Of a stretch of 49,959 nt of DNA, positions 1-49,959 are shown piece by piece. The stretch spans positions 1 to 49,959 of the forward strand of contig CAIFEG010000014.1 of the NCBI GenBank assembly GCA_903789415.1, given 5' to 3'. Origin of the DNA: an uncultured Eggerthellaceae bacterium (GTDB lineage: Bacteria > Actinomycetota > Coriobacteriia > Coriobacteriales > Eggerthellaceae). A program made the translations under genes and the position numbers. The notes below the pieces were generated by a model. It was not told where the DNA came from. It worked only from the letters and a program-made list of their open reading frames with translations, and did no database searches. How positions within the stretch are numbered: the first letter of the stretch is position 1; the number at the start of each line of letters is the position of its first letter.

Positions 1-362
1 TAAGTATACTAAATGCCTTAGACCCTCCCGTCAACAACTTTTTTTAAAAAAGTTTGAATTGTGGATTTAAACACAAAACGGAGCATTTTTGGAAAAGAAT
101 CAAGCGATTGAAAGGGCGTATTTTGAAGTGTATTTGCACCTACCTTGCTTAGATATATGTGTTAGGGAGATGCTGAGCCGAGTGCTTTTAATTGATGCAA
201 CTAAGTACAGGTGTTTAATGATTGATTGAGCTGTTTTCTCTATACGTTTTCACTTTTAGCTACTCTTGTTTCACTCACAGATATTTCAATAGGAGTATCA
301 GGGATTGAGTTTTGAAAAAGCCGCAATAAACATTAGAGATTACATCAATATGGTAAAAGCTT
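1..362. other. Intergenic stretch without recognised gene
   Basis: This A+T-rich stretch lies beyond the end of the pilus operon. No open reading frame of useful length with a ribosome binding site was seen. A short self-complementary T-run/A-run (about 38-57) could form a weak hairpin. Nothing else was recognised. Confidence 0.5.
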
Positions 363-396
363 ATGGCCCTCTTTTCACATATGAAAAGAGGGCCAT
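363..396 (-). terminator. Strong hairpin ending the pilus operon
   Basis: A perfect 15-bp inverted repeat (ATGGCCCTCTTTTCA at 363-377 and its complement at 382-396) encloses a 4-nt loop. It lies about 70 bases past the stop codon of the giant surface protein gene, which reads towards it. The U-tract is weak on both sides, so this could instead be a 3'-stabilising hairpin. The stem itself is unambiguous. Confidence 0.7.
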
Positions 397-464
397 TTCA
401 ATAAAACCTCGCTAAGCATCAACAAAATTGTTTCTTTCTACCTTACGTTATGGCTGACCTATTA

Positions 465-3400
465 TTATTTATTCCTTCCCTGAACTATTTGTGATGATTG
501 ATTTCTCATTTTCTTTATAAGAATCGCAGCCCCACCAGCTAGGCAAGCAACAAGCAAAATAAGGGGTACACGGCTATGGTCGCCATCGCTATCTGTTTCC
601 CCAATTCCAGTAGGAACTTCATCTCTACTGTTATTTGTTATGATGACTTGAGTATACTTCCCGTTTTCGTCAGTCGCACTGGATATAACACTTGCTGATT
701 TTAAGCGACCTTGATACACTCCGCTACTCAATGTAGCGGCAGTACCATCATATGTGACACTTGCTATTTCCCAATGATCACTAACATCAGAATTTTCATC
801 AGTATATTCAGGCTCGGAAACGCCAATAAGCTCGCCTGTTCCATCATCGGGACCTAGCCCATGGATAACAAAATAATGTCCGTCCCCATTAGCTTCGAGC
901 ACATATTGACCTGAGGCGCTGTAATCCCCCCAATCACTCGTTTGCACCACATTATTGTTCGCATCATAAAGAGTAATGGTGACATTATCGCTGGTGGTAT
1001 GGCGGTTAGTTAGATTCCCTAGATTCACGTTAATGGTGAAAGTTTGTGATTTGTTTCCCAGCGAACCTGTGATGTCTTTTCTGATATATAGGGGAGCATC
1101 ACCGAAATAGATTCTGTTATCCAATTCAGTTTTTTGACCACCAGTATGGTCATTTACATCCATAGGGAATGCATTTGTATCATCGCTAAATTTGTTCACA
1201 TCATTACTTAAATTAATATCGCTGCTATTAGGTCTCACCACCTGACGGTAAACCATATATTCATTGCTATTCTGAAGCAAGACGCCAATTGAGGTACTAT
1301 CATCCAGGTCGCCCTCTTTAACTATCTGTGCGCCTGAATAGGTAAGGCTCGGTAATGCTACATCTCGACCATTATTATTGTTAATTTGGACATTTCCCTG
1401 CACATAGAGAACACCTGGGCCTGCTACTTGATCAATATAGCAGACACCATCTTGGCACTCTGCTTCTTCAGTTCCGTCGTAAACCCAAACCGCTGCTGAC
1501 TGACTTGATGAGTAGTTTTGAATAGTGACATCATTCAAATGAAGTCGTGTGCCTACTGCAAATCCTGGATGTGAGGGATCACTTGTTGAACCCACATTAA
1601 AAGTAAGATTTTCAATACGAATATCGTAATCGTCAGTACTACTCAAGCTTGATCTTCCTGCAACGATCATAGGTCGCGTGGTTGTGCTATTTCGTGTTAT
1701 TGTTATCTTCTCTTCAGTTCTTGTATGCGAAGCAGCATTTGTGCCATCTGCGGGGACAGTAGGAGTATCCATTGGCGCAGGTCGTACCGTTACATTGTTC
1801 TTGTTTAGCCAAACCGTGCCATTCGTCGTGTGCGACCTATATACTTCTATTATGTCGCCGTCATGCGTCGCTTCTGCTGCCGCATAATCCAGTGAAAGAT
1901 ATGGGCCCAAAACTTTAGTTGTGCCATTTTCAGTACGAATTATCTGGCAGGTCCCTGTATCCTCACTGAGAGTTCCCCAAACAAGATTAGAGCCAGTACC
2001 TGCTGTTGCATATTGATTGGTGTTTTGTGTATTAAAAATATGAGAGAACTCATTATTTGTGTTGTTTGAAGCAGCATCTACAAGAGTGCCATTTGCATCA
2101 GAAGCCTGCGCAATAGTATCACGTGTATGAGCAACACCTAGCGCATAAAAGAACTGTTCAAATCCTACTCGTCCACCTGTAAGTTGGCCTATATGTATAA
2201 TTGATCTACTTGTGCCACTCTGAAGCGCCTGATTCGAATAGTCCATAACATCAGACTCACGGCCAGAAGTTCCGTTACCCGTTATGGTCGGAGATCCACT
2301 CAAATAGATGTATCCCCATTTGTTGTCACCAGATCCAGTGGATCCAGGGTTGCCCCATACGAGAATGCCGGTTCCATACGTCGCATTTGGCGTAGTATTG
2401 TCGCAAATGCTAACATCACCCGAAATGTTAAGACGGGTATATTTATAGAGCGCTATTGCTTGTACAACTGATTGGCCAACGTCCCCTCCGCTACTTCCAC
2501 TTCTGTTGATAGCATTATTTGTATTGTTGTTAATTTTCACAGAATCCGAAAGATTAATGGTGCATGTCGAACCACTTGTCATACGCGAGCCAATTGCAGA
2601 GCCTGCTGTCACATTAACTATCCTATTATTGCTCTCTTCAGAACCAAGGGTATTGCCACTAAGGCATGCGTTTCCGCTCATATTTAATGTATGAGTGCCG
2701 CCCCCAGCAAGCTCATGATCTGCATACAATACTGCACCACGTTGTCCGTAATTTGTATTGTGAACTAGCTGGGCATTCCCGCTAATATTAATGGTGACAT
2801 CCCCTGAATAATAAACGGTTCCACCATAATGAGCTTCGTTATAGGATATCTCCGCATTATCGGTGATGGTTATAGTCTTAGCGTCTCCATCATTGCTACT
2901 TCTACGCTCATAGATAATGGCAGATCCACAACCAGAATCAAAATTATCTGCCCCTACAACATTTACGGTACCATTTGGATTAAGCATTGCTTTGCACTGA
3001 GTAATTTTGGAACTACCCGTCATATTGAGGCTTGCATTGTAGAGAGCAACACCTCCACCACCGGTTAAGTATCCGCTTGTTGTTTTTGCAATACAATCAC
3101 TGATAGTAGCGGTACCGCTCATATTGAGCGTTCCACCCTGACCAACAAGTACACCTGCACCAGCAGAAGAATGGCTGTTTTCATTTGTACTGTGCAATAA
3201 GCTTGTTCCAACATATTTAACAAAATGCTCTACTGTTGTTGAACCCGTCAGGTTCAGAGTTCCATTCTGACGTACATCAAACGCACGTTCACCACGGTTG
3301 CTATTACTCGTAACCCAATTTAAATATTCATTTGCATCTGTCCCGGTATGTTGGCCTTCGATGTTCACATTATTCACAGTAAGCGTTGCATTTTCATTAA

Positions 3401-4085
3401 CAAGAAACGCGGAGTAATCATTATTATTATTTCGCGTATCTGCAATCGTAATGGTGGCGTTATTCTCGCCTTCAAGTGTCACGCTACCGGAAGTATTGGA
3501 AACAGTAAGCGGTCCCGTATTGGCATTGATGCTGTGTGTACCTCCGATACGAATTGTCACATCACCACTCATGGAATTCAAGGCAGTGAAGGCAGCTTCT
3601 AACGTATCGTACGAAGTATCTCCTATAGAAATCCCCGTAAATGTACTTACAGGTTGACTTGCAGATAGCTGTTCTACAGTGACCTGATCACCACTAAGAA
3701 GATTGGCGATGTTGATAACTTGGCTTGTGCTACCGTTTCCAGAAGTGTCATAGATCTGACTAGCACTTGAAGAAGATTCAGTAGAGAAAACTTGAGCGTT
3801 TCCTGTTGAAGTATCAGCTGTTGCACTACTCTGGTCAGTTTGAGAAGTAGTATCACTTACCTCAGTTTCCCCTTCTTGAGACCCTGACCCTGAAGTAGAG
3901 GTGACTGTGTTCGTTTGCGTGGAAGAAGTTGTTTCGGCGCTAGTCGTACCACTAGAGCTATTCGCACTTGTCGTAGCATTAGAGCCATCACCAAATGCAA
4001 GAGGCATGACAGGCTCGCAAATACCAAAAGACAAGACTAATGCCAGAAAAACTGTCATTATCTTATGTGCAAATGACCGCTTCAT
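465..4085 (-). CDS. Giant beta-helix surface protein with VPTGI sorting signal (pilus adhesin/ancillary pilin)
   Basis: A 1206-residue secreted, wall- or pilus-attached protein. Residues 1-31 form a signal peptide, and about 33-120 is a Ser/Thr/Gly-rich low-complexity stalk. About 170-640 consists of repeated short strands (LNMSGTATISDC, INISGNAQL and similar), typical of a right-handed parallel beta-helix adhesin, with a second, shorter strand-rich block at about 720-930. About 1015-1150 is a pilin isopeptide-type module that begins IRKDITG and ends ITNNSRDEVPTGI. It is followed by a hydrophobic segment and a basic tail, which is a sortase signal. Start: ATG with GAGGTG five bases upstream, overlapping the previous stop as ATGA, so it is translationally coupled to the FctB-like gene. 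The gene is visibly more A+T-rich than the housekeeping genes downstream, suggesting transfer. Its role as tip or ancillary adhesin is inferred from context. Confidence 0.85.
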   Translation of the reverse strand: MKRSFAHKIMTVFLALVLSFGICEPVMPLAFGDGSNATTSANSSSGTTSAETTSSTQTNTVTSTSGSGSQEGETEVSDTTSQTDQSSATADTSTGNAQVFSTESSSSASQIYDTSGNGSTSQVINIANLLSGDQVTVEQLSASQPVSTFTGISIGDTSYDTLEAAFTALNSMSGDVTIRIGGTHSINANTGPLTVSNTSGSVTLEGENNATITIADTRNNNNDYSAFLVNENATLTVNNVNIEGQHTGTDANEYLNWVTSNSNRGERAFDVRQNGTLNLTGSTTVEHFVKYVGTSLLHSTNENSHSSAGAGVLVGQGGTLNMSGTATISDCIAKTTSGYLTGGGGVALYNASLNMTGSSKITQCKAMLNPNGTVNVVGADNFDSGCGSAIIYERRSSNDGDAKTITITDNAEISYNEAHYGGTVYYSGDVTINISGNAQLVHNTNYGQRGAVLYADHELAGGGTHTLNMSGNACLSGNTLGSEESNNRIVNVTAGSAIGSRMTSGSTCTINLSDSVKINNNTNNAINRSGSSGGDVGQSVVQAIALYKYTRLNISGDVSICDNTTPNATYGTGILVWGNPGSTGSGDNKWGYIYLSGSPTITGNGTSGRESDVMDYSNQALQSGTSRSIIHIGQLTGGRVGFEQFFYALGVAHTRDTIAQASDANGTLVDAASNNTNNEFSHIFNTQNTNQYATAGTGSNLVWGTLSEDTGTCQIIRTENGTTKVLGPYLSLDYAAAEATHDGDIIEVYRSHTTNGTVWLNKNNVTVRPAPMDTPTVPADGTNAASHTRTEEKITITRNSTTTRPMIVAGRSSLSSTDDYDIRIENLTFNVGSTSDPSHPGFAVGTRLHLNDVTIQNYSSSQSAAVWVYDGTEEAECQDGVCYIDQVAGPGVLYVQGNVQINNNNGRDVALPSLTYSGAQIVKEGDLDDSTSIGVLLQNSNEYMVYRQVVRPNSSDINLSNDVNKFSDDTNAFPMDVNDHTGGQKTELDNRIYFGDAPLYIRKDITGSLGNKSQTFTINVNLGNLTNRHTTSDNVTITLYDANNNVVQTSDWGDYSASGQYVLEANGDGHYFVIHGLGPDDGTGELIGVSEPEYTDENSDVSDHWEIASVTYDGTAATLSSGVYQGRLKSASVISSATDENGKYTQVIITNNSRDEVPTGIGETDSDGDHSRVPLILLVACLAGGAAILIKKMRNQSSQIVQGRNK

Positions 4086-4834
4086 TTTTGCACCTCTTGA
4101 TTTTCTTTATTGCTCTTTCTGCGAAAGAGTGCCACAAAAATCCAGATGAGCGAAAGGATTCCTACTGCTGCAATTCCATACAGCAGATATATCGTCAGCG
4201 AATCAGATGTCTTTGTCGAAAGCGAACCCATCGATTGAATAGCACCTGCAATCATCGCCGTTGGTGTGGACTGATCTTCTTCAAGAACAGAAGGCACTTG
4301 TGCTTGTTGTAAAGACCAACCTGGGTCTCCTACTTTTGCCCCATTTCCAATAGGTGTACGCAATCTCGCAATTCCATCATGAACATCTACAGTAAGTGTA
4401 AATTCAGTGCGTTCATCCATGGTGAAACCATCAGGCTCGTTTCCTCTTGGACGCATCGTATATGTATATATTCCATCAGCTGTATCGCTATCAACTTCGA
4501 AAGTAAGAACATAATTCGTTGAACCGCGCATAGTCCAAACGAACGTATGGCCTACCGAGCCTGCGGGCATGGGCGCATCTTCCGAGGCCCCCGAAACATA
4601 CACAACCTCATAACTCATGTCATAACGCGCATCGGGTATACCATCGGGCGCCGGCTGAAAATCTTGATAGACGCGCACCTGATTCGGTTGAAGGTCTGAC
4701 TGATCAGCGCAAGCCAGTGCAGGATACGTTAGTTCCACACCTGCAGCAAATAGGACAAAGAGCACAAGCAGACCCACAGCTAAAAAACGTGTTTTAGCAC
4801 GAACTTTAGATTGTATTTCTTGCGAGCTTGCCAT
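4082..4834 (-). CDS. FctB-like minor pilin / wall-anchor subunit
   Basis: About 250 residues. It has an N-terminal hydrophobic signal segment and one extracellular beta-rich domain, with the pattern HTFVWTM...TYTMRPRG...FTLTVDVHDG resembling the Spy0128/FctA-type pilin fold. A C-terminal KTSDSL motif, a transmembrane helix and an RRK tail make up a sorting signal that differs from the VPTGI of its neighbours. In streptococcal FCT loci the small FctB subunit anchors the pilus base to the wall, and the distinct signal fits that role; this is inference. I chose the ATG at 4834 (AGGAGAAAAG upstream, four bases after the sortase stop) over a GTG at 4876 that would overlap the sortase gene. The stop overlaps the next start as ATGA. 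Confidence 0.75.
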   Translation of the reverse strand: MASSQEIQSKVRAKTRFLAVGLLVLFVLFAAGVELTYPALACADQSDLQPNQVRVYQDFQPAPDGIPDARYDMSYEVVYVSGASEDAPMPAGSVGHTFVWTMRGSTNYVLTFEVDSDTADGIYTYTMRPRGNEPDGFTMDERTEFTLTVDVHDGIARLRTPIGNGAKVGDPGWSLQQAQVPSVLEEDQSTPTAMIAGAIQSMGSLSTKTSDSLTIYLLYGIAAVGILSLIWIFVALFRRKSNKENQEVQK

Positions 4835-4838
4835 CCGG

Positions 4839-5801
4839 CTATACTTTTCTCCTGTTCTGTTGCGTTGTTGCAGCACTTCTTTCCGCTTTGATACCCTTCT
4901 TACTTCTGGTCATAAGTATGTACAGAAGTATTAAGGCTATCAGGACAGCAAGCGGAATAAAGCGATGCTGCTGTAGAAATCCTGCAATTCCATTGAAGAC
5001 ATTTTGCAATCCCGACCCGCTATTCACCTCGTCGCCAAAGGTATTGGGATAAGTTTGGTCGGTAATTTTCGTTACAAGCACTAAACGCCGATTATCATCT
5101 GAAGCGCACGTGCTTAGTAACGCAAGATGATCGTTCGGACCAACATCTACCTCTTCACGCATATACAAGGCTTCTTGCGTAATGGCGCTGTAGTAGCCCA
5201 TTGCTCCATCAGAATACACGGGTACCTGATAAACAAAAGATTTGTACACATCCGGAACCTGGATATATCCCAAAATCACTAATCCGTGGTGCTGATTTCC
5301 GTAGTAAATATCTCCGTATTGGTGCTGATCGAAAAACTCGCGATCGGCAAATTTGTCCAAGCTTCCAAACATTTCATCATGGGCCATATGATGTCCATAA
5401 ATAATCGATGCGAAATCAGAGAAGTCACGCGACGCTTTGCTGTCTAGAAACAAACTTCCGCTGTATGAATACTTTCCCGTTGGATCCGTGTTCAGGTATT
5501 TTTCGTTATCCTGACCTTGGACCAGTGGATAGTCAATCTTTGTGCCATAAATCTGCAGCCATCCAAATACATCAGGATTCATAGCAACAAGATCGTTATA
5601 CGACGGAAGATGCTCCGTACGATCGGGCTTGTAGGCCTGATAATTACTTGCATCTGCCTGGGAATAAACCTGGCGAGCATCCCATAATGCGTATGCACTT
5701 AAAACAAGAATCGCCAGAAAGATGATAAGAACTATGGTATCTACCGCAGAGCTAAAAAACGAGACGACCCTCTTGCCAAGAATCTCATGCTCTTTTGACA
5801 A
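4839..5801 (-). CDS. Class B sortase (pilus-assembly type)
   Basis: A 320-residue membrane transpeptidase predicted to cleave sorting signals and link pilin subunits. There is a transmembrane segment at about 20-40. The catalytic domain covers about 75-260, with the His motif IIYGHHM, the active-site Cys in LLSTCASD and the Arg in NRRLVL. A second C-terminal transmembrane helix ends in a basic tail. The layout matches the class B enzymes (Spy0129/SrtC1 type) that polymerise FctA pilins rather than housekeeping SrtA. The start is a TTG with GAGG nine bases upstream; no ATG fits better. It sits 87 bases after the major pilin and just before the FctB-like gene, so it belongs to the same operon. 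Confidence 0.88.
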   Translation of the reverse strand: MSKEHEILGKRVVSFFSSAVDTIVLIIFLAILVLSAYALWDARQVYSQADASNYQAYKPDRTEHLPSYNDLVAMNPDVFGWLQIYGTKIDYPLVQGQDNEKYLNTDPTGKYSYSGSLFLDSKASRDFSDFASIIYGHHMAHDEMFGSLDKFADREFFDQHQYGDIYYGNQHHGLVILGYIQVPDVYKSFVYQVPVYSDGAMGYYSAITQEALYMREEVDVGPNDHLALLSTCASDDNRRLVLVTKITDQTYPNTFGDEVNSGSGLQNVFNGIAGFLQQHRFIPLAVLIALILLYILMTRSKKGIKAERSAATTQQNRRKV

Positions 5802-5888
5802 GTAAGATCGCCTCGCTTCTTTTACATCCTATCAGCGCAAAGCACACAGTCTTGAGCTTGACTCACCTTACGTTTGCTTTACCTATTA

Positions 5889-7196
5889 TTATTCCTGCTC
5901 GCGACGACGCTTGCGGGACACGCCGTAGGCCGCAATACCGACGATGGCGATGATGCCGAGCGCGATGAACGGCAGGTTGTTCATGACGATGCCGGTAGGA
6001 ACGTTGCCCGAACGATCATTCGTCAAAACAAACGCGTTGGTTCCCGTCGCCGCCGTCGTGCCGGTTTGATTCTCACCGTGAGTCAACGTTTGGGCAGGGA
6101 ACACACCAGCAGATGTTGCCGTAACATCGCTTGCGGTAGTGGTCTGCGCGTTATGGAAGGTAGCACTTGCCGTATGGCCGTCGAGGCTGGTCTCTGTCAC
6201 AGCGATGGTCGAGTTGTTCGGCAGCGTGTTGCTCGTGAACGTCACCGTCTCATCAGCTGCAAGGGTGATGGGATTCGTGCTCGAGCTATCAATGGTTACG
6301 GAAGTCGAACCGGCAGGGATGGTGACGCTATGCGATGTGCCGGTACCCTTTTGATAATTTATTGTGATATCAGATGTCTGTTCCGAAGGAATAGTGATCA
6401 CTGCCGTAATTGGGAACTGCTCGGTGCGGTTGCCCTGGTTGCCCGTCACAAGTTTCTGAATGGTGAAATTCGCTGAATAGGTCGTGTCGTTCACGAAACG
6501 GAACTCGCCATTGTCGCCGGGGTTGATCTTGGCATCTGTCACATCAGTGCTGGCTGGAACAGTGGTTCCCGTCGTACTCCAAACACGGATTCCTCCGTAC
6601 GTAAGACTTGTTCCAGTTGTCTCACCGGAAGGACCTGGGTCTTCAGCAGTATTTGTATGATTCGTTATGTAAACGCGCATTATATAACGTTGGGTAGAAT
6701 ATGTATAATTCCCGTTTCCAGCAACTTCTGTCACTCGATAGATAAATTCGCCTGCATGGCCGAAGTCTGCCGCGCCCGCTGCTGCTCCATTTTGAGGAAA
6801 GAATGAAGTACCAGTAATCGATCCTGTGGAAGACGAAGCGGGACTGTTCGCAGTCTCTCTGGTAATATGGACCGTTCCCGTAGTAGTTGAGCCTGTAGGC
6901 GTCGCCGTACCCAGAACAGGGGCATCGTCTGTTGCGGCTGTACCATCACTGTTGATGCGTTCAAATTGGAATGTGAAATCCTCGTTGGTCGGTGCCGTTT
7001 GGTCGCTATTTGTAACTACGTCTTTGTACAAATGCAAATTCGCAGGAGCGCTGACCCCATTAGATCCGGTCGAAGCTGCAAAAGCTGATGCAGGCGAAAA
7101 GGTTGCCATTCCATAACCTGCTAATACCAAAGCCGCCGTGGTCAGAAGTACGCCTAACTTTCTTTTAAATTTATATGCATACGTGTGACTAACCAT
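5889..7196 (-). CDS. Major pilin, FctA/Spy0128-like, VPTGI sorting signal
   Basis: A 435-residue secreted structural pilin. The signal peptide covers about 1-40. Domain 1 (about 48-235) starts ANLHLYKDV and contains a Glu motif, YRVTEVAGNGNYTYS. Domain 2 (about 240-395) starts FTIQKLVTG, contains VTETSLDGH and ends FVLTNDRSG. These Lys, Glu and Asn positions are where FctA-type pilins form internal Lys-Asn isopeptide bonds. The sorting signal is NVPTGI, then a hydrophobic helix and RKRRREQE. Streptococcal FctA also uses a VPTG-type motif. The start has an ideal AAGGAG six bases upstream. It is first in the minus-strand operon, with a TATAAT box at 7253-7258. Subunit identity is strong, but the exact isopeptide residues need a structure. 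Confidence 0.88.
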   Translation of the reverse strand: MVSHTYAYKFKRKLGVLLTTAALVLAGYGMATFSPASAFAASTGSNGVSAPANLHLYKDVVTNSDQTAPTNEDFTFQFERINSDGTAATDDAPVLGTATPTGSTTTGTVHITRETANSPASSSTGSITGTSFFPQNGAAAGAADFGHAGEFIYRVTEVAGNGNYTYSTQRYIMRVYITNHTNTAEDPGPSGETTGTSLTYGGIRVWSTTGTTVPASTDVTDAKINPGDNGEFRFVNDTTYSANFTIQKLVTGNQGNRTEQFPITAVITIPSEQTSDITINYQKGTGTSHSVTIPAGSTSVTIDSSSTNPITLAADETVTFTSNTLPNNSTIAVTETSLDGHTASATFHNAQTTTASDVTATSAGVFPAQTLTHGENQTGTTAATGTNAFVLTNDRSGNVPTGIVMNNLPFIALGIIAIVGIAAYGVSRKRRREQE

Positions 7197-7597
7197 TGAT
7201 ATCTCCTTCTCTCGGTTTGCACCTAAACATTATTGATACTTTTGAGACCGTAATTATAACATTTATGAAGCTGCACAATTGATTCAGCGAGTAAATCCTA
7301 CAACATTTACACTCAACATGAATGAAACCCGCTCCCCTTAAGCCTGGTCATATGGTCTCGATTCAGGGTCATTTTATCTTTTGTTCAAGGAAAATCAAAA
7401 GTGAACTTTGTATATAAAAACAGCTATGAACACCAGTTCATCGCGGTTTTTCTTTGGATTGCTTGACTTATTTTTTGAATTGCGTTCACAAAAATAACAA
7501 ATTGTTTGGAATACATTCAAATTAAGGTATCTATAGGCTATATATTATCTAATACCGAGAATTGAGATTCGTTCATTGTATGAGAGAGACACCATCT
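7197..7597. promoter_or_regulatory. Divergent promoter region between pilin operon and sipA-like gene
   Basis: A 400-base A+T-rich intergenic region. On the minus strand a perfect TATAAT (7258 down to 7253) lies about 55 bases before the pilin start. On the plus strand TATATTATCT, near 7540, is a plausible -10 for the SipA-like gene. No convincing -35 box is visible for either. The long, shared, A+T-rich region would suit regulated or phase-variable control of the pilus, but no operator or invertible repeat was recognised. Confidence 0.45.
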
Positions 7598-8227
7598 ATG
7601 CCGCAGCATCTTGCGCAAAACCTATCAAATACGAACCGGAATGCAGATGCATATACGAATCATTCTGTAGATAAAGTACAATCAGGCAGATCTTCGACTC
7701 ACAAGAAAACCGCACCGAAGAAGAAACGCAAGAAGACCAGTTTCGCCCATGACCTGTCTTTCCTGCTGGTAAAGATCGGTATTGTCATCTGCGTATTCAT
7801 CGTGCTGTTTACGTTTGTCTTTGGGATTTTTCGCGTGAATGATCCTTCGATGACTCCTACACTAAAGCCCGGAGATCTTGTACTTACCTATCGGCTGAAT
7901 TCCGATATTAATTTTCATGATGTGGTTGCCTATGAATACCACAATGAAACGACATTTGGCCGCGTAGTTGCACGTGCTGGCGACACAGTCGATATTACGG
8001 ACAGCGGCTTACTCGTAAATGGTACCCCACAGGAAGAAGAAGGAATCTACAGCCCAACCACCCAATTTGAAGGTGGCACCACAATGCCTTTAACAGTACC
8101 CGACGGGCAGGTGTTTGTGCTGGGCGATAACCGTGCAAATGCCACAGATAGTAGGATTATCGGGTGCATTAATACGAGTGATCTTGAAGGCGTAGTCATG
8201 AGTGAGCTACGCACACGCAGGATTTAG
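7598..8227 (+). CDS. SipA-like signal peptidase I homologue lacking the catalytic lysine
   Basis: About 209 residues, in the signal peptidase I (S26) fold. It has a basic Lys-rich cytoplasmic N-terminus, a transmembrane helix at about 60-85, then box B NDPSMTPTLKPGD, which keeps the Ser. Box D reads TFGRVVARAGD, and box E LGDNRANATDSR. Active enzymes have KR in box D; here Gly replaces the general-base Lys. In the streptococcal FCT locus SipA is likewise a non-canonical signal peptidase, needed for pilus assembly. A chaperone-like role is therefore more likely than proteolysis (inference). The ATG at 7598 is preferred, with GAGAGAGA eight bases upstream; an ATG at 7580 and a TTG at 7562 are in frame. 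It is divergent from the pilin operon. Confidence 0.82.
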   Translation: MPQHLAQNLSNTNRNADAYTNHSVDKVQSGRSSTHKKTAPKKKRKKTSFAHDLSFLLVKIGIVICVFIVLFTFVFGIFRVNDPSMTPTLKPGDLVLTYRLNSDINFHDVVAYEYHNETTFGRVVARAGDTVDITDSGLLVNGTPQEEEGIYSPTTQFEGGTTMPLTVPDGQVFVLGDNRANATDSRIIGCINTSDLEGVVMSELRTRRI

Positions 8228-8290
8228 CCCGCTGGTTTGAGACGTCGCAAAGGATTTTTCGTACGCGCTTTCCTTTTGTTTCGATATACA

Positions 8291-8353
8291 AAAGAGCCCT
8301 GAATTTGAGCTGATGGTCAGAAGCTGGCAGACAGTTCGCGTTCAGGGCTCTTT
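8291..8353. terminator. Bidirectional terminator between sipA-like gene and tyrS
   Basis: AAAGAGCCCTGAA (8291-8303) is the reverse complement of TTCAGGGCTCTTT (8341-8353), with a 37-nt loop. The stem is flanked by A on one side and T on the other, so it can end both convergent transcripts: the sipA-like gene on plus and tyrS on minus. Confidence 0.75.
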
Positions 8354-8374
8354 GTTGTGTTGTGTGTGGTACAG

Positions 8375-9586
8375 CTACACCAGTTTTATGAAATGGCGCT
8401 TCCCTACCTGAAGCGTTGCACCTTTGAGCTGGTCGGGATCTACGTTATAGGTCTTCGGGGCAACCGCTTGCCCGTTTATACGGACGCCACCACCATCGAT
8501 AAGACGGCGCGCCTGACCGGTGCTTGAGGCAAAATGCGCATCCTGGATGATCTTTGCCAGGTAGACTTTGCCATCTTCATTTGGCGTGAGATCAGCCTTA
8601 AACTCAGGGATCTTTTCGGGAGCTGCATGGTCTTTGAACAGGCGATTGAATGCCTCTTCGGCTTCCTTGGCTGCCTCTTCCCCATGGTAAATCGAGACAA
8701 TGTTGCGTGCGAGGCGACGCTTTGTCTGATTAGGATCAAGCGTTCCGTCTGCAAGACCTTTTTCGATCTTGTCGACCTCGTCAACCGGTACACTGGATGC
8801 CAGACGGAAATAGCGCACCATGAGAGAATCCGGGATAGACATGACTTTGCCGAACATGTCGGCCGGAGCGTCGGTGACGCCGATGTAGTTTTTGTAGCTC
8901 TTGGACATCTTGCGCACGCCGTCGAGACCTTCGAGCAGCGGCAGTGTCAGGCACACCTGAGGCTCCATGCCCATTTTCTCCATGAGCTCGCGACCGGCAA
9001 GCAGGTTAAACAACTGATCAGATCCACCGAGCTCTACGTCGGCCTTTACCACCACCGAGTCGTATGCCTGCATGATTGGATACAGGAACTCATGAACGCT
9101 GATGGGTAGATTGTTCTCAAAGCGATTGTGGAAGTCATCGCGCTCAAGGATGCGCGCAACCGTAAACTTGCTGCAGAGTTTCAGGAGACCTTCCAGATCA
9201 AGCTTCATCAGCCAATCGCGGTTATGGCGCAGCGTGGTCTTGTCGCGATCGAGAATTTTGAACGCCTGCTTCATGTAGGTTTGGGCATTGGCGTCGATCT
9301 GTTCGGCGGTAAGCTGCGGACGCGTGGAATTGCGGCCGGACGGATCGCCGATAAGCGCGGTTCCGTCGCCGATGATCAAAGTTACATTGTGACCCAGATC
9401 CTGGAACTGGCGAAGTTTGCGCAGCGGAACGGCATGGCCAATATGAATATCAGGAGCAGTTGGGTCGACTCCGAGTTTGACGTTGAGTGGACGACCTTCT
9501 TTGAGCTTTTTCAAAAGAAGATCTTCCGGGATGATCTGGTCGGCGCCAGACTTCAAAATATGTAACTGCTCTTCAGGTGAAAGCAT
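8375..9586 (-). CDS. tyrS: Tyrosyl-tRNA synthetase
   Basis: A 403-residue class I aminoacyl-tRNA synthetase that charges tRNA-Tyr in the cytoplasm. The Rossmann catalytic domain carries HIGH (about 47-50, in PDIHIGHAVPL) and KMSKS (about 228-232). A C-terminal S4 RNA-binding domain (about 340-400) contains GQARRLIDGGGVRING. Length is normal for the bacterial TyrS subgroup. The start is an ATG with AAGGGG five bases upstream. The leader is short, so no T-box element can be present between this gene and the hairpin at 9665. The gene appears monocistronic. Confidence 0.97.
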   Translation of the reverse strand: MLSPEEQLHILKSGADQIIPEDLLLKKLKEGRPLNVKLGVDPTAPDIHIGHAVPLRKLRQFQDLGHNVTLIIGDGTALIGDPSGRNSTRPQLTAEQIDANAQTYMKQAFKILDRDKTTLRHNRDWLMKLDLEGLLKLCSKFTVARILERDDFHNRFENNLPISVHEFLYPIMQAYDSVVVKADVELGGSDQLFNLLAGRELMEKMGMEPQVCLTLPLLEGLDGVRKMSKSYKNYIGVTDAPADMFGKVMSIPDSLMVRYFRLASSVPVDEVDKIEKGLADGTLDPNQTKRRLARNIVSIYHGEEAAKEAEEAFNRLFKDHAAPEKIPEFKADLTPNEDGKVYLAKIIQDAHFASSTGQARRLIDGGGVRINGQAVAPKTYNVDPDQLKGATLQVGKRHFIKLV

Positions 9587-9664
9587 TCCTGCCCCTTACG
9601 CGTATTTGATTGGCGAATTTTTCAAATATTTCAAGAAAGTGTAGCACACGACCTGCGTGGTGAG

Positions 9665-9691
9665 CTGTTGTGTATGCGACCTACACAACAG
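9665..9691. repeat. Perfect 10-bp inverted repeat between tyrS and the U32 gene
   Basis: CTGTTGTGTA and TACACAACAG flank a 7-base loop. The repeat lies about 80 bases upstream of tyrS and about 110 bases past the U32 stop. There is no U-tract on either strand, so it is either a weak terminator for the U32 transcript or an operator-like palindrome near the tyrS promoter. I cannot decide which. Confidence 0.6.
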
Positions 9692-9801
9692 ATTCGAGCC
9701 AGCAGATTATGCGGCGGCACTTGCGGCGGTACTTGCCGTGGCAAATGCAGGAGCACATACAGGCGCAAAGGTGGCAAATCCCGCAGCACTTTTGCACATT
9801 A

Positions 9802-12321
9802 TTAGGCAACCGGTCGGAACATATGGCCGGTCGTGGTTCCCTCTTTTTTCGAAACCGTGTTATCGGATTTGAGCGCCAGGTCGCGCGCACGTTTTGCCCT
9901 GCTTACCGCATCGCTTGTCTGTTGCGCGGTCATCAAGGTGGCGTCAACCATAACCGAAGAGATTCCCGCGCCTATGAGATCGGGCATCAGATGCGAAATA
10001 TCCAGCGGAACGGCGTTATAGAGATGGCTGCGTCCACAAAGATCGGTGACCACCGGAATCTTGTAATCCTTGCGGTCAGAGAGCCAATGGGGGCTGCGCC
10101 TGCGCGGACATGAACCACAATTTTGCGCACACGGTCCTTGGCTGGTGAGCATGCAGTGTTCGGTGGTCATTAGTTCGGCCTGGCCGATGACCGTAATTCC
10201 TAACGGCACCGGAGAATCTTGCCCCAGCTCGCGAATCTGATCGAGCGAGAGTTCGGGAGAGAGCCACACCCGCTCCGCCCCGAAATCATGAAGCGCCTGG
10301 AGTGTATAGATGTTATCGGCAGGAATCTGCGGGCCTGCTTCAGGTGAAACATCCATGTCAGCGGCGCGAACGAGCTGACCCAAATTCGAGACGACCACGC
10401 TGCGTCCCGCTTTAACGTAGTTCCACGGGTCGAAATCGAAGGTATATTCGCGGGTGCCTTCAACCGGATCGTGATCCACGATGGGCATGCAGATGATGGC
10501 CTTTTTAGGATAGCCCGTCTGTTCGGCCGTTTGTGAAAGCTGACCTGCGATGACGCCTTGACCGCGACCGTAGTTTTCCGCATGCACCAAAATACGGTCG
10601 GCTCCAGCACGGCGCGCCGCACGAGCACATGCAGGGTTTGCCACGAGGACGGTGAGCTCACATCCTTGCGTGGGCTGCACTTCAGAAATCTTGCGCTTCG
10701 GCTGACGTTTGAGTTTGCGCTCGTGCCACGGCGCAAGGATAGCCTCTTCAAGTTTGTCTGTCGCGTTTGCACGCAGGTGATGGAGCTGAGAAAATCCCAT
10801 GCCTACCTGCGCGTCTAAGTCAACCGAGATGTCGGTAAGTTCGAAGGGCGAGGTTCCCATGCGGGAAATTTGCTCGCGCACATCGGCTTCGGCGAGTTCT
10901 TTGGTTCGCGCCTGCTCCACGGTCTGACCGAACACCCTGACGGTGATAGGATCGACAAACCTGTCCGAAGCAGTGGTAAGGGTGAGCTGTGCAGGCTGGC
11001 CAAGGTGCAATTTTACCGAAGCCGAAACGGGCGTCTTGGGGAGCATGGAGTTATCAACAAACGCTTGTGATGCCGAGCGAACGCGGAACACACGGTCTCC
11101 TTTGCCCAGGCGCAGGCGAACACCCTGCAAGCGAATGACACGTTTACCGCGGGCGGTGCGGGTGGAATTTGTGCGCCTGTTGTTTTGGCTGCGTTTGCCT
11201 TTGCCACCACGGGAATCTTTGGTTGCCTTTCCTGGGCAAAGTTCCGTAAAATCATGAACCACGTAGGCCGAGTGGCCGCGATTCGTCCAGAATTCCAGCG
11301 CGTCGCCTTTTGCGATGGACGTTTCTGTTTCGATGTCGACCACATCGTCGCGCACCGACACGATGCGTCCCACAAACACGCCGCGGTTGTTGGGTCGCTT
11401 GTAACTCATCATTTCGGTCTTGGTGTCGCCGGTTAAATATGCGGTGGTAAATCCACGGCTAAATGCTTCGGCGAGCGTGCGTTCTTCGGCAGGCGTTGCG
11501 TGCTCTTCACCCGTTTGTGCGAGACGATCCAGTGCCGCGCGATACACCCCCACTACGGCATGGACGTAATCGGCGGACTTCATACGGCCCTCGATCTTGA
11601 TGGAATCGACGCCACATTCGGCAAGCTGGTCCAACAAGTTGATCGTGCAGAGATCTTTGGGAGAAAGCAGGCGATCACCTGGGGAATGGACGGGCTTGCG
11701 CAGCGCGCTGTCGTGGAGTTCATAGGGCATGCGGCACGGCTGGGCACACATCCCACGGTTTGCCGACCGCCCGCCAATAAGCGACGACAGGTAGCATTGC
11801 CCGGAATAGCAAATACAGAGTGCACCGTGACCAAAGATTTCGACCTGCATATTGAATTGATGCGCCTCGTCGCAGAGATGTTTGAGCTCGGGAAGAGCAA
11901 TTTCACGCGCAAGGGTCACGCGCTGCGCCCCGAGGGCTGCCGCAGCGGCGATTCCGGCGGCATTGTGCGTGTTCATCTGCGTTGAGATGTGAAGATGTGC
12001 ATCGGGCGCTACGCCGCGGATCTCGCGCGCAAGACCAATATCTTGGACGATGAACCCGTCTACCCCACGGCGATATCCCTGGCGAACCAGCTCGAGCGCG
12101 CGTCCGAATTCGTCGGGCATAACAACGGTGTTTACCGTCATGTAGATCTTCACGCCATGAAGATGCGCGTAGTCGCAGGCACGCGCGAGCGTGTCTAAGG
12201 TGAAGTTGTCGGCGCCGCGACGTGCGTTAAAGTCGCCGGCACCAAGATATACCGCATCCGCACCTGCTTGTACGGCTGCGTGCAAACATTCTTCATTTCC
12301 CGCGGGAGCGAGTAATTCCAT
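9802..12321 (-). CDS. U32 family protein with DUF3656 domain (RlhA/TrhP-like)
   Basis: About 839 residues. The N-terminal U32 TIM-barrel-like domain starts MELLAPAGNEECL and carries the family cysteines in GALCICYSGQCYLSS...NRGMCAQPC (about 170-210). The middle region fits DUF3656. A second U32-like region near the C-terminus contains TSQGPCAQNCGSCPRR. Characterised U32 relatives hydroxylate RNA (RlhA on 23S rRNA, TrhP on tRNA) using Fe-S-type cysteines and are not proteases; that role is likely here but unproven. An Arg/Lys/Asn-rich insertion at about 375-400 may bind RNA. The ATG at 12321 has AGAGGGAA upstream and matches the conserved N-terminus; an upstream ATG at 12387 would add 22 unconserved residues. 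Confidence 0.85.
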   Translation of the reverse strand: MELLAPAGNEECLHAAVQAGADAVYLGAGDFNARRGADNFTLDTLARACDYAHLHGVKIYMTVNTVVMPDEFGRALELVRQGYRRGVDGFIVQDIGLAREIRGVAPDAHLHISTQMNTHNAAGIAAAAALGAQRVTLAREIALPELKHLCDEAHQFNMQVEIFGHGALCICYSGQCYLSSLIGGRSANRGMCAQPCRMPYELHDSALRKPVHSPGDRLLSPKDLCTINLLDQLAECGVDSIKIEGRMKSADYVHAVVGVYRAALDRLAQTGEEHATPAEERTLAEAFSRGFTTAYLTGDTKTEMMSYKRPNNRGVFVGRIVSVRDDVVDIETETSIAKGDALEFWTNRGHSAYVVHDFTELCPGKATKDSRGGKGKRSQNNRRTNSTRTARGKRVIRLQGVRLRLGKGDRVFRVRSASQAFVDNSMLPKTPVSASVKLHLGQPAQLTLTTASDRFVDPITVRVFGQTVEQARTKELAEADVREQISRMGTSPFELTDISVDLDAQVGMGFSQLHHLRANATDKLEEAILAPWHERKLKRQPKRKISEVQPTQGCELTVLVANPACARAARRAGADRILVHAENYGRGQGVIAGQLSQTAEQTGYPKKAIICMPIVDHDPVEGTREYTFDFDPWNYVKAGRSVVVSNLGQLVRAADMDVSPEAGPQIPADNIYTLQALHDFGAERVWLSPELSLDQIRELGQDSPVPLGITVIGQAELMTTEHCMLTSQGPCAQNCGSCPRRRSPHWLSDRKDYKIPVVTDLCGRSHLYNAVPLDISHLMPDLIGAGISSVMVDATLMTAQQTSDAVSRAKRARDLALKSDNTVSKKEGTTTGHMFRPVA

Positions 12322-12456
12322 GGTGATTCCCTCTGTATGGTTCGTTGTTGCTATTCGTGTTTCTATTTTGACTTCACGTATATGCATAACGCAAAAAATC
12401 CGTATGGAGCGCGCCTATCGACACATTCCATACGGATTCAAAGTTTTGTGCACAAC

Positions 12457-12960
12457 TTATTGCTGCGCGATGGTTTGCACATCCTGATCGGCAGTGTTGA
12501 GCTTGTCGACGCCTTGATTATAGGTGTCCTGGATGCTTTGTAGCTGCGTATTGAAATCATCCTGGGTGATCTGCCCATTCTGCTGCTGCGTATACAGATC
12601 AACATAGCTGTTGAGCGCCTGGTCGAGCGTTGACAGACCATCTGCATATTCGCCCTTCACATCGTTGAGCATATCGGGCGCATCGGTGTTGTTGACATCC
12701 TGGACAATCTTGGAAACATCCTGAGCACGTGCGCGCATCGTTACCGTGTCCTGCTGACCCAGCGCTTCCTGGAACTGATTCATCGAATCCTGAAGCGAGC
12801 TCATTTGCTGGTTCAACTGAGACATATATTGACGATTCTGCGCCGCTGGCGAATCGGTGTCGGGGCTGTTCAAGTCGGAAGAACAACCAGATAAAGCTAA
12901 AACAAGTGCGCATACTGCCGCTACTACCGCGAGCATTTTGATATGTCGTTTATTGCGCAT
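12457..12960 (-). CDS. Predicted lipoprotein, function unknown
   Basis: About 167 residues. The lipoprotein signal peptide is a basic start, a hydrophobic run and the lipobox LALSGC, so the mature protein starts at a lipidated Cys and sits on the outer face of the membrane. The remainder is Gln/Asn/Asp-rich and heptad-like (MSQLNQQMSSLQDSMNQFQEAL), suggesting a helical or coiled-coil domain. No family was recognised. The ATG at 12960 has GAAAGG six bases upstream; an ATG at 12978 is also in frame. It follows the PBP gene on the same strand after a gap of about 200 bases, so co-transcription is uncertain. Confidence 0.75.
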   Translation of the reverse strand: MRNKRHIKMLAVVAAVCALVLALSGCSSDLNSPDTDSPAAQNRQYMSQLNQQMSSLQDSMNQFQEALGQQDTVTMRARAQDVSKIVQDVNNTDAPDMLNDVKGEYADGLSTLDQALNSYVDLYTQQQNGQITQDDFNTQLQSIQDTYNQGVDKLNTADQDVQTIAQQ

Positions 12961-13104
12961 GTAAAACCTTTCATTCATAACGCATTATGCTGCATACATC
13001 GTTTTTAACGTACATAGAATATCGCATGACGCAGCACAACCATAAGGCAAACGCGAAGATTTTACTTCGACGTCACCAATGCTGCAAACCACTGTTGCAA
13101 AAAG

Positions 13105-13169
13105 GTCACGTGGTGGCACGCTTTAAAACGTTTTGGCACGTTCAAGTCCGTGTGAATGTCACGTGGTGG
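13105..13169. repeat. Short direct repeat after the PBP stop codon
   Basis: GTCACGTGGTGG occurs at 13105-13116 and again at 13158-13169, the second copy overlapping the PBP stop codon. Between them are two GGCACG copies around a TTTAAAACGTTTT palindrome. This may be a small duplication or a structured 3' end. No function was recognised. Confidence 0.5.
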
Positions 13170-15465
13170 GCTGGGTTGTACTGCCTCCGCCACCGGAAGA
13201 GCCCCCGCCACCGGTACTCGGGGTGGTCGTGCCGCCTCCGCCAGACGATGACCCGGACGAGCTGGAACCTCCTGACGACGGTGTCGATGCGCCGCCTGAT
13301 GATGATGAGCCGCCAGAGTTGCCTGGCTGGCTACTTCCACCCGAAGACGTGTTCGACTGCGCATTCGAAGAAGAAGCATTGTTGTCGTTTGATCCCTGCG
13401 ATTGGCCAGATCTGCCTTCGGTATAGGTGGAAGAACCATTCTGCGAGCCCGACGAAGACCCGTAGCCTGAACTTCCGCTTCCACTGTTGCCATAATTGTA
13501 GGAGTAGTAGTTTGACCCGGTATTTCCTTGCGTCTGATACCCACCAAGCGTCTGAAGCTGGCTATCCGAAAGTTCGTGATAATCGGGGCTCTGCGCGTTT
13601 GCCATCGGGAATTCTTCGGGCTGCTGACCCTGCAGCGCCTGATCCAAGAACGAGGAGAACACACTTGCTGCCGTGTAGTTCGGGTTCATAGGCGACTGGT
13701 CGCGCGCGCCCATCCAAATGGCAACGGAATATTGCGGCGTAATTCCGCAGAACCAACTGTCGTGGAAGTTCTCGGATGTGCCCGTTTTACCTGCGGCAAC
13801 CTGCCCGGTGCTCAGGCGGGCGGCGCGTCCTGTACCCTCCGATGAATTGATGACGCCTTCCATAACCTGTTCGGCAGCTTTGGCCGTGCTTTGTGAAATC
13901 GCGCGTTCACCTGAGGTATCGGGATGGTAAATCGTTTTGCCATCAGCATCCACAATATTGGTTGCCACCTGCGTGTCATGGCGAATACCGCCAGATGCGA
14001 TGGTCGCGTAGCCTTCCGCCATATCGCGCACGGTTACGTCGTCGGCACCAAGGGTAATTGACGGCACCACCGAAAGCTGCGTTTGCACGCCACACTTTTC
14101 TGCCATTGCCGCGATCTTGTCGGGTCCGAGCATGGTCGCGATGCGAGCAAATCCCGTATTTGAAGACACGTCGAATGCCGAGGCAATCGTGCGGGTGCCA
14201 TATTCGGTGCCGTTGTAGTTTTCGACATTCCATGTGCCGAGCGTCGCGTGCGCCGAGCAATTGACGTACGTATTGTTTGGATCCACCCCATTTTCGATGG
14301 CGGTGAGCAACGTGTATGTCTTAAACGAAGAGCCCGGTGAACGCGTGGCTTGCGTGGCCAGGTTGTACTGGTTGTCGTAATAATCTTTGCCGCCAACCAG
14401 CGCTTTGATGTTGCCGTTTGACGGGTCAACCACCACCATGGCTACTTCGAGGTTGTTTGAAACGGTGGCTTCTTTTTCGCGTGCCGCTTCTTCGGCTTGC
14501 TCTTGCAGCTGCGGATCAAGCGTGGTCGTGACCGTCCAGCCACCCCTGAATACGTCCGATTCGCTGTAGTTAACCAGCAGCCATTGGCGAACATAGCTGG
14601 TGAAATACGGATATTGGTAAATGCCGTCCGTGCTTTCGTTTTCCGAAACGTTCAGCGTTAAGGGCTCGGCAACAGCTTCGTTGTATTGATCCTGAGTAAT
14701 ATTGCCGTTGGTAAGCATACGGTTGAGCACCAAATTGCGGCGATTGAGGCAGTTGGTTGGGTTGTCGATGGGATTGTTGTTCGTCGGCGACTGCGGAATT
14801 CCGATAAGCGTGGCCGCTTCTGCCAGCGTTAAATTGTTGCAGTCCTTGGAGAAATATTTTTGCGAGGCCGCCTGGATGCCGTATGCACCCGAACCATAGT
14901 TAATGGTGTTGAGATACATAAGCAAGATGTCATTTTTAGAGTACTTTTCCTCCAGCTTGACGGAGATGTAGGCTTCGCGAACCTTACGGCGAAGCGACTG
15001 GTCGCTGGCCTCGTCGGAAAGAATGGTATTCCTGACGAACTGCTGGGTGATAGTGGACGCGCCTTCGCGGCTGCCACCGGTAAGGTCAACAAACGCCGCA
15101 CGAACGATGCCAATAGGATCGATGCCGCCGTGATCGTAATAGCGGACATCTTCGGTGGCAACCGTGCCTTGCGTTACATAGGGGCTTATGTCATCAAGAC
15201 TTGAAACCGGATCGCGGTTTTCAAGATAGAACTCCGCTAAAAGCGTGGTGTTGTCGTCTGCATACACCCGCGTTTTTGAAGCGGTGTTGTAGGCATCCGA
15301 ATCTTCATAGTCGGGCAAGTCCTGCAGCCAAGACTCTGCCTGAGCGTATAACAAGCAGCCGCCAGCTGCCAAAAAGCAACCGATAATCGCTAGGACATAG
15401 AGCACCGGGAGATAATGACGTTTATTTCGCGTCCCTGGACGCCTTTTCATGGCACGTGAGCTCAT
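13159..15465 (-). CDS. Class A penicillin-binding protein (PBP1A type)
   Basis: A 768-residue bifunctional peptidoglycan synthase anchored by an N-terminal transmembrane helix (about 18-40). The GT51 glycosyltransferase domain (about 70-240) has EDVRYYDHGG, ASTITQQFVRN and YLNTINYGSGAYGIQAAS. The transpeptidase domain (about 330-600) has the active-site SSFK in SPGSSFKTYT, the SSNTG motif and GKTGTSENFHDSWF. The last 130 or so residues are a low-complexity Gly/Ser/Thr/Asn tail outside the membrane, common in actinobacterial PBPs. The start is an ATG with AGGAGGGG upstream. It is transcribed alone, between the arg cluster and the lipoprotein gene. Confidence 0.95.
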   Translation of the reverse strand: MSSRAMKRRPGTRNKRHYLPVLYVLAIIGCFLAAGGCLLYAQAESWLQDLPDYEDSDAYNTASKTRVYADDNTTLLAEFYLENRDPVSSLDDISPYVTQGTVATEDVRYYDHGGIDPIGIVRAAFVDLTGGSREGASTITQQFVRNTILSDEASDQSLRRKVREAYISVKLEEKYSKNDILLMYLNTINYGSGAYGIQAASQKYFSKDCNNLTLAEAATLIGIPQSPTNNNPIDNPTNCLNRRNLVLNRMLTNGNITQDQYNEAVAEPLTLNVSENESTDGIYQYPYFTSYVRQWLLVNYSESDVFRGGWTVTTTLDPQLQEQAEEAAREKEATVSNNLEVAMVVVDPSNGNIKALVGGKDYYDNQYNLATQATRSPGSSFKTYTLLTAIENGVDPNNTYVNCSAHATLGTWNVENYNGTEYGTRTIASAFDVSSNTGFARIATMLGPDKIAAMAEKCGVQTQLSVVPSITLGADDVTVRDMAEGYATIASGGIRHDTQVATNIVDADGKTIYHPDTSGERAISQSTAKAAEQVMEGVINSSEGTGRAARLSTGQVAAGKTGTSENFHDSWFCGITPQYSVAIWMGARDQSPMNPNYTAASVFSSFLDQALQGQQPEEFPMANAQSPDYHELSDSQLQTLGGYQTQGNTGSNYYSYNYGNSGSGSSGYGSSSGSQNGSSTYTEGRSGQSQGSNDNNASSSNAQSNTSSGGSSQPGNSGGSSSSGGASTPSSGGSSSSGSSSGGGGTTTPSTGGGGSSGGGGSTTQPTT

Positions 15466-15561
15466 AAACCCCTCCTGTAAAAATCTTCGCTCATCTTACC
15501 ATCTTGGCGGCGATGAAACGAAAAAGGAGTGTTTTGTAAGAATATTTGCGCGTAACTACTA

Positions 15562-15599
15562 CGAAATCCCCAGACTGTCCACATGATCCGGGGATTTCG
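15562..15599. terminator. Hairpin between argH and the PBP gene
   Basis: CGAAATCCCC (15562-15571) pairs perfectly with GGGGATTTCG (15590-15599) around an 18-nt loop, downstream of argH on the minus strand. The U-tract is poor, so it is only a candidate terminator. Confidence 0.5.
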
Positions 15600-15682
15600 G
15601 GTAGAGCTACGTTGTTTTGACGCCGCGAAAACGTGCCGTCATTCGGCGAGCTGCGGTGGGGCGCTTAAGCGGCACGGGTGTT

Positions 15683-17074
15683 CTAGGCGAGCTGGGCGGA
15701 ATCTGCGTCGAATTGCGCCTGGGCCTTCTTCATTTGATCCGCCACCGCGCTTGGAGCGGTTCCGCCTTCGGTTGTGCGCGCCTTCACACACGACGGAATG
15801 TCGAGCGCCTTGGTGATATCCTCTTCGAAAAGTGGGCTTTCGGCTTTGAAATCTTCAAGCGAAAGATCAGAAAGCTGGCATCCGCGCTTTTCGCATTCGA
15901 GCACCAGGTGCCCCACAATCTCGTGCGCCTTGCGGAACGGAAGACCCTTTTTGGCCAGGTAGTCTGCCACATCGGTTGCCGCCATGTATCCCTTCTGGGC
16001 AGAATTCGCCATGGCATCGGGATGAATGGTCATGGTCGAGATCATTCCCGACATGCAGATCATGCAATCGTGAAGCGTATGACATGCGTCGAACGTGCCC
16101 TCTTTGTCTTCTTGCATGTCTTTATCGTAGGCAAGCGGCAAACCCTTCATCACCATCAAAAGCCCCATCAGATCGCCAACGACGCGACCCGTTTTTCCAC
16201 GCATGAGCTCGGCAAAGTCGGGATTTTTCTTCTGCGGCATGATGGAAGAGCCCGTGGAATATGAATCGGAAAGCGTGATGTAACCAAATTCGCTCGTAGA
16301 CCACAGCACGATCTCTTCTGCCAGACGCGAAAGATGGATCATCGAAACGCTGCATGCATACTGCAGATCGAGCTGGAAATCGTGATCTGAAACGGCATCC
16401 ATGGAATTGGGAATCACGCGAGAAAAGCCCATGAGCTTGGCGGTCATCTGGCGATCGAGCGGATAGCTGGTGCCGGCAAGCGCGGCAGAGCCTAACGGGT
16501 TTGCGTCGGCGGAATCATAGGCGGCGTGCAGACGTGCGAAATCACGGGTGAACATCCAGTAATACGCAAGCATATGATGCGCGAAGAGCACCGGCTGGGC
16601 ATGTTGCATATGCGTATAGCCGGGCATGATGACATCGGGATGCGCCTTCGCCACGTCAAGCAAGCTTTTGCGAAGCGTAAGGTTGGCTTTCATCAGCCCT
16701 TTTGCCATTTCCTTGGCGCACAAGCGTGCATCGGTGATGGTTTGATCGTTGCGGGAGCGACCCGTGTGAAGACGCGCACCCGCCGACCCGATGCGCTGTG
16801 TGAGCACGCGCTCAATAGCCATGTGGATGTCTTCGTCGTTGATATCGAAGTCGAAATTTCCCTCTTCGATATCTTTTTTGATGCCCGCTAGACCGGCATC
16901 AATTTTTTCCTGGTCTTCCTTGCTGATGATTCCCTGTGCCGCCAGCATCTTGGCATGCGCGCGCGAACCCGCGATGTCTTCTTCATACATCTTTTTATCG
17001 ACAGGAAGCGACGCACCAAAACGCTGGGTAAATTCACTTACGCCCTCTTCAAATCTTCCCGACCATAAAGCCAT
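15683..17074 (-). CDS. argH: Argininosuccinate lyase
   Basis: About 463 residues. It splits argininosuccinate into arginine and fumarate, the last step of arginine biosynthesis. The fumarase/aspartase-superfamily signature GSSIMPQKKNP (about 280-290) contains the catalytic Ser loop. TGRSRNDQ (about 110) and the conserved N-terminal LWSGRFEEG are also present. Length is normal. The ATG at 17074 has GAGAGGA six bases upstream and begins at the conserved MALWSGRF; an upstream ATG at 17104 is less likely. It follows argG after 86 bases that contain a terminator-like hairpin, so its expression relative to argG may be tuned by read-through. Confidence 0.96.
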   Translation of the reverse strand: MALWSGRFEEGVSEFTQRFGASLPVDKKMYEEDIAGSRAHAKMLAAQGIISKEDQEKIDAGLAGIKKDIEEGNFDFDINDEDIHMAIERVLTQRIGSAGARLHTGRSRNDQTITDARLCAKEMAKGLMKANLTLRKSLLDVAKAHPDVIMPGYTHMQHAQPVLFAHHMLAYYWMFTRDFARLHAAYDSADANPLGSAALAGTSYPLDRQMTAKLMGFSRVIPNSMDAVSDHDFQLDLQYACSVSMIHLSRLAEEIVLWSTSEFGYITLSDSYSTGSSIMPQKKNPDFAELMRGKTGRVVGDLMGLLMVMKGLPLAYDKDMQEDKEGTFDACHTLHDCMICMSGMISTMTIHPDAMANSAQKGYMAATDVADYLAKKGLPFRKAHEIVGHLVLECEKRGCQLSDLSLEDFKAESPLFEEDITKALDIPSCVKARTTEGGTAPSAVADQMKKAQAQFDADSAQLA

Positions 17075-17110
17075 AGATAATCCTCTCGAGAAATCGATAT
17101 CCAAACCGAT

Positions 17111-17138
17111 AAAAACGGGCCACCATAAGGCAGCCCGT
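17111..17138 (-). terminator. Intrinsic terminator or attenuator between argG and argH
   Basis: Read on the minus strand, ACGGGC and GCCCGT form a stem around a 12-nt loop and are followed directly by TTTTT. It lies between argG and argH, which are otherwise head-to-tail. It may reduce read-through into argH, or argH may have its own start site in the remaining gap. Confidence 0.65.
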
Positions 17139-17160
17139 GTAAAGTCAGTTAACTTTGAGA

Positions 17161-18429
17161 CTACTTTGATAAACCTTGGGCGTTTGCTTTTGCCTGAGTG
17201 TTTGCTTTTGCAGAAGTCTTGCTGCGCATTGCACGACGATTTGCTGCCCAGGTCTTTGCTGGCAAGCTGTAGAGCTCGCAGAAGCCGGCGGCTGCATCGT
17301 GGTCAAAGTTGTCTTCCCTATCGTAGGTAGCCAGACGATAGTCATACAGCGAGTAATCAGACTTGCGGCCGGTAACGGTGCAGGTGCCCTTGTACAGATC
17401 CATGCGAACTTCGCCGGTGACGTAGCGCTGGGAGGTCTGGATGAATGCGTTCATGCACTGCATCAGAGGGCCGAACCATTGGCCGTTATACACGTTGGTC
17501 GCCCACTTCTGCTCGAGCAAGCTCTTCTCGTGCAAAAGCTCACGCTCCAGGCAGAGATCTTCGAGTGCCTTGTGTGCGGTGATGATGGCAAGCGCACCAG
17601 GTGCTTCGTAGCACTCACGGCTCTTTAAGCCTACCAGACGATTTTCCACGACATCCAGGCGGCCGTAGCCATTTTCGCCGGCGATCTCGTCCATCTTTGA
17701 AATGAGCGTGACAAGATCCATCTCTTCGCCGTTGATAGCGGTGGGGATGCCCTGCTTGAAGCCAAGCGTCAACGTGGTCGGGGTATCAGGGGCATCAGCA
17801 GGATCGACGGTCTTCTTCCAAATATCTTTTGGTGGCTCGTTCCAAGGATTCTCTAAGATGCCGCACTCAATTGAACGGCCGAACATGTTCTCGTCGATTG
17901 AATACGGGGATGCCTTGGTGGTTGGAACGATGGCGCCATGCTTTTGCGCCCATTCCATTTCTTCTGGACGAGTCTTGAAATCCCACTCACGAACAGGAAC
18001 GATGACCTGAATATCAGGATCGAGCATCTCGATTGAAGTCTCGAAACGAACCTGGTCGTTGCCTTTTCCCGTGCATCCATGGGCGATGTACTTTGCGCCG
18101 GTATCATGGGCGATCTGGACGCAATACTGGGAAAGCAGCGGACGAGAAAGTGCGCTGATCAGAGGGTACTTTTCTTCGTAGAGACCATTCGCAGCAATTT
18201 CCTTGGTCAAGAAATCATCGGCGAATGTCTTGCGCATATCCACCACACGGCAGTCGAGCGCGCCCATCTTCATTGCTTTTTCTTGGATCTTCTGGAGATC
18301 GCCATGCTCCTGTCCGATTTCACCAACGACGGCGATGACGTCGAGGTTCTTTTCGATCTGCAGCCAACGAATGCAGCAGGATGTATCAAGACCACCGGAA
18401 TATGCGAGCACTACCTTATCTTTAGCCAT
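17161..18429 (-). CDS. argG: Argininosuccinate synthase
   Basis: About 422 residues. It joins citrulline and aspartate at the cost of ATP to give argininosuccinate. The N-type PP-loop ATP motif AYSGGLDTSC is at about 9-18; AHGCTGKGNDQVRFE (about 113) and SIECGILENPWNEPP are also family-typical. The ATG at 18429 has AAAGGAA seven bases upstream; a longer in-frame start at 18504 would only translate the upstream 24-bp DNA repeat into Arg/Thr-rich sequence. The C-terminal 25 residues are a low-complexity Ala/Lys/Asn tail. It lies 218 bases after argR, with repeats in the gap. Confidence 0.96.
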   Translation of the reverse strand: MAKDKVVLAYSGGLDTSCCIRWLQIEKNLDVIAVVGEIGQEHGDLQKIQEKAMKMGALDCRVVDMRKTFADDFLTKEIAANGLYEEKYPLISALSRPLLSQYCVQIAHDTGAKYIAHGCTGKGNDQVRFETSIEMLDPDIQVIVPVREWDFKTRPEEMEWAQKHGAIVPTTKASPYSIDENMFGRSIECGILENPWNEPPKDIWKKTVDPADAPDTPTTLTLGFKQGIPTAINGEEMDLVTLISKMDEIAGENGYGRLDVVENRLVGLKSRECYEAPGALAIITAHKALEDLCLERELLHEKSLLEQKWATNVYNGQWFGPLMQCMNAFIQTSQRYVTGEVRMDLYKGTCTVTGRKSDYSLYDYRLATYDREDNFDHDAAAGFCELYSLPAKTWAANRRAMRSKTSAKANTQAKANAQGLSK

Positions 18430-18451
18430 AATGGAATTCCTTTCCAAATAG

Positions 18452-18499
18452 GTTGTACGTTTCGTCGTACCTATCGTTGTACGCTTTGTCGTACGTTTC
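18452..18499. repeat. Two 24-bp direct repeats upstream of argG
   Basis: GTTGTACGTTTCGTCGTACC and following bases (18452-18475) are repeated with 4 mismatches in 24 at 18476-18499. Each copy contains the inverted GTACG...CGTAC arms, so each is itself a small palindrome. They lie between 23 and 70 bases before the argG start, a place for an operator or a structured leader. No known regulator motif was matched. Confidence 0.7.
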
Positions 18500-18508
18500 A
18501 CCAATACT

Positions 18509-18536
18509 TTGATTTACCTTGATTTATCTTGATTTC
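18509..18536. repeat. Three tandem 10-bp repeats upstream of argG
   Basis: The unit TTGATTTAYC recurs at exactly 10-base spacing (GATTT at 18511, 18521 and 18531), directly upstream of the 24-bp repeats. The helical phasing would place the copies on one face of DNA. This could be an array of regulator half-sites, or A-tract-like curvature in the argG promoter region. No function was matched. Confidence 0.6.
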
Positions 18537-18647
18537 AAAATACCTTGAACTTCACGGTGCACGAGGCCCTTAAAGTTTGGCGTCATGTGCACCTTGCGTT
18601 CCCCCGTCATGCAAGGCTTACGCCTCTTGCCTTGTCATGCGAGGGCT

Positions 18648-19079
18648 TCATCGTCGTACGATCAAATCCTGCAAAAGCGATTGCACATGTTGTGCCGCAT
18701 CAGGTTCCGCCGTTGCAATCATGATAGAGTCATCACCCGCAACGGTGCCGACGACGTTGGGAATTTCCGCCGCATCAATGGCTCCGGCAACTCCCGCGGC
18801 CCCACCAGGCGTGGTCTTGACGACCACCATGTTACCTGCGGTTTTTGCACTTTCCGCGAGATTCGAAACCATCTGGCGCAGCTTGTCATCTTCGGGAAGC
18901 AAGTAATAGCCTTCCTGTGACTTCAAGAGCCCCATGTCGGTGATATCACGCGAGATCGTCGCCTGGGTGCAGTCGAAACCGAGATCCTTAAGGTGCTGCG
19001 CAAGGTCGTTTTGGGTACGAACCTTATGGTTGCGCACTATCTGGCGGATTGTTTCTTGACGTTCCGAACGTTTCTTCAT
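18648..19079 (-). CDS. argR: Arginine repressor
   Basis: A 143-residue arginine-sensing transcription regulator. The N-terminal winged helix-turn-helix contains QATISRDITDMGL (about 38-50). The C-terminal oligomerisation and arginine-binding domain includes AGAIDAAEIPNVVGTVAGDDSIM (shown in part), with the Asp pair used for arginine binding. Length is typical. The start overlaps the argD stop as ATGA, so it is translationally coupled and autoregulated within the operon it is expected to control. Its most likely operator is the inverted repeat before argC. Confidence 0.95.
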   Translation of the reverse strand: MKKRSERQETIRQIVRNHKVRTQNDLAQHLKDLGFDCTQATISRDITDMGLLKSQEGYYLLPEDDKLRQMVSNLAESAKTAGNMVVVKTTPGGAAGVAGAIDAAEIPNVVGTVAGDDSIMIATAEPDAAQHVQSLLQDLIVRR

Positions 19080-20287
19080 GCCAAAATCTCTTTCAGGGTT
19101 TGAATTAGTCCATCAACATTTGTTTTTTCGCAGATCAGTGGTGGAATGAAGCGAAGCGTGTGCGGGCCCGTCGCATTTAAGATGAAGCCCTTTTCGCACG
19201 CCTTCGACACCACGTCAGGTGCGTTTATGCCATCTTCTAAGTCGCAGCCAACGATAAGTCCGTAGCCGCGAACATCGTGAACCGCAGGGATACCTTCGAG
19301 CTGTGCGCGCAGGTAGGCACCCACTTCTTGAACATTCTGGGCAAGCTCAGGCTTTGCAAGTTGAGAAAGCGTCGCGTGAGCTGCAGCGATGGCTAAATTG
19401 CTTCCGCCAAACGTTGATCCGTGGTCTCCTGGGCCGAAGTCCTGGGCGATTTCTTCCTTCGCCGCGCAGGCACCCATCGGGAAGCCGTTTGCAATGCCTT
19501 TTGCCATCGAGACAATATCAGGGACAATGCCGAAATTCTGGAAGCCAAATGCCTTCCCCGTGCGGAACATGCCACACTGCACTTCGTCACAGATGAACAC
19601 GCCCCCTGCCTGATGGGTGAGCTTGACGGCTTCCTGCAAGAACTCGGCGGTGCACGGATGGACACCACTTTCGCCCTGGATGCATTCAACCATCATGCCG
19701 ACGATCTGCCCTTTGTTCTGGGCGAACACATCATGAAGTGCCTGCATGTCATTCATCGGAACAGTAAGGAAACCACCCGGCATCGGCTGAAACGCTTCTT
19801 GCTTTTCGGGCTGTGCCGTTGCGGCAAGCGTTTCGATGGTGCGTCCGTGGAAGCTGCGATCCAAAATGACGACTTTGGTTGCGCCCGACTTCTTCTTGTA
19901 TGCATGCATACGCGCAAGCTTTAAGGCGCATTCATTTGCCTCTGCGCCCGAGTTGCCAAAAAACGTTTGCCAGGTGTATTGATTGTCTTCAGAAGCACCG
20001 GAATTCAGCAGGTCATTGATCTGTTTTGCAACTTCCCCACGGTTTTCGATGTAGAAGAAGTTGGAAACATGCATCAGCTTTGCAGCTTGATCCTGGATGG
20101 CCTTGACCACTTCCTTGTTGCAGTGTCCAAGTGCGCACACGGCAATTCCGCCTAAGAAGTCGGTGTATTTTTTGCCTGTGCTGTCCCATACATACATGCC
20201 ATCGCCACGGACAAGTTCAAGCGGCATACGCCCAAAGGTATGCATCACATATTTATTTTCAAGTTCTTTTTCTTCTTCAAATGACAT
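19076..20287 (-). CDS. argD: Acetylornithine aminotransferase
   Basis: A 403-residue PLP enzyme that transaminates N-acetylglutamate semialdehyde to N-acetylornithine. Class III aminotransferase motifs are GNSGAEANECALKLAR (about 112), ICDEVQCGMFRTGK (about 223) and the PLP-Lys in SMAKGIANGFPMGA (about 252). The start is an ATG with AAGGAG seven bases upstream. A 103-base A+T-rich gap separates it from argB, and it overlaps argR by four bases. Confidence 0.96.
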   Translation of the reverse strand: MSFEEEKELENKYVMHTFGRMPLELVRGDGMYVWDSTGKKYTDFLGGIAVCALGHCNKEVVKAIQDQAAKLMHVSNFFYIENRGEVAKQINDLLNSGASEDNQYTWQTFFGNSGAEANECALKLARMHAYKKKSGATKVVILDRSFHGRTIETLAATAQPEKQEAFQPMPGGFLTVPMNDMQALHDVFAQNKGQIVGMMVECIQGESGVHPCTAEFLQEAVKLTHQAGGVFICDEVQCGMFRTGKAFGFQNFGIVPDIVSMAKGIANGFPMGACAAKEEIAQDFGPGDHGSTFGGSNLAIAAAHATLSQLAKPELAQNVQEVGAYLRAQLEGIPAVHDVRGYGLIVGCDLEDGINAPDVVSKACEKGFILNATGPHTLRFIPPLICEKTNVDGLIQTLKEILA

Positions 20288-20390
20288 TGGACGCTCCTTG
20301 TGAAGGTTGCAAACGAACGACTGAAAACGTTGCGGAAACTCGTTGGTTTCAAAATGGTTTGAAAATTAAATGCCTTAAAAACTAATTGGT

Positions 20391-21386
20391 TTAGTCAGAT
20401 GAATCCTTTTGTTGCGATTGAACTTGCCTGTCATCAGCATTTTCGATGAGTTTGCTCGCAAGCTTTCCCAGCGGGTGCGCATCGTAGGTGCTGCTGTCAG
20501 CTTCGCTGTGCTCAAACATCGTGCCGGCGCCTGCATCGGTTAAAAGCTCGAGCAGAAGAGCATGCGGCTTTTTGCCGTTGATGATATGCACATTGGGAAC
20601 TCCTGCCTTCAGCGCGGCGATGCATGTTTGAATCTTGGGAATCATTCCCGCATCAACAAGCCCGGAGTCTACCATCTGCTGCGCTTCGTCTTCGCTCATG
20701 CGCGAGATCAGAGACGACTTGTCGCTGAAATCTTTGTAGACACCATCGACATCGGTCAAAAAAATAATCTTGTGCGCGCCAACCGCAGCGGCCACATTTC
20801 CTGCCGCCACATCAGCGTTGATGTTGTAGTAGGAGCCGTCTTGCCCCATGGCCACGCTTGCGATCACGGGAATGTATGCATCGGCGATGATCCCATTGAT
20901 AAGGTTCGGATTGACCGAGGTGATTTCGCCCACACGTCCCAGATCAGGAGAAAGCTGCTCGGCCATGATGGTTCCGCCGTCGATTCCGGAGATGCCCACG
21001 GCTAAGTTACCGTGCCGATTCAAGTCCCGCACGAGGTCTTTATTCACCTTGCCGATGAGGACTTCGCGGACAACTTCCATCGCTTCATCGCTGGTCACAC
21101 GCATACCATGGAGGAACTTCACCGGCATATTCAGCTGCTTCATGGCGGTGCTGATCGCCGAGCCACCACCGTGAACGATGATGGGGTTCGTGCCGATAAT
21201 TTTGAGCAGCACCACGTCAGACATCACTTGGGCGCGCAGCTGTTCATCAACCATAGCTGCGCCGCCATATTTGATGACGATAGTTTCTCCGGTAATTGAG
21301 CGAATCCATGGAAGGGCTTCGGCTAAGACCTTGCCCACATGGTTTGCATCCTCTACGTTTGGCCGAGTTTCTTTCGCAAATTTCAT
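20391..21386 (-). CDS. argB: Acetylglutamate kinase
   Basis: A 331-residue amino-acid kinase that phosphorylates N-acetylglutamate. The ATP-site VIKYGGAAM (about 37-45), the substrate-binding VHGGGSAIS and the late GMIPKIQTC motif are present. It is somewhat longer than most (about 295-300) owing to a polar C-terminal tail after residue 295. Its start overlaps the argJ stop as ATGA, indicating coupled translation. It may be the arginine-feedback-inhibited step, but that cannot be judged from the sequence alone. Confidence 0.96.
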   Translation of the reverse strand: MKFAKETRPNVEDANHVGKVLAEALPWIRSITGETIVIKYGGAAMVDEQLRAQVMSDVVLLKIIGTNPIIVHGGGSAISTAMKQLNMPVKFLHGMRVTSDEAMEVVREVLIGKVNKDLVRDLNRHGNLAVGISGIDGGTIMAEQLSPDLGRVGEITSVNPNLINGIIADAYIPVIASVAMGQDGSYYNINADVAAGNVAAAVGAHKIIFLTDVDGVYKDFSDKSSLISRMSEDEAQQMVDSGLVDAGMIPKIQTCIAALKAGVPNVHIINGKKPHALLLELLTDAGAGTMFEHSEADSSTYDAHPLGKLASKLIENADDRQVQSQQKDSSD

Positions 21387-22627
21387 GCTTGATACGCTCC
21401 GTTGAGATGGACATAGTCACACGTTAAATCGCACGACCAAATGGTGGTTTTTGCATTGCCTTCGTGAAGGTTGATATCGATAGGCACTTCGAAGTTTTCG
21501 TATGCCTTGGTCACATCTGCCTTGTCGTAGTCAACCGGCATTCCGCCTACAAGCATCGGGATACCCAACAGGGAAAGATCGACATTTTCCTGGCTAAACT
21601 TCGCCTGGCTTTTGCCGAGTGCCGCAACGATGACACCCCAGTTGTCGTCTTTACCTGCAACGGCAGTTTGGACGAGCGGCGAATTTGCAACCGCACGGGC
21701 CGCCTTGTCGGCATCTTCTTCGGTTTCTGCTCCGGAAACATTGACCGTGATCATGCGCGTTGAGCCTTCGCCATCGCCCGCAATGTCTTTCGCAAGTTCT
21801 TGCGTGACCTTGTTGAGCGCTTCACAAAAACGCTTATAGGAAGGCGAATTCAGCGCGATGGGATATGAATAATCCTCGCATGCCTCTCCGCTTGCCATCA
21901 AAATGCAAGTGTCGTTGGTTGAAGTGTCCGAATCAACGGAGACCTTGTTGAAGCTCTGGTTGACCGCATCAACAAGCGCCTGGTGAGCGGCGGTTTGCGC
22001 AAGTGAAAGGTCGGTGGTGATAACGGCAATCATCGTGGCCATATTCGGCATGATCATGCCCGCACCTTTTACCATGCCGCCGACGGTAATTTCGGTATTG
22101 ATGTCGTCATCGAAGTACTTGACGGCGTATTCCTTGGGATGGCGATCGGTGGTCATGATTGCGAGCGCCGCTTCGTGGCCGCCTTTGGTATCGGACGTAA
22201 TCTTTTTATGCAGCTGCGGAAGTGAATTTCTGAACTGGTCCAGATTAAGCTGCTGACCAATTTGCCCCGTGGAAGCAATCAGCACATCGTCATCGGTGCA
22301 CTGGATAGCATCGGCGGCAATGTGGCGCTCTTCCTTGGCGTTCTCCAGGCCTTTGGGACCCGTCGCCGCATTTGCGCAGCCTGAATTGATAACAACGGCC
22401 TTTGCGACGCTTGCACCCAGCGAACCAAGATTGGTGCGATTGAGCTGAACAGGCGCCGCGGCGAATTCGCTTTGTGTGAACACACCCGCAACGCAGCAGG
22501 GCTCTCTCGACTCAACGAGCGCTAAATCCATACGATCTGAATCGCTGTGATATCCCGAAGCAATGCCTCCGGCCATAAAACCTTTTGCACTTGTAACCCC
22601 GCCATCGGGAATCGTTGTGAGTTCCAT
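21383..22627 (-). CDS. argJ: Bifunctional ornithine acetyltransferase / N-acetylglutamate synthase
   Basis: A 414-residue protein that moves the acetyl group from N-acetylornithine to glutamate, recycling it, so no argA or argE is needed nearby. The autoprocessing site with the Thr nucleophile is in KGAGMIMPNMATMIAV (about 187-202), splitting the protein into alpha and beta chains. The N-terminal GVTSAKGFMAGG and the C-terminal NLHEGNAKTTIW fit the family. It lies 51 bases after argC and overlaps argB by four bases. Confidence 0.96.
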   Translation of the reverse strand: MELTTIPDGGVTSAKGFMAGGIASGYHSDSDRMDLALVESREPCCVAGVFTQSEFAAAPVQLNRTNLGSLGASVAKAVVINSGCANAATGPKGLENAKEERHIAADAIQCTDDDVLIASTGQIGQQLNLDQFRNSLPQLHKKITSDTKGGHEAALAIMTTDRHPKEYAVKYFDDDINTEITVGGMVKGAGMIMPNMATMIAVITTDLSLAQTAAHQALVDAVNQSFNKVSVDSDTSTNDTCILMASGEACEDYSYPIALNSPSYKRFCEALNKVTQELAKDIAGDGEGSTRMITVNVSGAETEEDADKAARAVANSPLVQTAVAGKDDNWGVIVAALGKSQAKFSQENVDLSLLGIPMLVGGMPVDYDKADVTKAYENFEVPIDINLHEGNAKTTIWSCDLTCDYVHLNGAYQA

Positions 22628-22678
22628 AAAGAATCTTCTTTCTCTTTCATCGATACATAGTGGATAGATGAAACGCTC

Positions 22679-23743
22679 TTACACGGGCATCGCGACGTCG
22701 GTCAACCCTGCATCTTGCGAAAGACCGCACACGATGTTGGCGCACTGGATCGCTTGGCCGGCGGCTCCTTTTTCCAGATTGTCAATCGCACCAACCGCAA
22801 TCAGCGTATGGGTGCGCGCGTCGTAGGCCAGACCAATCTGCGCGTTGTTCGTGCCGCACACGCTTGCTGTTCGTGGAAGTTGTCCCAGATCAAGTACGTG
22901 TACGAACGGACTTTCGCGATAAAAATCAACATAGGACTGATGCAGCTTCTCCAGATCAAAGTTCTGGGCGGCATCATCACTCAGGTGGAGCGTAACCGTT
23001 GAGAGGAGCCCACGCTTGAGCGGTGCCAAATGCGGGATGAAAACCACACGCCCCGGAAGTCCTAAGATCTGTTCGATCTCGGGAGTGTGACGATGGTTCC
23101 CTGCTCCGTAGGCTTCAACGTTCTCATCGGCGCTGCAGAAATGCGTGCGTGAGCTTGGCTTTTTGCCCGAGCCCGTTACCCCGGATATGACCTGCACAAA
23201 CAAGGGACCATCTAAAAGTCCCGCATGTACGGCAGGATATGCCGCAAGAGATGTCGCGGTGGGATAACAACCTGCGCAGGCAACGAGTGCCGGTAGATTT
23301 TTCGCGAACCGCTGCGCTGCCTGGTCCAGTTGGTCGCCGGTGATCTCGGGCAGGCCAAATGCCGCCTTTGGCAAAAGTGACGGCGAGGTGTGTTTGACGC
23401 CATACCACGTTTCATAGACGTCGGCATCTTTGAGCCGGTAGTCTGCAGAAAGGTCGATGACCGTCACACCCGCTTCTAAAAGATCGGGTACCACGCTCAT
23501 CGCCGCGGTGTGCGGAACTGCAAGAAAAACCAGATCAAGTTCGGAAATTTCAGGGTTGTCCCGTTTGGTAAACACGAGGTCGCTTTTTCCGATAAACGAA
23601 GGATACACCGCATCCAGGCGTTGACCTGCATATTCATTATCGGTAATCAAATGCAAATCAAAGAAGGGGTGTCCAAGCAAACGGCGCACGAGCTCGATGC
23701 CCGCATATCCACCTGCTCCGACAACCCCAACATTGAATTTCAT
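22679..23743 (-). CDS. argC: N-acetyl-gamma-glutamyl-phosphate reductase
   Basis: A 354-residue NADP-dependent reductase that acts after ArgB. The N-terminal Rossmann motif is GVVGAGGYAGIELVRRLL (about 5-22), and the catalytic Cys lies in ACAGCYPTATSLAAYP (about 155). Length is normal. The start is an ATG with AAGGAG upstream. It is the first gene of argC-J-B-D-R-(G-H), and its leader contains the putative ArgR operator and a TATACT -10 box. Confidence 0.96.
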   Translation of the reverse strand: MKFNVGVVGAGGYAGIELVRRLLGHPFFDLHLITDNEYAGQRLDAVYPSFIGKSDLVFTKRDNPEISELDLVFLAVPHTAAMSVVPDLLEAGVTVIDLSADYRLKDADVYETWYGVKHTSPSLLPKAAFGLPEITGDQLDQAAQRFAKNLPALVACAGCYPTATSLAAYPAVHAGLLDGPLFVQVISGVTGSGKKPSSRTHFCSADENVEAYGAGNHRHTPEIEQILGLPGRVVFIPHLAPLKRGLLSTVTLHLSDDAAQNFDLEKLHQSYVDFYRESPFVHVLDLGQLPRTASVCGTNNAQIGLAYDARTHTLIAVGAIDNLEKGAAGQAIQCANIVCGLSQDAGLTDVAMPV

Positions 23744-23761
23744 TCTGTACGCTCCTTAATA

Positions 23762-23809
23762 TGCATAAAATAGGTATATTTCTTCTTCTTTATGCAGTTA
23801 CAGAGTATA
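23762..23809 (-). promoter_or_regulatory. argC promoter with candidate ArgR operator
   Basis: On the minus strand a TATACT -10 box (23809 down to 23804) is followed by two inverted half-sites, TGCATAAA and TTTATGCA (plus-strand positions 23762-23769 and 23789-23796). Half-sites of this kind resemble ARG boxes. They would lie from about +1 to +35, where a bound ArgR would block transcription of the arg operon. The assignment is by resemblance and position only. Confidence 0.5.
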
Positions 23810-23888
23810 CACCACGAAATTTTAAAAGAAATTTTTGAAATAAGAAATTTACAATTCGTCTATTTTTCGAAAGAGTCGAAAGAAAATG

Positions 23889-24263
23889 TTAGCCGAACAA
23901 ATCTGAATGAGTACCAATTCCGATTAAATAAATAATTGATCTGTTGGTTCGTACGTATAAAAGTAAATGGTCCCCATTGTGACCATCAAAATGGAGGTCT
24001 AAACCTCTGATATCAATTTCAGATAAATCACCTAAGCGATTTTTTATTAATTGTTTTTGTTGGCTCGTTAATGTAATGGGGTGTTCATAGAAATACTCAG
24101 GGATAGGCTGATCATTAATAAAGCAGTCCATCACATAACGCCAGGCTGACCGATGGTTTTTATCAAAAACGACTGTATCTTGGAAAATTTTTCTCCAACG
24201 GGGATTCTTTTTAATTTTCTTGTATTGCTTTTTAAAGCGATTCGTTGGGATTATTTTACTCAT
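23889..24263 (-). CDS. Type II toxin, YafQ/RelE family mRNA interferase
   Basis: 124 residues, probably a ribosome-dependent mRNA endonuclease. The C-terminal half matches the YafQ pattern: IPEYFYEHPIT (catalytic His), LDLHFDGHNGDHLLLYV (second His/Asp cluster) and GTHSDLFG at the very end. It is longer than typical YafQ (about 92 residues) because of extra residues before and within the His/Asp cluster. Its start overlaps the antitoxin gene by 8 bases, the usual antitoxin-first order. The pair is visibly A+T-rich and lies between the arg operon and a polysaccharide gene, suggesting acquisition as a cassette. Confidence 0.88.
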   Translation of the reverse strand: MSKIIPTNRFKKQYKKIKKNPRWRKIFQDTVVFDKNHRSAWRYVMDCFINDQPIPEYFYEHPITLTSQQKQLIKNRLGDLSEIDIRGLDLHFDGHNGDHLLLYVRTNRSIIYLIGIGTHSDLFG

Positions 24264-24516
24264 TTAAGAGTTTCTCTAACTCATCGTAGGATGAAGCACC
24301 TTTTAATTTCGAGTCCTTCAAATCCTCTATCGCTTCTTCAAGCGAGGCCATCGTTTCAGCATTGGGAATTCCCCAATATTTTGGCAGACCATCATTGGCA
24401 ACTGAAGTTAGCGTTATTCGAATATATGATGAAATGGTAAGCCCGTGATCAGCTAAAACCTTGCTTGCTTTTTGCTTAATATCTACGGGAACTCTACTAT
24501 CTACACGCGCATCCAT
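24256..24516 (-). CDS. Antitoxin, RelB/DinJ family
   Basis: About 86 residues. The N-terminal ribbon-helix-helix DNA-binding segment (MDARVDSRVPVDIKQKA...LTISSYIRITLTSV) matches DinJ/RelB. The C-terminal acidic/helical part (SLEEAIEDLKDSKLKG...ELEKLLNE) would wrap the toxin. The ATG at 24516 has GAGGTGA five bases upstream; an upstream ATG at 24555 is in frame but lacks a binding site. DinJ-type proteins repress their own promoter, and the 110-base upstream gap would hold that operator. Confidence 0.88.
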   Translation of the reverse strand: MDARVDSRVPVDIKQKASKVLADHGLTISSYIRITLTSVANDGLPKYWGIPNAETMASLEEAIEDLKDSKLKGASSYDELEKLLNE

Positions 24517-24628
24517 CTCAATCACCTCAAAGATATTGTATGACAAATGACACACAAATCCAAATAGAAATTATTATGGAAAAAATTGAGCATGTCTTCG
24601 TGAGAACCCTGATATTTATTTTTTAAGA

Positions 24629-26611
24629 TTATTCCTCAGGGTCGATGCCGCCATCGTCACTCGATGCCGGCGCAGAAGAGGCAGCTGCTGCATCTTTGTC
24701 GTGCTCTTCGCCATTCTTTTCAGAAAGGGCTAAGCGCGCTTTTTTGCGCGAGCTGATGTTGGTAGTGTGTTTGTAGGTAGGCACAACCTCTTCGAGCATC
24801 TTGATGGCTTCTTCATCGGTGCCGTCAATAACACTTTCAAGATCCTTCAGCTTCGATTCAACCTGCTCGTAGCTGATCTCTTGGCCTTTAGAAATCATGA
24901 TGGATTTATTCGAAGTCGGAAGTGTGCTCTCCTCGTCCATGAGGAGCTCTTCATACATCTTTTCACCAGGACGAAGACCCGTAAATTCAATCTTGATATC
25001 AACACCCGGCTTAAGCCCAGCCAAACGAATGAGGCTCTTCGCTAGGTCAACAATCTTGACCGGCTCGCCCATATCCAAGATGAAAATCTCTCCACCCTTG
25101 GCAAGGCCACCAGCTTGAATGACCAAGCGCGATGCTTCAGGAATCGTCATGAAGTAGCGTTCAATGTTTGGGTCGGTAACGGTAACCGGTCCGCCCTGTT
25201 CAATCTGCTTTTTAAAGATAGGAATAACGCTTCCGCTGGAACCTAACACATTTCCAAAGCGAACCGCCGAGTAAATGCATTTTGAGTTGCGCGCAAAGTA
25301 CTGCATGACCATTTCGCCCATGCGTTTGGTTGCACCCATGACCGATGTGGGGTTGACCGCCTTATCGGTGGAAATGAAGATGAAACGATCGACGTTATAT
25401 TCGTCGCACAAGCGGACCACGTTGAGCGTACCGAAGACGTTGTTGTGGAGCGCTTCACGAGGGCACACTTCCATTAGCGGAACATGTTTGTGGGCCGCAG
25501 CATGGAAGACCACGTTGGGATGGTACTTTTCAAAAACTTCTTTAATGCGCGCTTTATCGCAGATGTTGCCGATTTCAATGTCGATGCGCACGTCGTTGTA
25601 TTTAGCGGTGAGCTCTTTGCGCAGCAGATACGCATTGTTCTCATACATTTCGAAGATGACAATGCGTTTTGGTGCCGCGTTACACAGCTGACGGCACAAC
25701 TCAGAACCAATCGTTCCGCCGCCACCCGTGACGAGGATCGTTTTGCCCGAAACGTATCCATACACGGTACGCGTGTTCAAATACACCTCTTGGCGACCCA
25801 AAAGGTCGGATACGTCAACATCGCGCAGACCGACATCCCCGAGCTCGTCAATGCGAAGTTCACGTACATTCGGAAGGGTGCGCAGGCGGCAATCCGTTTG
25901 CGTGCACACATCATAAATGCGGCGACGCTCTTCGGCTGTCGCAGAAGGAATTGCCACAACGATCTGCTGGATGTCGTACTGATCGACCAGTTTCAAGATG
26001 TCGTCGGTGGATCCTTCGACCTTCACACCATGAATACGCAGGCCCTGCTTTTCAGGATTATCGTCGGTGGCGACAATAGGCAAACCAGGCATCAAAGGAT
26101 CTTTGCTGGTCATACGGTCAATAACGAGCGATCCCGTTTCGCCTGCACCAACCACAAGCGTGCGCAGACGATCCGAATCGGGCTCTTTCGAGCGCAGGGC
26201 TCTCCCCTTCTGCCTGCCCACACGATAGACAGCACGCACGCCACCACAAAGGAAAATCAGTAAGAACCACGAGACAAAATACACACGAATCGGCAGCCAG
26301 TCGCCGATGATCCACAGGAAAACGGCGCCACCCAAGGTAGACAGTGCAAGCGCGACCACAATCTGAATGGCCTCATCGATTGAGGCATATTCCCACAGAT
26401 TGTTGTACAAGCGGAATGCGGACAGCACCAACACGTTAATGATGGCGAGCACGCCTATCTGGAAATATATTTCATGCGTAGCAAAGACTTCGGAATGAAG
26501 CCCGGTGAGCACCGAAGCAAGTGCAAATGCAACATACGTAAATACTGCATCGCAAATAAGCAATAGAGCAGTTCGTTTTGTGAAACGCACGATCAGACCG
26601 TCCTCGTACAT
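24629..26611 (-). CDS. Membrane nucleotide-sugar 4,6-dehydratase/epimerase (CapD/PglF-like)
   Basis: A 660-residue polysaccharide biosynthesis protein. Four transmembrane helices fill about 10-125. A first Rossmann (CoA-binding-like) domain covers about 140-270, with VVGAGETGS. The dehydratase domain covers about 285-560, with TGGGGTIGSELC, AAAHKHVPLME and STDKAVNPTSVMGATKRMGE. The Met in place of the usual short-chain Tyr is typical of the membrane PglF/WbpM branch, which converts UDP-GlcNAc to a 4-keto-6-deoxy sugar. The polar Ala/Ser/Asp tail is unconserved. The start is uncertain: the ATG at 26611 has no clear binding site, whereas the GTG at 26590 has GAGGA upstream. No glycosyltransferases lie next to it. 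Confidence 0.9.
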   Translation of the reverse strand: MYEDGLIVRFTKRTALLLICDAVFTYVAFALASVLTGLHSEVFATHEIYFQIGVLAIINVLVLSAFRLYNNLWEYASIDEAIQIVVALALSTLGGAVFLWIIGDWLPIRVYFVSWFLLIFLCGGVRAVYRVGRQKGRALRSKEPDSDRLRTLVVGAGETGSLVIDRMTSKDPLMPGLPIVATDDNPEKQGLRIHGVKVEGSTDDILKLVDQYDIQQIVVAIPSATAEERRRIYDVCTQTDCRLRTLPNVRELRIDELGDVGLRDVDVSDLLGRQEVYLNTRTVYGYVSGKTILVTGGGGTIGSELCRQLCNAAPKRIVIFEMYENNAYLLRKELTAKYNDVRIDIEIGNICDKARIKEVFEKYHPNVVFHAAAHKHVPLMEVCPREALHNNVFGTLNVVRLCDEYNVDRFIFISTDKAVNPTSVMGATKRMGEMVMQYFARNSKCIYSAVRFGNVLGSSGSVIPIFKKQIEQGGPVTVTDPNIERYFMTIPEASRLVIQAGGLAKGGEIFILDMGEPVKIVDLAKSLIRLAGLKPGVDIKIEFTGLRPGEKMYEELLMDEESTLPTSNKSIMISKGQEISYEQVESKLKDLESVIDGTDEEAIKMLEEVVPTYKHTTNISSRKKARLALSEKNGEEHDKDAAAASSAPASSDDGGIDPEE

Positions 26612-26748
26612 GTATTTTTATATAGTGTAAGCTTTTCTATATACAAATTTGTTTACAGAGCAGCTTCATCATCATCGTTATCCCCGTAATTGTACTCGTA
26701 ACTACTAGCATTGAAGCATAAAGACACGCAAAAACAGGAGTATCTTTC

Positions 26749-28058
26749 ATGAACAACTCAACGCCGACGGGCTCTATAGACTATACGCAGCAACCGTGTC
26801 GCGAACAAAATATCCAAACAATCGTCAACTTTTATAAAAGTGGATGCAAACCTGAAAAGGGTTACGTCGGAATTGAACTCGAACATTTTATCGTTCATGC
26901 AAATACCCACATGCCTGTTCGCTACTCAGAGCCGTATGGCGTTCAATGGATGCTTGAGCAGTTCGAAAAGGACTACCCTACTCCTATGTATGGCGAAGAT
27001 CATCAGCTGATCGGTCTTTCGCGCAAAAAGAACGGTATCGGTGAAAGCATTACGCTGGAGCCGGCAGCGCAGGTTGAACTTTCTGCGGGCCAATTTGCCA
27101 CACTTGATCAGGCGGATCGCTGCTTCAGCGCATTTGAAACAAAACTTTCGGGATTATGTGACGAGATTGATGCGCAAGTGGCGCGCGTGGGATATCAACC
27201 AGCCGTCCATGTTGAGGATACCGAACTCATTCCCAAGACGCGGTACCGTTTCATGGACAGGTATCTGGGCGGAAAATCGGTATGGGGTCGTCGCATGATG
27301 CGTGGCACCACCTCGGCACAAGTTTCCATCGACTATGAAAGCGTTCCCGATTGCCTGCACAAGATGCGGCTGGCAATGCGATGGTTCCGCTGCTTTATCT
27401 GATCTGCGATAACTCCCCTATTTTTGAGGGAGAGAAAAGTCCGCACCGAATCATGCGCAACGAAATCTGGGAAAAGCTTGATCCCGGTAGAAGCGGAATT
27501 GCACCCGGGGTTTTAGATCCTGATTACACGCTTGAAGATATGGCAGCACATGTGCTCGACACACCGGCTATTGTGGTGCCCACCGATGAGGGCGAACAGT
27601 ACGACACGCGTACATTTGGCGAGATCTATGCAAATCGTCCCATGACAACCGATGAGGTTTGTCACGCAATTTCGATGCTGTTTAACGATATTCGCCTGAA
27701 GAATTATCTTGAAATTCGCCCGGCGGATGCAATGCCAATTCCGCAGGTCATTGCCTATGCGGGCCTGATTAAAGGCATGTTTGCCAACGATGAGACGCTG
27801 AACCGTTTAGATGCACTGTTTGATGGCGTCACCAACGAGACCGCTAATCAGGCAAAGCATGCCATTGAAATCGATGGGTATGGCGCCAGTGTGTACGGGC
27901 GTCCTGCATACGAAACTGCCGATGAAATGTTTGATATTGCGCACGCGGGGTTGGATGCATCCGAAGAGAAATACCTTGAGCCATTGGAGTCGCTCGAGAA
28001 GCAGCGCCTGACACTTGCTGATGTTTGGCTGCAAAAGCACGAAAATGGTGAAGATTAA
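26749..28058 (+). pseudogene. gshA: Glutamate-cysteine ligase, split by a -1 frameshift
   Basis: Two adjacent frames together give one complete GCS2-type (plant/actinobacterial) glutamate-cysteine ligase of about 436 residues, the first enzyme of glutathione or gamma-Glu-Cys synthesis. The first frame (26749-27402) contains GYVGIELEHF, GIGESITLEPAAQVELS and TTSAQVSIDYES. The second continues from about 27375 with AMVPLLYLICDNSPIFEGE. Restoring one base near 27374-27377, for example a third A in GCAAT, joins them as L-A-N-A-M-V-P-L. So this is either a recently broken gene or a sequencing error in a short A-run. The start is an ATG with CAGGAG upstream. Confidence 0.85.
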
Positions 28059-28168
28059 CAAAGAAAAGAAGTGCAAGTTACGGTAAGCTTAAACCCTTAT
28101 GTCTTTTGGAGAAGATATAGAAGAGATGCTTCGGAAGACACACTATTATCCCAAATGAAAGGATCCAA

Positions 28169-28597
28169 ATGTCCAACCAGGGTAAACACGTAAAAGTTGA
28201 ATACACCGGAACATTTGATGATGGCGAGGTATTCGATTCATCAAAGGGCCGTGCACCGCTGGAGTTTGTGTGCATGTCAGGCCAGATGATCCCCGGCTTC
28301 GATAAGGCAGTCGAATCGATGAAGGTGGGCGAGACGAAAAACGTCCATATCCCCTGCAAAGATGCGTATGGTGAATACAGAGATGACCTGGTGCAAAAGG
28401 TTCCTCTGGATATCATTCCGAACGCCGACAAACTGCCGTTAAATGAAACGATTTATCTGCAGAACACCGAAACCGGTCAACCGTTCCCTGCACGCGTGAT
28501 TGCCAAAGATGATAAGACGGCAACGTTTGATATGAACAGCGAAATGGCTGGCAAAGACTTGAACTTCGAGATTACACTTTTGGAAGTCAAAGACTAG
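28169..28597 (+). CDS. FKBP-type peptidyl-prolyl isomerase (SlyD-like)
   Basis: 142 residues, a cytoplasmic prolyl isomerase and chaperone. The FKBP core includes VEYTGTFDDGEVFDSS, the APLEFVCMSGQMIPGFDKAVESMKVGE region (shown in part) and YGEYRDDLVQ. The remainder is the insert-in-flap chaperone domain seen in SlyD. It lacks a His-rich metal-binding tail. The start is an ATG with GAAAGG upstream. It lies 110 bases after the gshA remnant on the same strand and ends at a shared terminator. Confidence 0.92.
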   Translation: MSNQGKHVKVEYTGTFDDGEVFDSSKGRAPLEFVCMSGQMIPGFDKAVESMKVGETKNVHIPCKDAYGEYRDDLVQKVPLDIIPNADKLPLNETIYLQNTETGQPFPARVIAKDDKTATFDMNSEMAGKDLNFEITLLEVKD

Positions 28598-28706
28598 AAG
28601 GACAAGCGAAGAGCGAGCGTTTCGTGTTTTCGACAAGTTTTGCGCGGAATTGATTCGCTTGAAACTTACGGCAGCAAACCTGCAGCATCAAATCTGCAAC
28701 AGCGCA

Positions 28707-28746
28707 TAAAAATTCCCTGGAGTGAAATCATTCCAGGGAATTTTTC
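28707..28746. terminator. Bidirectional terminator between the FKBP gene and efp
   Basis: AAAATTCCCTGGA and TCCAGGGAATTTT pair around a short loop, with a T-run after the plus-strand stem and an A-run before it. It ends the FKBP transcript on plus and can end efp on minus. Confidence 0.85.
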
Positions 28747-28824
28747 GTTTATCAATTTCTCGTGTATAGAGTTGTGATCGAAGCGCGTTTTGTCGTTTTA
28801 CGAAACAAAACGCACTTTATAAAA

Positions 28825-29385
28825 CTAAATGCGTTTTACGAAACGACCGTCGCGGGTATCGATCTGCACGGTATCACCTTGATTGATATACATAGGCAGA
28901 TCAACCTGAGCACCCGTCTCAAGCGTTGCTGGTTTGGTGCCGCCCTGAACCGTATCGCCCTTAAAGCCCGGCTCGGTCTTGGTAACTTCAAGCTCGACGA
29001 ACATTTCCGGATCAACGCTGATAAGCTCATCACCGGCATAGTTGAGGGTTGCGTTATCGTTTTCCTTCAGCCATTTCGCCGTATCGCCAATTTGCTCGGT
29101 AGGAATGCTGATTTGCTCATAGGTTGAGGGATCCATGAAGTAATAATCGGTACCATCGTTATAGAGATACTGCATCTTTCTAGAGGTCAGACGTACATCA
29201 TCAAACTTTGCGCCTGCATTGAATGTATAGTCAACCACACGTCCCGAACGAACATCACGAAGCTTCGTGCGCACAAATGCCGCACCTTTACCAGGCTTGA
29301 CATGTTGGAACTCGGTAATGGTCCAAAGCTTTCCGTTGTACTTAATACATCTACCGTTTTTAAAATCTGCGGTTGAAATAGGCAT
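28825..29385 (-). CDS. efp: Elongation factor P
   Basis: A 186-residue translation factor that relieves ribosome stalling at polyproline. It has the three beta-barrel layout, with the tip loop KPGKGAAFVRTKLRDV (about 30-45) and the C-terminal signature region GDTVQIDTRDGRFVKRI. The loop residue is Lys, but no epmA or epmB genes lie nearby, so the type of modification cannot be stated. ATG start with an AGGAAAGGA stretch upstream. Confidence 0.97.
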   Translation of the reverse strand: MPISTADFKNGRCIKYNGKLWTITEFQHVKPGKGAAFVRTKLRDVRSGRVVDYTFNAGAKFDDVRLTSRKMQYLYNDGTDYYFMDPSTYEQISIPTEQIGDTAKWLKENDNATLNYAGDELISVDPEMFVELEVTKTEPGFKGDTVQGGTKPATLETGAQVDLPMYINQGDTVQIDTRDGRFVKRI

Positions 29386-29415
29386 TCAATTCTTCCTTTC
29401 CTAAGACAAACGGTT

Positions 29416-30537
29416 CTAGATTATAAGCATCTCATGCGTGGATTTCGTGAATACGTCATATCCAGTTTCGGTAACGACGCCAAAATCCTCTAAACGCATG
29501 CCAAAATCGCCGTCAATGTAGATTCCCGGCTCTACGGTTACGACGTTTCCTGCAACCAGCGGACGCTTATTCCGTGGGGCAAGCACCGGCGCTTCATGAA
29601 TATCGATTCCCACGCCATGACCAAGTCCGTGACCCATCTTGCCGGCGTATCCGCCTTCCGCGAGGATGTCCTCTGCCTTTTGATGTGCTTGTGCACCGGT
29701 AATGCCTGGTTTAAGCATTGCCTCGACAGTTTCATTCGCCTTGCGCACCACACTGTAGGCATTCGCAAGTTTTTCGCTTGGCTCGCCCACAAAGATCGTG
29801 CGCGTCATATCCGAGTTGTATCCGTTTGCATAGGCGCCGAAATCCATGACGACACATTCGCCTTTTTCCAGGCGCTTTTCACCTGGCTGTGCATGCGGGC
29901 TTGCCGCATCTTCCCCACTTGCCACAATGGAGGCAAACGATAGACCCGATGCCCCATGGCGCTGCATATATTCATCAAGCTCAAGTTGAACCTGGCGCTC
30001 TGTCATGCCTTCGGTCATGAACGACAGCATATGCTGAAGTGCGGCATCGGTAATTGACTGCGCATGGCGCATACGATCGATTTCCATTTGATCTTTCACC
30101 GCGCGCAAGCCCAAGATAAAGTCATTCGTCTCAACCATGCGCGGATGCAGGCTTTGATCCTCGAGCGCCTGCTCAAGGGCGCGGTATTCGCTCAGCGGCA
30201 TGCTGTCTTCAATGCCGAGCGACCATGACTGACCCAGCTGATGGGCAAGCCACTGCTCATGACTCATGCGCTGACCTTGGATCTTAAAAGGACCACCCTT
30301 TGCTGCGACTTCGCATGCACGGGTATAGCGAGAATCGGTATGAAGAAGAGTCTTTTGCCCATCGATATACACTGCATGAGCCTGCTCGTCATCGAAAACA
30401 TTGTCAAATGCGGTAAGCCACGCAATGTTTGAGGTGTTCCGCACGAAAAACGACTGAATGTCCTGAATCTCCATCGCGCGACGCATGCGTGCAATTCGAT
30501 CGCGTGACACTTTTGCGTTCGTATTTTCCTTTGCCAT
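29416..30537 (-). CDS. Xaa-Pro aminopeptidase / proline dipeptidase (M24)
   Basis: 373 residues, a two-metal M24 peptidase that releases the residue before proline or splits Xaa-Pro dipeptides. An N-terminal creatinase-like domain (about 15-145) precedes a pita-bread catalytic domain with the metal ligands in VMDFGAYANGYNSDMTRT, GHGLGHGVGIDIHE, VTVEPGIYI and RLEDFGVV. It sits 30 bases upstream of efp, the common pepQ-efp pairing, so the two are probably co-transcribed. PepQ and PepP cannot be told apart by eye. ATG start with GAGAAAGG upstream. Confidence 0.93.
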   Translation of the reverse strand: MAKENTNAKVSRDRIARMRRAMEIQDIQSFFVRNTSNIAWLTAFDNVFDDEQAHAVYIDGQKTLLHTDSRYTRACEVAAKGGPFKIQGQRMSHEQWLAHQLGQSWSLGIEDSMPLSEYRALEQALEDQSLHPRMVETNDFILGLRAVKDQMEIDRMRHAQSITDAALQHMLSFMTEGMTERQVQLELDEYMQRHGASGLSFASIVASGEDAASPHAQPGEKRLEKGECVVMDFGAYANGYNSDMTRTIFVGEPSEKLANAYSVVRKANETVEAMLKPGITGAQAHQKAEDILAEGGYAGKMGHGLGHGVGIDIHEAPVLAPRNKRPLVAGNVVTVEPGIYIDGDFGMRLEDFGVVTETGYDVFTKSTHEMLII

Positions 30538-30607
30538 AAAAATCCTTTCTCCATGTATATCTTCATTGTTGTTTATCTCACTGACAGGTGGTTAGTGGTG
30601 CACGTGG

Positions 30608-31768
30608 TTATTCGTGTTCCTTGATCCATTCCTCGATTTGCTGGTGGAGCACATCCATAGAAACGATCGACGTCATGCTTTGCCCCACATCAAGCGGCAG
30701 CACAAATTCGACGCCGCCCTTTTTGCCGTATGGTCCCTGCTCAAGCGTATGCAGAAGGTCAATGCCTTGAAAATCTATCTCAATGGGGTCAAGTCCCAGC
30801 GACAGAAACAGATCGTCCTGAGATTTGACAAGGTCGATTGAGGTGTCAAACGTTTCTGATGCCACATGCATCGAGAAACGCATGCCTTCCGCATGAGCAC
30901 GTCCCCAGCTCTGTGCCTTGCCCAACGTAACCAGTGCACTTGCAAGCTCATCACCATACCGAAGGATCTGCTGGCTTCGCGGCACGTTGGTAGCAGTGGT
31001 TAAGCGCATCTGCGCCTCAGAAACCGAAATGGGATCGGGACTTTCTTTGATGATTCCCGAGATATCATCGGCACGCGCATCGGCAAGCAGCGATACGGCC
31101 TGCGCAACGGCTCGAATCACCGTACCATGATCATGATCTACCAGGTCATCGGCGCTATCGGTAAGCCAGAAATAGAAATCATCCGAGCCGAGTACCGCCA
31201 TTTCTGCAATGAGAGCAAATCCGTCTATCCATTGCTCACGCGGCATTTCGTCAAACATGCTTACGTCAATGCATGCGTAGTCTGGATAGGTATATTGGCC
31301 CACAAAAGAGCGCTCAAGCAGCGCTGATGCAAAGCCACCCAAGCAATGTATGCACGCTGTCGTCAGCGTGGTGGGAACCGCCACTACAGGGATGCCGCCG
31401 GTGTAGAGCTTTGAGACAAACCCTGCCATGTTCATGGTCTGAGGGCCGCCAAGACCAACGACAAGGCATTCATGCGTGATTCCCGCAGAGGCCATCGCCT
31501 GCCAAATTTCTGTCGCACATCCAAGTTCATGACCAGGTTGCCCTGAGGGAAGCTTGCACGAGGTGACCGAGACTCCTTGTTCGCGAAGCGATGTCTTCAC
31601 ACGACCATGATCTTCGGCAGTAACCGTACCGTCATAGAGAAGGAACACCTTTTGAGGATCGAACCGATCCATAATATCGGTTCCCAGTTGATCTATGAGG
31701 TTTTCACCGACGCGAACATCGTATGAAGTTCCGTCCGCCTTACTGACCACTACTTTTACTGATGCCAT
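30608..31768 (-). CDS. AroB-fold protein without 3-dehydroquinate synthase active site
   Basis: About 386 residues, with recognisable AroB landmarks in order: LPSGQ, VVGLGG, VVAVPTTLTT, VGQYTYPDYACIDVSMFDEMPRE and VEFVLPLDVG. The catalytic positions are changed. The NAD motif GGGVVGD reads GLGGPQTMN. DSSVGGKTAVN reads ACIHCLGGFASAL, losing the Lys and Asn. The AEVIK metal Glu/Lys motif reads ALIAE. The GHTFGHA metal histidines are missing. It is therefore unlikely to make dehydroquinate. The frame is intact and full-length, so it is probably selected for another role. It lies 10 bases after aroC. The ATG at 31768 has AGAGGG upstream. Confidence 0.75.
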   Translation of the reverse strand: MASVKVVVSKADGTSYDVRVGENLIDQLGTDIMDRFDPQKVFLLYDGTVTAEDHGRVKTSLREQGVSVTSCKLPSGQPGHELGCATEIWQAMASAGITHECLVVGLGGPQTMNMAGFVSKLYTGGIPVVAVPTTLTTACIHCLGGFASALLERSFVGQYTYPDYACIDVSMFDEMPREQWIDGFALIAEMAVLGSDDFYFWLTDSADDLVDHDHGTVIRAVAQAVSLLADARADDISGIIKESPDPISVSEAQMRLTTATNVPRSQQILRYGDELASALVTLGKAQSWGRAHAEGMRFSMHVASETFDTSIDLVKSQDDLFLSLGLDPIEIDFQGIDLLHTLEQGPYGKKGGVEFVLPLDVGQSMTSIVSMDVLHQQIEEWIKEHE

Positions 31769-31778
31769 CTTCGCCCTC

Positions 31779-32951
31779 TTAACGTGACTGCGTGCGCACG
31801 CGATCAAGATATGCATGCATGGATTCTTTAATATCTGTCATATTATCCTGGCCGAACTTTTGCAAATACGCATTCGCCAGAACAAACGCAACCTCAGATT
31901 CTGCAACGACCGCACATGCAGGAACAGCACACACGTCGCTGCGCTCACGCGATGCTTCTGCCGGCTGCATCGTTTCCATATTCACCGTTTGCAAGGGGTG
32001 CTGAAGCGTGGGAATCGGTTTCATTGCCGCGGTGATGATGAGTGGCATTCCCGTGGTCATGCCCCCTTCAAGACCGCCGGCATTGTTGCTCAGGCGGGTA
32101 AACCCATCGGTGTCATTTTGCACAATCGGATCATGGAACTTCGAGCCCGGCAGGTGCGTACCGGCAAATCCTGCGCCAAATTCAACGCCTTTAATCGCAG
32201 GAATACTAAAGATGGCACCACCGAGCTTACTGGTCAGGCGCTCTTGTGCGTTCGTATAACTTCCAAGACCGGGAACCAGACCCTTTACGACCACACGGAA
32301 TTCTCCGCCCAGACTTTCTCCCGCGTTCTTTGCGCGATCGATCGCCGCTTCCATCCTCTTGGAAGTGCGCTCGTCGGGACAACGCACCGATGAAAGTTCG
32401 ATGGTCATAGGTTCATAGGAAGTTGCCGCTTCGAGGGGATTTTTCTCTTCAAACGTGACGTCACCGATGCGGCATACATAGCTGGAAATATCGACGCCCA
32501 TTTCAGAGAGGAATTCGCGCGCCACTCCCGATGCGGCCACACGAGCTGCCGTTTCGCGCGCGCTCGCACGTTCTAACACATCACGGCAATCATCGGTATC
32601 GTATTTCAGCGCACCAACCAAATCCGCATGACCGGGACGTGGCGTCACCTCACGCTTGAGATCTTTCGGTGGCTTTCCAAACGGTGACATGATGCGGCGC
32701 CAATGTTCCCAATCCTTATTGACAATCTGGAGGGTAACCGGAGATCCAATCGTGCGCCCAAACCGTACGCCGGATTGAACAATCACCTGATCATGCTCTA
32801 TTCTTTGTCGGCCACCGCGCCCGTATCCCGACTGCCGGCGCGCAAGATCGCTATTGATTTGCGTCTCCGAAATGCGAAGTCCCGCGGGCACGCCACTCAC
32901 AATGGTGGTGAGAACGGGCCCATGGCTTTCTCCTGCGGTTATGTAGTTCAT
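31779..32951 (-). CDS. aroC: Chorismate synthase
   Basis: 390 residues. It converts EPSP to chorismate using reduced FMN, the last shikimate step. Family signatures are AGESHGPVLTTIVSGVPAGL at the N-terminus (residues 6-25), YGRGGRQRIEHDQ, RPGHADLVGALKY, SARETAARVAASG and NNAGGLEGGMTTG. Length is normal. The start overlaps the yqeG stop as ATGA with GAGG upstream, so it is coupled to yqeG. No other shikimate enzyme lies nearby apart from the degenerate AroB-like gene downstream. Confidence 0.97.
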   Translation of the reverse strand: MNYITAGESHGPVLTTIVSGVPAGLRISETQINSDLARRQSGYGRGGRQRIEHDQVIVQSGVRFGRTIGSPVTLQIVNKDWEHWRRIMSPFGKPPKDLKREVTPRPGHADLVGALKYDTDDCRDVLERASARETAARVAASGVAREFLSEMGVDISSYVCRIGDVTFEEKNPLEAATSYEPMTIELSSVRCPDERTSKRMEAAIDRAKNAGESLGGEFRVVVKGLVPGLGSYTNAQERLTSKLGGAIFSIPAIKGVEFGAGFAGTHLPGSKFHDPIVQNDTDGFTRLSNNAGGLEGGMTTGMPLIITAAMKPIPTLQHPLQTVNMETMQPAEASRERSDVCAVPACAVVAESEVAFVLANAYLQKFGQDNMTDIKESMHAYLDRVRTQSR

Positions 32952-33514
32952 TCCGGCCTCTTTTCAACGATAGTATCTTGCATGGTTTCTTGCGTCGGTT
33001 GCTGCCCCTTGGGCACCGGGGAAAGACGTGGACGCGTGAGTACATCCTCAATGCTGCGCACGATGCGCGTATGGGCAGGTTCATTGATTCTCGAAAGTGG
33101 CTCTACGAGGTAGGCTTTCATGCCTAAAAGGTGCGCACCGGCAACATCGGTGGATGCCTGGTCCCCCACAACTACAGTATCTCCACTGCGTGCCCCGATG
33201 CGATCGCGCGCCACGATGAAGCCATGCGGAAGCGGCTTCAACGCTTTTGCCACTACCGGTATTTGAAGCTGTTTCGCAATTTCAAAGGGTGCATGATGCC
33301 AGTTATTCGAAAGTAAACAAAGCTTGATTCCTTCGGCTTTGGCTTTGTTGATCCAGCGAATGATGTCTTGGGGAACCAAATGATCTGCTCGTGACACAAC
33401 CGTGTTGTCCATGTCCAAAATGACATGCGTAAACCCGCGCAGTTGCAAGTCGAACTTTATGGATATCGAACTTACGCGGTCAAATCTGGCATCGGGAACA
33501 AGTAGGTCGATCAT
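32948..33514 (-). CDS. yqeG: YqeG-family HAD phosphatase
   Basis: 188 residues, HAD superfamily subfamily IIIA. Motif I is ILDMDNTVV with nucleophile Asp34 and Asp36. Motif II is LLSNN, and motifs III/IV are KPLPHGF and VVGDQASTDVAGAHLLG. The family is conserved in Gram-positives; its substrate is not firmly known (a phosphatidylglycerol-phosphate phosphatase role has been described for relatives). It lies between mltG and aroC, overlapping aroC by four bases. ATG start with GAGAGG six bases upstream. Confidence 0.9.
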   Translation of the reverse strand: MIDLLVPDARFDRVSSISIKFDLQLRGFTHVILDMDNTVVSRADHLVPQDIIRWINKAKAEGIKLCLLSNNWHHAPFEIAKQLQIPVVAKALKPLPHGFIVARDRIGARSGDTVVVGDQASTDVAGAHLLGMKAYLVEPLSRINEPAHTRIVRSIEDVLTRPRLSPVPKGQQPTQETMQDTIVEKRPE

Positions 33515-33528
33515 GAGGGACCTCTCGC

Positions 33529-34794
33529 CTATTGATTGCCACTGGAGCTTTGGGCATCGCTTGAGCTGCCGTTATCTGAGCTGTCTGAGCTGGCCGCGTT
33601 TTGATCGTTGTTTGCGCTTTGATCGTTGCTGGAATTCTGGTCATTGCTCGAGCTGTCCTGGCTTGCCTGGCTAATGGCTTGCTGATGTTCCGCGTAGGTA
33701 CGGCTGAAGACGTAATTCATCGTGCCGTCGCTATTCGGATAGAAGTAGAAGTACAAGTAATCCGTTTGGTCAGGATTGCATACAGCCTGCAAGCTTTCGA
33801 TACTTGGCGAGCAGATAGGACCCGCAGGAACGCCGGTATTTTGGTAGGTGTTATAGGGGCTATCCGTCTGAAGATCATCGGGAGTAGGATCGTGGTTGAC
33901 CACATAGGCAACCGTTGCATCACTTTGCAGCGGCATGTCTTGGGCTAAGCGATTGTAGAAAACCGATGCGACCGTTGCCCTGTTGTCGGTGTTTGTCTCG
34001 CGTTCAACTACCGAGGCAAGCGCTAATGCCTGATAATTCGAAAGCCCATGCTGCTGAGGATACGAGAAATTCAATTGGGAGATATTCTGTTGATACTGAT
34101 CAAGCATCTTGCGAATTAGAGAATCTGCCGTATCGGTGCTGGTAATCGGGTATGTCTGCGGGGCGAGAAAACCTTCCAAAGTGTTGTCATAGGCATCGGC
34201 GACGAACGGATAGGCATCGGCAAACGCCTGAGCATTGTGAGCCGCATTCGTAAAATCGGTTGCGGTAATTGATCCATTACTTGCTTGCTCGACTGCAGGA
34301 GCAATCTGAGAGATGGTTGCACCTTCGGGAACCGTGACCATAAGGTTGACCGGCCCGGCTTCAAGCTGGCTTACGATATCTTCGATGCTTGTACCTGCTA
34401 CGATGGTATATGTTCCCGGTTTAAGCGAATTTTGCGCATTGGCATTTGAAACCGCGTTGGTAAAATCGCGACTGTTTCGGATAAGGCCGTCGTCGACCAG
34501 GGTCTGTCCAATAGCAGAAGCCGAATCGCCATCGTTTACCACCACGCTGACTTCGGTACCATCAGGCGCCAGGTTGTTATTTGAGTTTGAGCAGGAAATC
34601 ACATTGAAAATGACGACGATCAGCACAATCACCACAACGATGATGGCCACAAGCGTGCCCACGTTCATGTTGTTTCGTTTAGGACGAATTCCCCGCGTGT
34701 CATATTGCTTGAATTGATCATAGCTTTCCCTGTGCGCGCGTCGCGCCGCCATGTTGGGGCGCCGGGAATACGGAACTTGCTTGCGATATGGCAT
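33529..34794 (-). CDS. mltG: Endolytic transglycosylase MltG
   Basis: About 421 residues. It cuts nascent glycan strands at the membrane. It has a basic cytoplasmic N-terminus, a transmembrane helix at about 45-65, and a LysM-like region followed by the YceG domain. The catalytic Glu is in LASVVERET; QSDATVAYV and PAGPICSPS are the other family motifs. About 45 Ser/Asn/Asp/Gln residues form a low-complexity C-terminal tail, like that of the PBP in this window. The ATG at 34794 has AAGGA nine bases upstream, and a TTG at 34803 is less likely. It follows ruvX by 14 bases, a conserved pairing. Confidence 0.94.
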   Translation of the reverse strand: MPYRKQVPYSRRPNMAARRAHRESYDQFKQYDTRGIRPKRNNMNVGTLVAIIVVVIVLIVVIFNVISCSNSNNNLAPDGTEVSVVVNDGDSASAIGQTLVDDGLIRNSRDFTNAVSNANAQNSLKPGTYTIVAGTSIEDIVSQLEAGPVNLMVTVPEGATISQIAPAVEQASNGSITATDFTNAAHNAQAFADAYPFVADAYDNTLEGFLAPQTYPITSTDTADSLIRKMLDQYQQNISQLNFSYPQQHGLSNYQALALASVVERETNTDNRATVASVFYNRLAQDMPLQSDATVAYVVNHDPTPDDLQTDSPYNTYQNTGVPAGPICSPSIESLQAVCNPDQTDYLYFYFYPNSDGTMNYVFSRTYAEHQQAISQASQDSSSNDQNSSNDQSANNDQNAASSDSSDNGSSSDAQSSSGNQ

Positions 34795-34808
34795 GCCAAT
34801 CAATCCTT

Positions 34809-35258
34809 CTAAAGCTTCTGATTCACATCGTGGATATGTGAATGCTCATTGTTCTGGGCATCCAACCATGTTTGCAAAAATATGCTTGCTGCTATGCTAT
34901 CAACTTTTCCGCGCATGTCGCGCTCAGAGAGGCCACGTTCTCGTAAGATGCGCTTGGCGGACTGCGAACTTAAGCGCTCATCAACAAATTGAAGTGGCAG
35001 ATGGCAGCGCTCAGCAATTTGGTGTGCTTGCTTTTTGATGCGTGTGGCCTGCTGACCGTTTCTTCCAGAAAGCTCGCGCGGAAGACCACTCACCAGCAGC
35101 TCCGGTTCCCAATCTTGAAGGACACGCACAAAAGAAGGGGCATGCTGAAAGACTTCATTGGCGGGAAGTACACACACCGGAGAGGCTACATGGCCATCGG
35201 GATCGCTGATAGCAATGCCGATCCGTTTTTGACCAATGTCTAAAGCCATGACTCTCAT
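34809..35258 (-). CDS. ruvX: Putative pre-16S rRNA nuclease / Holliday junction resolvase YqgF (RuvX)
   Basis: About 149 residues, RNase H fold. The catalytic Asp is in MALDIGQKRIGIAISD, the substrate loop is GLPRELSGRNG, and FVDERLSS holds the second acidic pair. YqgF matures the 5' end of 16S rRNA in E. coli. The ATG at 35258 has GAGGAAA nine bases upstream; a GTG at 35276 is in frame. It lies between alaS and mltG, a widespread gene order. Confidence 0.93.
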   Translation of the reverse strand: MRVMALDIGQKRIGIAISDPDGHVASPVCVLPANEVFQHAPSFVRVLQDWEPELLVSGLPRELSGRNGQQATRIKKQAHQIAERCHLPLQFVDERLSSQSAKRILRERGLSERDMRGKVDSIAASIFLQTWLDAQNNEHSHIHDVNQKL

Positions 35259-35302
35259 GTATGTGCGTTTCCTCACTGAATCCTATCGAATCGTCGCGTT
35301 CC

Positions 35303-37945
35303 CTATTTCAAAAGTTCGCGAGCCTTTTTCAGCGCGTCATCGATTCCCGCAGCGTTTTTGCCACCTGCTTGTGCCATTGCAGGTTTTCCGCCGCCGCCAC
35401 CGTTGATCATCGGAGCGATGGTGTGGATGATATCGCCCGCTTTAAATCCTGCATCGACTGCTTGTTTGTCGCCAGCGGCAAGCAACAGCGCCGAATTGCC
35501 TTTTTTGCTTGCAAGCACGCAGGCGACCGACCCTTTGACGTGGTCGCGGACGGCATCCCATGCCCCACGAAGCGACTTGGAATCCATGTCGTCGAGTCGC
35601 AGTATAACTACAGAATACCCTGCCTTGGATTTGGTGGTTGCATCAGCAAGTTTTGCCACAATACTGTTTTCTTCGGCATTGTGAGCAGCCTGTTTCGCAT
35701 CGCGGCGAAGTTGCTTGAGCTCGGCGGTTTGCTGGTTGACGCGCTCGAGAGCATCTTCGGGTTTTGTGCCTACGGCCGCCGCAATCTGGGCGAGCATATC
35801 CTCTTGCTTATTTAAGAACTTCATAGCATCAAAGCTGGTGAGAGCCTCAATACGACGAACATTCGAACCGACCGATTGCTCGGAAACGATTTTGAACAGG
35901 CCAATTTCTGAGGTGTTCTGCACGTGAGTACCGCCGCAAAGTTCACGGGAGAACCCATCCATGTCCACCACGCGCACGATGTCGCCATATTTTTCGCCGA
36001 ATTCGGCCGTTACGCCTTGTGCGCGCGCCTCTTTTAGGCTTGTCTCATACACGCGCACGGGATGCGCTTCCATGATCTTATCGTTGACCGCATCTTCGAC
36101 GGCACGAATTTGCTTTTGGGAAAGTGCCTCGAAATGTGTGAAGTCGAAGCGAAGGCGATCCGGGGCAACTAAGCTTCCTGCCTGCTTTACATGATCTCCA
36201 AGCACATCGTTTAAAGCCCAATGCAAAAGGTGCGTTGCAGAATGGTTGCGGCTGATGCGCGCGCGGCGCATTTTGTCGACCGCAACATGGACGGTAAAGC
36301 CATCATCCAAGCGACCCTCTTCAACATGCAGCTGATGGACATACAGCCCTTGTTCTGGCTGCTTCACATCGGTGATCTGCGCCTTTACCCCTGGTGCATC
36401 CAAGGTGCCCGCATCGCCGATCTGTCCACCCATTTCTGCATAAAACGGCGTGACGTCCAAGACGATGGCACCATCCTGGCCTTGCTCAAGCGTATCAACA
36501 CGCTTTCCCTCGCGCAGAATCGCCAAGATATGCGCCGTAGATTCCAGGTGGTCATAGCCGATAAATCCCGTCTTGCCCACATCTTCAAGCAGCGCCGCCA
36601 TTGATCCATCGTATGTTGACCATGCGGCCTCTGCATCATCTTGCGTGGATTTGCGTGCACGATCGCGCTGTTGCTTCATGCAGGCATCAAAGCCATCAAC
36701 ATCGACTTCGATACCCTTGTCCTTGCAGATCTCCTGCGTAATTTCGATGGGGAATCCATAGGTATCATGTAGTGTGAAGGCAGTTTCACCGGGAAGTGTC
36801 TTACCGGTAAGTTTTGCAAGCGCGTCGTCGAGGTACTCACGGCCCTGGCGCAGCGTGGCGCCAAAACGCTTTTCCTCAGATAGCACCATGCGCTTGATGT
36901 ATTCCTGGTTTTCAACAATCTCAGGGTATTCATCGCCCATATCTTCGACGACTTTGTCGACATATTCGCCCATAAACGTTCCGGCGATTCCCAACTCGCG
37001 GCCTTTCATTACGGCACGGCGCAGAAGGCGGCGAAGCACATATCCGCGACCTTCGTTTGAAGGCAAGATACCATCAGCAATCATGAAGGTAACCGAACGT
37101 GCATGGTCTGCCAAAATACGGAGCGCGGTGTCATCGCGCTTGTTGCCTTTTTCGTACGGCTTGCCCGAAAGCTTTTCGCCCACCGCAACAAGACCGCGCA
37201 AAATGTCGGTGTCAAAGTTGCTGTGCACGCCTTGAAGAATTGCCGCCATACGCTCAAGGCCCATGCCGGTATCGATATTTTTATGCGGCAGTGGAACTAA
37301 ACTTCCATCTTCCTGCGCATCGTAGTCTTCAAAGACCAAGTTCCAATATTCAAGATAGCGATCGCAGTCGCATCCCGGAGCACAGGTTGGCTTTCCGCAG
37401 CCCATCTCGGGGCCCTGATCATAGTAGAGCTCGGAGCACGGACCACACGGACCGGTTGGACCTGCACGCCAGAAGTTGTCATCTTCGCCTAGGCGCGTGA
37501 TATGGGCAGGGTCGATTCCAAGTTCTTCCCAGATCTTGAATGTCTCGTCATCTTTTTCATAAACGGTGAAATACAGCTTATCCTTTGGCATTTCCAGCAC
37601 ATCGAGAGAGAATTCGAGCGCCCATTTGCACATCTCGCGTTTGCCATACTTGCCGAATCCAAAGTTTCCCATCATTTCAAAGAAACTGAGGTGACGACCA
37701 TCGGTTCCGACCAGATCGAGGTCGTTGGTGCGCAAGCATTTTTGCGCAGTCGTGGCACCAATATATTTATCCGGAAGGTGCTTTTGCTGCAGCAAATATG
37801 GCTTGAACTGCACCATTCCTGCACTCGTGAGCAGGATGCTCGGGTCATCAGGGACAAGCGAGCTCGATGGCATCCGCAGGCATCCTTTCTTCTCGAAGAA
37901 GCGGAGGTATTGTTCACGAATGTCAGCGGTTTTCATGTATTTCAT
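35303..37945 (-). CDS. alaS: Alanyl-tRNA synthetase
   Basis: An 880-residue class II synthetase. The catalytic core (about 1-440) starts IREQYLRFFEKKGC. The editing domain carries the zinc residues HSATHLLHWAL (about 560) and CGGTHVQNTSE (about 670). The C-terminal DHHA1-like domain ends INGGGGGKPAMAQAGGKN. A four-Cys cluster in CGKPTCAPGCDCDRY (about 185) is an insertion seen in Gram-positive AlaS. The first ATG (37945) has AAGGAAAG upstream. No T-box is visible in the 140-base gap upstream. Confidence 0.97.
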   Translation of the reverse strand: MKYMKTADIREQYLRFFEKKGCLRMPSSSLVPDDPSILLTSAGMVQFKPYLLQQKHLPDKYIGATTAQKCLRTNDLDLVGTDGRHLSFFEMMGNFGFGKYGKREMCKWALEFSLDVLEMPKDKLYFTVYEKDDETFKIWEELGIDPAHITRLGEDDNFWRAGPTGPCGPCSELYYDQGPEMGCGKPTCAPGCDCDRYLEYWNLVFEDYDAQEDGSLVPLPHKNIDTGMGLERMAAILQGVHSNFDTDILRGLVAVGEKLSGKPYEKGNKRDDTALRILADHARSVTFMIADGILPSNEGRGYVLRRLLRRAVMKGRELGIAGTFMGEYVDKVVEDMGDEYPEIVENQEYIKRMVLSEEKRFGATLRQGREYLDDALAKLTGKTLPGETAFTLHDTYGFPIEITQEICKDKGIEVDVDGFDACMKQQRDRARKSTQDDAEAAWSTYDGSMAALLEDVGKTGFIGYDHLESTAHILAILREGKRVDTLEQGQDGAIVLDVTPFYAEMGGQIGDAGTLDAPGVKAQITDVKQPEQGLYVHQLHVEEGRLDDGFTVHVAVDKMRRARISRNHSATHLLHWALNDVLGDHVKQAGSLVAPDRLRFDFTHFEALSQKQIRAVEDAVNDKIMEAHPVRVYETSLKEARAQGVTAEFGEKYGDIVRVVDMDGFSRELCGGTHVQNTSEIGLFKIVSEQSVGSNVRRIEALTSFDAMKFLNKQEDMLAQIAAAVGTKPEDALERVNQQTAELKQLRRDAKQAAHNAEENSIVAKLADATTKSKAGYSVVILRLDDMDSKSLRGAWDAVRDHVKGSVACVLASKKGNSALLLAAGDKQAVDAGFKAGDIIHTIAPMINGGGGGKPAMAQAGGKNAAGIDDALKKARELLK

Positions 37946-38084
37946 TCAGGTATCTTTCCTTGAAATAGAGACGAGAACTATCAATTACTATCAATTGCTT
38001 TGCACGTGGTTAATCGTGCATACATAGAAGAGCATATCAGGACGTAATTGATATCAGGACTATGTATTGCTTGAGGATGGCTCT

Positions 38085-38897
38085 TTACTTTGTGGGCGCA
38101 TCCGAGGGCACATCAGCCCCTGCTGCAGGTTTTGTTGCAGATTTTGCGCCCTGGGCATCATCTGCAGTTGCGATATGCGCATGACGAGGCGTCTTCTTTT
38201 GAGTCGTTTCATGATAGGTAAAGTATCCATTTGCCGATGTCACGGGCTTGCCATCCGCATCGGTCTTCGCCTGATCAGTTTCTGCTGTTTCTGCTGTTTC
38301 CGGCGTAGGATTCTTCTGCGTAGACGTTTCAGACGTTTCGCCTTTATCGTTTGAAACCATGTGGTTTACGATGTCGGCAGCGCTGCGCTTTACGTGTGTC
38401 GCGGCTTTTTCTGTAGGATCGTTTTCCTTGGCTTCTTCTTCGTCGCGTTCCGCCTTCGCCTCGGCCAGTTCACGTGCTTCATCACTTGAACGACTGCCTG
38501 CAACGATTCCACGCACGCGGGTTGTTGCATCCTGTACCAATTGTTGCGGCATCGAGGTTACCGAATCGATGGTTTTTGCCGTGTTGGAAGCAGTATCGGT
38601 GACATCGCCCACGTCTTCGAGGATCTTATCCACGCGCATCAGTTCGACATTTGCCGCATCGACGGTAAGTTGAAGACGCTCGACCAGCGGGTCGACCTTT
38701 GCCACCGCGGGCTTTAATTCATTGCTCATCGCCTCAACATGATCAAGCGTTGGCTGCAGTTTTGCCTGAGTGTCATCGACAAGCTTGTGCGCCGACTTTA
38801 CGGTCTTCACAAGTTCGACCAAGAAAACGATGAGCGCAATCACCGCAATGATCAAAGCAATAAAAAGAATCGTATGTAGTGTTGAAGATACGTCCAT
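38085..38897 (-). CDS. DUF948-like membrane protein
   Basis: About 270 residues. One N-terminal transmembrane helix (about 6-32) is followed by a heptad-rich segment (KTVKSAHKLVDDTQAKL...VDPLVERLQLTVDAAN) of the DUF948 type, then an acidic/Thr-rich disordered cytoplasmic or surface tail. The biochemical role is unknown; DUF948 genes commonly sit beside alaS or cell-envelope genes. The ATG at 38897 has AAGGAG six bases upstream. Placed between rarA and alaS, it is probably co-transcribed with one or both. Confidence 0.8.
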   Translation of the reverse strand: MDVSSTLHTILFIALIIAVIALIVFLVELVKTVKSAHKLVDDTQAKLQPTLDHVEAMSNELKPAVAKVDPLVERLQLTVDAANVELMRVDKILEDVGDVTDTASNTAKTIDSVTSMPQQLVQDATTRVRGIVAGSRSSDEARELAEAKAERDEEEAKENDPTEKAATHVKRSAADIVNHMVSNDKGETSETSTQKNPTPETAETAETDQAKTDADGKPVTSANGYFTYHETTQKKTPRHAHIATADDAQGAKSATKPAAGADVPSDAPTK

Positions 38898-38952
38898 AAC
38901 ATGCTCCTTTTTCAACCTTCAAACATGAAATTTTATCACGTTGTAAACGTTG

Positions 38953-40266
38953 TTAGTGCTGCTTCCGATCGCGTGACGCAGCATCTACACGATACGACTC
39001 CCAACCACGCTCTGTGGGGTGGAAAAAGCAACCCGGCTCAAGGCCTTGGGGAAGATATCGCTGCGCAACCCAGCCAGAAGGATAGTCGTGGGGATACTTA
39101 TATTCACCATAGTTTTCAGAACCGGGGCGATGTCTGTCGCGCAAATAACTCGGAACATCACGCTGCGGGCCCTTCCGAACTTCCTGCAGTGCCGTATCGA
39201 TGCCCATATATGCGGCGTTCGATTTTGGTGCCAGGGCATTATAGAGTGCTGCCTGAGCCAAATTGATTCTGCACTCCGGGTATCCGATGACTTCGGCAGC
39301 TTTAAATGCCGCCTCAGCAACAAGCAGCGCCTGCGGATCGGCGTTTCCAATGTCCTCGGATGCAGCGATCATGATCCGCCGTGCAATAAACTTCGGGTCT
39401 TCCCCGCCATCGATCATGCGCGCAAGGTAATACAAAGTGGCATCGGGATCAGAGCCGCGCATCGATTTGATGAACGCAGAAATGATGTCGTAGTGCATGT
39501 CTTTTCCCTTGTCATACGAGACAACTCGATATGGCGTGGCTTTTTCAACATGTGTTTTATCGATAACGGCCGGTTTTTCACGCGTGCCCGCCGGAACCAG
39601 GTCGGCCGCAAGCTCGAGGGTGGTAAGGGCATTTCGGCCATCGCCGCCGGCAACCATGATGATTGCGTTGCGCGCACCATCAGAGAGTTTGTAGGTTCCA
39701 TTGAAACCGCGCTCATCGACAAGCGCATGATCGAGCAACATCGATATGGCCTCATCATCCAGGCGCTTCAGCTCAACCACACGGCTGCGAGAAATAAGCG
39801 CGCTGTTGACCTCAAAAAACGGGTTTTCGGTTGTCGCACCCACAAGCACGACCAGACGATCTTCGACGGCATGCAGGAGTGCGTCCTGCTGGCTGCGCGA
39901 GAACCGATGGATCTCGTCGACAAACAAGATGGTCTTTCTGTTCTGCTGAACCAGGCGCTCACGTGCCGCTTTAATTTCCCTGCGCAGATCGGCGACCGTA
40001 CCACCGATTGCCGAGACTTCGACAAATTCTGCCTTCGTTGTCTCCGCGATAATATGCGCGATAGAGGTTTTGCCTGTTCCTGCAGGCCCGAACAGAATCA
40101 CGCTGGTCAAATCATCATGTTCGATTGCATGACGAAGCCAACTGCCCGGGCCGACGGCGTCTTGCTGACCCACAAGTTCGTCGAGCGAGCGAGGACGCAT
40201 GCGCACCGCCAAAGGTGCAACTTTGCGTTCAGCTTCAGCTTCCATATCGCTGAAAAGATTCTTCAT
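38953..40266 (-). CDS. rarA: Replication-associated recombination protein A (AAA ATPase)
   Basis: About 437 residues, RarA/MgsA/WRNIP1 family. It acts at stalled replication forks. Walker A is GPAGTGKTS, Walker B is ILFVDEIHRF, sensor 1 is ATTEN, and the MgsA C-terminal domain contains GSDPDATLYYLARMIDGGEDPKFIARRI (shown in part). The ATG at 40266 has AAAGG six bases upstream; a GTG at 40287 is in frame. Its upstream neighbour is the likely 6S RNA gene; the two are also close to each other in Bacillus. Confidence 0.95.
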   Translation of the reverse strand: MKNLFSDMEAEAERKVAPLAVRMRPRSLDELVGQQDAVGPGSWLRHAIEHDDLTSVILFGPAGTGKTSIAHIIAETTKAEFVEVSAIGGTVADLRREIKAARERLVQQNRKTILFVDEIHRFSRSQQDALLHAVEDRLVVLVGATTENPFFEVNSALISRSRVVELKRLDDEAISMLLDHALVDERGFNGTYKLSDGARNAIIMVAGGDGRNALTTLELAADLVPAGTREKPAVIDKTHVEKATPYRVVSYDKGKDMHYDIISAFIKSMRGSDPDATLYYLARMIDGGEDPKFIARRIMIAASEDIGNADPQALLVAEAAFKAAEVIGYPECRINLAQAALYNALAPKSNAAYMGIDTALQEVRKGPQRDVPSYLRDRHRPGSENYGEYKYPHDYPSGWVAQRYLPQGLEPGCFFHPTERGWESYRVDAASRDRKQH

Positions 40267-40353
40267 GAGAAACCTTTCACTTTCCACTCAAAACGCATGC
40301 ATGTTGTTCTGCATCGCATACATATATATTCGGGTACTTGTAGAAAAAAGAAA

Positions 40354-40370
40354 AGCCGCTATATGCGGCT
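40354..40370 (-). terminator. Terminator for the minus-strand pair 40.6-41.8 kb
   Basis: Read on the minus strand, AGCCGC and GCGGCT pair around a 5-nt loop and are followed by TTTTCTTTTTT. It lies about 280 bases past the hypothetical gene and 90 bases before rarA. The minus transcript therefore probably runs antisense through the whole 6S RNA gene before ending here. Confidence 0.75.
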
Positions 40371-40456
40371 AAAATGGTGAGTTCTTTAACATTACGCTTG
40401 TATATCAGAAAAATTCAAGACTAAATTACCAAAAATATATCCGTATAATACGAAGT

Positions 40457-40638
40457 AGGTTTCGTCTCCAGCGCCATACAACGCGGTGGACCGACAAGTT
40501 TTTTTTCAGGGGCTTTATATTGTCCGTGAAATGGGGATTCGTGTCTGTTGATACGAAAGCCAGGAAGCGAACTGCGAGCACCCACCTATGTTTGAGGTGG
40601 GTTCACCCTGGGTCGACGGGGACGGGGCCTTTCTTTTT
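40457..40638 (+). ncRNA. ssrS: Probable 6S RNA
   Basis: A structured RNA of about 180 nt in an otherwise empty 360-base gap. A TATAAT box (40444-40449) lies just upstream. GGUUUCGUCUCC (40458-40469) and GGGGACGGGGCC (40618-40629) form a 12-bp closing stem with G-U pairs, followed by UUUCUUUUU. Inside, a 7-bp hairpin CCCACCU/AGGUGGG (40581-40601) with the following GUUCACC resembles the 3' hairpin of 6S RNAs. GGUGGACC (40485-40492) can pair with GGUUCACC (40600-40607) as an alternative fold. The position next to rarA also fits. 6S RNA mimics an open promoter and binds sigma-70-type RNA polymerase. A covariance-model search is still needed. Confidence 0.68.
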
Positions 40639-40647
40639 GCCTTTTTC

Positions 40648-40920
40648 CTATTGAACGGTGCCGTACACCTGGCCCCACGCATGCCCTGCAATTGCGGAAT
40701 TAAACTGGTCGCACATTGTCTGGCGGGCATAGAGACCCGGGGGCAAAATGCGCACTACTTCAAGCAAATCTGCAGGTAAATCGAGGGATTCTGCAAGCAC
40801 CACCGCATCGATACTGGAAACAAATTCCGCATCCTTAAAAAGGGCGTCAACAAGTTTTTGCAGGCTTCCGTAATCTTCGCTTCGATGAAGATTCGTGATA
40901 GGTCCAACATTATTGTCCAT
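40648..40920 (-). CDS. Conserved-looking small hypothetical protein
   Basis: 90 residues, acidic and helical with no membrane segment; no function was recognised. DAVVLAESLDLPADLLEVVRILPPGLYARQ reads like a real hydrophobic-core protein (quoted in part as SLDLPADLLEVVRILPPG). The ATG has GAGG ten bases upstream, and it follows the methyltransferase-like gene by 21 bases, so it is probably the second gene of that operon. The intact frame and binding site argue for a true gene. Confidence 0.65.
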   Translation of the reverse strand: MDNNVGPITNLHRSEDYGSLQKLVDALFKDAEFVSSIDAVVLAESLDLPADLLEVVRILPPGLYARQTMCDQFNSAIAGHAWGQVYGTVQ

Positions 40921-40941
40921 ATATGGTCAGCCTCGATTGCC

Positions 40942-41838
40942 TTAGCGAATGCAATCCGTATCGTTTACCGCAGCCGCGAGTGCGCCCGCATATGCGGCGG
41001 TCGCCTGCCCGGTCGCACGCACAAATTGCGCACCTGCACTACGCAGATGCAAACCTGTTGTGATCATAGAATCAGCGTCAGAGAAAGGGTTACCCTCGAG
41101 AAGCTCTGGATGGCCGATGGTGTCCTCCTTTTTCACCGGCGTGACATCAAGCTGGACCAAGACAGGAAGCTCCGTTGCGCGAATCACACGTTTGATAAGA
41201 CGCGTTGCCTGATCGACCGTTCCTTTCAGACGGAATCCCACCACGTCAGCTTCGAGGTCTTCCATCAGTTCGACGGCATCAACCAGATTTTCCTTACGCC
41301 CTAAAAGGTTGCCATCCGCGTCAACATTTACCGAACAAAAAACCGGCGTATAGGTTATGCGACGCACACCCATTAAGGCGCAACGCACATCATCAATGCT
41401 CGCCATGCCATCAAGGAAAAACGCATCGAGATCTTCGCCAAATGCGCGTGCCGCATCGGAATATTGGTTTCGGTTTTCCTTTAAGGATGCCTGACTTTCG
41501 GGATCGATCGGGAGTCCAGTAGGTCCGATCAATGCCACCACATGCTGGGGCATGAGGTCTTTTACCAGATCGAGCGATTTTTGTGCAAGCTCTTCCTGTT
41601 TATCTTCGAGCCGCGCATGAGAAAGCTGCGCGCGCGTAATAAAAGGAGTTGGCGTCACAAGGCACGGAACTCCTGCCATCTCCTGCAAACGAAGATCGTC
41701 AGAGACGGCCTCTTCATCGGTTGACAGAAGCATGGGACCTTCGGCAAACACGTCGATGCCCTGCCTTGCAAGGTCTTCGGCGAGTGGAGAAGAAAGAACG
41801 AGCATATCTTTATGGAAACGTTGTTTGAGATCTGGCAT
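40942..41838 (-). CDS. Homocysteine S-methyltransferase-fold protein lacking zinc cysteines
   Basis: 298 residues that look like the betaine-homocysteine/MetH N-terminal TIM barrel: IGPTGLPIDPES, the acidic LDAFFLDGMASIDDVR, TYTPVFCSVNVDADGNLLGR and a C-terminal GAQFVRATGQATAA. The zinc-ligand motifs of the family are missing: the GxNC position reads GFRL, and the C-terminal GGCCGT reads VRATGQ. Methyl transfer to homocysteine is therefore unlikely as normally described. It may bind a corrinoid or folate partner or be a structural relative. A -10 TATAAT lies at 41880-41875, and the promoter is short and clean. Confidence 0.6.
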   Translation of the reverse strand: MPDLKQRFHKDMLVLSSPLAEDLARQGIDVFAEGPMLLSTDEEAVSDDLRLQEMAGVPCLVTPTPFITRAQLSHARLEDKQEELAQKSLDLVKDLMPQHVVALIGPTGLPIDPESQASLKENRNQYSDAARAFGEDLDAFFLDGMASIDDVRCALMGVRRITYTPVFCSVNVDADGNLLGRKENLVDAVELMEDLEADVVGFRLKGTVDQATRLIKRVIRATELPVLVQLDVTPVKKEDTIGHPELLEGNPFSDADSMITTGLHLRSAGAQFVRATGQATAAYAGALAAAVNDTDCIR

Positions 41839-41874
41839 AGTAACCTCTCATTTGTCCAAACGAACAGCGATGCC

Positions 41875-41880
41875 ATTATA
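41875..41880 (-). promoter_or_regulatory. -10 box of the 40.9-41.8 kb operon
   Basis: A perfect TATAAT on the minus strand, about 37 bases before the start codon, implies a leader of about 30 nt. The -35 region is weak. With so short a leader, the structured elements at 41.95-42.22 kb are outside this transcript unless a second promoter exists. Confidence 0.55.
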
Positions 41881-41947
41881 CGGCACGAATACATGGAGAA
41901 CAGGGGTGGTCGGATTTGAATGTAGAAATAAGTTTATTAGCTGGTCA

Positions 41948-42012
41948 CCGATAAAAGGTTTCGAAAAATCAACGTGAAAACGGCGAAACGGTTCGTCTTA
42001 TCGGCGTTTTTT
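41948..42012 (+). terminator. Orphan plus-strand terminator-like hairpin
   Basis: CCGATAA (41948-41954) pairs with TTATCGG (41998-42004), and inside it GTTTCG (41958-41963) pairs with CGAAAC (41984-41989); then come CG and six T. The orientation is that of a plus-strand terminator, but no plus-strand gene precedes it for kilobases. It either ends a short unannotated RNA that starts after about 41.85 kb or insulates the small-RNA locus downstream. Confidence 0.55.
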
Positions 42013-42046
42013 CATACAACGTGCATTCCTTAATCAAATCTTCTGC

Positions 42047-42160
42047 TCATTCATTTTTTATAATTGACCTGTCAAACGAAAGGTTTCCCTCCTGACGTTT
42101 GGATTGCTCAGCAATCTCCTCCTTATATAAACAACGTTGAGCAATACGGTGCGAAAGCAT
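42047..42160 (-). CDS. Possible 37-residue small protein antisense to the RNA candidate
   Basis: The minus strand reads an ATG at 42160 with GGAGGGG seven bases upstream, then 37 codons to TGA at 42047 (MLSHRIAQRCLYKEEIAEQS...). The binding site is excellent, but there is no homologue I know and no clear promoter. Its purine-rich binding site and two inner AGGAGG copies are the complement of the CCUCC motifs described on plus, so only one strand may be biologically meaningful. Confidence 0.25.
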   Translation of the reverse strand: MLSHRIAQRCLYKEEIAEQSKRQEGNLSFDRSIIKNE

Positions 42161-42217
42161 CGTCTATCCCCTCCTTGAGGCCCGGCTATCCCCTATTACG
42201 CCGGGCCACCTTTGTAT
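42071..42217 (+). ncRNA. Candidate small RNA with repeated anti-Shine-Dalgarno motifs
   Basis: About 147 nt after a TATAAT box at 42059-42064. Four predicted stems: CAAACG/CGTTTG (42073-42101); ATTGCTCA/TGAGCAAT (42103-42145), perfect; ACGGUGC-GAAA-GCAUCGU (42146-42163), with a GNRA loop and a G-U pair that would be an A-C mismatch on the other strand; and GGCCCGGC/GCCGGGCC (42179-42207), perfect and terminator-like with a weak U-tail. Unpaired segments repeat CCCUCCU, CUCCUCCU and CCCCUCCUU, all complementary to ribosome binding sites. No known family was recognised. Function as a translation-repressing RNA is inference. Confidence 0.45.
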
Positions 42218-42314
42218 TACGGCTCTTAATGTATGAGCGGCCCCCTAACTCCATGTTCGAAGACAACGTGTCTGTATGCGGGCTGAATGCATGCGGACTG
42301 AATGCATGCTGGCA

Positions 42315-42347
42315 TAAAAAAACAGCGACCCCTTCAAGAGATCGCTG
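42315..42347 (-). terminator. galU terminator
   Basis: Read on the minus strand, CAGCGA and TCGCTG pair around a 13-nt loop and are followed by seven T. It lies 30 bases past the galU stop. Confidence 0.85.
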
Positions 42348-42376
42348 ACTATTAACGACGTTTTTTGAAACGAAAA

Positions 42377-43192
42377 TTATTTTCCGAAACGCTTTTCGTA
42401 GAGACGATTGTTCGTATCAAGCCAGGTTTGCGGTGTGCCCGTATCGTATCCCTCGTCAGGATCGATAACCATTGCATACATTTCTTCTTCCTGAAGAACC
42501 TGATCAAGCGCATCGGTGAGCTGGATTTCTCCACCCGTGGTGGGCTTTGCATCGACAAGCAGTTCCATAATGCGTGGACTCAACAGATAGCGACCAAACA
42601 CCGAAAGATTTGATGGCGCTTCCTCTACCGGAGGCTTTTCGACAAGACCGTCAACCTTCCAAACCTTGTCAGATACCTGCGTCCCAGAGATCACGCCGAA
42701 GCGACTTACCTCTTCCTTTGGAACAGGAAGCACGGCAATAACATTGGCGCCGTTGTGCTCATCGGAGATTGCTTTCATACGATTCAGCATGTCATTACCT
42801 GGAACGATGACATCGCCAAGCAGCACAAAGAACGGCTCATTGCCTGTTTTCTCTACTGCACAATGCACGGCATCGCCAAGCCCCAGTGGCTCTTTCTCGT
42901 ATACAAAGCTCACCGGAAGGTTTCCAATGCGCTCTACTTCGTCTGCACGATCACCTTTGCCGCGCTCACGAAGTGTTTGTACCAGTTCAGGATCTGGCTG
43001 AAAATGACGCTCGATATCCTTTTTCTCCGGGCTGTTGATGATGACAACCTCGTCGGCGCCGGACGCCAATCCCTCTTCCACGACATACTGAATTACAGGG
43101 CGATCGACAACCATAAGCATTTCTTTAGGAACAACCTTTGTTTCTGGCAAGAAGCGCGTTCCCAGCCCAGCTGCCGGAATCAATGCCTTCAT
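42377..43192 (-). CDS. galU: UTP-glucose-1-phosphate uridylyltransferase
   Basis: A 271-residue enzyme that makes UDP-glucose for envelope glycans. The nucleotidyltransferase signature PAAGLGTRFLPETKVVPKEML is at about 6-26 (20 residues quoted in part: GLGTRFLPETKVVPKEM). FVLLGDVIV and VEKPPVEEAPSN are further family motifs. Start: ATG with AAGGAGG upstream. It is the last gene before a strong terminator and lies 100 bases after ccmD, so it may have its own promoter. Confidence 0.96.
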   Translation of the reverse strand: MKALIPAAGLGTRFLPETKVVPKEMLMVVDRPVIQYVVEEGLASGADEVVIINSPEKKDIERHFQPDPELVQTLRERGKGDRADEVERIGNLPVSFVYEKEPLGLGDAVHCAVEKTGNEPFFVLLGDVIVPGNDMLNRMKAISDEHNGANVIAVLPVPKEEVSRFGVISGTQVSDKVWKVDGLVEKPPVEEAPSNLSVFGRYLLSPRIMELLVDAKPTTGGEIQLTDALDQVLQEEEMYAMVIDPDEGYDTGTPQTWLDTNNRLYEKRFGK

Positions 43193-43292
43193 GCAATCCT
43201 CCTTTGGATGTAAATGTTACGAGCACATACCGCACATACTTTAGCCATATGCGCCGTTGAATACTATCTGTATTTCCCAAATACTGATGAAT

Positions 43293-43547
43293 CTACTTCT
43301 TTTTTATGCTCTCTGATTCGTCTTGTACTTCTTGTGTCTGTGCGGCGAAATCAGAATTTGTTTTTGTTGATGTCGCTTTGTCCAGGGTGTTCTGAAGCAC
43401 CGCAATCTGCGACTCAACTTTTTTCATGCGCACCGTTGCATAGATGACGTACACCAAAAGCGCGCCCCACATGAGCGCATACGCCGCAATAACATAGGGT
43501 GCAGACGGAAGAATCGTCGCATATATTTGTTCCAAAATTGGATCCAT
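43293..43547 (-). CDS. ccmD: CcmD-like haem exporter subunit
   Basis: About 84 residues. One transmembrane helix (YVIAAYALMWGALLVYVIYATVRMKK region, residues about 17-40) is followed by a charged cytoplasmic coil. CcmD is a small membrane peptide that helps release haem-loaded CcmE from CcmABC. Identification rests on size, topology and position after ccmC. The ATG at 43547 has AAGGAG five bases upstream, and a longer frame start at 43577 is less likely. Confidence 0.7.
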   Translation of the reverse strand: MDPILEQIYATILPSAPYVIAAYALMWGALLVYVIYATVRMKKVESQIAVLQNTLDKATSTKTNSDFAAQTQEVQDESESIKKK

Positions 43548-43647
43548 GAAAGCTCCTTCAATCCAAGTTTTTCTCACGCATTATTCGCTGATGCTTTTCA
43601 ACGACCTTATTCACCGTGATGATTCGCCGATGCACGGGTCCGGCGCA

Positions 43648-44454
43648 TTATTCGTCAAGCGTTTGCTTCATACGGTCGAGTTCCTCCTGAGCACGCTCGG
43701 TACGAAGGCGCCAGCGGAAAAGCCCATAGGAAATAAACAGCATGCCGAACATCGCACACATAAGCGGAATCATCATTTCGGTTGAAAGACCGGAATCTGT
43801 GCGGAAGATCGTCGGGTGTACACTCGACGGAACAAGACGGGTAATCATGAAGCAGATCGGCACATCAATAAAGGTAATGATGCCGAATACGCTTGCATAT
43901 GATGCGCGTTTTTCTGGATCATCAACGGCTGCGCGAAGCACAAAATAGCCAATGACCAGCAGCATCAAGATGAAATAGGTAGTCAGACGAGGATCCCAGG
44001 TCCACCACACGCCCCATTCGAAGCGCTCCCACATCTCTCCGGAAAACATGACCATGACGACAAATACCAGCGATACTTCCGTTGCAAGATGCGCTTTGAG
44101 ATCGTAGTCAGAATCTTTTGTCATCAGATAGCGAATTTCGTAAAACGCCGCGACACCAAGCGCCAAGAAACTGGTAATGGCCACCGGCATGTGGAAATAG
44201 AAAATCTTCTGCGAGAAAAGCATCTGATTTCCCACCATTTGATCACCGATGATCGCAATGCCATCGACGCGCGCTCCGTTAACCGGGGGTGCAATGGTAA
44301 ACGCCAAAACGAAACCCAAAACCGACAGGATCGCACCCAGCACAAGAATGACCGGCGCAATTTTATCTGCGGTGCTCAATGCTGTTTGACCTCGTGATGC
44401 TGTTTGACCTCGGGAAGGCATTTGACCTCGGCGATTTTTGTTTGTTTGTGCCAT
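43648..44454 (-). CDS. ccmC: Haem exporter protein CcmC
   Basis: About 268 residues with six transmembrane helices and the haem-handling tryptophan-rich motif WGVWWTWDPRLT (about 150). It belongs to the CcmC/CcmF family and loads haem onto CcmE. A cytoplasmic N-terminal extension contains three near-identical SRGQ(T/M) repeats that correspond to DNA repeats and are absent from classical CcmC (about 245 residues). The ATG at 44454 has AAGGA five bases upstream; an earlier start at 44514 would overlap ccmB. It lies 26 bases after ccmB. Confidence 0.93.
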   Translation of the reverse strand: MAQTNKNRRGQMPSRGQTASRGQTALSTADKIAPVILVLGAILSVLGFVLAFTIAPPVNGARVDGIAIIGDQMVGNQMLFSQKIFYFHMPVAITSFLALGVAAFYEIRYLMTKDSDYDLKAHLATEVSLVFVVMVMFSGEMWERFEWGVWWTWDPRLTTYFILMLLVIGYFVLRAAVDDPEKRASYASVFGIITFIDVPICFMITRLVPSSVHPTIFRTDSGLSTEMMIPLMCAMFGMLFISYGLFRWRLRTERAQEELDRMKQTLDE

Positions 44455-44480
44455 AGATATCCTTCTATTCATTTCAAAAT

Positions 44481-45200
44481 CTAGGCGCTGATGACATAGC
44501 CATAAAGCACCCATGAAAGCAAAAGCATAATCACATCATACCCACCGGCAAGAGCAAGCGAAGTGAGATAGGTTGTCTGCCAATCTCCGCCCACCAACAC
44601 CACGGTTGCCGCAGAAACGCATGCATACAGCAGCGGAAAAATAAGCGGAATAAACAAAACCGCCAACATGACATCTTTTCCGCGCGTGTTCACCGTAATG
44701 GTAGACAAGAGTGTACCAATTCCCGCCATACCGATCGTACCTACAATCAGCGGCCACACAAGAAGTGGCCAGGAATCTGAAACCGGCGCACCCGTTAAAA
44801 AGAAAAAGAAGTAAAGCGGAACCGCAATCACTTCAACAACCAGCATGAATAGCAAATTTGACGTGGCCTTTGCCAAAAAGATGACGCTTCGATCCATTGG
44901 TACAAGCAAAAGACCATCCAGGCATCCATTTTCTTTTTCATGCTCGAATGAACGGTTCAGGCCAAGCAAGCTGGTAAACACAATGAGCGCCCATAAAAGT
45001 CCCCCGCTCATTTGGAGGACATCAACGCCCTGCGAAGATTGCGAAAGCGCCGCACCATAGACGACCAAAACTAAAATGGAGTAGATACCCATAGACGTAA
45101 GCATTTCCTTTGTGCGGAATTCGCGTCTGAGGTCTTTCCCCAGCAAGATTTTGTATTCGGTAAACGTTGAGGGAGTCTTTACCTGGACAGATCTTGCCAT
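44481..45200 (-). CDS. ccmB: Haem exporter protein CcmB
   Basis: A 239-residue integral membrane subunit with six predicted helices, starting with a basic cytoplasmic segment, KDLRREFRTKEMLTSMGIYS (19 residues quoted, about 20-38). With CcmA it forms the ABC transporter-like part of the haem-handling complex. The start overlaps the ccmA stop as TAATG, so it is coupled. It lies in ccmE-F-A-B-C-D order. Confidence 0.93.
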   Translation of the reverse strand: MARSVQVKTPSTFTEYKILLGKDLRREFRTKEMLTSMGIYSILVLVVYGAALSQSSQGVDVLQMSGGLLWALIVFTSLLGLNRSFEHEKENGCLDGLLLVPMDRSVIFLAKATSNLLFMLVVEVIAVPLYFFFFLTGAPVSDSWPLLVWPLIVGTIGMAGIGTLLSTITVNTRGKDVMLAVLFIPLIFPLLYACVSAATVVLVGGDWQTTYLTSLALAGGYDVIMLLLSWVLYGYVISA

Positions 45201-45961
45201 TATGCAACACCCATTCCTACGGTCTTTTTATAGAACGCAGAAAATGCGTCGAAGTCAATTTCTTCTTTTTTCGCGAATGCTGCTTTCCGCCCGCGCGCCA
45301 TGACCAGGACATGGCTGCAAGCTGCAAGTCCTTTATCCATATCGTGGCTGACCATCACGAAGGTGCGCCCTTCGCGAACCGTGGCGATGATCTGGTCAAA
45401 CACATCTACCGCATGGGGATCGAGACCGGAATATGGCTCATCAAGCAACACTAAATCGGGATCTGCAACAAGAGCGCGCGCAATGGATATGCGCTGGGTC
45501 ATTCCGCGAGAAAACGTGCGCACAACATCCATGCTTCGATGCGAGAGTTCAACCGCATCTAACAATTTGCGTACCCGTGCGTCGGGATTTTCAACACCAT
45601 ACAGGCGCGCGGCAATCATGAGGTTTTCGTAGGCGGTTAAGTCATCGTAAAGCATTGAACGATGTGAAATCAGACCTACGTGTTCACGGGCCTGTTCGGG
45701 ATGTTCCTTAATATCGATGCCCCCTAAGACAATACGTCCTTCGGAAGGTCGGGAAAGTGTTGCAAGCATGCGCAAAAGAGTCGTTTTCCCCGCACCATTG
45801 GGTCCGAAAATCGAAAGGAACGCACCATGCGGGATGGAAAGCGATAAGTCATCCACCGCACGGCGTGATCCGAAAATTTTGCTTACATGATCAACCAGAA
45901 TGGCCGGTTGATCAGCGGGTTGATCTGTTGCTTGATCTGTTTGAACATCCGACGCAGGCAT
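45200..45961 (-). CDS. ccmA: Haem exporter ATP-binding protein CcmA
   Basis: 253 residues, the ABC ATPase of System I cytochrome c maturation. Walker A is GPNGAGKTTLLR (about 55). The signature is SRGMTQRISIARAL in place of the standard LSGGQ, Walker B is LVLLDEPYSGLD, and the H-loop is VSHDMD. Five bases separate it from ccmF, and it ends in the ccmB start overlap. The N-terminal 20 residues are a short unconserved Asp/Gln/Pro stretch. Confidence 0.95.
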   Translation of the reverse strand: MPASDVQTDQATDQPADQPAILVDHVSKIFGSRRAVDDLSLSIPHGAFLSIFGPNGAGKTTLLRMLATLSRPSEGRIVLGGIDIKEHPEQAREHVGLISHRSMLYDDLTAYENLMIAARLYGVENPDARVRKLLDAVELSHRSMDVVRTFSRGMTQRISIARALVADPDLVLLDEPYSGLDPHAVDVFDQIIATVREGRTFVMVSHDMDKGLAACSHVLVMARGRKAAFAKKEEIDFDAFSAFYKKTVGMGVA

Positions 45962-45966
45962 GAGGG

Positions 45967-48309
45967 CTACGCTTTCGCCTTTGCGGTGCGTTTTGCCTTG
46001 CCGCCTGAGGTACGTTTTGTCTTGTCGCCTTTTTCACTACCGCTTGAGGTGTTTTTTGCGCTCTTTTTCGTGCTGCTTTTTGCGTCGTCTTTTGCCTTGT
46101 CTTTTGTGGTGCTTCCCGAATCGCCCTGGGAGCTTGGTGCAGAACTTTCATCAGAGTTGACATCGGAGCTGGTGTCAGACTTGCCGCGATGACCCACCGC
46201 CGCAATAATTGCGCCTGCAAGCAGGATGAAGAAGCCGCCCCAAACGAAACGGATCATTGGGTTGAGCCGTACATCGATGCTGAGTGCACCCGTGTTTGAT
46301 GTTCCGCGATAGACGATAAAGATATCCTGCGTTGGCTGGCCAATGATTGCCGCGTTGCTCTTCGTTTGCTGCGTCATTGCATTGAGCTGCACACTTGGAG
46401 AAACCGACCCAATATACTGGCCGTTTTCATATACATCAAAGTCTACGGTGTACAAAACCTGATAGGTGTCTTGGTTCTGCTGAATATCGTTTCCGGTGTA
46501 ATGCAGCGTATAGTTTTGCACCTGCATATCTTCAGCAGTGTTTGCGTTTTCATCAAACGCTAAATACTGGCTCTGGTCATAATCAAACATCGCCGATCCA
46601 ATTAATCCAACAAGGATAACCGCGATACCTAAGTGCGCAAGATAGCCGCCGTACGTATTCGCGTGTTTTGGCACCATCTTGAAGAATGCCACGAAGGCAT
46701 TGGTGTGATGTGCGCGGCCCCACGAAGACGAATTGCGCCCAATCATGAAAAGCGTATTAAAGAAGATAAGAGACGCAACGGCAAGACCCACGATCGCAAG
46801 TCCCATGTAGTAACCGACGGGGCCTTCGCTTGCTAGACCATCGGCATTTGTTCCGCCCTGTGCAAGCGTTGCATAGTAGTTCGGCGCCATTTGCGTGACG
46901 AACAGTACCAACAGAACGACAAACAAGACCGCCGCGCAGATTCCTGGAATCTTTGCTTTCTTCCAAAACGCAGCTTTGTTTGTTGCGCGCCATCCCAAAA
47001 GCGGGCACACCGCCAGAATAAGGCAGTAGAACACGCCAAGAGGACGCGCGATCGCGTTGTATGTTCCCGCGGAAACCGCATTTCCACCAAATGGAAGCCA
47101 TGTAGGCAGCGCACTTGAAATGGTCAGGTAAAAAATGAGGAACGTAATGATAATTAAGACAACATTGTTGAAGTAATATGCCGCATCGCGCGAGAAGAAG
47201 TTTTCAATTTCTTCGTCTTCGTCATGCTCTGCTGCAAATGTTTTCCGGCGCCAAATAACCCCGATGACGCCCATAGCAAAAGAAATGATGATGAGCGCAC
47301 CAAAGAGCACCAGAGAAACCTGATCAGAGGCAAATGAGTGAACTGATTGTACAATTCCGGAACGCGTGATGAACGTGCCCACGATAACAAAGGTAAATGC
47401 GAGGCATGCGCACATGATGCTCCAACGCTTAAATGCGCCGCGATTGCGGTACACCGTTAAGCTATGGATAAGTGCAAGTCCCACAAGCCACGGCAGGAGG
47501 CTGGCATTTTCGACGGCGTCCCATCCCCAGTAGCCGCCCCAACCGAGGACGACATATGCCCAAAGCGCACCGAGTCCGATACCGATGCTCAAGAACACCC
47601 AGGAAACCATCAGATAGCGTTGGCAGCGCGTAACCCATGTGGTAGAAGAGTCGTTGGTTACGACCGCCGCTATTGCGTAGGCAAACGGAACCGTCATGCC
47701 CGCATATCCTGTGAAAAGTGCTGGTGGATGGACAGCCATTGCCCAGTGTTCCAGCAGTGGATTCATGCCCAGGACCGAACCTGCGGCATTTAAGCTTCCG
47801 TCGGAATTTAAGTACTGAGTCGGAGTGGCGGTAAACGGACTATTCGACTCAGAAAACATAAGAAGGGCAACGAAACTAAAGAGCACGAGCTCGATCACCA
47901 CAATGGCAACGGAGTCAATGCGTGCGAGTTCTTTTTGCCGACGCAGGGCAATGATCATAGAAAACAGAGAAATAAGCCATGCCCAGAAAAGCAGCGAGCC
48001 TTCTCTGCCTTCCCACAAGCCACTGATGCGATAAAACGTTCCAAGAACGCCATCGGCGTGGCTGCGACCTTCGACAACATACTGAATGGTGTTATCGCCT
48101 GACAGGAAGCAATAAATCAGCAGCCCACAACAAAATGTCAGCGCAATAAACGTTAAAACCGTCGCAATGTGTCCACCCCAAACCATGGTGTCCGCATTGC
48201 TGTTTGAAGGGCTCTTTTTCTGCATGATCATGCCCACGATCAGGCAGACCAGCGAAACAACGATCCCTGCAAATGCTACGAGTAATCCTCCGACTCCGTA
48301 AATGCCCAT
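45967..48309 (-). CDS. ccmF: Cytochrome c haem lyase subunit CcmF
   Basis: A 780-residue polytopic membrane protein with about fourteen transmembrane helices. The WWD-type haem motif WGGYWGWDAVENASLLPWL is near residue 240-260, and NPLLEHWAMAVHPP and the DUF-type C-terminal periplasmic region are also family-typical. It attaches haem to apocytochromes. A C-terminal extension of about 65 residues, rich in Lys/Ser/Thr and Asp, is not part of classical CcmF. It follows ccmE by three bases, and no ccmG or ccmH follows it. Confidence 0.95.
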   Translation of the reverse strand: MGIYGVGGLLVAFAGIVVSLVCLIVGMIMQKKSPSNSNADTMVWGGHIATVLTFIALTFCCGLLIYCFLSGDNTIQYVVEGRSHADGVLGTFYRISGLWEGREGSLLFWAWLISLFSMIIALRRQKELARIDSVAIVVIELVLFSFVALLMFSESNSPFTATPTQYLNSDGSLNAAGSVLGMNPLLEHWAMAVHPPALFTGYAGMTVPFAYAIAAVVTNDSSTTWVTRCQRYLMVSWVFLSIGIGLGALWAYVVLGWGGYWGWDAVENASLLPWLVGLALIHSLTVYRNRGAFKRWSIMCACLAFTFVIVGTFITRSGIVQSVHSFASDQVSLVLFGALIIISFAMGVIGVIWRRKTFAAEHDEDEEIENFFSRDAAYYFNNVVLIIITFLIFYLTISSALPTWLPFGGNAVSAGTYNAIARPLGVFYCLILAVCPLLGWRATNKAAFWKKAKIPGICAAVLFVVLLVLFVTQMAPNYYATLAQGGTNADGLASEGPVGYYMGLAIVGLAVASLIFFNTLFMIGRNSSSWGRAHHTNAFVAFFKMVPKHANTYGGYLAHLGIAVILVGLIGSAMFDYDQSQYLAFDENANTAEDMQVQNYTLHYTGNDIQQNQDTYQVLYTVDFDVYENGQYIGSVSPSVQLNAMTQQTKSNAAIIGQPTQDIFIVYRGTSNTGALSIDVRLNPMIRFVWGGFFILLAGAIIAAVGHRGKSDTSSDVNSDESSAPSSQGDSGSTTKDKAKDDAKSSTKKSAKNTSSGSEKGDKTKRTSGGKAKRTAKAKA

Positions 48310-48312
48310 ACA

Positions 48313-48981
48313 TTATCCTTCCAAGGATACATCGGTTGCGCTAAATGTTCCGTTTGTCATGTTTCCGGTTAAGACTACCGAAGCATCGTCGGCAGCGGTC
48401 TCATCAGAAAGTGCGCCGTCAAAGTGGACCGGTACACTTTGCGAAGAATCAGAAGAATCAGCAAGAACAAAGCGCACATCTGAACCCGCGGGGTTTTGTG
48501 AGCCTGCAACCACTGTGCCCTTTACCTTGACAGTTTTATCTTCGATTTCCTGGCCATATCCTAAAAGCTGTGACACCTCAAGCGCCTCGGTACCACTTTC
48601 GTATTTGGAAGGGCACTTGGTCACAAGCTCGGATGCGACAAGATGACCGTCGGCATTCATGCGCCCCGTGCTAATTGCGGTAACGCCATTTCCAAAGGTT
48701 GAAGAAGCACTGCCATCATAATCAACAACCATTTGGCCTGCAGAAGAATCGTCAGGATCATATATTGAAAAGGTGAGTGTATTTCCGTTTATAGTATATG
48801 AGTTATCAACCACGTTGCCCGTAACTTGGACACGCTGGTCGACGTAATTGCCGGTAGCTGCTTCAGCAATTGAAATGGTTCTTGCAGAGGAATTGCTTCC
48901 CACAAAAGCCAAAACAAGAGCTGCCACAATGATGATTATTCCGGTTACCACAATAAGTCGGCGCTTGGTTTTTGAGTTCAT
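48313..48981 (-). CDS. ccmE: Haem chaperone CcmE, CXXXY type, with a second OB domain
   Basis: 222 residues against about 155 in E. coli. One N-terminal membrane anchor (about 9-29) precedes an OB-fold domain (about 35-125). The covalent haem site, HXXXY in most species, reads CPSKY (Cys116-Tyr120 approx.), the known CXXXY variant found in some anaerobes and archaea. A second OB-like domain (about 140-222: DKTVKVKGTVVAGSQN...SVVLTGNMTNGTFSATDVSLEG, quoted in part) resembles the first but has no haem residue. The start is an ATG with GAGGGGGA upstream. It is the first gene of the ccm operon. Confidence 0.9.
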   Translation of the reverse strand: MNSKTKRRLIVVTGIIIIVAALVLAFVGSNSSARTISIAEAATGNYVDQRVQVTGNVVDNSYTINGNTLTFSIYDPDDSSAGQMVVDYDGSASSTFGNGVTAISTGRMNADGHLVASELVTKCPSKYESGTEALEVSQLLGYGQEIEDKTVKVKGTVVAGSQNPAGSDVRFVLADSSDSSQSVPVHFDGALSDETAADDASVVLTGNMTNGTFSATDVSLEG

Positions 48982-49191
48982 GTGTCCCCCTCAAGAAATA
49001 ACCATATGCGTTCGCTGCAGAGATATGCATTGCAGAAGATCGATCACAAAGACATGTCACAGAATCATATCTTGGATTGGTCGCAGCACGAATTGCACCA
49101 TGATCCAACTGAAACATTTTCTGTAGCAATTAATTAAAAACATATTTTCAGGTGATTTGTCAAAACTTGCAAGCAGTTACACAGTTAACGC

Positions 49192-49241
49192 AAAAAAGGG
49201 AAAACGTGAGCACACATGCGCTCATACGCTCTCCCTTTTTT
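49192..49241. terminator. Terminator after the multiheme cytochrome gene
   Basis: A long imperfect inverted repeat with AAAAAAGGGA and TCCCTTTTTT arms and an inner GTGAGC/GCTCAT stem. It has T-runs on both strands. It separates the cytochrome gene from the ccm operon, which needs its own promoter in 48982-49190. Confidence 0.8.
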
Positions 49242-49276
49242 CTTTTGTTACATTTAATTGTGTAACGTATCGACAA

Positions 49277-49959
49277 TTAGCTCTGAGTTGAAGCTTTCTG
49301 GAGGCTTTGACCTTCAGAATAGTCTACCCAACCATCAGGTACTGCGCTTTCAGCCTCGCTGTGGCACTGCGTGCAATAGAACACCGATGCACGGTGTGAT
49401 TTATGGCACTGCGTGCATGCGATCTGACCGTGCTGCCAACGATGTGGGTTAAATGACATATCGCTGGTGAGTTCAGTCAAGTTATCACGCGTAAGATCGC
49501 TACCGTCAGGTGTCAGTGAATTGTGGCATCCGCTGCGTAAGCAGAACCCATCGCCACCACCTTCATGGCCAGAGTTAGACTGCAGATCATCTCCGCTTAC
49601 CTCATCCAATGGATAGTAGTAGTTACCAGAGATTTCCTCGCCAACTTCGCCAACTTGCTGGCTTATCGTAGGAACGTGACAACTTAAGCAGTTATCACCT
49701 GCATCCCTATGGGTGACAGCCAACATAGCATTGGTGTTGGAAACTTCATTTCCCCACTTATCTGTGCCAGCCTGATTTGATGGCTCTTCATACGTCTGGA
49801 CATATGGGTCCATTGGAGTATGACAGAACGCATTGCAGAAACTTGGTTGTGAGTGCCACACCCACATTCCGCAACCAGCCACGACAAGTACGACGACGAC
49901 GATTCCAACAACGATAGGCCACTTTTTGCGCTTCTTCTCTGGTGCAGTCTTGGAAGCAG
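49277..49959 (-). CDS. Membrane-anchored five-haem c-type cytochrome (partial, cut by window end)
   Basis: The window holds at least 227 codons including the stop; the N-terminus lies beyond 49959. Visible are a Lys-rich cytoplasmic segment, one transmembrane anchor (PIVVGIVVVVLVVAGCGMWV) and then a periplasmic haem domain. Haem motifs in order: CNAFCH (CX3CH, followed by TPM), CLSCH, CLRSGCH (CX4CH), CTQCH and CTQCH. The mixture resembles NapC/NrfH-like quinol dehydrogenases and Eggerthellaceae cytochromes that feed flavoprotein reductases. The first motif with the Met nearby is typical of such quinol-oxidising haems. The catalytic partner would be upstream, outside this window. Confidence 0.85.
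   Translation of the reverse strand, partial: ASKTAPEKKRKKWPIVVGIVVVVLVVAGCGMWVWHSQPSFCNAFCHTPMDPYVQTYEEPSNQAGTDKWGNEVSNTNAMLAVTHRDAGDNCLSCHVPTISQQVGEVGEEISGNYYYPLDEVSGDDLQSNSGHEGGGDGFCLRSGCHNSLTPDGSDLTRDNLTELTSDMSFNPHRWQHGQIACTQCHKSHRASVFYCTQCHSEAESAVPDGWVDYSEGQSLQKASTQS

What the first reader, a model, noticed from the sequence alone, without database searches (positions are those of the whole stretch)
465..8227. FCT-type pilus island in a non-streptococcal actinobacterium
The set is a giant beta-helix protein, an FctB-like base subunit, a class B sortase, an FctA/Spy0128-like pilin and a SipA-like protein. It is the same functional kit as the streptococcal FCT locus, but in a different order, with sipA divergent and the adhesin last. 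Sequence shows the domains and motifs; the assembly roles are from streptococcal FCT knowledge and are inferred here.
Basis: partly seen in the sequence, partly recalled or inferred. Interest (0 to 1): 0.7.

Follow-up and report, generated by a model that had tools for sequence, protein, structure and literature searches.

The report
Class B sortase and SipA pilus
A gut-type actinobacterium carries a complete kit for the same kind of covalent, adhesin-tipped surface pilus known from streptococci, and comparison with many related loci suggests that an inactivated signal peptidase, SipA, is a standing partner of this pilus-building enzyme well outside streptococci.

Summary
Window 465-8227 holds a pilus island: VPTG-type tip protein, FctB-like base, class B sortase, two-domain Spy0128-type pilin, and a SipA-type pseudo-signal-peptidase on the opposite strand. 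The host belongs to the family of Raoultibacter timonensis and Senegalimassilia anaerobia (Eggerthellaceae).

Sortase, SipA, pilin and base are nearest to streptococcal FCT/PI-2 proteins. Both isopeptide triads, a Spy0128-like acceptor lysine, sorting signals and the missing SipA catalytic lysine are present.

It is not a curiosity of one genome. A sortase search gave 382 relatives; of the best 80 (Bacillota and Actinomycetota mixed), 69 have a SipA neighbour and 74 a pilin. The SipA lysine is lost in all 73 readable rows and kept in 20 of 20 ordinary signal peptidases. Two metagenome bins carry SrtB and SipA fused in one frame. So: a new variant of a known kind.

Peculiar here: sipA is inverted (0 of 69 elsewhere), the tip gene is last and has no detected homologue, the sortase has a C-terminal membrane anchor, and the base ends in STKTSD, like this genome's other wall proteins, where only class B sortases were found. 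The beta-helix is plausible, unproven. Assembly itself is inferred.

The parts
465..4085 (-). Putative tip adhesin, 1206 aa: signal peptide, Ser/Thr-rich stretch, long beta-strand repeat region (probable right-handed beta-helix), C-terminal Ig-like domain by eye, VPTGI sorting signal
   Evidence: ORF; no significant family; single-sequence model of residues 148-720 pLDDT 49.6, pTM 0.58; Foldseek best hits nearly all beta-helix proteins but none significant, best E 0.016; no homologue in 138 family genomes apart from itself
603..617 (-). VPTGI sorting motif of the tip protein (same motif as the pilin)
   Evidence: read from translation
4082..4834 (-). FctB-like base pilin (likely start ATG 4834; the longest frame starts GTG 4876); isopeptide Lys replaced by Gln71, candidate acceptor Lys181 (numbered from GTG 4876), membrane tail
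   Evidence: profile match to FctB3 8k6t and FctB 3klq; Gln71 in 64 of 69 and Lys181 in 68 of 69 bases
4202..4219 (-). STKTSD, degenerate wall-anchor signal of the base; other wall proteins of this genome end LAKTSD, LAKTSD and TPQTAD
   Evidence: T-G-D is the majority at this place in other bases (62, 60 and 56 of 69)
4839..5801 (-). Pilus class B sortase, 320 aa, N- and C-terminal membrane helices, conserved His, Cys232, Arg239
   Evidence: TIGR03064 4.9e-49; best PDB 4y4q 5.4e-54 and 3psq 1.8e-32; invariant residues; C-terminal hydrophobic segment
5889..7196 (-). Shaft pilin, 435 aa, two Spy0128/CnaB-type domains; isopeptide triads K58/E157/N236 and K248/E335/N393; candidate acceptor K223
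   Evidence: profile hits to Spy0128, T18.1 and PitB; Foldseek best PitB 5.1e-10 and Spy0128; residue conservation in 72 pilins
5988..6002 (-). VPTGI sorting motif of the pilin
   Evidence: TIGR03065 7.9e-7; T 67 and G 71 of 72
7562..8227 (+). SipA-type pseudo-signal-peptidase, divergent; Ser96 kept (7847-7849), catalytic Lys replaced by Gly133 (7958-7960)
   Evidence: best PDB S. pyogenes SipA 5.9e-25; Lys absent in 73 of 73 readable SipA rows, present in 20 of 20 ordinary signal peptidases
370..399 (-). Strong hairpin after the tip gene, probable end of the operon
   Evidence: folding z -4.7, 1 of 200 shuffles as good
8288..8353 (.). Strong hairpin between sipA and the convergent tyrosyl-tRNA-synthetase-like gene, boundary of the island
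   Evidence: z -8.36, 0 of 200 shuffles
7407..8292 (.). Segment bracketed by a 16-nt imperfect inverted repeat (7407-7422 / 8277-8292) that contains sipA; flipping it would give the usual co-directional order
   Evidence: 6 of 500 shuffles as good, so only suggestive

Best explanation
The island encodes a sortase-assembled pilus of the class B sortase/SipA type. Pilin, base and tip are exported; the VPTGI signals of pilin and tip are cut by the SrtB encoded beside them, which joins each threonine to the omega-loop lysine (K223) of the next pilin. The tip protein, which has a sorting signal but no evident acceptor role, ends up outermost. The non-isopeptide base subunit is added last through its lysine K181 and is then fixed to the wall through its own STKTSD signal, most likely by another class B sortase of the genome, since no class A sortase was found. 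SipA, a signal peptidase that has lost its catalytic lysine, does not cut; it keeps the signal peptidase fold and works as a membrane-bound partner of SrtB that presents pilin stem or sorting peptides. Shown here: homology, motifs, triads, loss of the SipA dyad, linkage and two natural fusions. Inferred: polymerisation, order of assembly, wall anchoring and the action of SipA.
For: Families and PDB matches. Triads conserved in 72 pilins: K58 71, E157 72, N236 70, K248 68, E335 70, N393 71; acceptor candidate K223 68; in 3b2m the equivalent lysine lies seven residues before the asparagine (alignment), and PMC3019223 (passages) names Lys161 as acceptor. Linkage: of 80 related sortase loci 69 have SipA, 74 a pilin, 70 a base, 60 all four; of 48 with ample flanks 47 have SipA, 47 a pilin, 43 all four. 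Control: 0 of 20 non-pilus class B sortase loci of the family have a separate SipA or pilin gene within about 6 kb. SipA lysine absent in 73 of 73 and 17 of 17, present in 20 of 20 ordinary enzymes. Single-frame SrtB-SipA fusions in L115 and L122. Base signal matches the genome's other wall proteins; only class B sortases found. PMC4049620 (passages) reports SipA essential for polymerisation in S. pyogenes, with Asp and Gly in place of the dyad.
Against: No experiment. The pilin model is of low confidence. The 80 loci were the best by similarity to pilus-type sortases, two of them (L128, L130) are the same loci as profile members L044 and L043, and many are metagenome bins. Base anchoring is inferred from motif resemblance; the genome is 96% complete, so a class A sortase could be missing. 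STKTSD is far from LPXTG. PMC7900414 (passages) reports that no SipA-sortase or SipA-pilin binding was detected in vitro. The inverted sipA may be poorly expressed. Tip function is unknown.
Confidence: 0.88

Rival explanations
1. The proteins are wall-anchored monomers, not a polymer: SrtB only attaches pilin-like adhesins to peptidoglycan.
For: Most characterised class B sortases anchor proteins to the wall (PMC11987632, passages). No polymer was shown.
Against: SipA linkage and the conserved lysine K223 (68 of 72) have no evident use in simple anchoring; 0 of 20 non-pilus class B loci have a SipA or Spy0128-type pilin gene.
Confidence: 0.07
2. The island is a decaying or silenced copy: sipA has been inverted away from the operon and the base has lost its anchor motif.
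For: sipA reversed in 0 of 69 other loci; STKTSD instead of the usual TGD; low GC3 of 0.33 to 0.52 against 0.50 to 0.63 in 13 other genes of the window.
Against: All frames are intact, the functional residues are kept, and the genome's other wall proteins carry the same KTSD or QTAD type of signal.
Confidence: 0.06
3. SipA is an active, specialised signal peptidase for the pilins, using Ser96 with another base.
For: The window SipA keeps the serine; 26 of 74 readable rows keep it. PMC4049620 (passages) mentions S. suis and S. agalactiae homologues with an apparently intact dyad.
Against: The lysine is absent in all 73 readable rows and the serine in most; in S. pyogenes the residue at the serine site is dispensable (PMC4049620, passages).
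Confidence: 0.08

Closest known systems
Streptococcus pyogenes FCT-2/3/4 pilus (Cpa, SipA, FctA/Spy0128, class B SrtC1/Spy0129, FctB)
   Same: All five roles; class B sortase, SipA without the catalytic lysine, two-domain isopeptide pilin with a lysine just before the N-domain asparagine, base without isopeptide triad; core order pilin-sortase-base (FCT order recalled)
   Different: sipA inverted, tip gene last; the tip shows no match to Cpa; the sortase has a C-terminal membrane helix whereas Spy0129 has only an N-terminal one (PMC3019223, passages); base signal STKTSD rather than LPXTG; no streptococcal regulator recognised
Streptococcus pneumoniae pilus islet 2 (PitA, SipA, PitB, SrtG1)
   Same: The sortase's best PDB match is 4y4q, filed as a SrtB-family sortase; that it is SrtG1 is recalled. 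The pilin model's best fold match is PitB
   Different: Gene order, tip protein and presence of a separate base gene; details of PI-2 are recalled
Pilus loci of Raoultibacter timonensis, Senegalimassilia anaerobia, Breznakia, Enterococcus raffinosus, Lacrimispora, Bifidobacterium panos and various gut bins (loci L041-L133)
   Same: Same four-protein core; R. timonensis also has the tip gene last
   Different: sipA is co-directional in all 69 named loci where it was found; tip proteins differ
Class C sortase pili (SpaA, RrgB, Fim types)
   Same: Covalent pilin polymers with isopeptide-stabilised domains
   Different: Class C sortase with lid, YPKN pilin motif, usually no SipA (PMC3019223 and PMC4049620, passages)

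Membership tests
Class B sortase/SipA pilus (streptococcal FCT-2/3/4 and PI-2 type) | Pilus-linked class B sortase | tested here: met
   TIGR03064 above cut-off; nearest solved structures are 4y4q and 3psq
Class B sortase/SipA pilus (streptococcal FCT-2/3/4 and PI-2 type) | SipA: signal peptidase fold without the Ser-Lys dyad | tested here: met
   4n31 best PDB match; Lys to Gly. Ser is retained, unlike S. pyogenes, but this site varies across the other loci
Class B sortase/SipA pilus (streptococcal FCT-2/3/4 and PI-2 type) | Two-domain Spy0128-type pilin with Lys-Glu-Asn triads and acceptor lysine before the N-domain asparagine | tested here: met
   Profile hits, fold search on a low-confidence model, residue conservation; the bonds themselves were not observed
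Class B sortase/SipA pilus (streptococcal FCT-2/3/4 and PI-2 type) | QVPTG-type sorting signal on pilin and tip | tested here: met
   TIGR03065 above cut-off for the pilin; VPTGI read in the tip
Class B sortase/SipA pilus (streptococcal FCT-2/3/4 and PI-2 type) | FctB-like base without isopeptide triad | tested here: met
   Profile hits to FctB3 and FctB; Gln71 in place of the lysine
Class B sortase/SipA pilus (streptococcal FCT-2/3/4 and PI-2 type) | LPXTG-type signal on the base for a housekeeping sortase | tested here: inconclusive
   STKTSD, not LPXTG; matches this genome's own wall proteins; no class A sortase found
Class B sortase/SipA pilus (streptococcal FCT-2/3/4 and PI-2 type) | Covalent high-mass polymer on the cell surface | not testable with these tools
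   Needs wall extracts and microscopy
Streptococcal FCT genomic region in the strict sense | RofA/Nra-type regulator and streptococcal location | tested here: inconclusive
   The host is not a streptococcus. The neighbour is a tyrosyl-tRNA-synthetase-like frame (by reading); the contig ends 464 bases beyond the tip gene; no regulator profile was run
Right-handed beta-helix adhesins | Beta-helix fold of the tip | tested here: inconclusive
   Model of pLDDT 49.6; top fold matches nearly all beta-helix proteins, best E 0.016

The most novel reading that the evidence does not exclude
The pilus-building enzyme of this class is a two-subunit holoenzyme, SrtB plus the pseudo-peptidase SipA, spread by transfer among Bacillota and Actinomycetota, with natural single-chain versions; streptococcal FCT pili are one branch in which the sortase lacks the C-terminal membrane anchor. 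In this genome the sipA segment may in addition be an invertible switch for pilus assembly.
Probability: 0.4. Interest if true: 0.7.

Novelty: new variant of a known kind. Interest (0 to 1): 0.5.

Why it matters
Papers on S. pyogenes ask why its pilus uses a class B sortase and why it needs SipA, and report no detectable SipA-sortase or SipA-pilin binding (PMC3019223, PMC4049620 and PMC7900414, passages read). The loci gathered here show that class B pilus sortase, SipA without its lysine, and the Spy0128-type acceptor lysine travel together far outside streptococci, and that SrtB and SipA are sometimes one polypeptide. A fused protein is a ready reagent for testing whether SipA is a sortase subunit. 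The finding also points to pili on gut Eggerthellaceae, for which the listings of two text searches showed no title or abstract describing such pili.

Tried and rejected
Single-sequence search of the pilin against the PDB found nothing; the profile did. The first scan of named genomes with the window sortase alone found nothing; the alignment scan did. A search for tip relatives in 138 family genomes found only itself, and phmmer against 599 frames of the collected loci likewise. The pilin model had 5 sequences and pLDDT 53.5, with whole-chain TM-scores below 0.35; only Foldseek's ranking is used (the first 28 rows are all streptococcal pilins or Cpa). The tip model gave no significant fold match. 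A hairpin between pilin and sortase genes as an expression valve was rejected: z -0.38. Promoter and terminator consensus scans gave counts close to the shuffle means (13 against 17.2 and 8 against 6.9) and are not used. An invertible sipA segment is kept as an idea only: 6 of 500 shuffles equal the repeat, the arm length was chosen after seeing it, no recombinase was sought, and one genome of the genus is held.

Rows dropped: in the pilin count, hits outside 300-620 aa or not better than 1e-15 and the duplicates L128 and L130 (72 kept); in the tree, sequences under 230 or over 420 aa, with L043 and L044 replaced by their named copies (78 kept); in the base count, frames over 560 aa, frames that were also the sortase, and duplicates (69 kept; some of the 69 are long frames whose C-terminus lies beyond the base part); in the membrane-helix count 6 by length and 10 in which the script found no STC or STF string (68 kept). 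The 75 SipA rows include the two duplicate pairs. The 20 control sortase loci were picked by me from the weaker matches, and the 20 ordinary signal peptidases from the matches of 99 to 119 bits.
Full report
WHAT IS THERE. The window is a whole contig (C14) of a 1.88 Mb genome, 96.25% complete. Its left end carries, on the minus strand and in order of transcription, a pilin (5889-7196), a class B sortase (4839-5801), a base protein (from about 4834 to 4082) and a tip protein (465-4085), with an overlap of base and tip genes; sipA (7562-8227) lies divergently, 365 bases from the pilin start. A strong hairpin follows the tip gene and another lies between sipA and the next gene. The island has 44.8% GC against 51.2% for the rest, and GC3 of 0.33 to 0.52 against 0.50 to 0.63 in 13 other genes of the window, which fits acquired DNA.

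IDENTITY OF THE PARTS. The sortase passes TIGR03064 and is nearest in the PDB to 4y4q and 3psq, ahead of the wall-anchoring class B enzymes. SipA is nearest to S. pyogenes SipA, then to true signal peptidases. Pilin and base need profiles: with four relatives each, the pilin finds T18.1, Spy0128 and PitB and the base finds FctB3 and FctB (T18.1 pilin scores higher still, as expected of a shared domain). The pilin model is poor, but Foldseek ranks PitB and Spy0128-type pilins first. The tip has no recognised family and no homologue in the family genomes. Its repeat region gave a weak model whose best fold matches are nearly all beta-helix proteins, none significant.

RELATIVES. In the family, complete loci were found in four more genomes (L041-L044) and a fragment in a fifth (L045). 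A scan of named genomes with the sortase alignment gave 382 relatives; the best 80 were kept. Around these 80, 69 have a SipA match, 74 a pilin, 70 a base and 60 all four; 52 show the order sipA-pilin-srtB-base. Of the 48 with more than 4.5 kb upstream and 2.5 kb downstream, 47 have SipA, 47 a pilin and 43 all four. SipA was never reversed (0 of 69). As a control, 20 non-pilus class B sortases of the family, about 6 kb either side, have no separate SipA or pilin frame; two weak matches (under 20 bits) lay inside the sortase frame itself.

SIPA IS A STANDING PSEUDOENZYME. In 75 SipA rows (two duplicate pairs) the lysine site is readable in 73 and is never lysine (61 Arg, 8 Gly, 4 others); the serine is kept in 26 of 74. 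In a further 17 Coriobacteriia loci the lysine is absent in all 17, while 20 of 20 ordinary signal peptidases from the same class have Ser and Lys. In the class sample, SipA-type matches (145 bits or more; the next best match has 122) occur in 32 of 296 genomes, counted from the printed rows. The window keeps the serine and has glycine for lysine.

FUSIONS. Two of the 80 loci encode SrtB and SipA in one frame: L115 (uncultured Ruminococcus bin; SrtB residues 7-312, SipA 305-487) and L122 (Turicibacter bin; SrtB 29-287, SipA 286-464, and a second copy cut by the end of the stretch). The lysine is Gly and Arg, respectively. Both are metagenome bins, so they need confirmation. The two text searches closest to this question showed no such fusion in their listings.

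CHEMISTRY. In 72 pilins both triads are nearly invariant and a lysine just before the N-domain asparagine (K223 here) is present in 68; the alignment to Spy0128 shows a lysine in the same place. In 69 bases the isopeptide lysine position is Gln in 64, and another lysine (K181) is present in 68; PMC7900414 (passages) says FctB has no isopeptide bond. 58 of 68 sortases have a C-terminal hydrophobic segment, which Spy0129 lacks (PMC3019223, passages).

WALL ANCHORING. The genome gave three sortases, all class B by family match (one of them below the curated cut-off); the general sortase family found no class A, C, D or E enzyme. Three other wall-type proteins end in LAKTSD, LAKTSD and TPQTAD, and a fourth beside the third sortase in GKTGVN. 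The base ends in STKTSD. The simplest reading is that a class B sortase does the anchoring here; [quoted passage not shown]

HISTORY. In a tree of 78 sortases the 14 Actinomycetota rows need 8 label changes, at least 7 forced by well-supported branches; the family's own loci fall in different places. This fits repeated transfer between phyla, though paralogy and mis-binned contigs can mimic it, and the window's own placement is unresolved.

WHAT IS PECULIAR HERE. sipA is inverted and bracketed by a 16-nt imperfect inverted repeat, so that a flip would restore the usual order; the repeat is only mildly unusual (6 of 500 shuffles). The tip gene is last, as in Raoultibacter, and not first as in L041, L042 and L044 and, from recall, in FCT loci.

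VERDICT. The host is not exceptional, and the more interesting result is the general coupling of class B pilus sortase with lysine-less SipA, including fusions. Pilus formation itself remains to be shown.

Noticed in passing
L042 and L140-L147 (genome G063, same family, 1.1 Mb, 75% complete): TGA appears to be a sense codon: frames cover 0.79-0.99 of nine stretches with TGA read as Trp against 0.39-0.84 otherwise, and a TGA falls on the tryptophan that all five other sortases share. A tRNA with anticodon TCA, called selenocysteine by ARAGORN, is present. One text search found no paper holding all its terms on such recoding in Coriobacteria.
   Followed up: partly
L046:3219-4760 (genome G123): One frame joins a signal-peptidase-like part that looks active (serine kept, by reading) to a class B sortase, without a Spy0128-type pilin nearby; distinct from the SrtB-SipA fusions.
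   Followed up: no
L048:3-8485 and L049:7445-10864 (own genome, contigs C28 and C2): Three large surface proteins; C28 holds four FctA-type isopeptide domains. They end in KTSD or QTAD anchors instead of LPXTG.
   Followed up: partly
L051:5923-11230 (own genome, contig C37): A third, divergent class B sortase beside a 1453-aa surface protein ending in GKTGVN, apparently a dedicated pair.
   Followed up: no
window 13159-15465: Penicillin-binding-protein-like frame (by reading) with a long Gly/Ser-rich low-complexity tail.
   Followed up: no

Follow-up and report, generated by a model that had tools for sequence, protein, structure and literature searches.

A covarying small RNA family of Eggerthellaceae with repeated unpaired anti-Shine-Dalgarno-like segments

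RoxS/RsaE and other C-rich-loop sRNAs of Firmicutes block ribosome-binding sites with UCCC- or CCC-rich unpaired segments, and the CcsR RNAs of Rhodobacter are of the alpha-r14 or cuckoo kind. NfeR1 of S. meliloti, an alpha-r14 RNA, has three hairpins that each carry CCUCCUCCC, with variable stems and redundant seeds, and there are six copies (PMC10746234, PMC7143759). In the 6C/B11 RNAs (RF01066), C-rich unpaired loops pair with ribosome-binding sites (PMC10470900), and 6C acts without RNA chaperones according to a title cited in that paper. The Collinsella-1 RNA (RF01700) is a structured RNA of gut Actinobacteria whose function is unknown (PMC2864571). In a full-text search of open papers and in the Rfam matches, no sRNA from Eggerthellaceae was found described.

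The window, which is the whole stretch of 49,959 nucleotides analysed here, belongs to an uncultured Eggerthellaceae bacterium (contig CAIFEG010000014.1). An earlier note, made from the letters alone, had proposed at positions 42047-42217 a structured small RNA with three or more anti-Shine-Dalgarno (anti-SD) motifs on the plus strand, or else an antisense micro-ORF. It was found that the plus strand has an RNA of about 146 nt with four stems and with CCUCC-type motifs in loop 1, in loop 2, and in the linker before the terminator. The RNA, its promoter, and its neighbours are as follows.

40942-41838, minus strand: homocysteine S-methyltransferase-like gene (PF02574), the divergent neighbour of the RNA, common to most relatives.
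42011-42048, plus strand: promoter box of four direct repeats (T-N-CA-Y) with 11 bp spacing, from the profile of about 100 homologous promoters.
42059-42064, plus strand: -10 box TATAAT without a canonical -35, from the sequence and the homologue profile.
42071-42216, plus strand: putative sRNA, its 5′ end placed 7 nt past the -10 box and its 3′ end past the terminator hairpin, from the fold, the covariance model match, and covariation.
42072-42102, plus strand: stem-loop 1, in which 42072-42078 and 42096-42102 pair (7 bp), with CCCUCCU (42087-42093) in the loop, from the fold and covariation.
42103-42145, plus strand: stem-loop 2, in which 42103-42112 and 42136-42145 pair (10 bp), with CUCCUCCUU (42116-42124) in the loop, from the fold and covariation.
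42146-42163, plus strand: stem-loop 3, in which 42146-42152 and 42157-42163 pair (7 bp), with a GAAA tetraloop, the sole loop without a C-rich motif.
42166-42176, plus strand: single-stranded linker AUCCCCUCCUU, the best-conserved portion of the RNA.
42179-42207, plus strand: stem-loop 4, a GC-rich terminator hairpin in which 42179-42188 and 42197-42207 pair, with a UCCCCU loop and then a short U-rich tail.
42377-43192, minus strand: galU-like nucleotidyltransferase gene (PF00483), the convergent neighbour of the RNA, common to many relatives.

On the plus strand, the fold of 42066-42215 reaches a free energy of -51 kcal/mol, where shuffled sequences average -31.7 (z -5.55); none of 200 shuffles was as stable. 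The same test gave z -1.71 on the minus strand, and a relative, L002, gave z -6.19 in a fold of its own. The four stems, the 7-bp stem with a GNRA loop (GAAA) among them, are as had been described, except that stem 2 has 10 bp rather than 8. The TATAAT box followed by single-stranded C-rich motifs was also read correctly. In the DNA, the words are CCCTCCT at 42087-42093, CTCCTCCTT at 42116-42124, and CCCCTCCTT at 42168-42176, while UCCCCU at 42189-42194, in the loop of the terminator hairpin, is a fifth C-rich stretch. However, CCCTCCT occurs three times in the window where 2.9 occurrences are expected. Since this and other C-rich words are not rare there, the case stands on structure and conservation.

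Is the structure conserved? In a model alignment of 78 distinct sequences, which is fitted to the structure, 94.2% of the cells hold standard pairs and two-sided changes occur in 35 of the 37 pairs, with all four helices involved. Cells with a two-sided change numbered 311, against 74 +/- 11 in shuffled alignments and no more than 50 with the pairing slid by one to three columns; the observed covariation values were reached by none of 500 shuffles, a statistic that the kinship of the sequences inflates, whereas the slid control is free of that weakness. On a MAFFT alignment that was not fitted to the structure, RNAalifold predicted 11 pairs, 10 of which have two-sided changes. The first MAFFT alignment (A2), in which stems 2 and 4 are misplaced in some sequences, served solely as the unfitted control. 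The stems of the RNA vary freely while their pairing is kept.

The unpaired segments behave differently from the stems. Of the 105 distinct members, 102 have CCUCC in the linker, which reads AUCCCCUCCUU in full in 67, and 83 have it in loop 1. A run of CCC is found in the terminator loop of 98 members and in loop 2 of 63, and in loop 3 of just six. Loop 2 of the window copy is unusually long and carries CUCCUCCUU, where most relatives have CCC or CCCC. In L183, L184, L185, L187, and L024, from a related Coriobacteriales family, a conserved GACUCGGUU replaces the C-run in loop 2 and the linker CCCCUCCUUG is kept; the RNA sits at a different locus there. Read in this way, every unpaired element except loop 3 has a C-rich, anti-SD-like segment. 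Conserved unpaired anti-SD motifs on covarying stems are a feature of anti-SD sRNAs, and compensatory changes in stems 1-4 together with conserved unpaired CCUCC segments in related Coriobacteriia are what the earlier note had named as support for the RNA; both were found.

By DNA search, short matches were seen in 14 of 138 Eggerthellaceae genomes. The first of these, L002, aligns across the whole RNA and has two tandem copies. A pattern of the linker and the terminator then led to Gordonibacter, Paraeggerthella, Eggerthella sinensis, Rubneribacter, Raoultibacter, Enteroscipio, Slackia, and Adlercreutzia/Enterorhabdus, as well as to several MAGs labelled Coriobacteriales. A covariance model (R1, whose E-values are rough) was built from 15 relatives with the window copy excluded. 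It matched the window copy, which is single in its genome, at 42065-42216 with E = 4e-12. Matches were obtained in 101 of the 138 Eggerthellaceae genomes, in 75 of 92 high-quality genomes, and in 36 of 48 genera, with one to four copies each. Across 398 genomes of the class, matches outside Eggerthellaceae were few and weaker, and a phylum-wide draw of 396 genomes gave just three borderline ones outside the family. Strong matches are limited to Eggerthellaceae and a few related Coriobacteriales. Chance linker-terminator patterns beyond Coriobacteriia fail the model (best E 0.017) and were rejected as members.

Does the RNA belong to a known family? The earlier note knew of no described family that matches. 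Neither the window nor 11 relatives gave a match to any Rfam family at gathering score, and permissive scans yielded just implausible, unrelated chance matches. The likeness to the alphaproteobacterial cuckoo RNAs holds for the design, with several hairpins, highly variable stems, an unpaired conserved CU-rich anti-SD motif, multiple copies, and a conserved promoter motif, but homology was not borne out by sequence or structure models. The RNA is from a different phylum and has four stems, including a terminator hairpin with a C-rich loop; its motif is (A)UCCCCUCCUU rather than CCUCCUCCC, and the most conserved copy lies in the linker, not in a loop. Its promoter has 11-bp repeats instead of the LysR-type site of alpha-r14, and it occurs without Hfq and without an Rfam match. 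Membership in cuckoo/alpha-r14 was rejected, because the RNA has four stems, a C-run in loop 3 of only 6 of 105 members, and the motif CCCCUCCUU, not three hairpins with CCUCCUCCC, and because no library model of such RNAs had a match in the window or in 11 relatives.

The 6C/B11 RNAs of mycobacteria and other Actinobacteria are from the same phylum and also have C-rich unpaired segments, but 6C consists of two hairpins with C runs, while the present RNA has four stems with CCCCUCCUU. The 6C model (RF01066) had no match in the window genome and none over the cut-off in 13 genomes, the weak matches lying elsewhere in the genome. From RoxS/RsaE the RNA differs in architecture and promoter and in having no Rfam match at gathering score. 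The Collinsella-1 model was unmatched in the three RNA-bearing genomes searched, R1 does not match the Collinsella-1 loci, and a lone CCUCC near one Collinsella-1 copy is isolated. By these comparisons, the RNA would resemble cuckoo/alpha-r14 and 6C/B11 in its working but belong to neither.

The promoter is shared throughout the family. When 103 upstream regions were aligned on the -10 box and numbered from the first base of the hexamer, CA was found at -46/-45, -35/-34, -24/-23, and -13/-12. The counts of CA at lags of 11, 22, and 33 were 259, 178, and 86, against 8-109 at other lags. Positions 1, 2, and 6 of the -10 hexamer are T, A, and T in 94%, 99%, and 99% of the homologues, and the last repeat of the window ends 10 bp before the -10 box. 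A matrix of the box trained without the window placed 42011-42048 at the top of all window positions on both strands (20.8 bits, the next 14.4). When 18 genomes were searched for the box with up to three mismatches allowed, 32 sites came up, every one just upstream of an RNA copy. By sequence, the RNA has its own promoter and terminator and would be an independent transcription unit, another feature of anti-SD sRNAs. Tandem 11-bp repeats that end about 10 bp before a -10 box are the layout of promoters activated by response regulators of the PhoB/OmpR type, as in the pho box of E. coli. The box is probably the binding site of a tandem-binding activator, an OmpR/PhoB-type response regulator.

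Membership in the Pho regulon, prompted by the 11-bp repeats (PhoB/PhoP), was rejected, as the box matrix gave no more than background scores at the pstS loci (22 genomes searched, 21 of them with a match). In many genomes (G003, G007, G024, G067, G068, G076, G080, G083, and G096), a pstS-like gene is found at a distance of 8-35 kb from the RNA array, and the surroundings of these genes are without the promoter box. Upstream of the pstS of the window genome itself, L203:144-181 reads TTTCACATCTATGCAACGTTAGTTCACATCAATTTGAC, which is PHO-box-like by eye.

How may the RNA work? It is likely, if well short of certain, that it is a trans-acting anti-SD sRNA, an Hfq-independent translational repressor of many targets under an OmpR/PhoB-type activator. 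The RNA (about 146 nt, plus strand) would be transcribed from its dedicated promoter, where the tandem-binding activator, probably a response regulator of the OmpR/PhoB type, would stand in for the -35 contact, and would be terminated at its own hairpin. The fast-varying stems would display the C-rich anti-SD copies of loop 1, loop 2, the linker, and the terminator loop, and these, by pairing with purine-rich ribosome-binding sites on numerous mRNAs, would keep the 30S subunit from binding. The predicted outcome is repression of the translation of many messages without Hfq. The sequestering of ribosome-binding sites, proposed already in the earlier note, is thus an inference from the analysis. 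A gene for Hfq was found in none of 13 genomes, with the controls behaving as expected, which fits chaperone-independent action as for 6C. Pairing energies, calculated for bare duplexes with accessibility left out and with a general 16S tail sequence, were -12.9 (loop 1), -12.0 (loop 2), -10.6 (linker), and -10.2 kcal/mol (16S tail) with a generic GGAGG site; with AAGGAGGGGAU, the linker reached -26.8 against -13.7 kcal/mol for the 16S tail.

The targets were sought through the extended complement of the motif. In 12 genomes, about 29 sites of the form AAGGAGGGGA-N(2-10)-ATG were found, with the RNA's own antisense excluded, against about 57 for the control AAGGAGGAGA. Judged by their translated N-termini, the genes at the AAGGAGGGGA sites include some for transcription factors, for cytochromes, for Tat-exported reductases, and for a 2-oxoacid ferredoxin oxidoreductase. 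There was no enrichment of mRNAs with AAGGAGGGGA in these genomes; as the control gives more sites, before similar sorts of genes, and is just as rich in reductases, no target is claimed. The motif, with no specificity segment outside it, would leave the choice of targets unexplained, and this counts against the reading as an anti-SD repressor.

A protein might just as well be what the C-rich single strands bind. The main rival is a decoy: the unpaired C-rich segments may titrate a protein that binds C-rich RNA (Rho, a KH or cold-shock protein, S1) or the ribosome, and not mRNAs. The redundant, near-identical motifs of each molecule and the presence of up to four copies per genome would suit a sponge, as would the lack of detectable enrichment of extended mRNA complements. 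The linker AUCCCCUCCUU is nearly the 3′ tail established for 16S rRNA in general, AUCACCUCCUU. However, what is conserved is CCUCC(UU), an anti-SD and not just any C-run, and the known RNAs of such design pair with ribosome-binding sites (PMC10746234, PMC10470900). I consider such a decoy unlikely, but a rival to be taken seriously.

Unlikely too is a ribosome-directed brake specific to the family, in which several near-copies of the 16S 3′ tail, expressed from the dedicated 11-bp-repeat promoter, for which no other use has been found so far, would titrate Shine-Dalgarno sequences or initiation factors genome-wide. If this is true, translation would be lowered on a signal in bacteria without Hfq, and gene copies would have been multiplied to set the dose.

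Very improbable is a cis-acting role, either as the leader or riboswitch of a downstream gene or as an antisense or 3′ UTR regulator of the convergent galU. The RNA is indeed closely linked to galU across Eggerthellaceae. The loci read hold 109 distinct copies. In 71 of them the S-methyltransferase gene is divergent at the 5′ side, in 13 its place is taken by rarA, also divergent, and in 46 of these 84 copies galU lies convergent at the 3′ side within the DNA read. In contrast, 16 of the 109 have none of the S-methyltransferase gene, rarA, and galU within their flanks, and termite-gut relatives have neither neighbour in the flanks read. The window has no plus-strand gene close behind the RNA. 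Its terminator falls about 160 nt short of the stop codon of galU, which has a terminator of its own at 42323-42347; a role as leader or antisense is thus unlikely. Furthermore, in the arrays of Eggerthella and Gordonibacter the multiplied copies lie between the S-methyltransferase-like gene and galU, several kb apart, with other genes inserted.

Arrays of three or four copies, some with genes between, were seen at G067 C1:3460918-3471850 and G068 C1:3009942-3012050 and in L111, L070, and L081. Their copies differ in loop length and may be specialised. In the window, a short GACTGAATGCATGC-like tandem repeat of two copies was noticed by eye at 42279-42311, past the RNA and before the terminator of galU. 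The minus strand at 43648-45961, upstream of galU, holds a Cytochrom_C_asm gene and an ABC ATPase gene with a membrane protein between them, of the cytochrome c assembly type, and a 90-aa ORF (40648-40920, minus) lies directly downstream of the S-methyltransferase-like gene.

The antisense micro-ORF has a negligible chance of being the feature: an ATG frame of 37 codons does exist at 42160-42047 (minus) with AAGGAGGGG before it, but this "perfect SD" is just the complement of the CCUCC motif, a minus ORF that is preceded by an SD and reaches 30 aa is present in only 29 of 105 homologues, with no common start and unrelated sequences, conservation tracks the pairing of the plus strand, and the conserved -10 and promoter box point to plus.

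The structured small RNA with at least three anti-SD motifs on the plus strand, as first proposed, is thus upheld by its fold, its covariation, its own promoter, and its conserved locus, and a trans-acting anti-SD sRNA is the preferred reading of it. Judged from its sequences, the RNA is a clear and taxonomically broad family of Eggerthellaceae. As it has a single, strongly conserved promoter, its signal and its regulon would come to light from one transcriptome and one deletion. Eggerthella, Gordonibacter, and their relatives live in the gut and metabolise drugs as well as plant compounds. The comparison suggests that a design of variable stems with repeated anti-SD loops has arisen in alphaproteobacteria as well as in mycobacteria and Coriobacteriia, in the latter two without Hfq.
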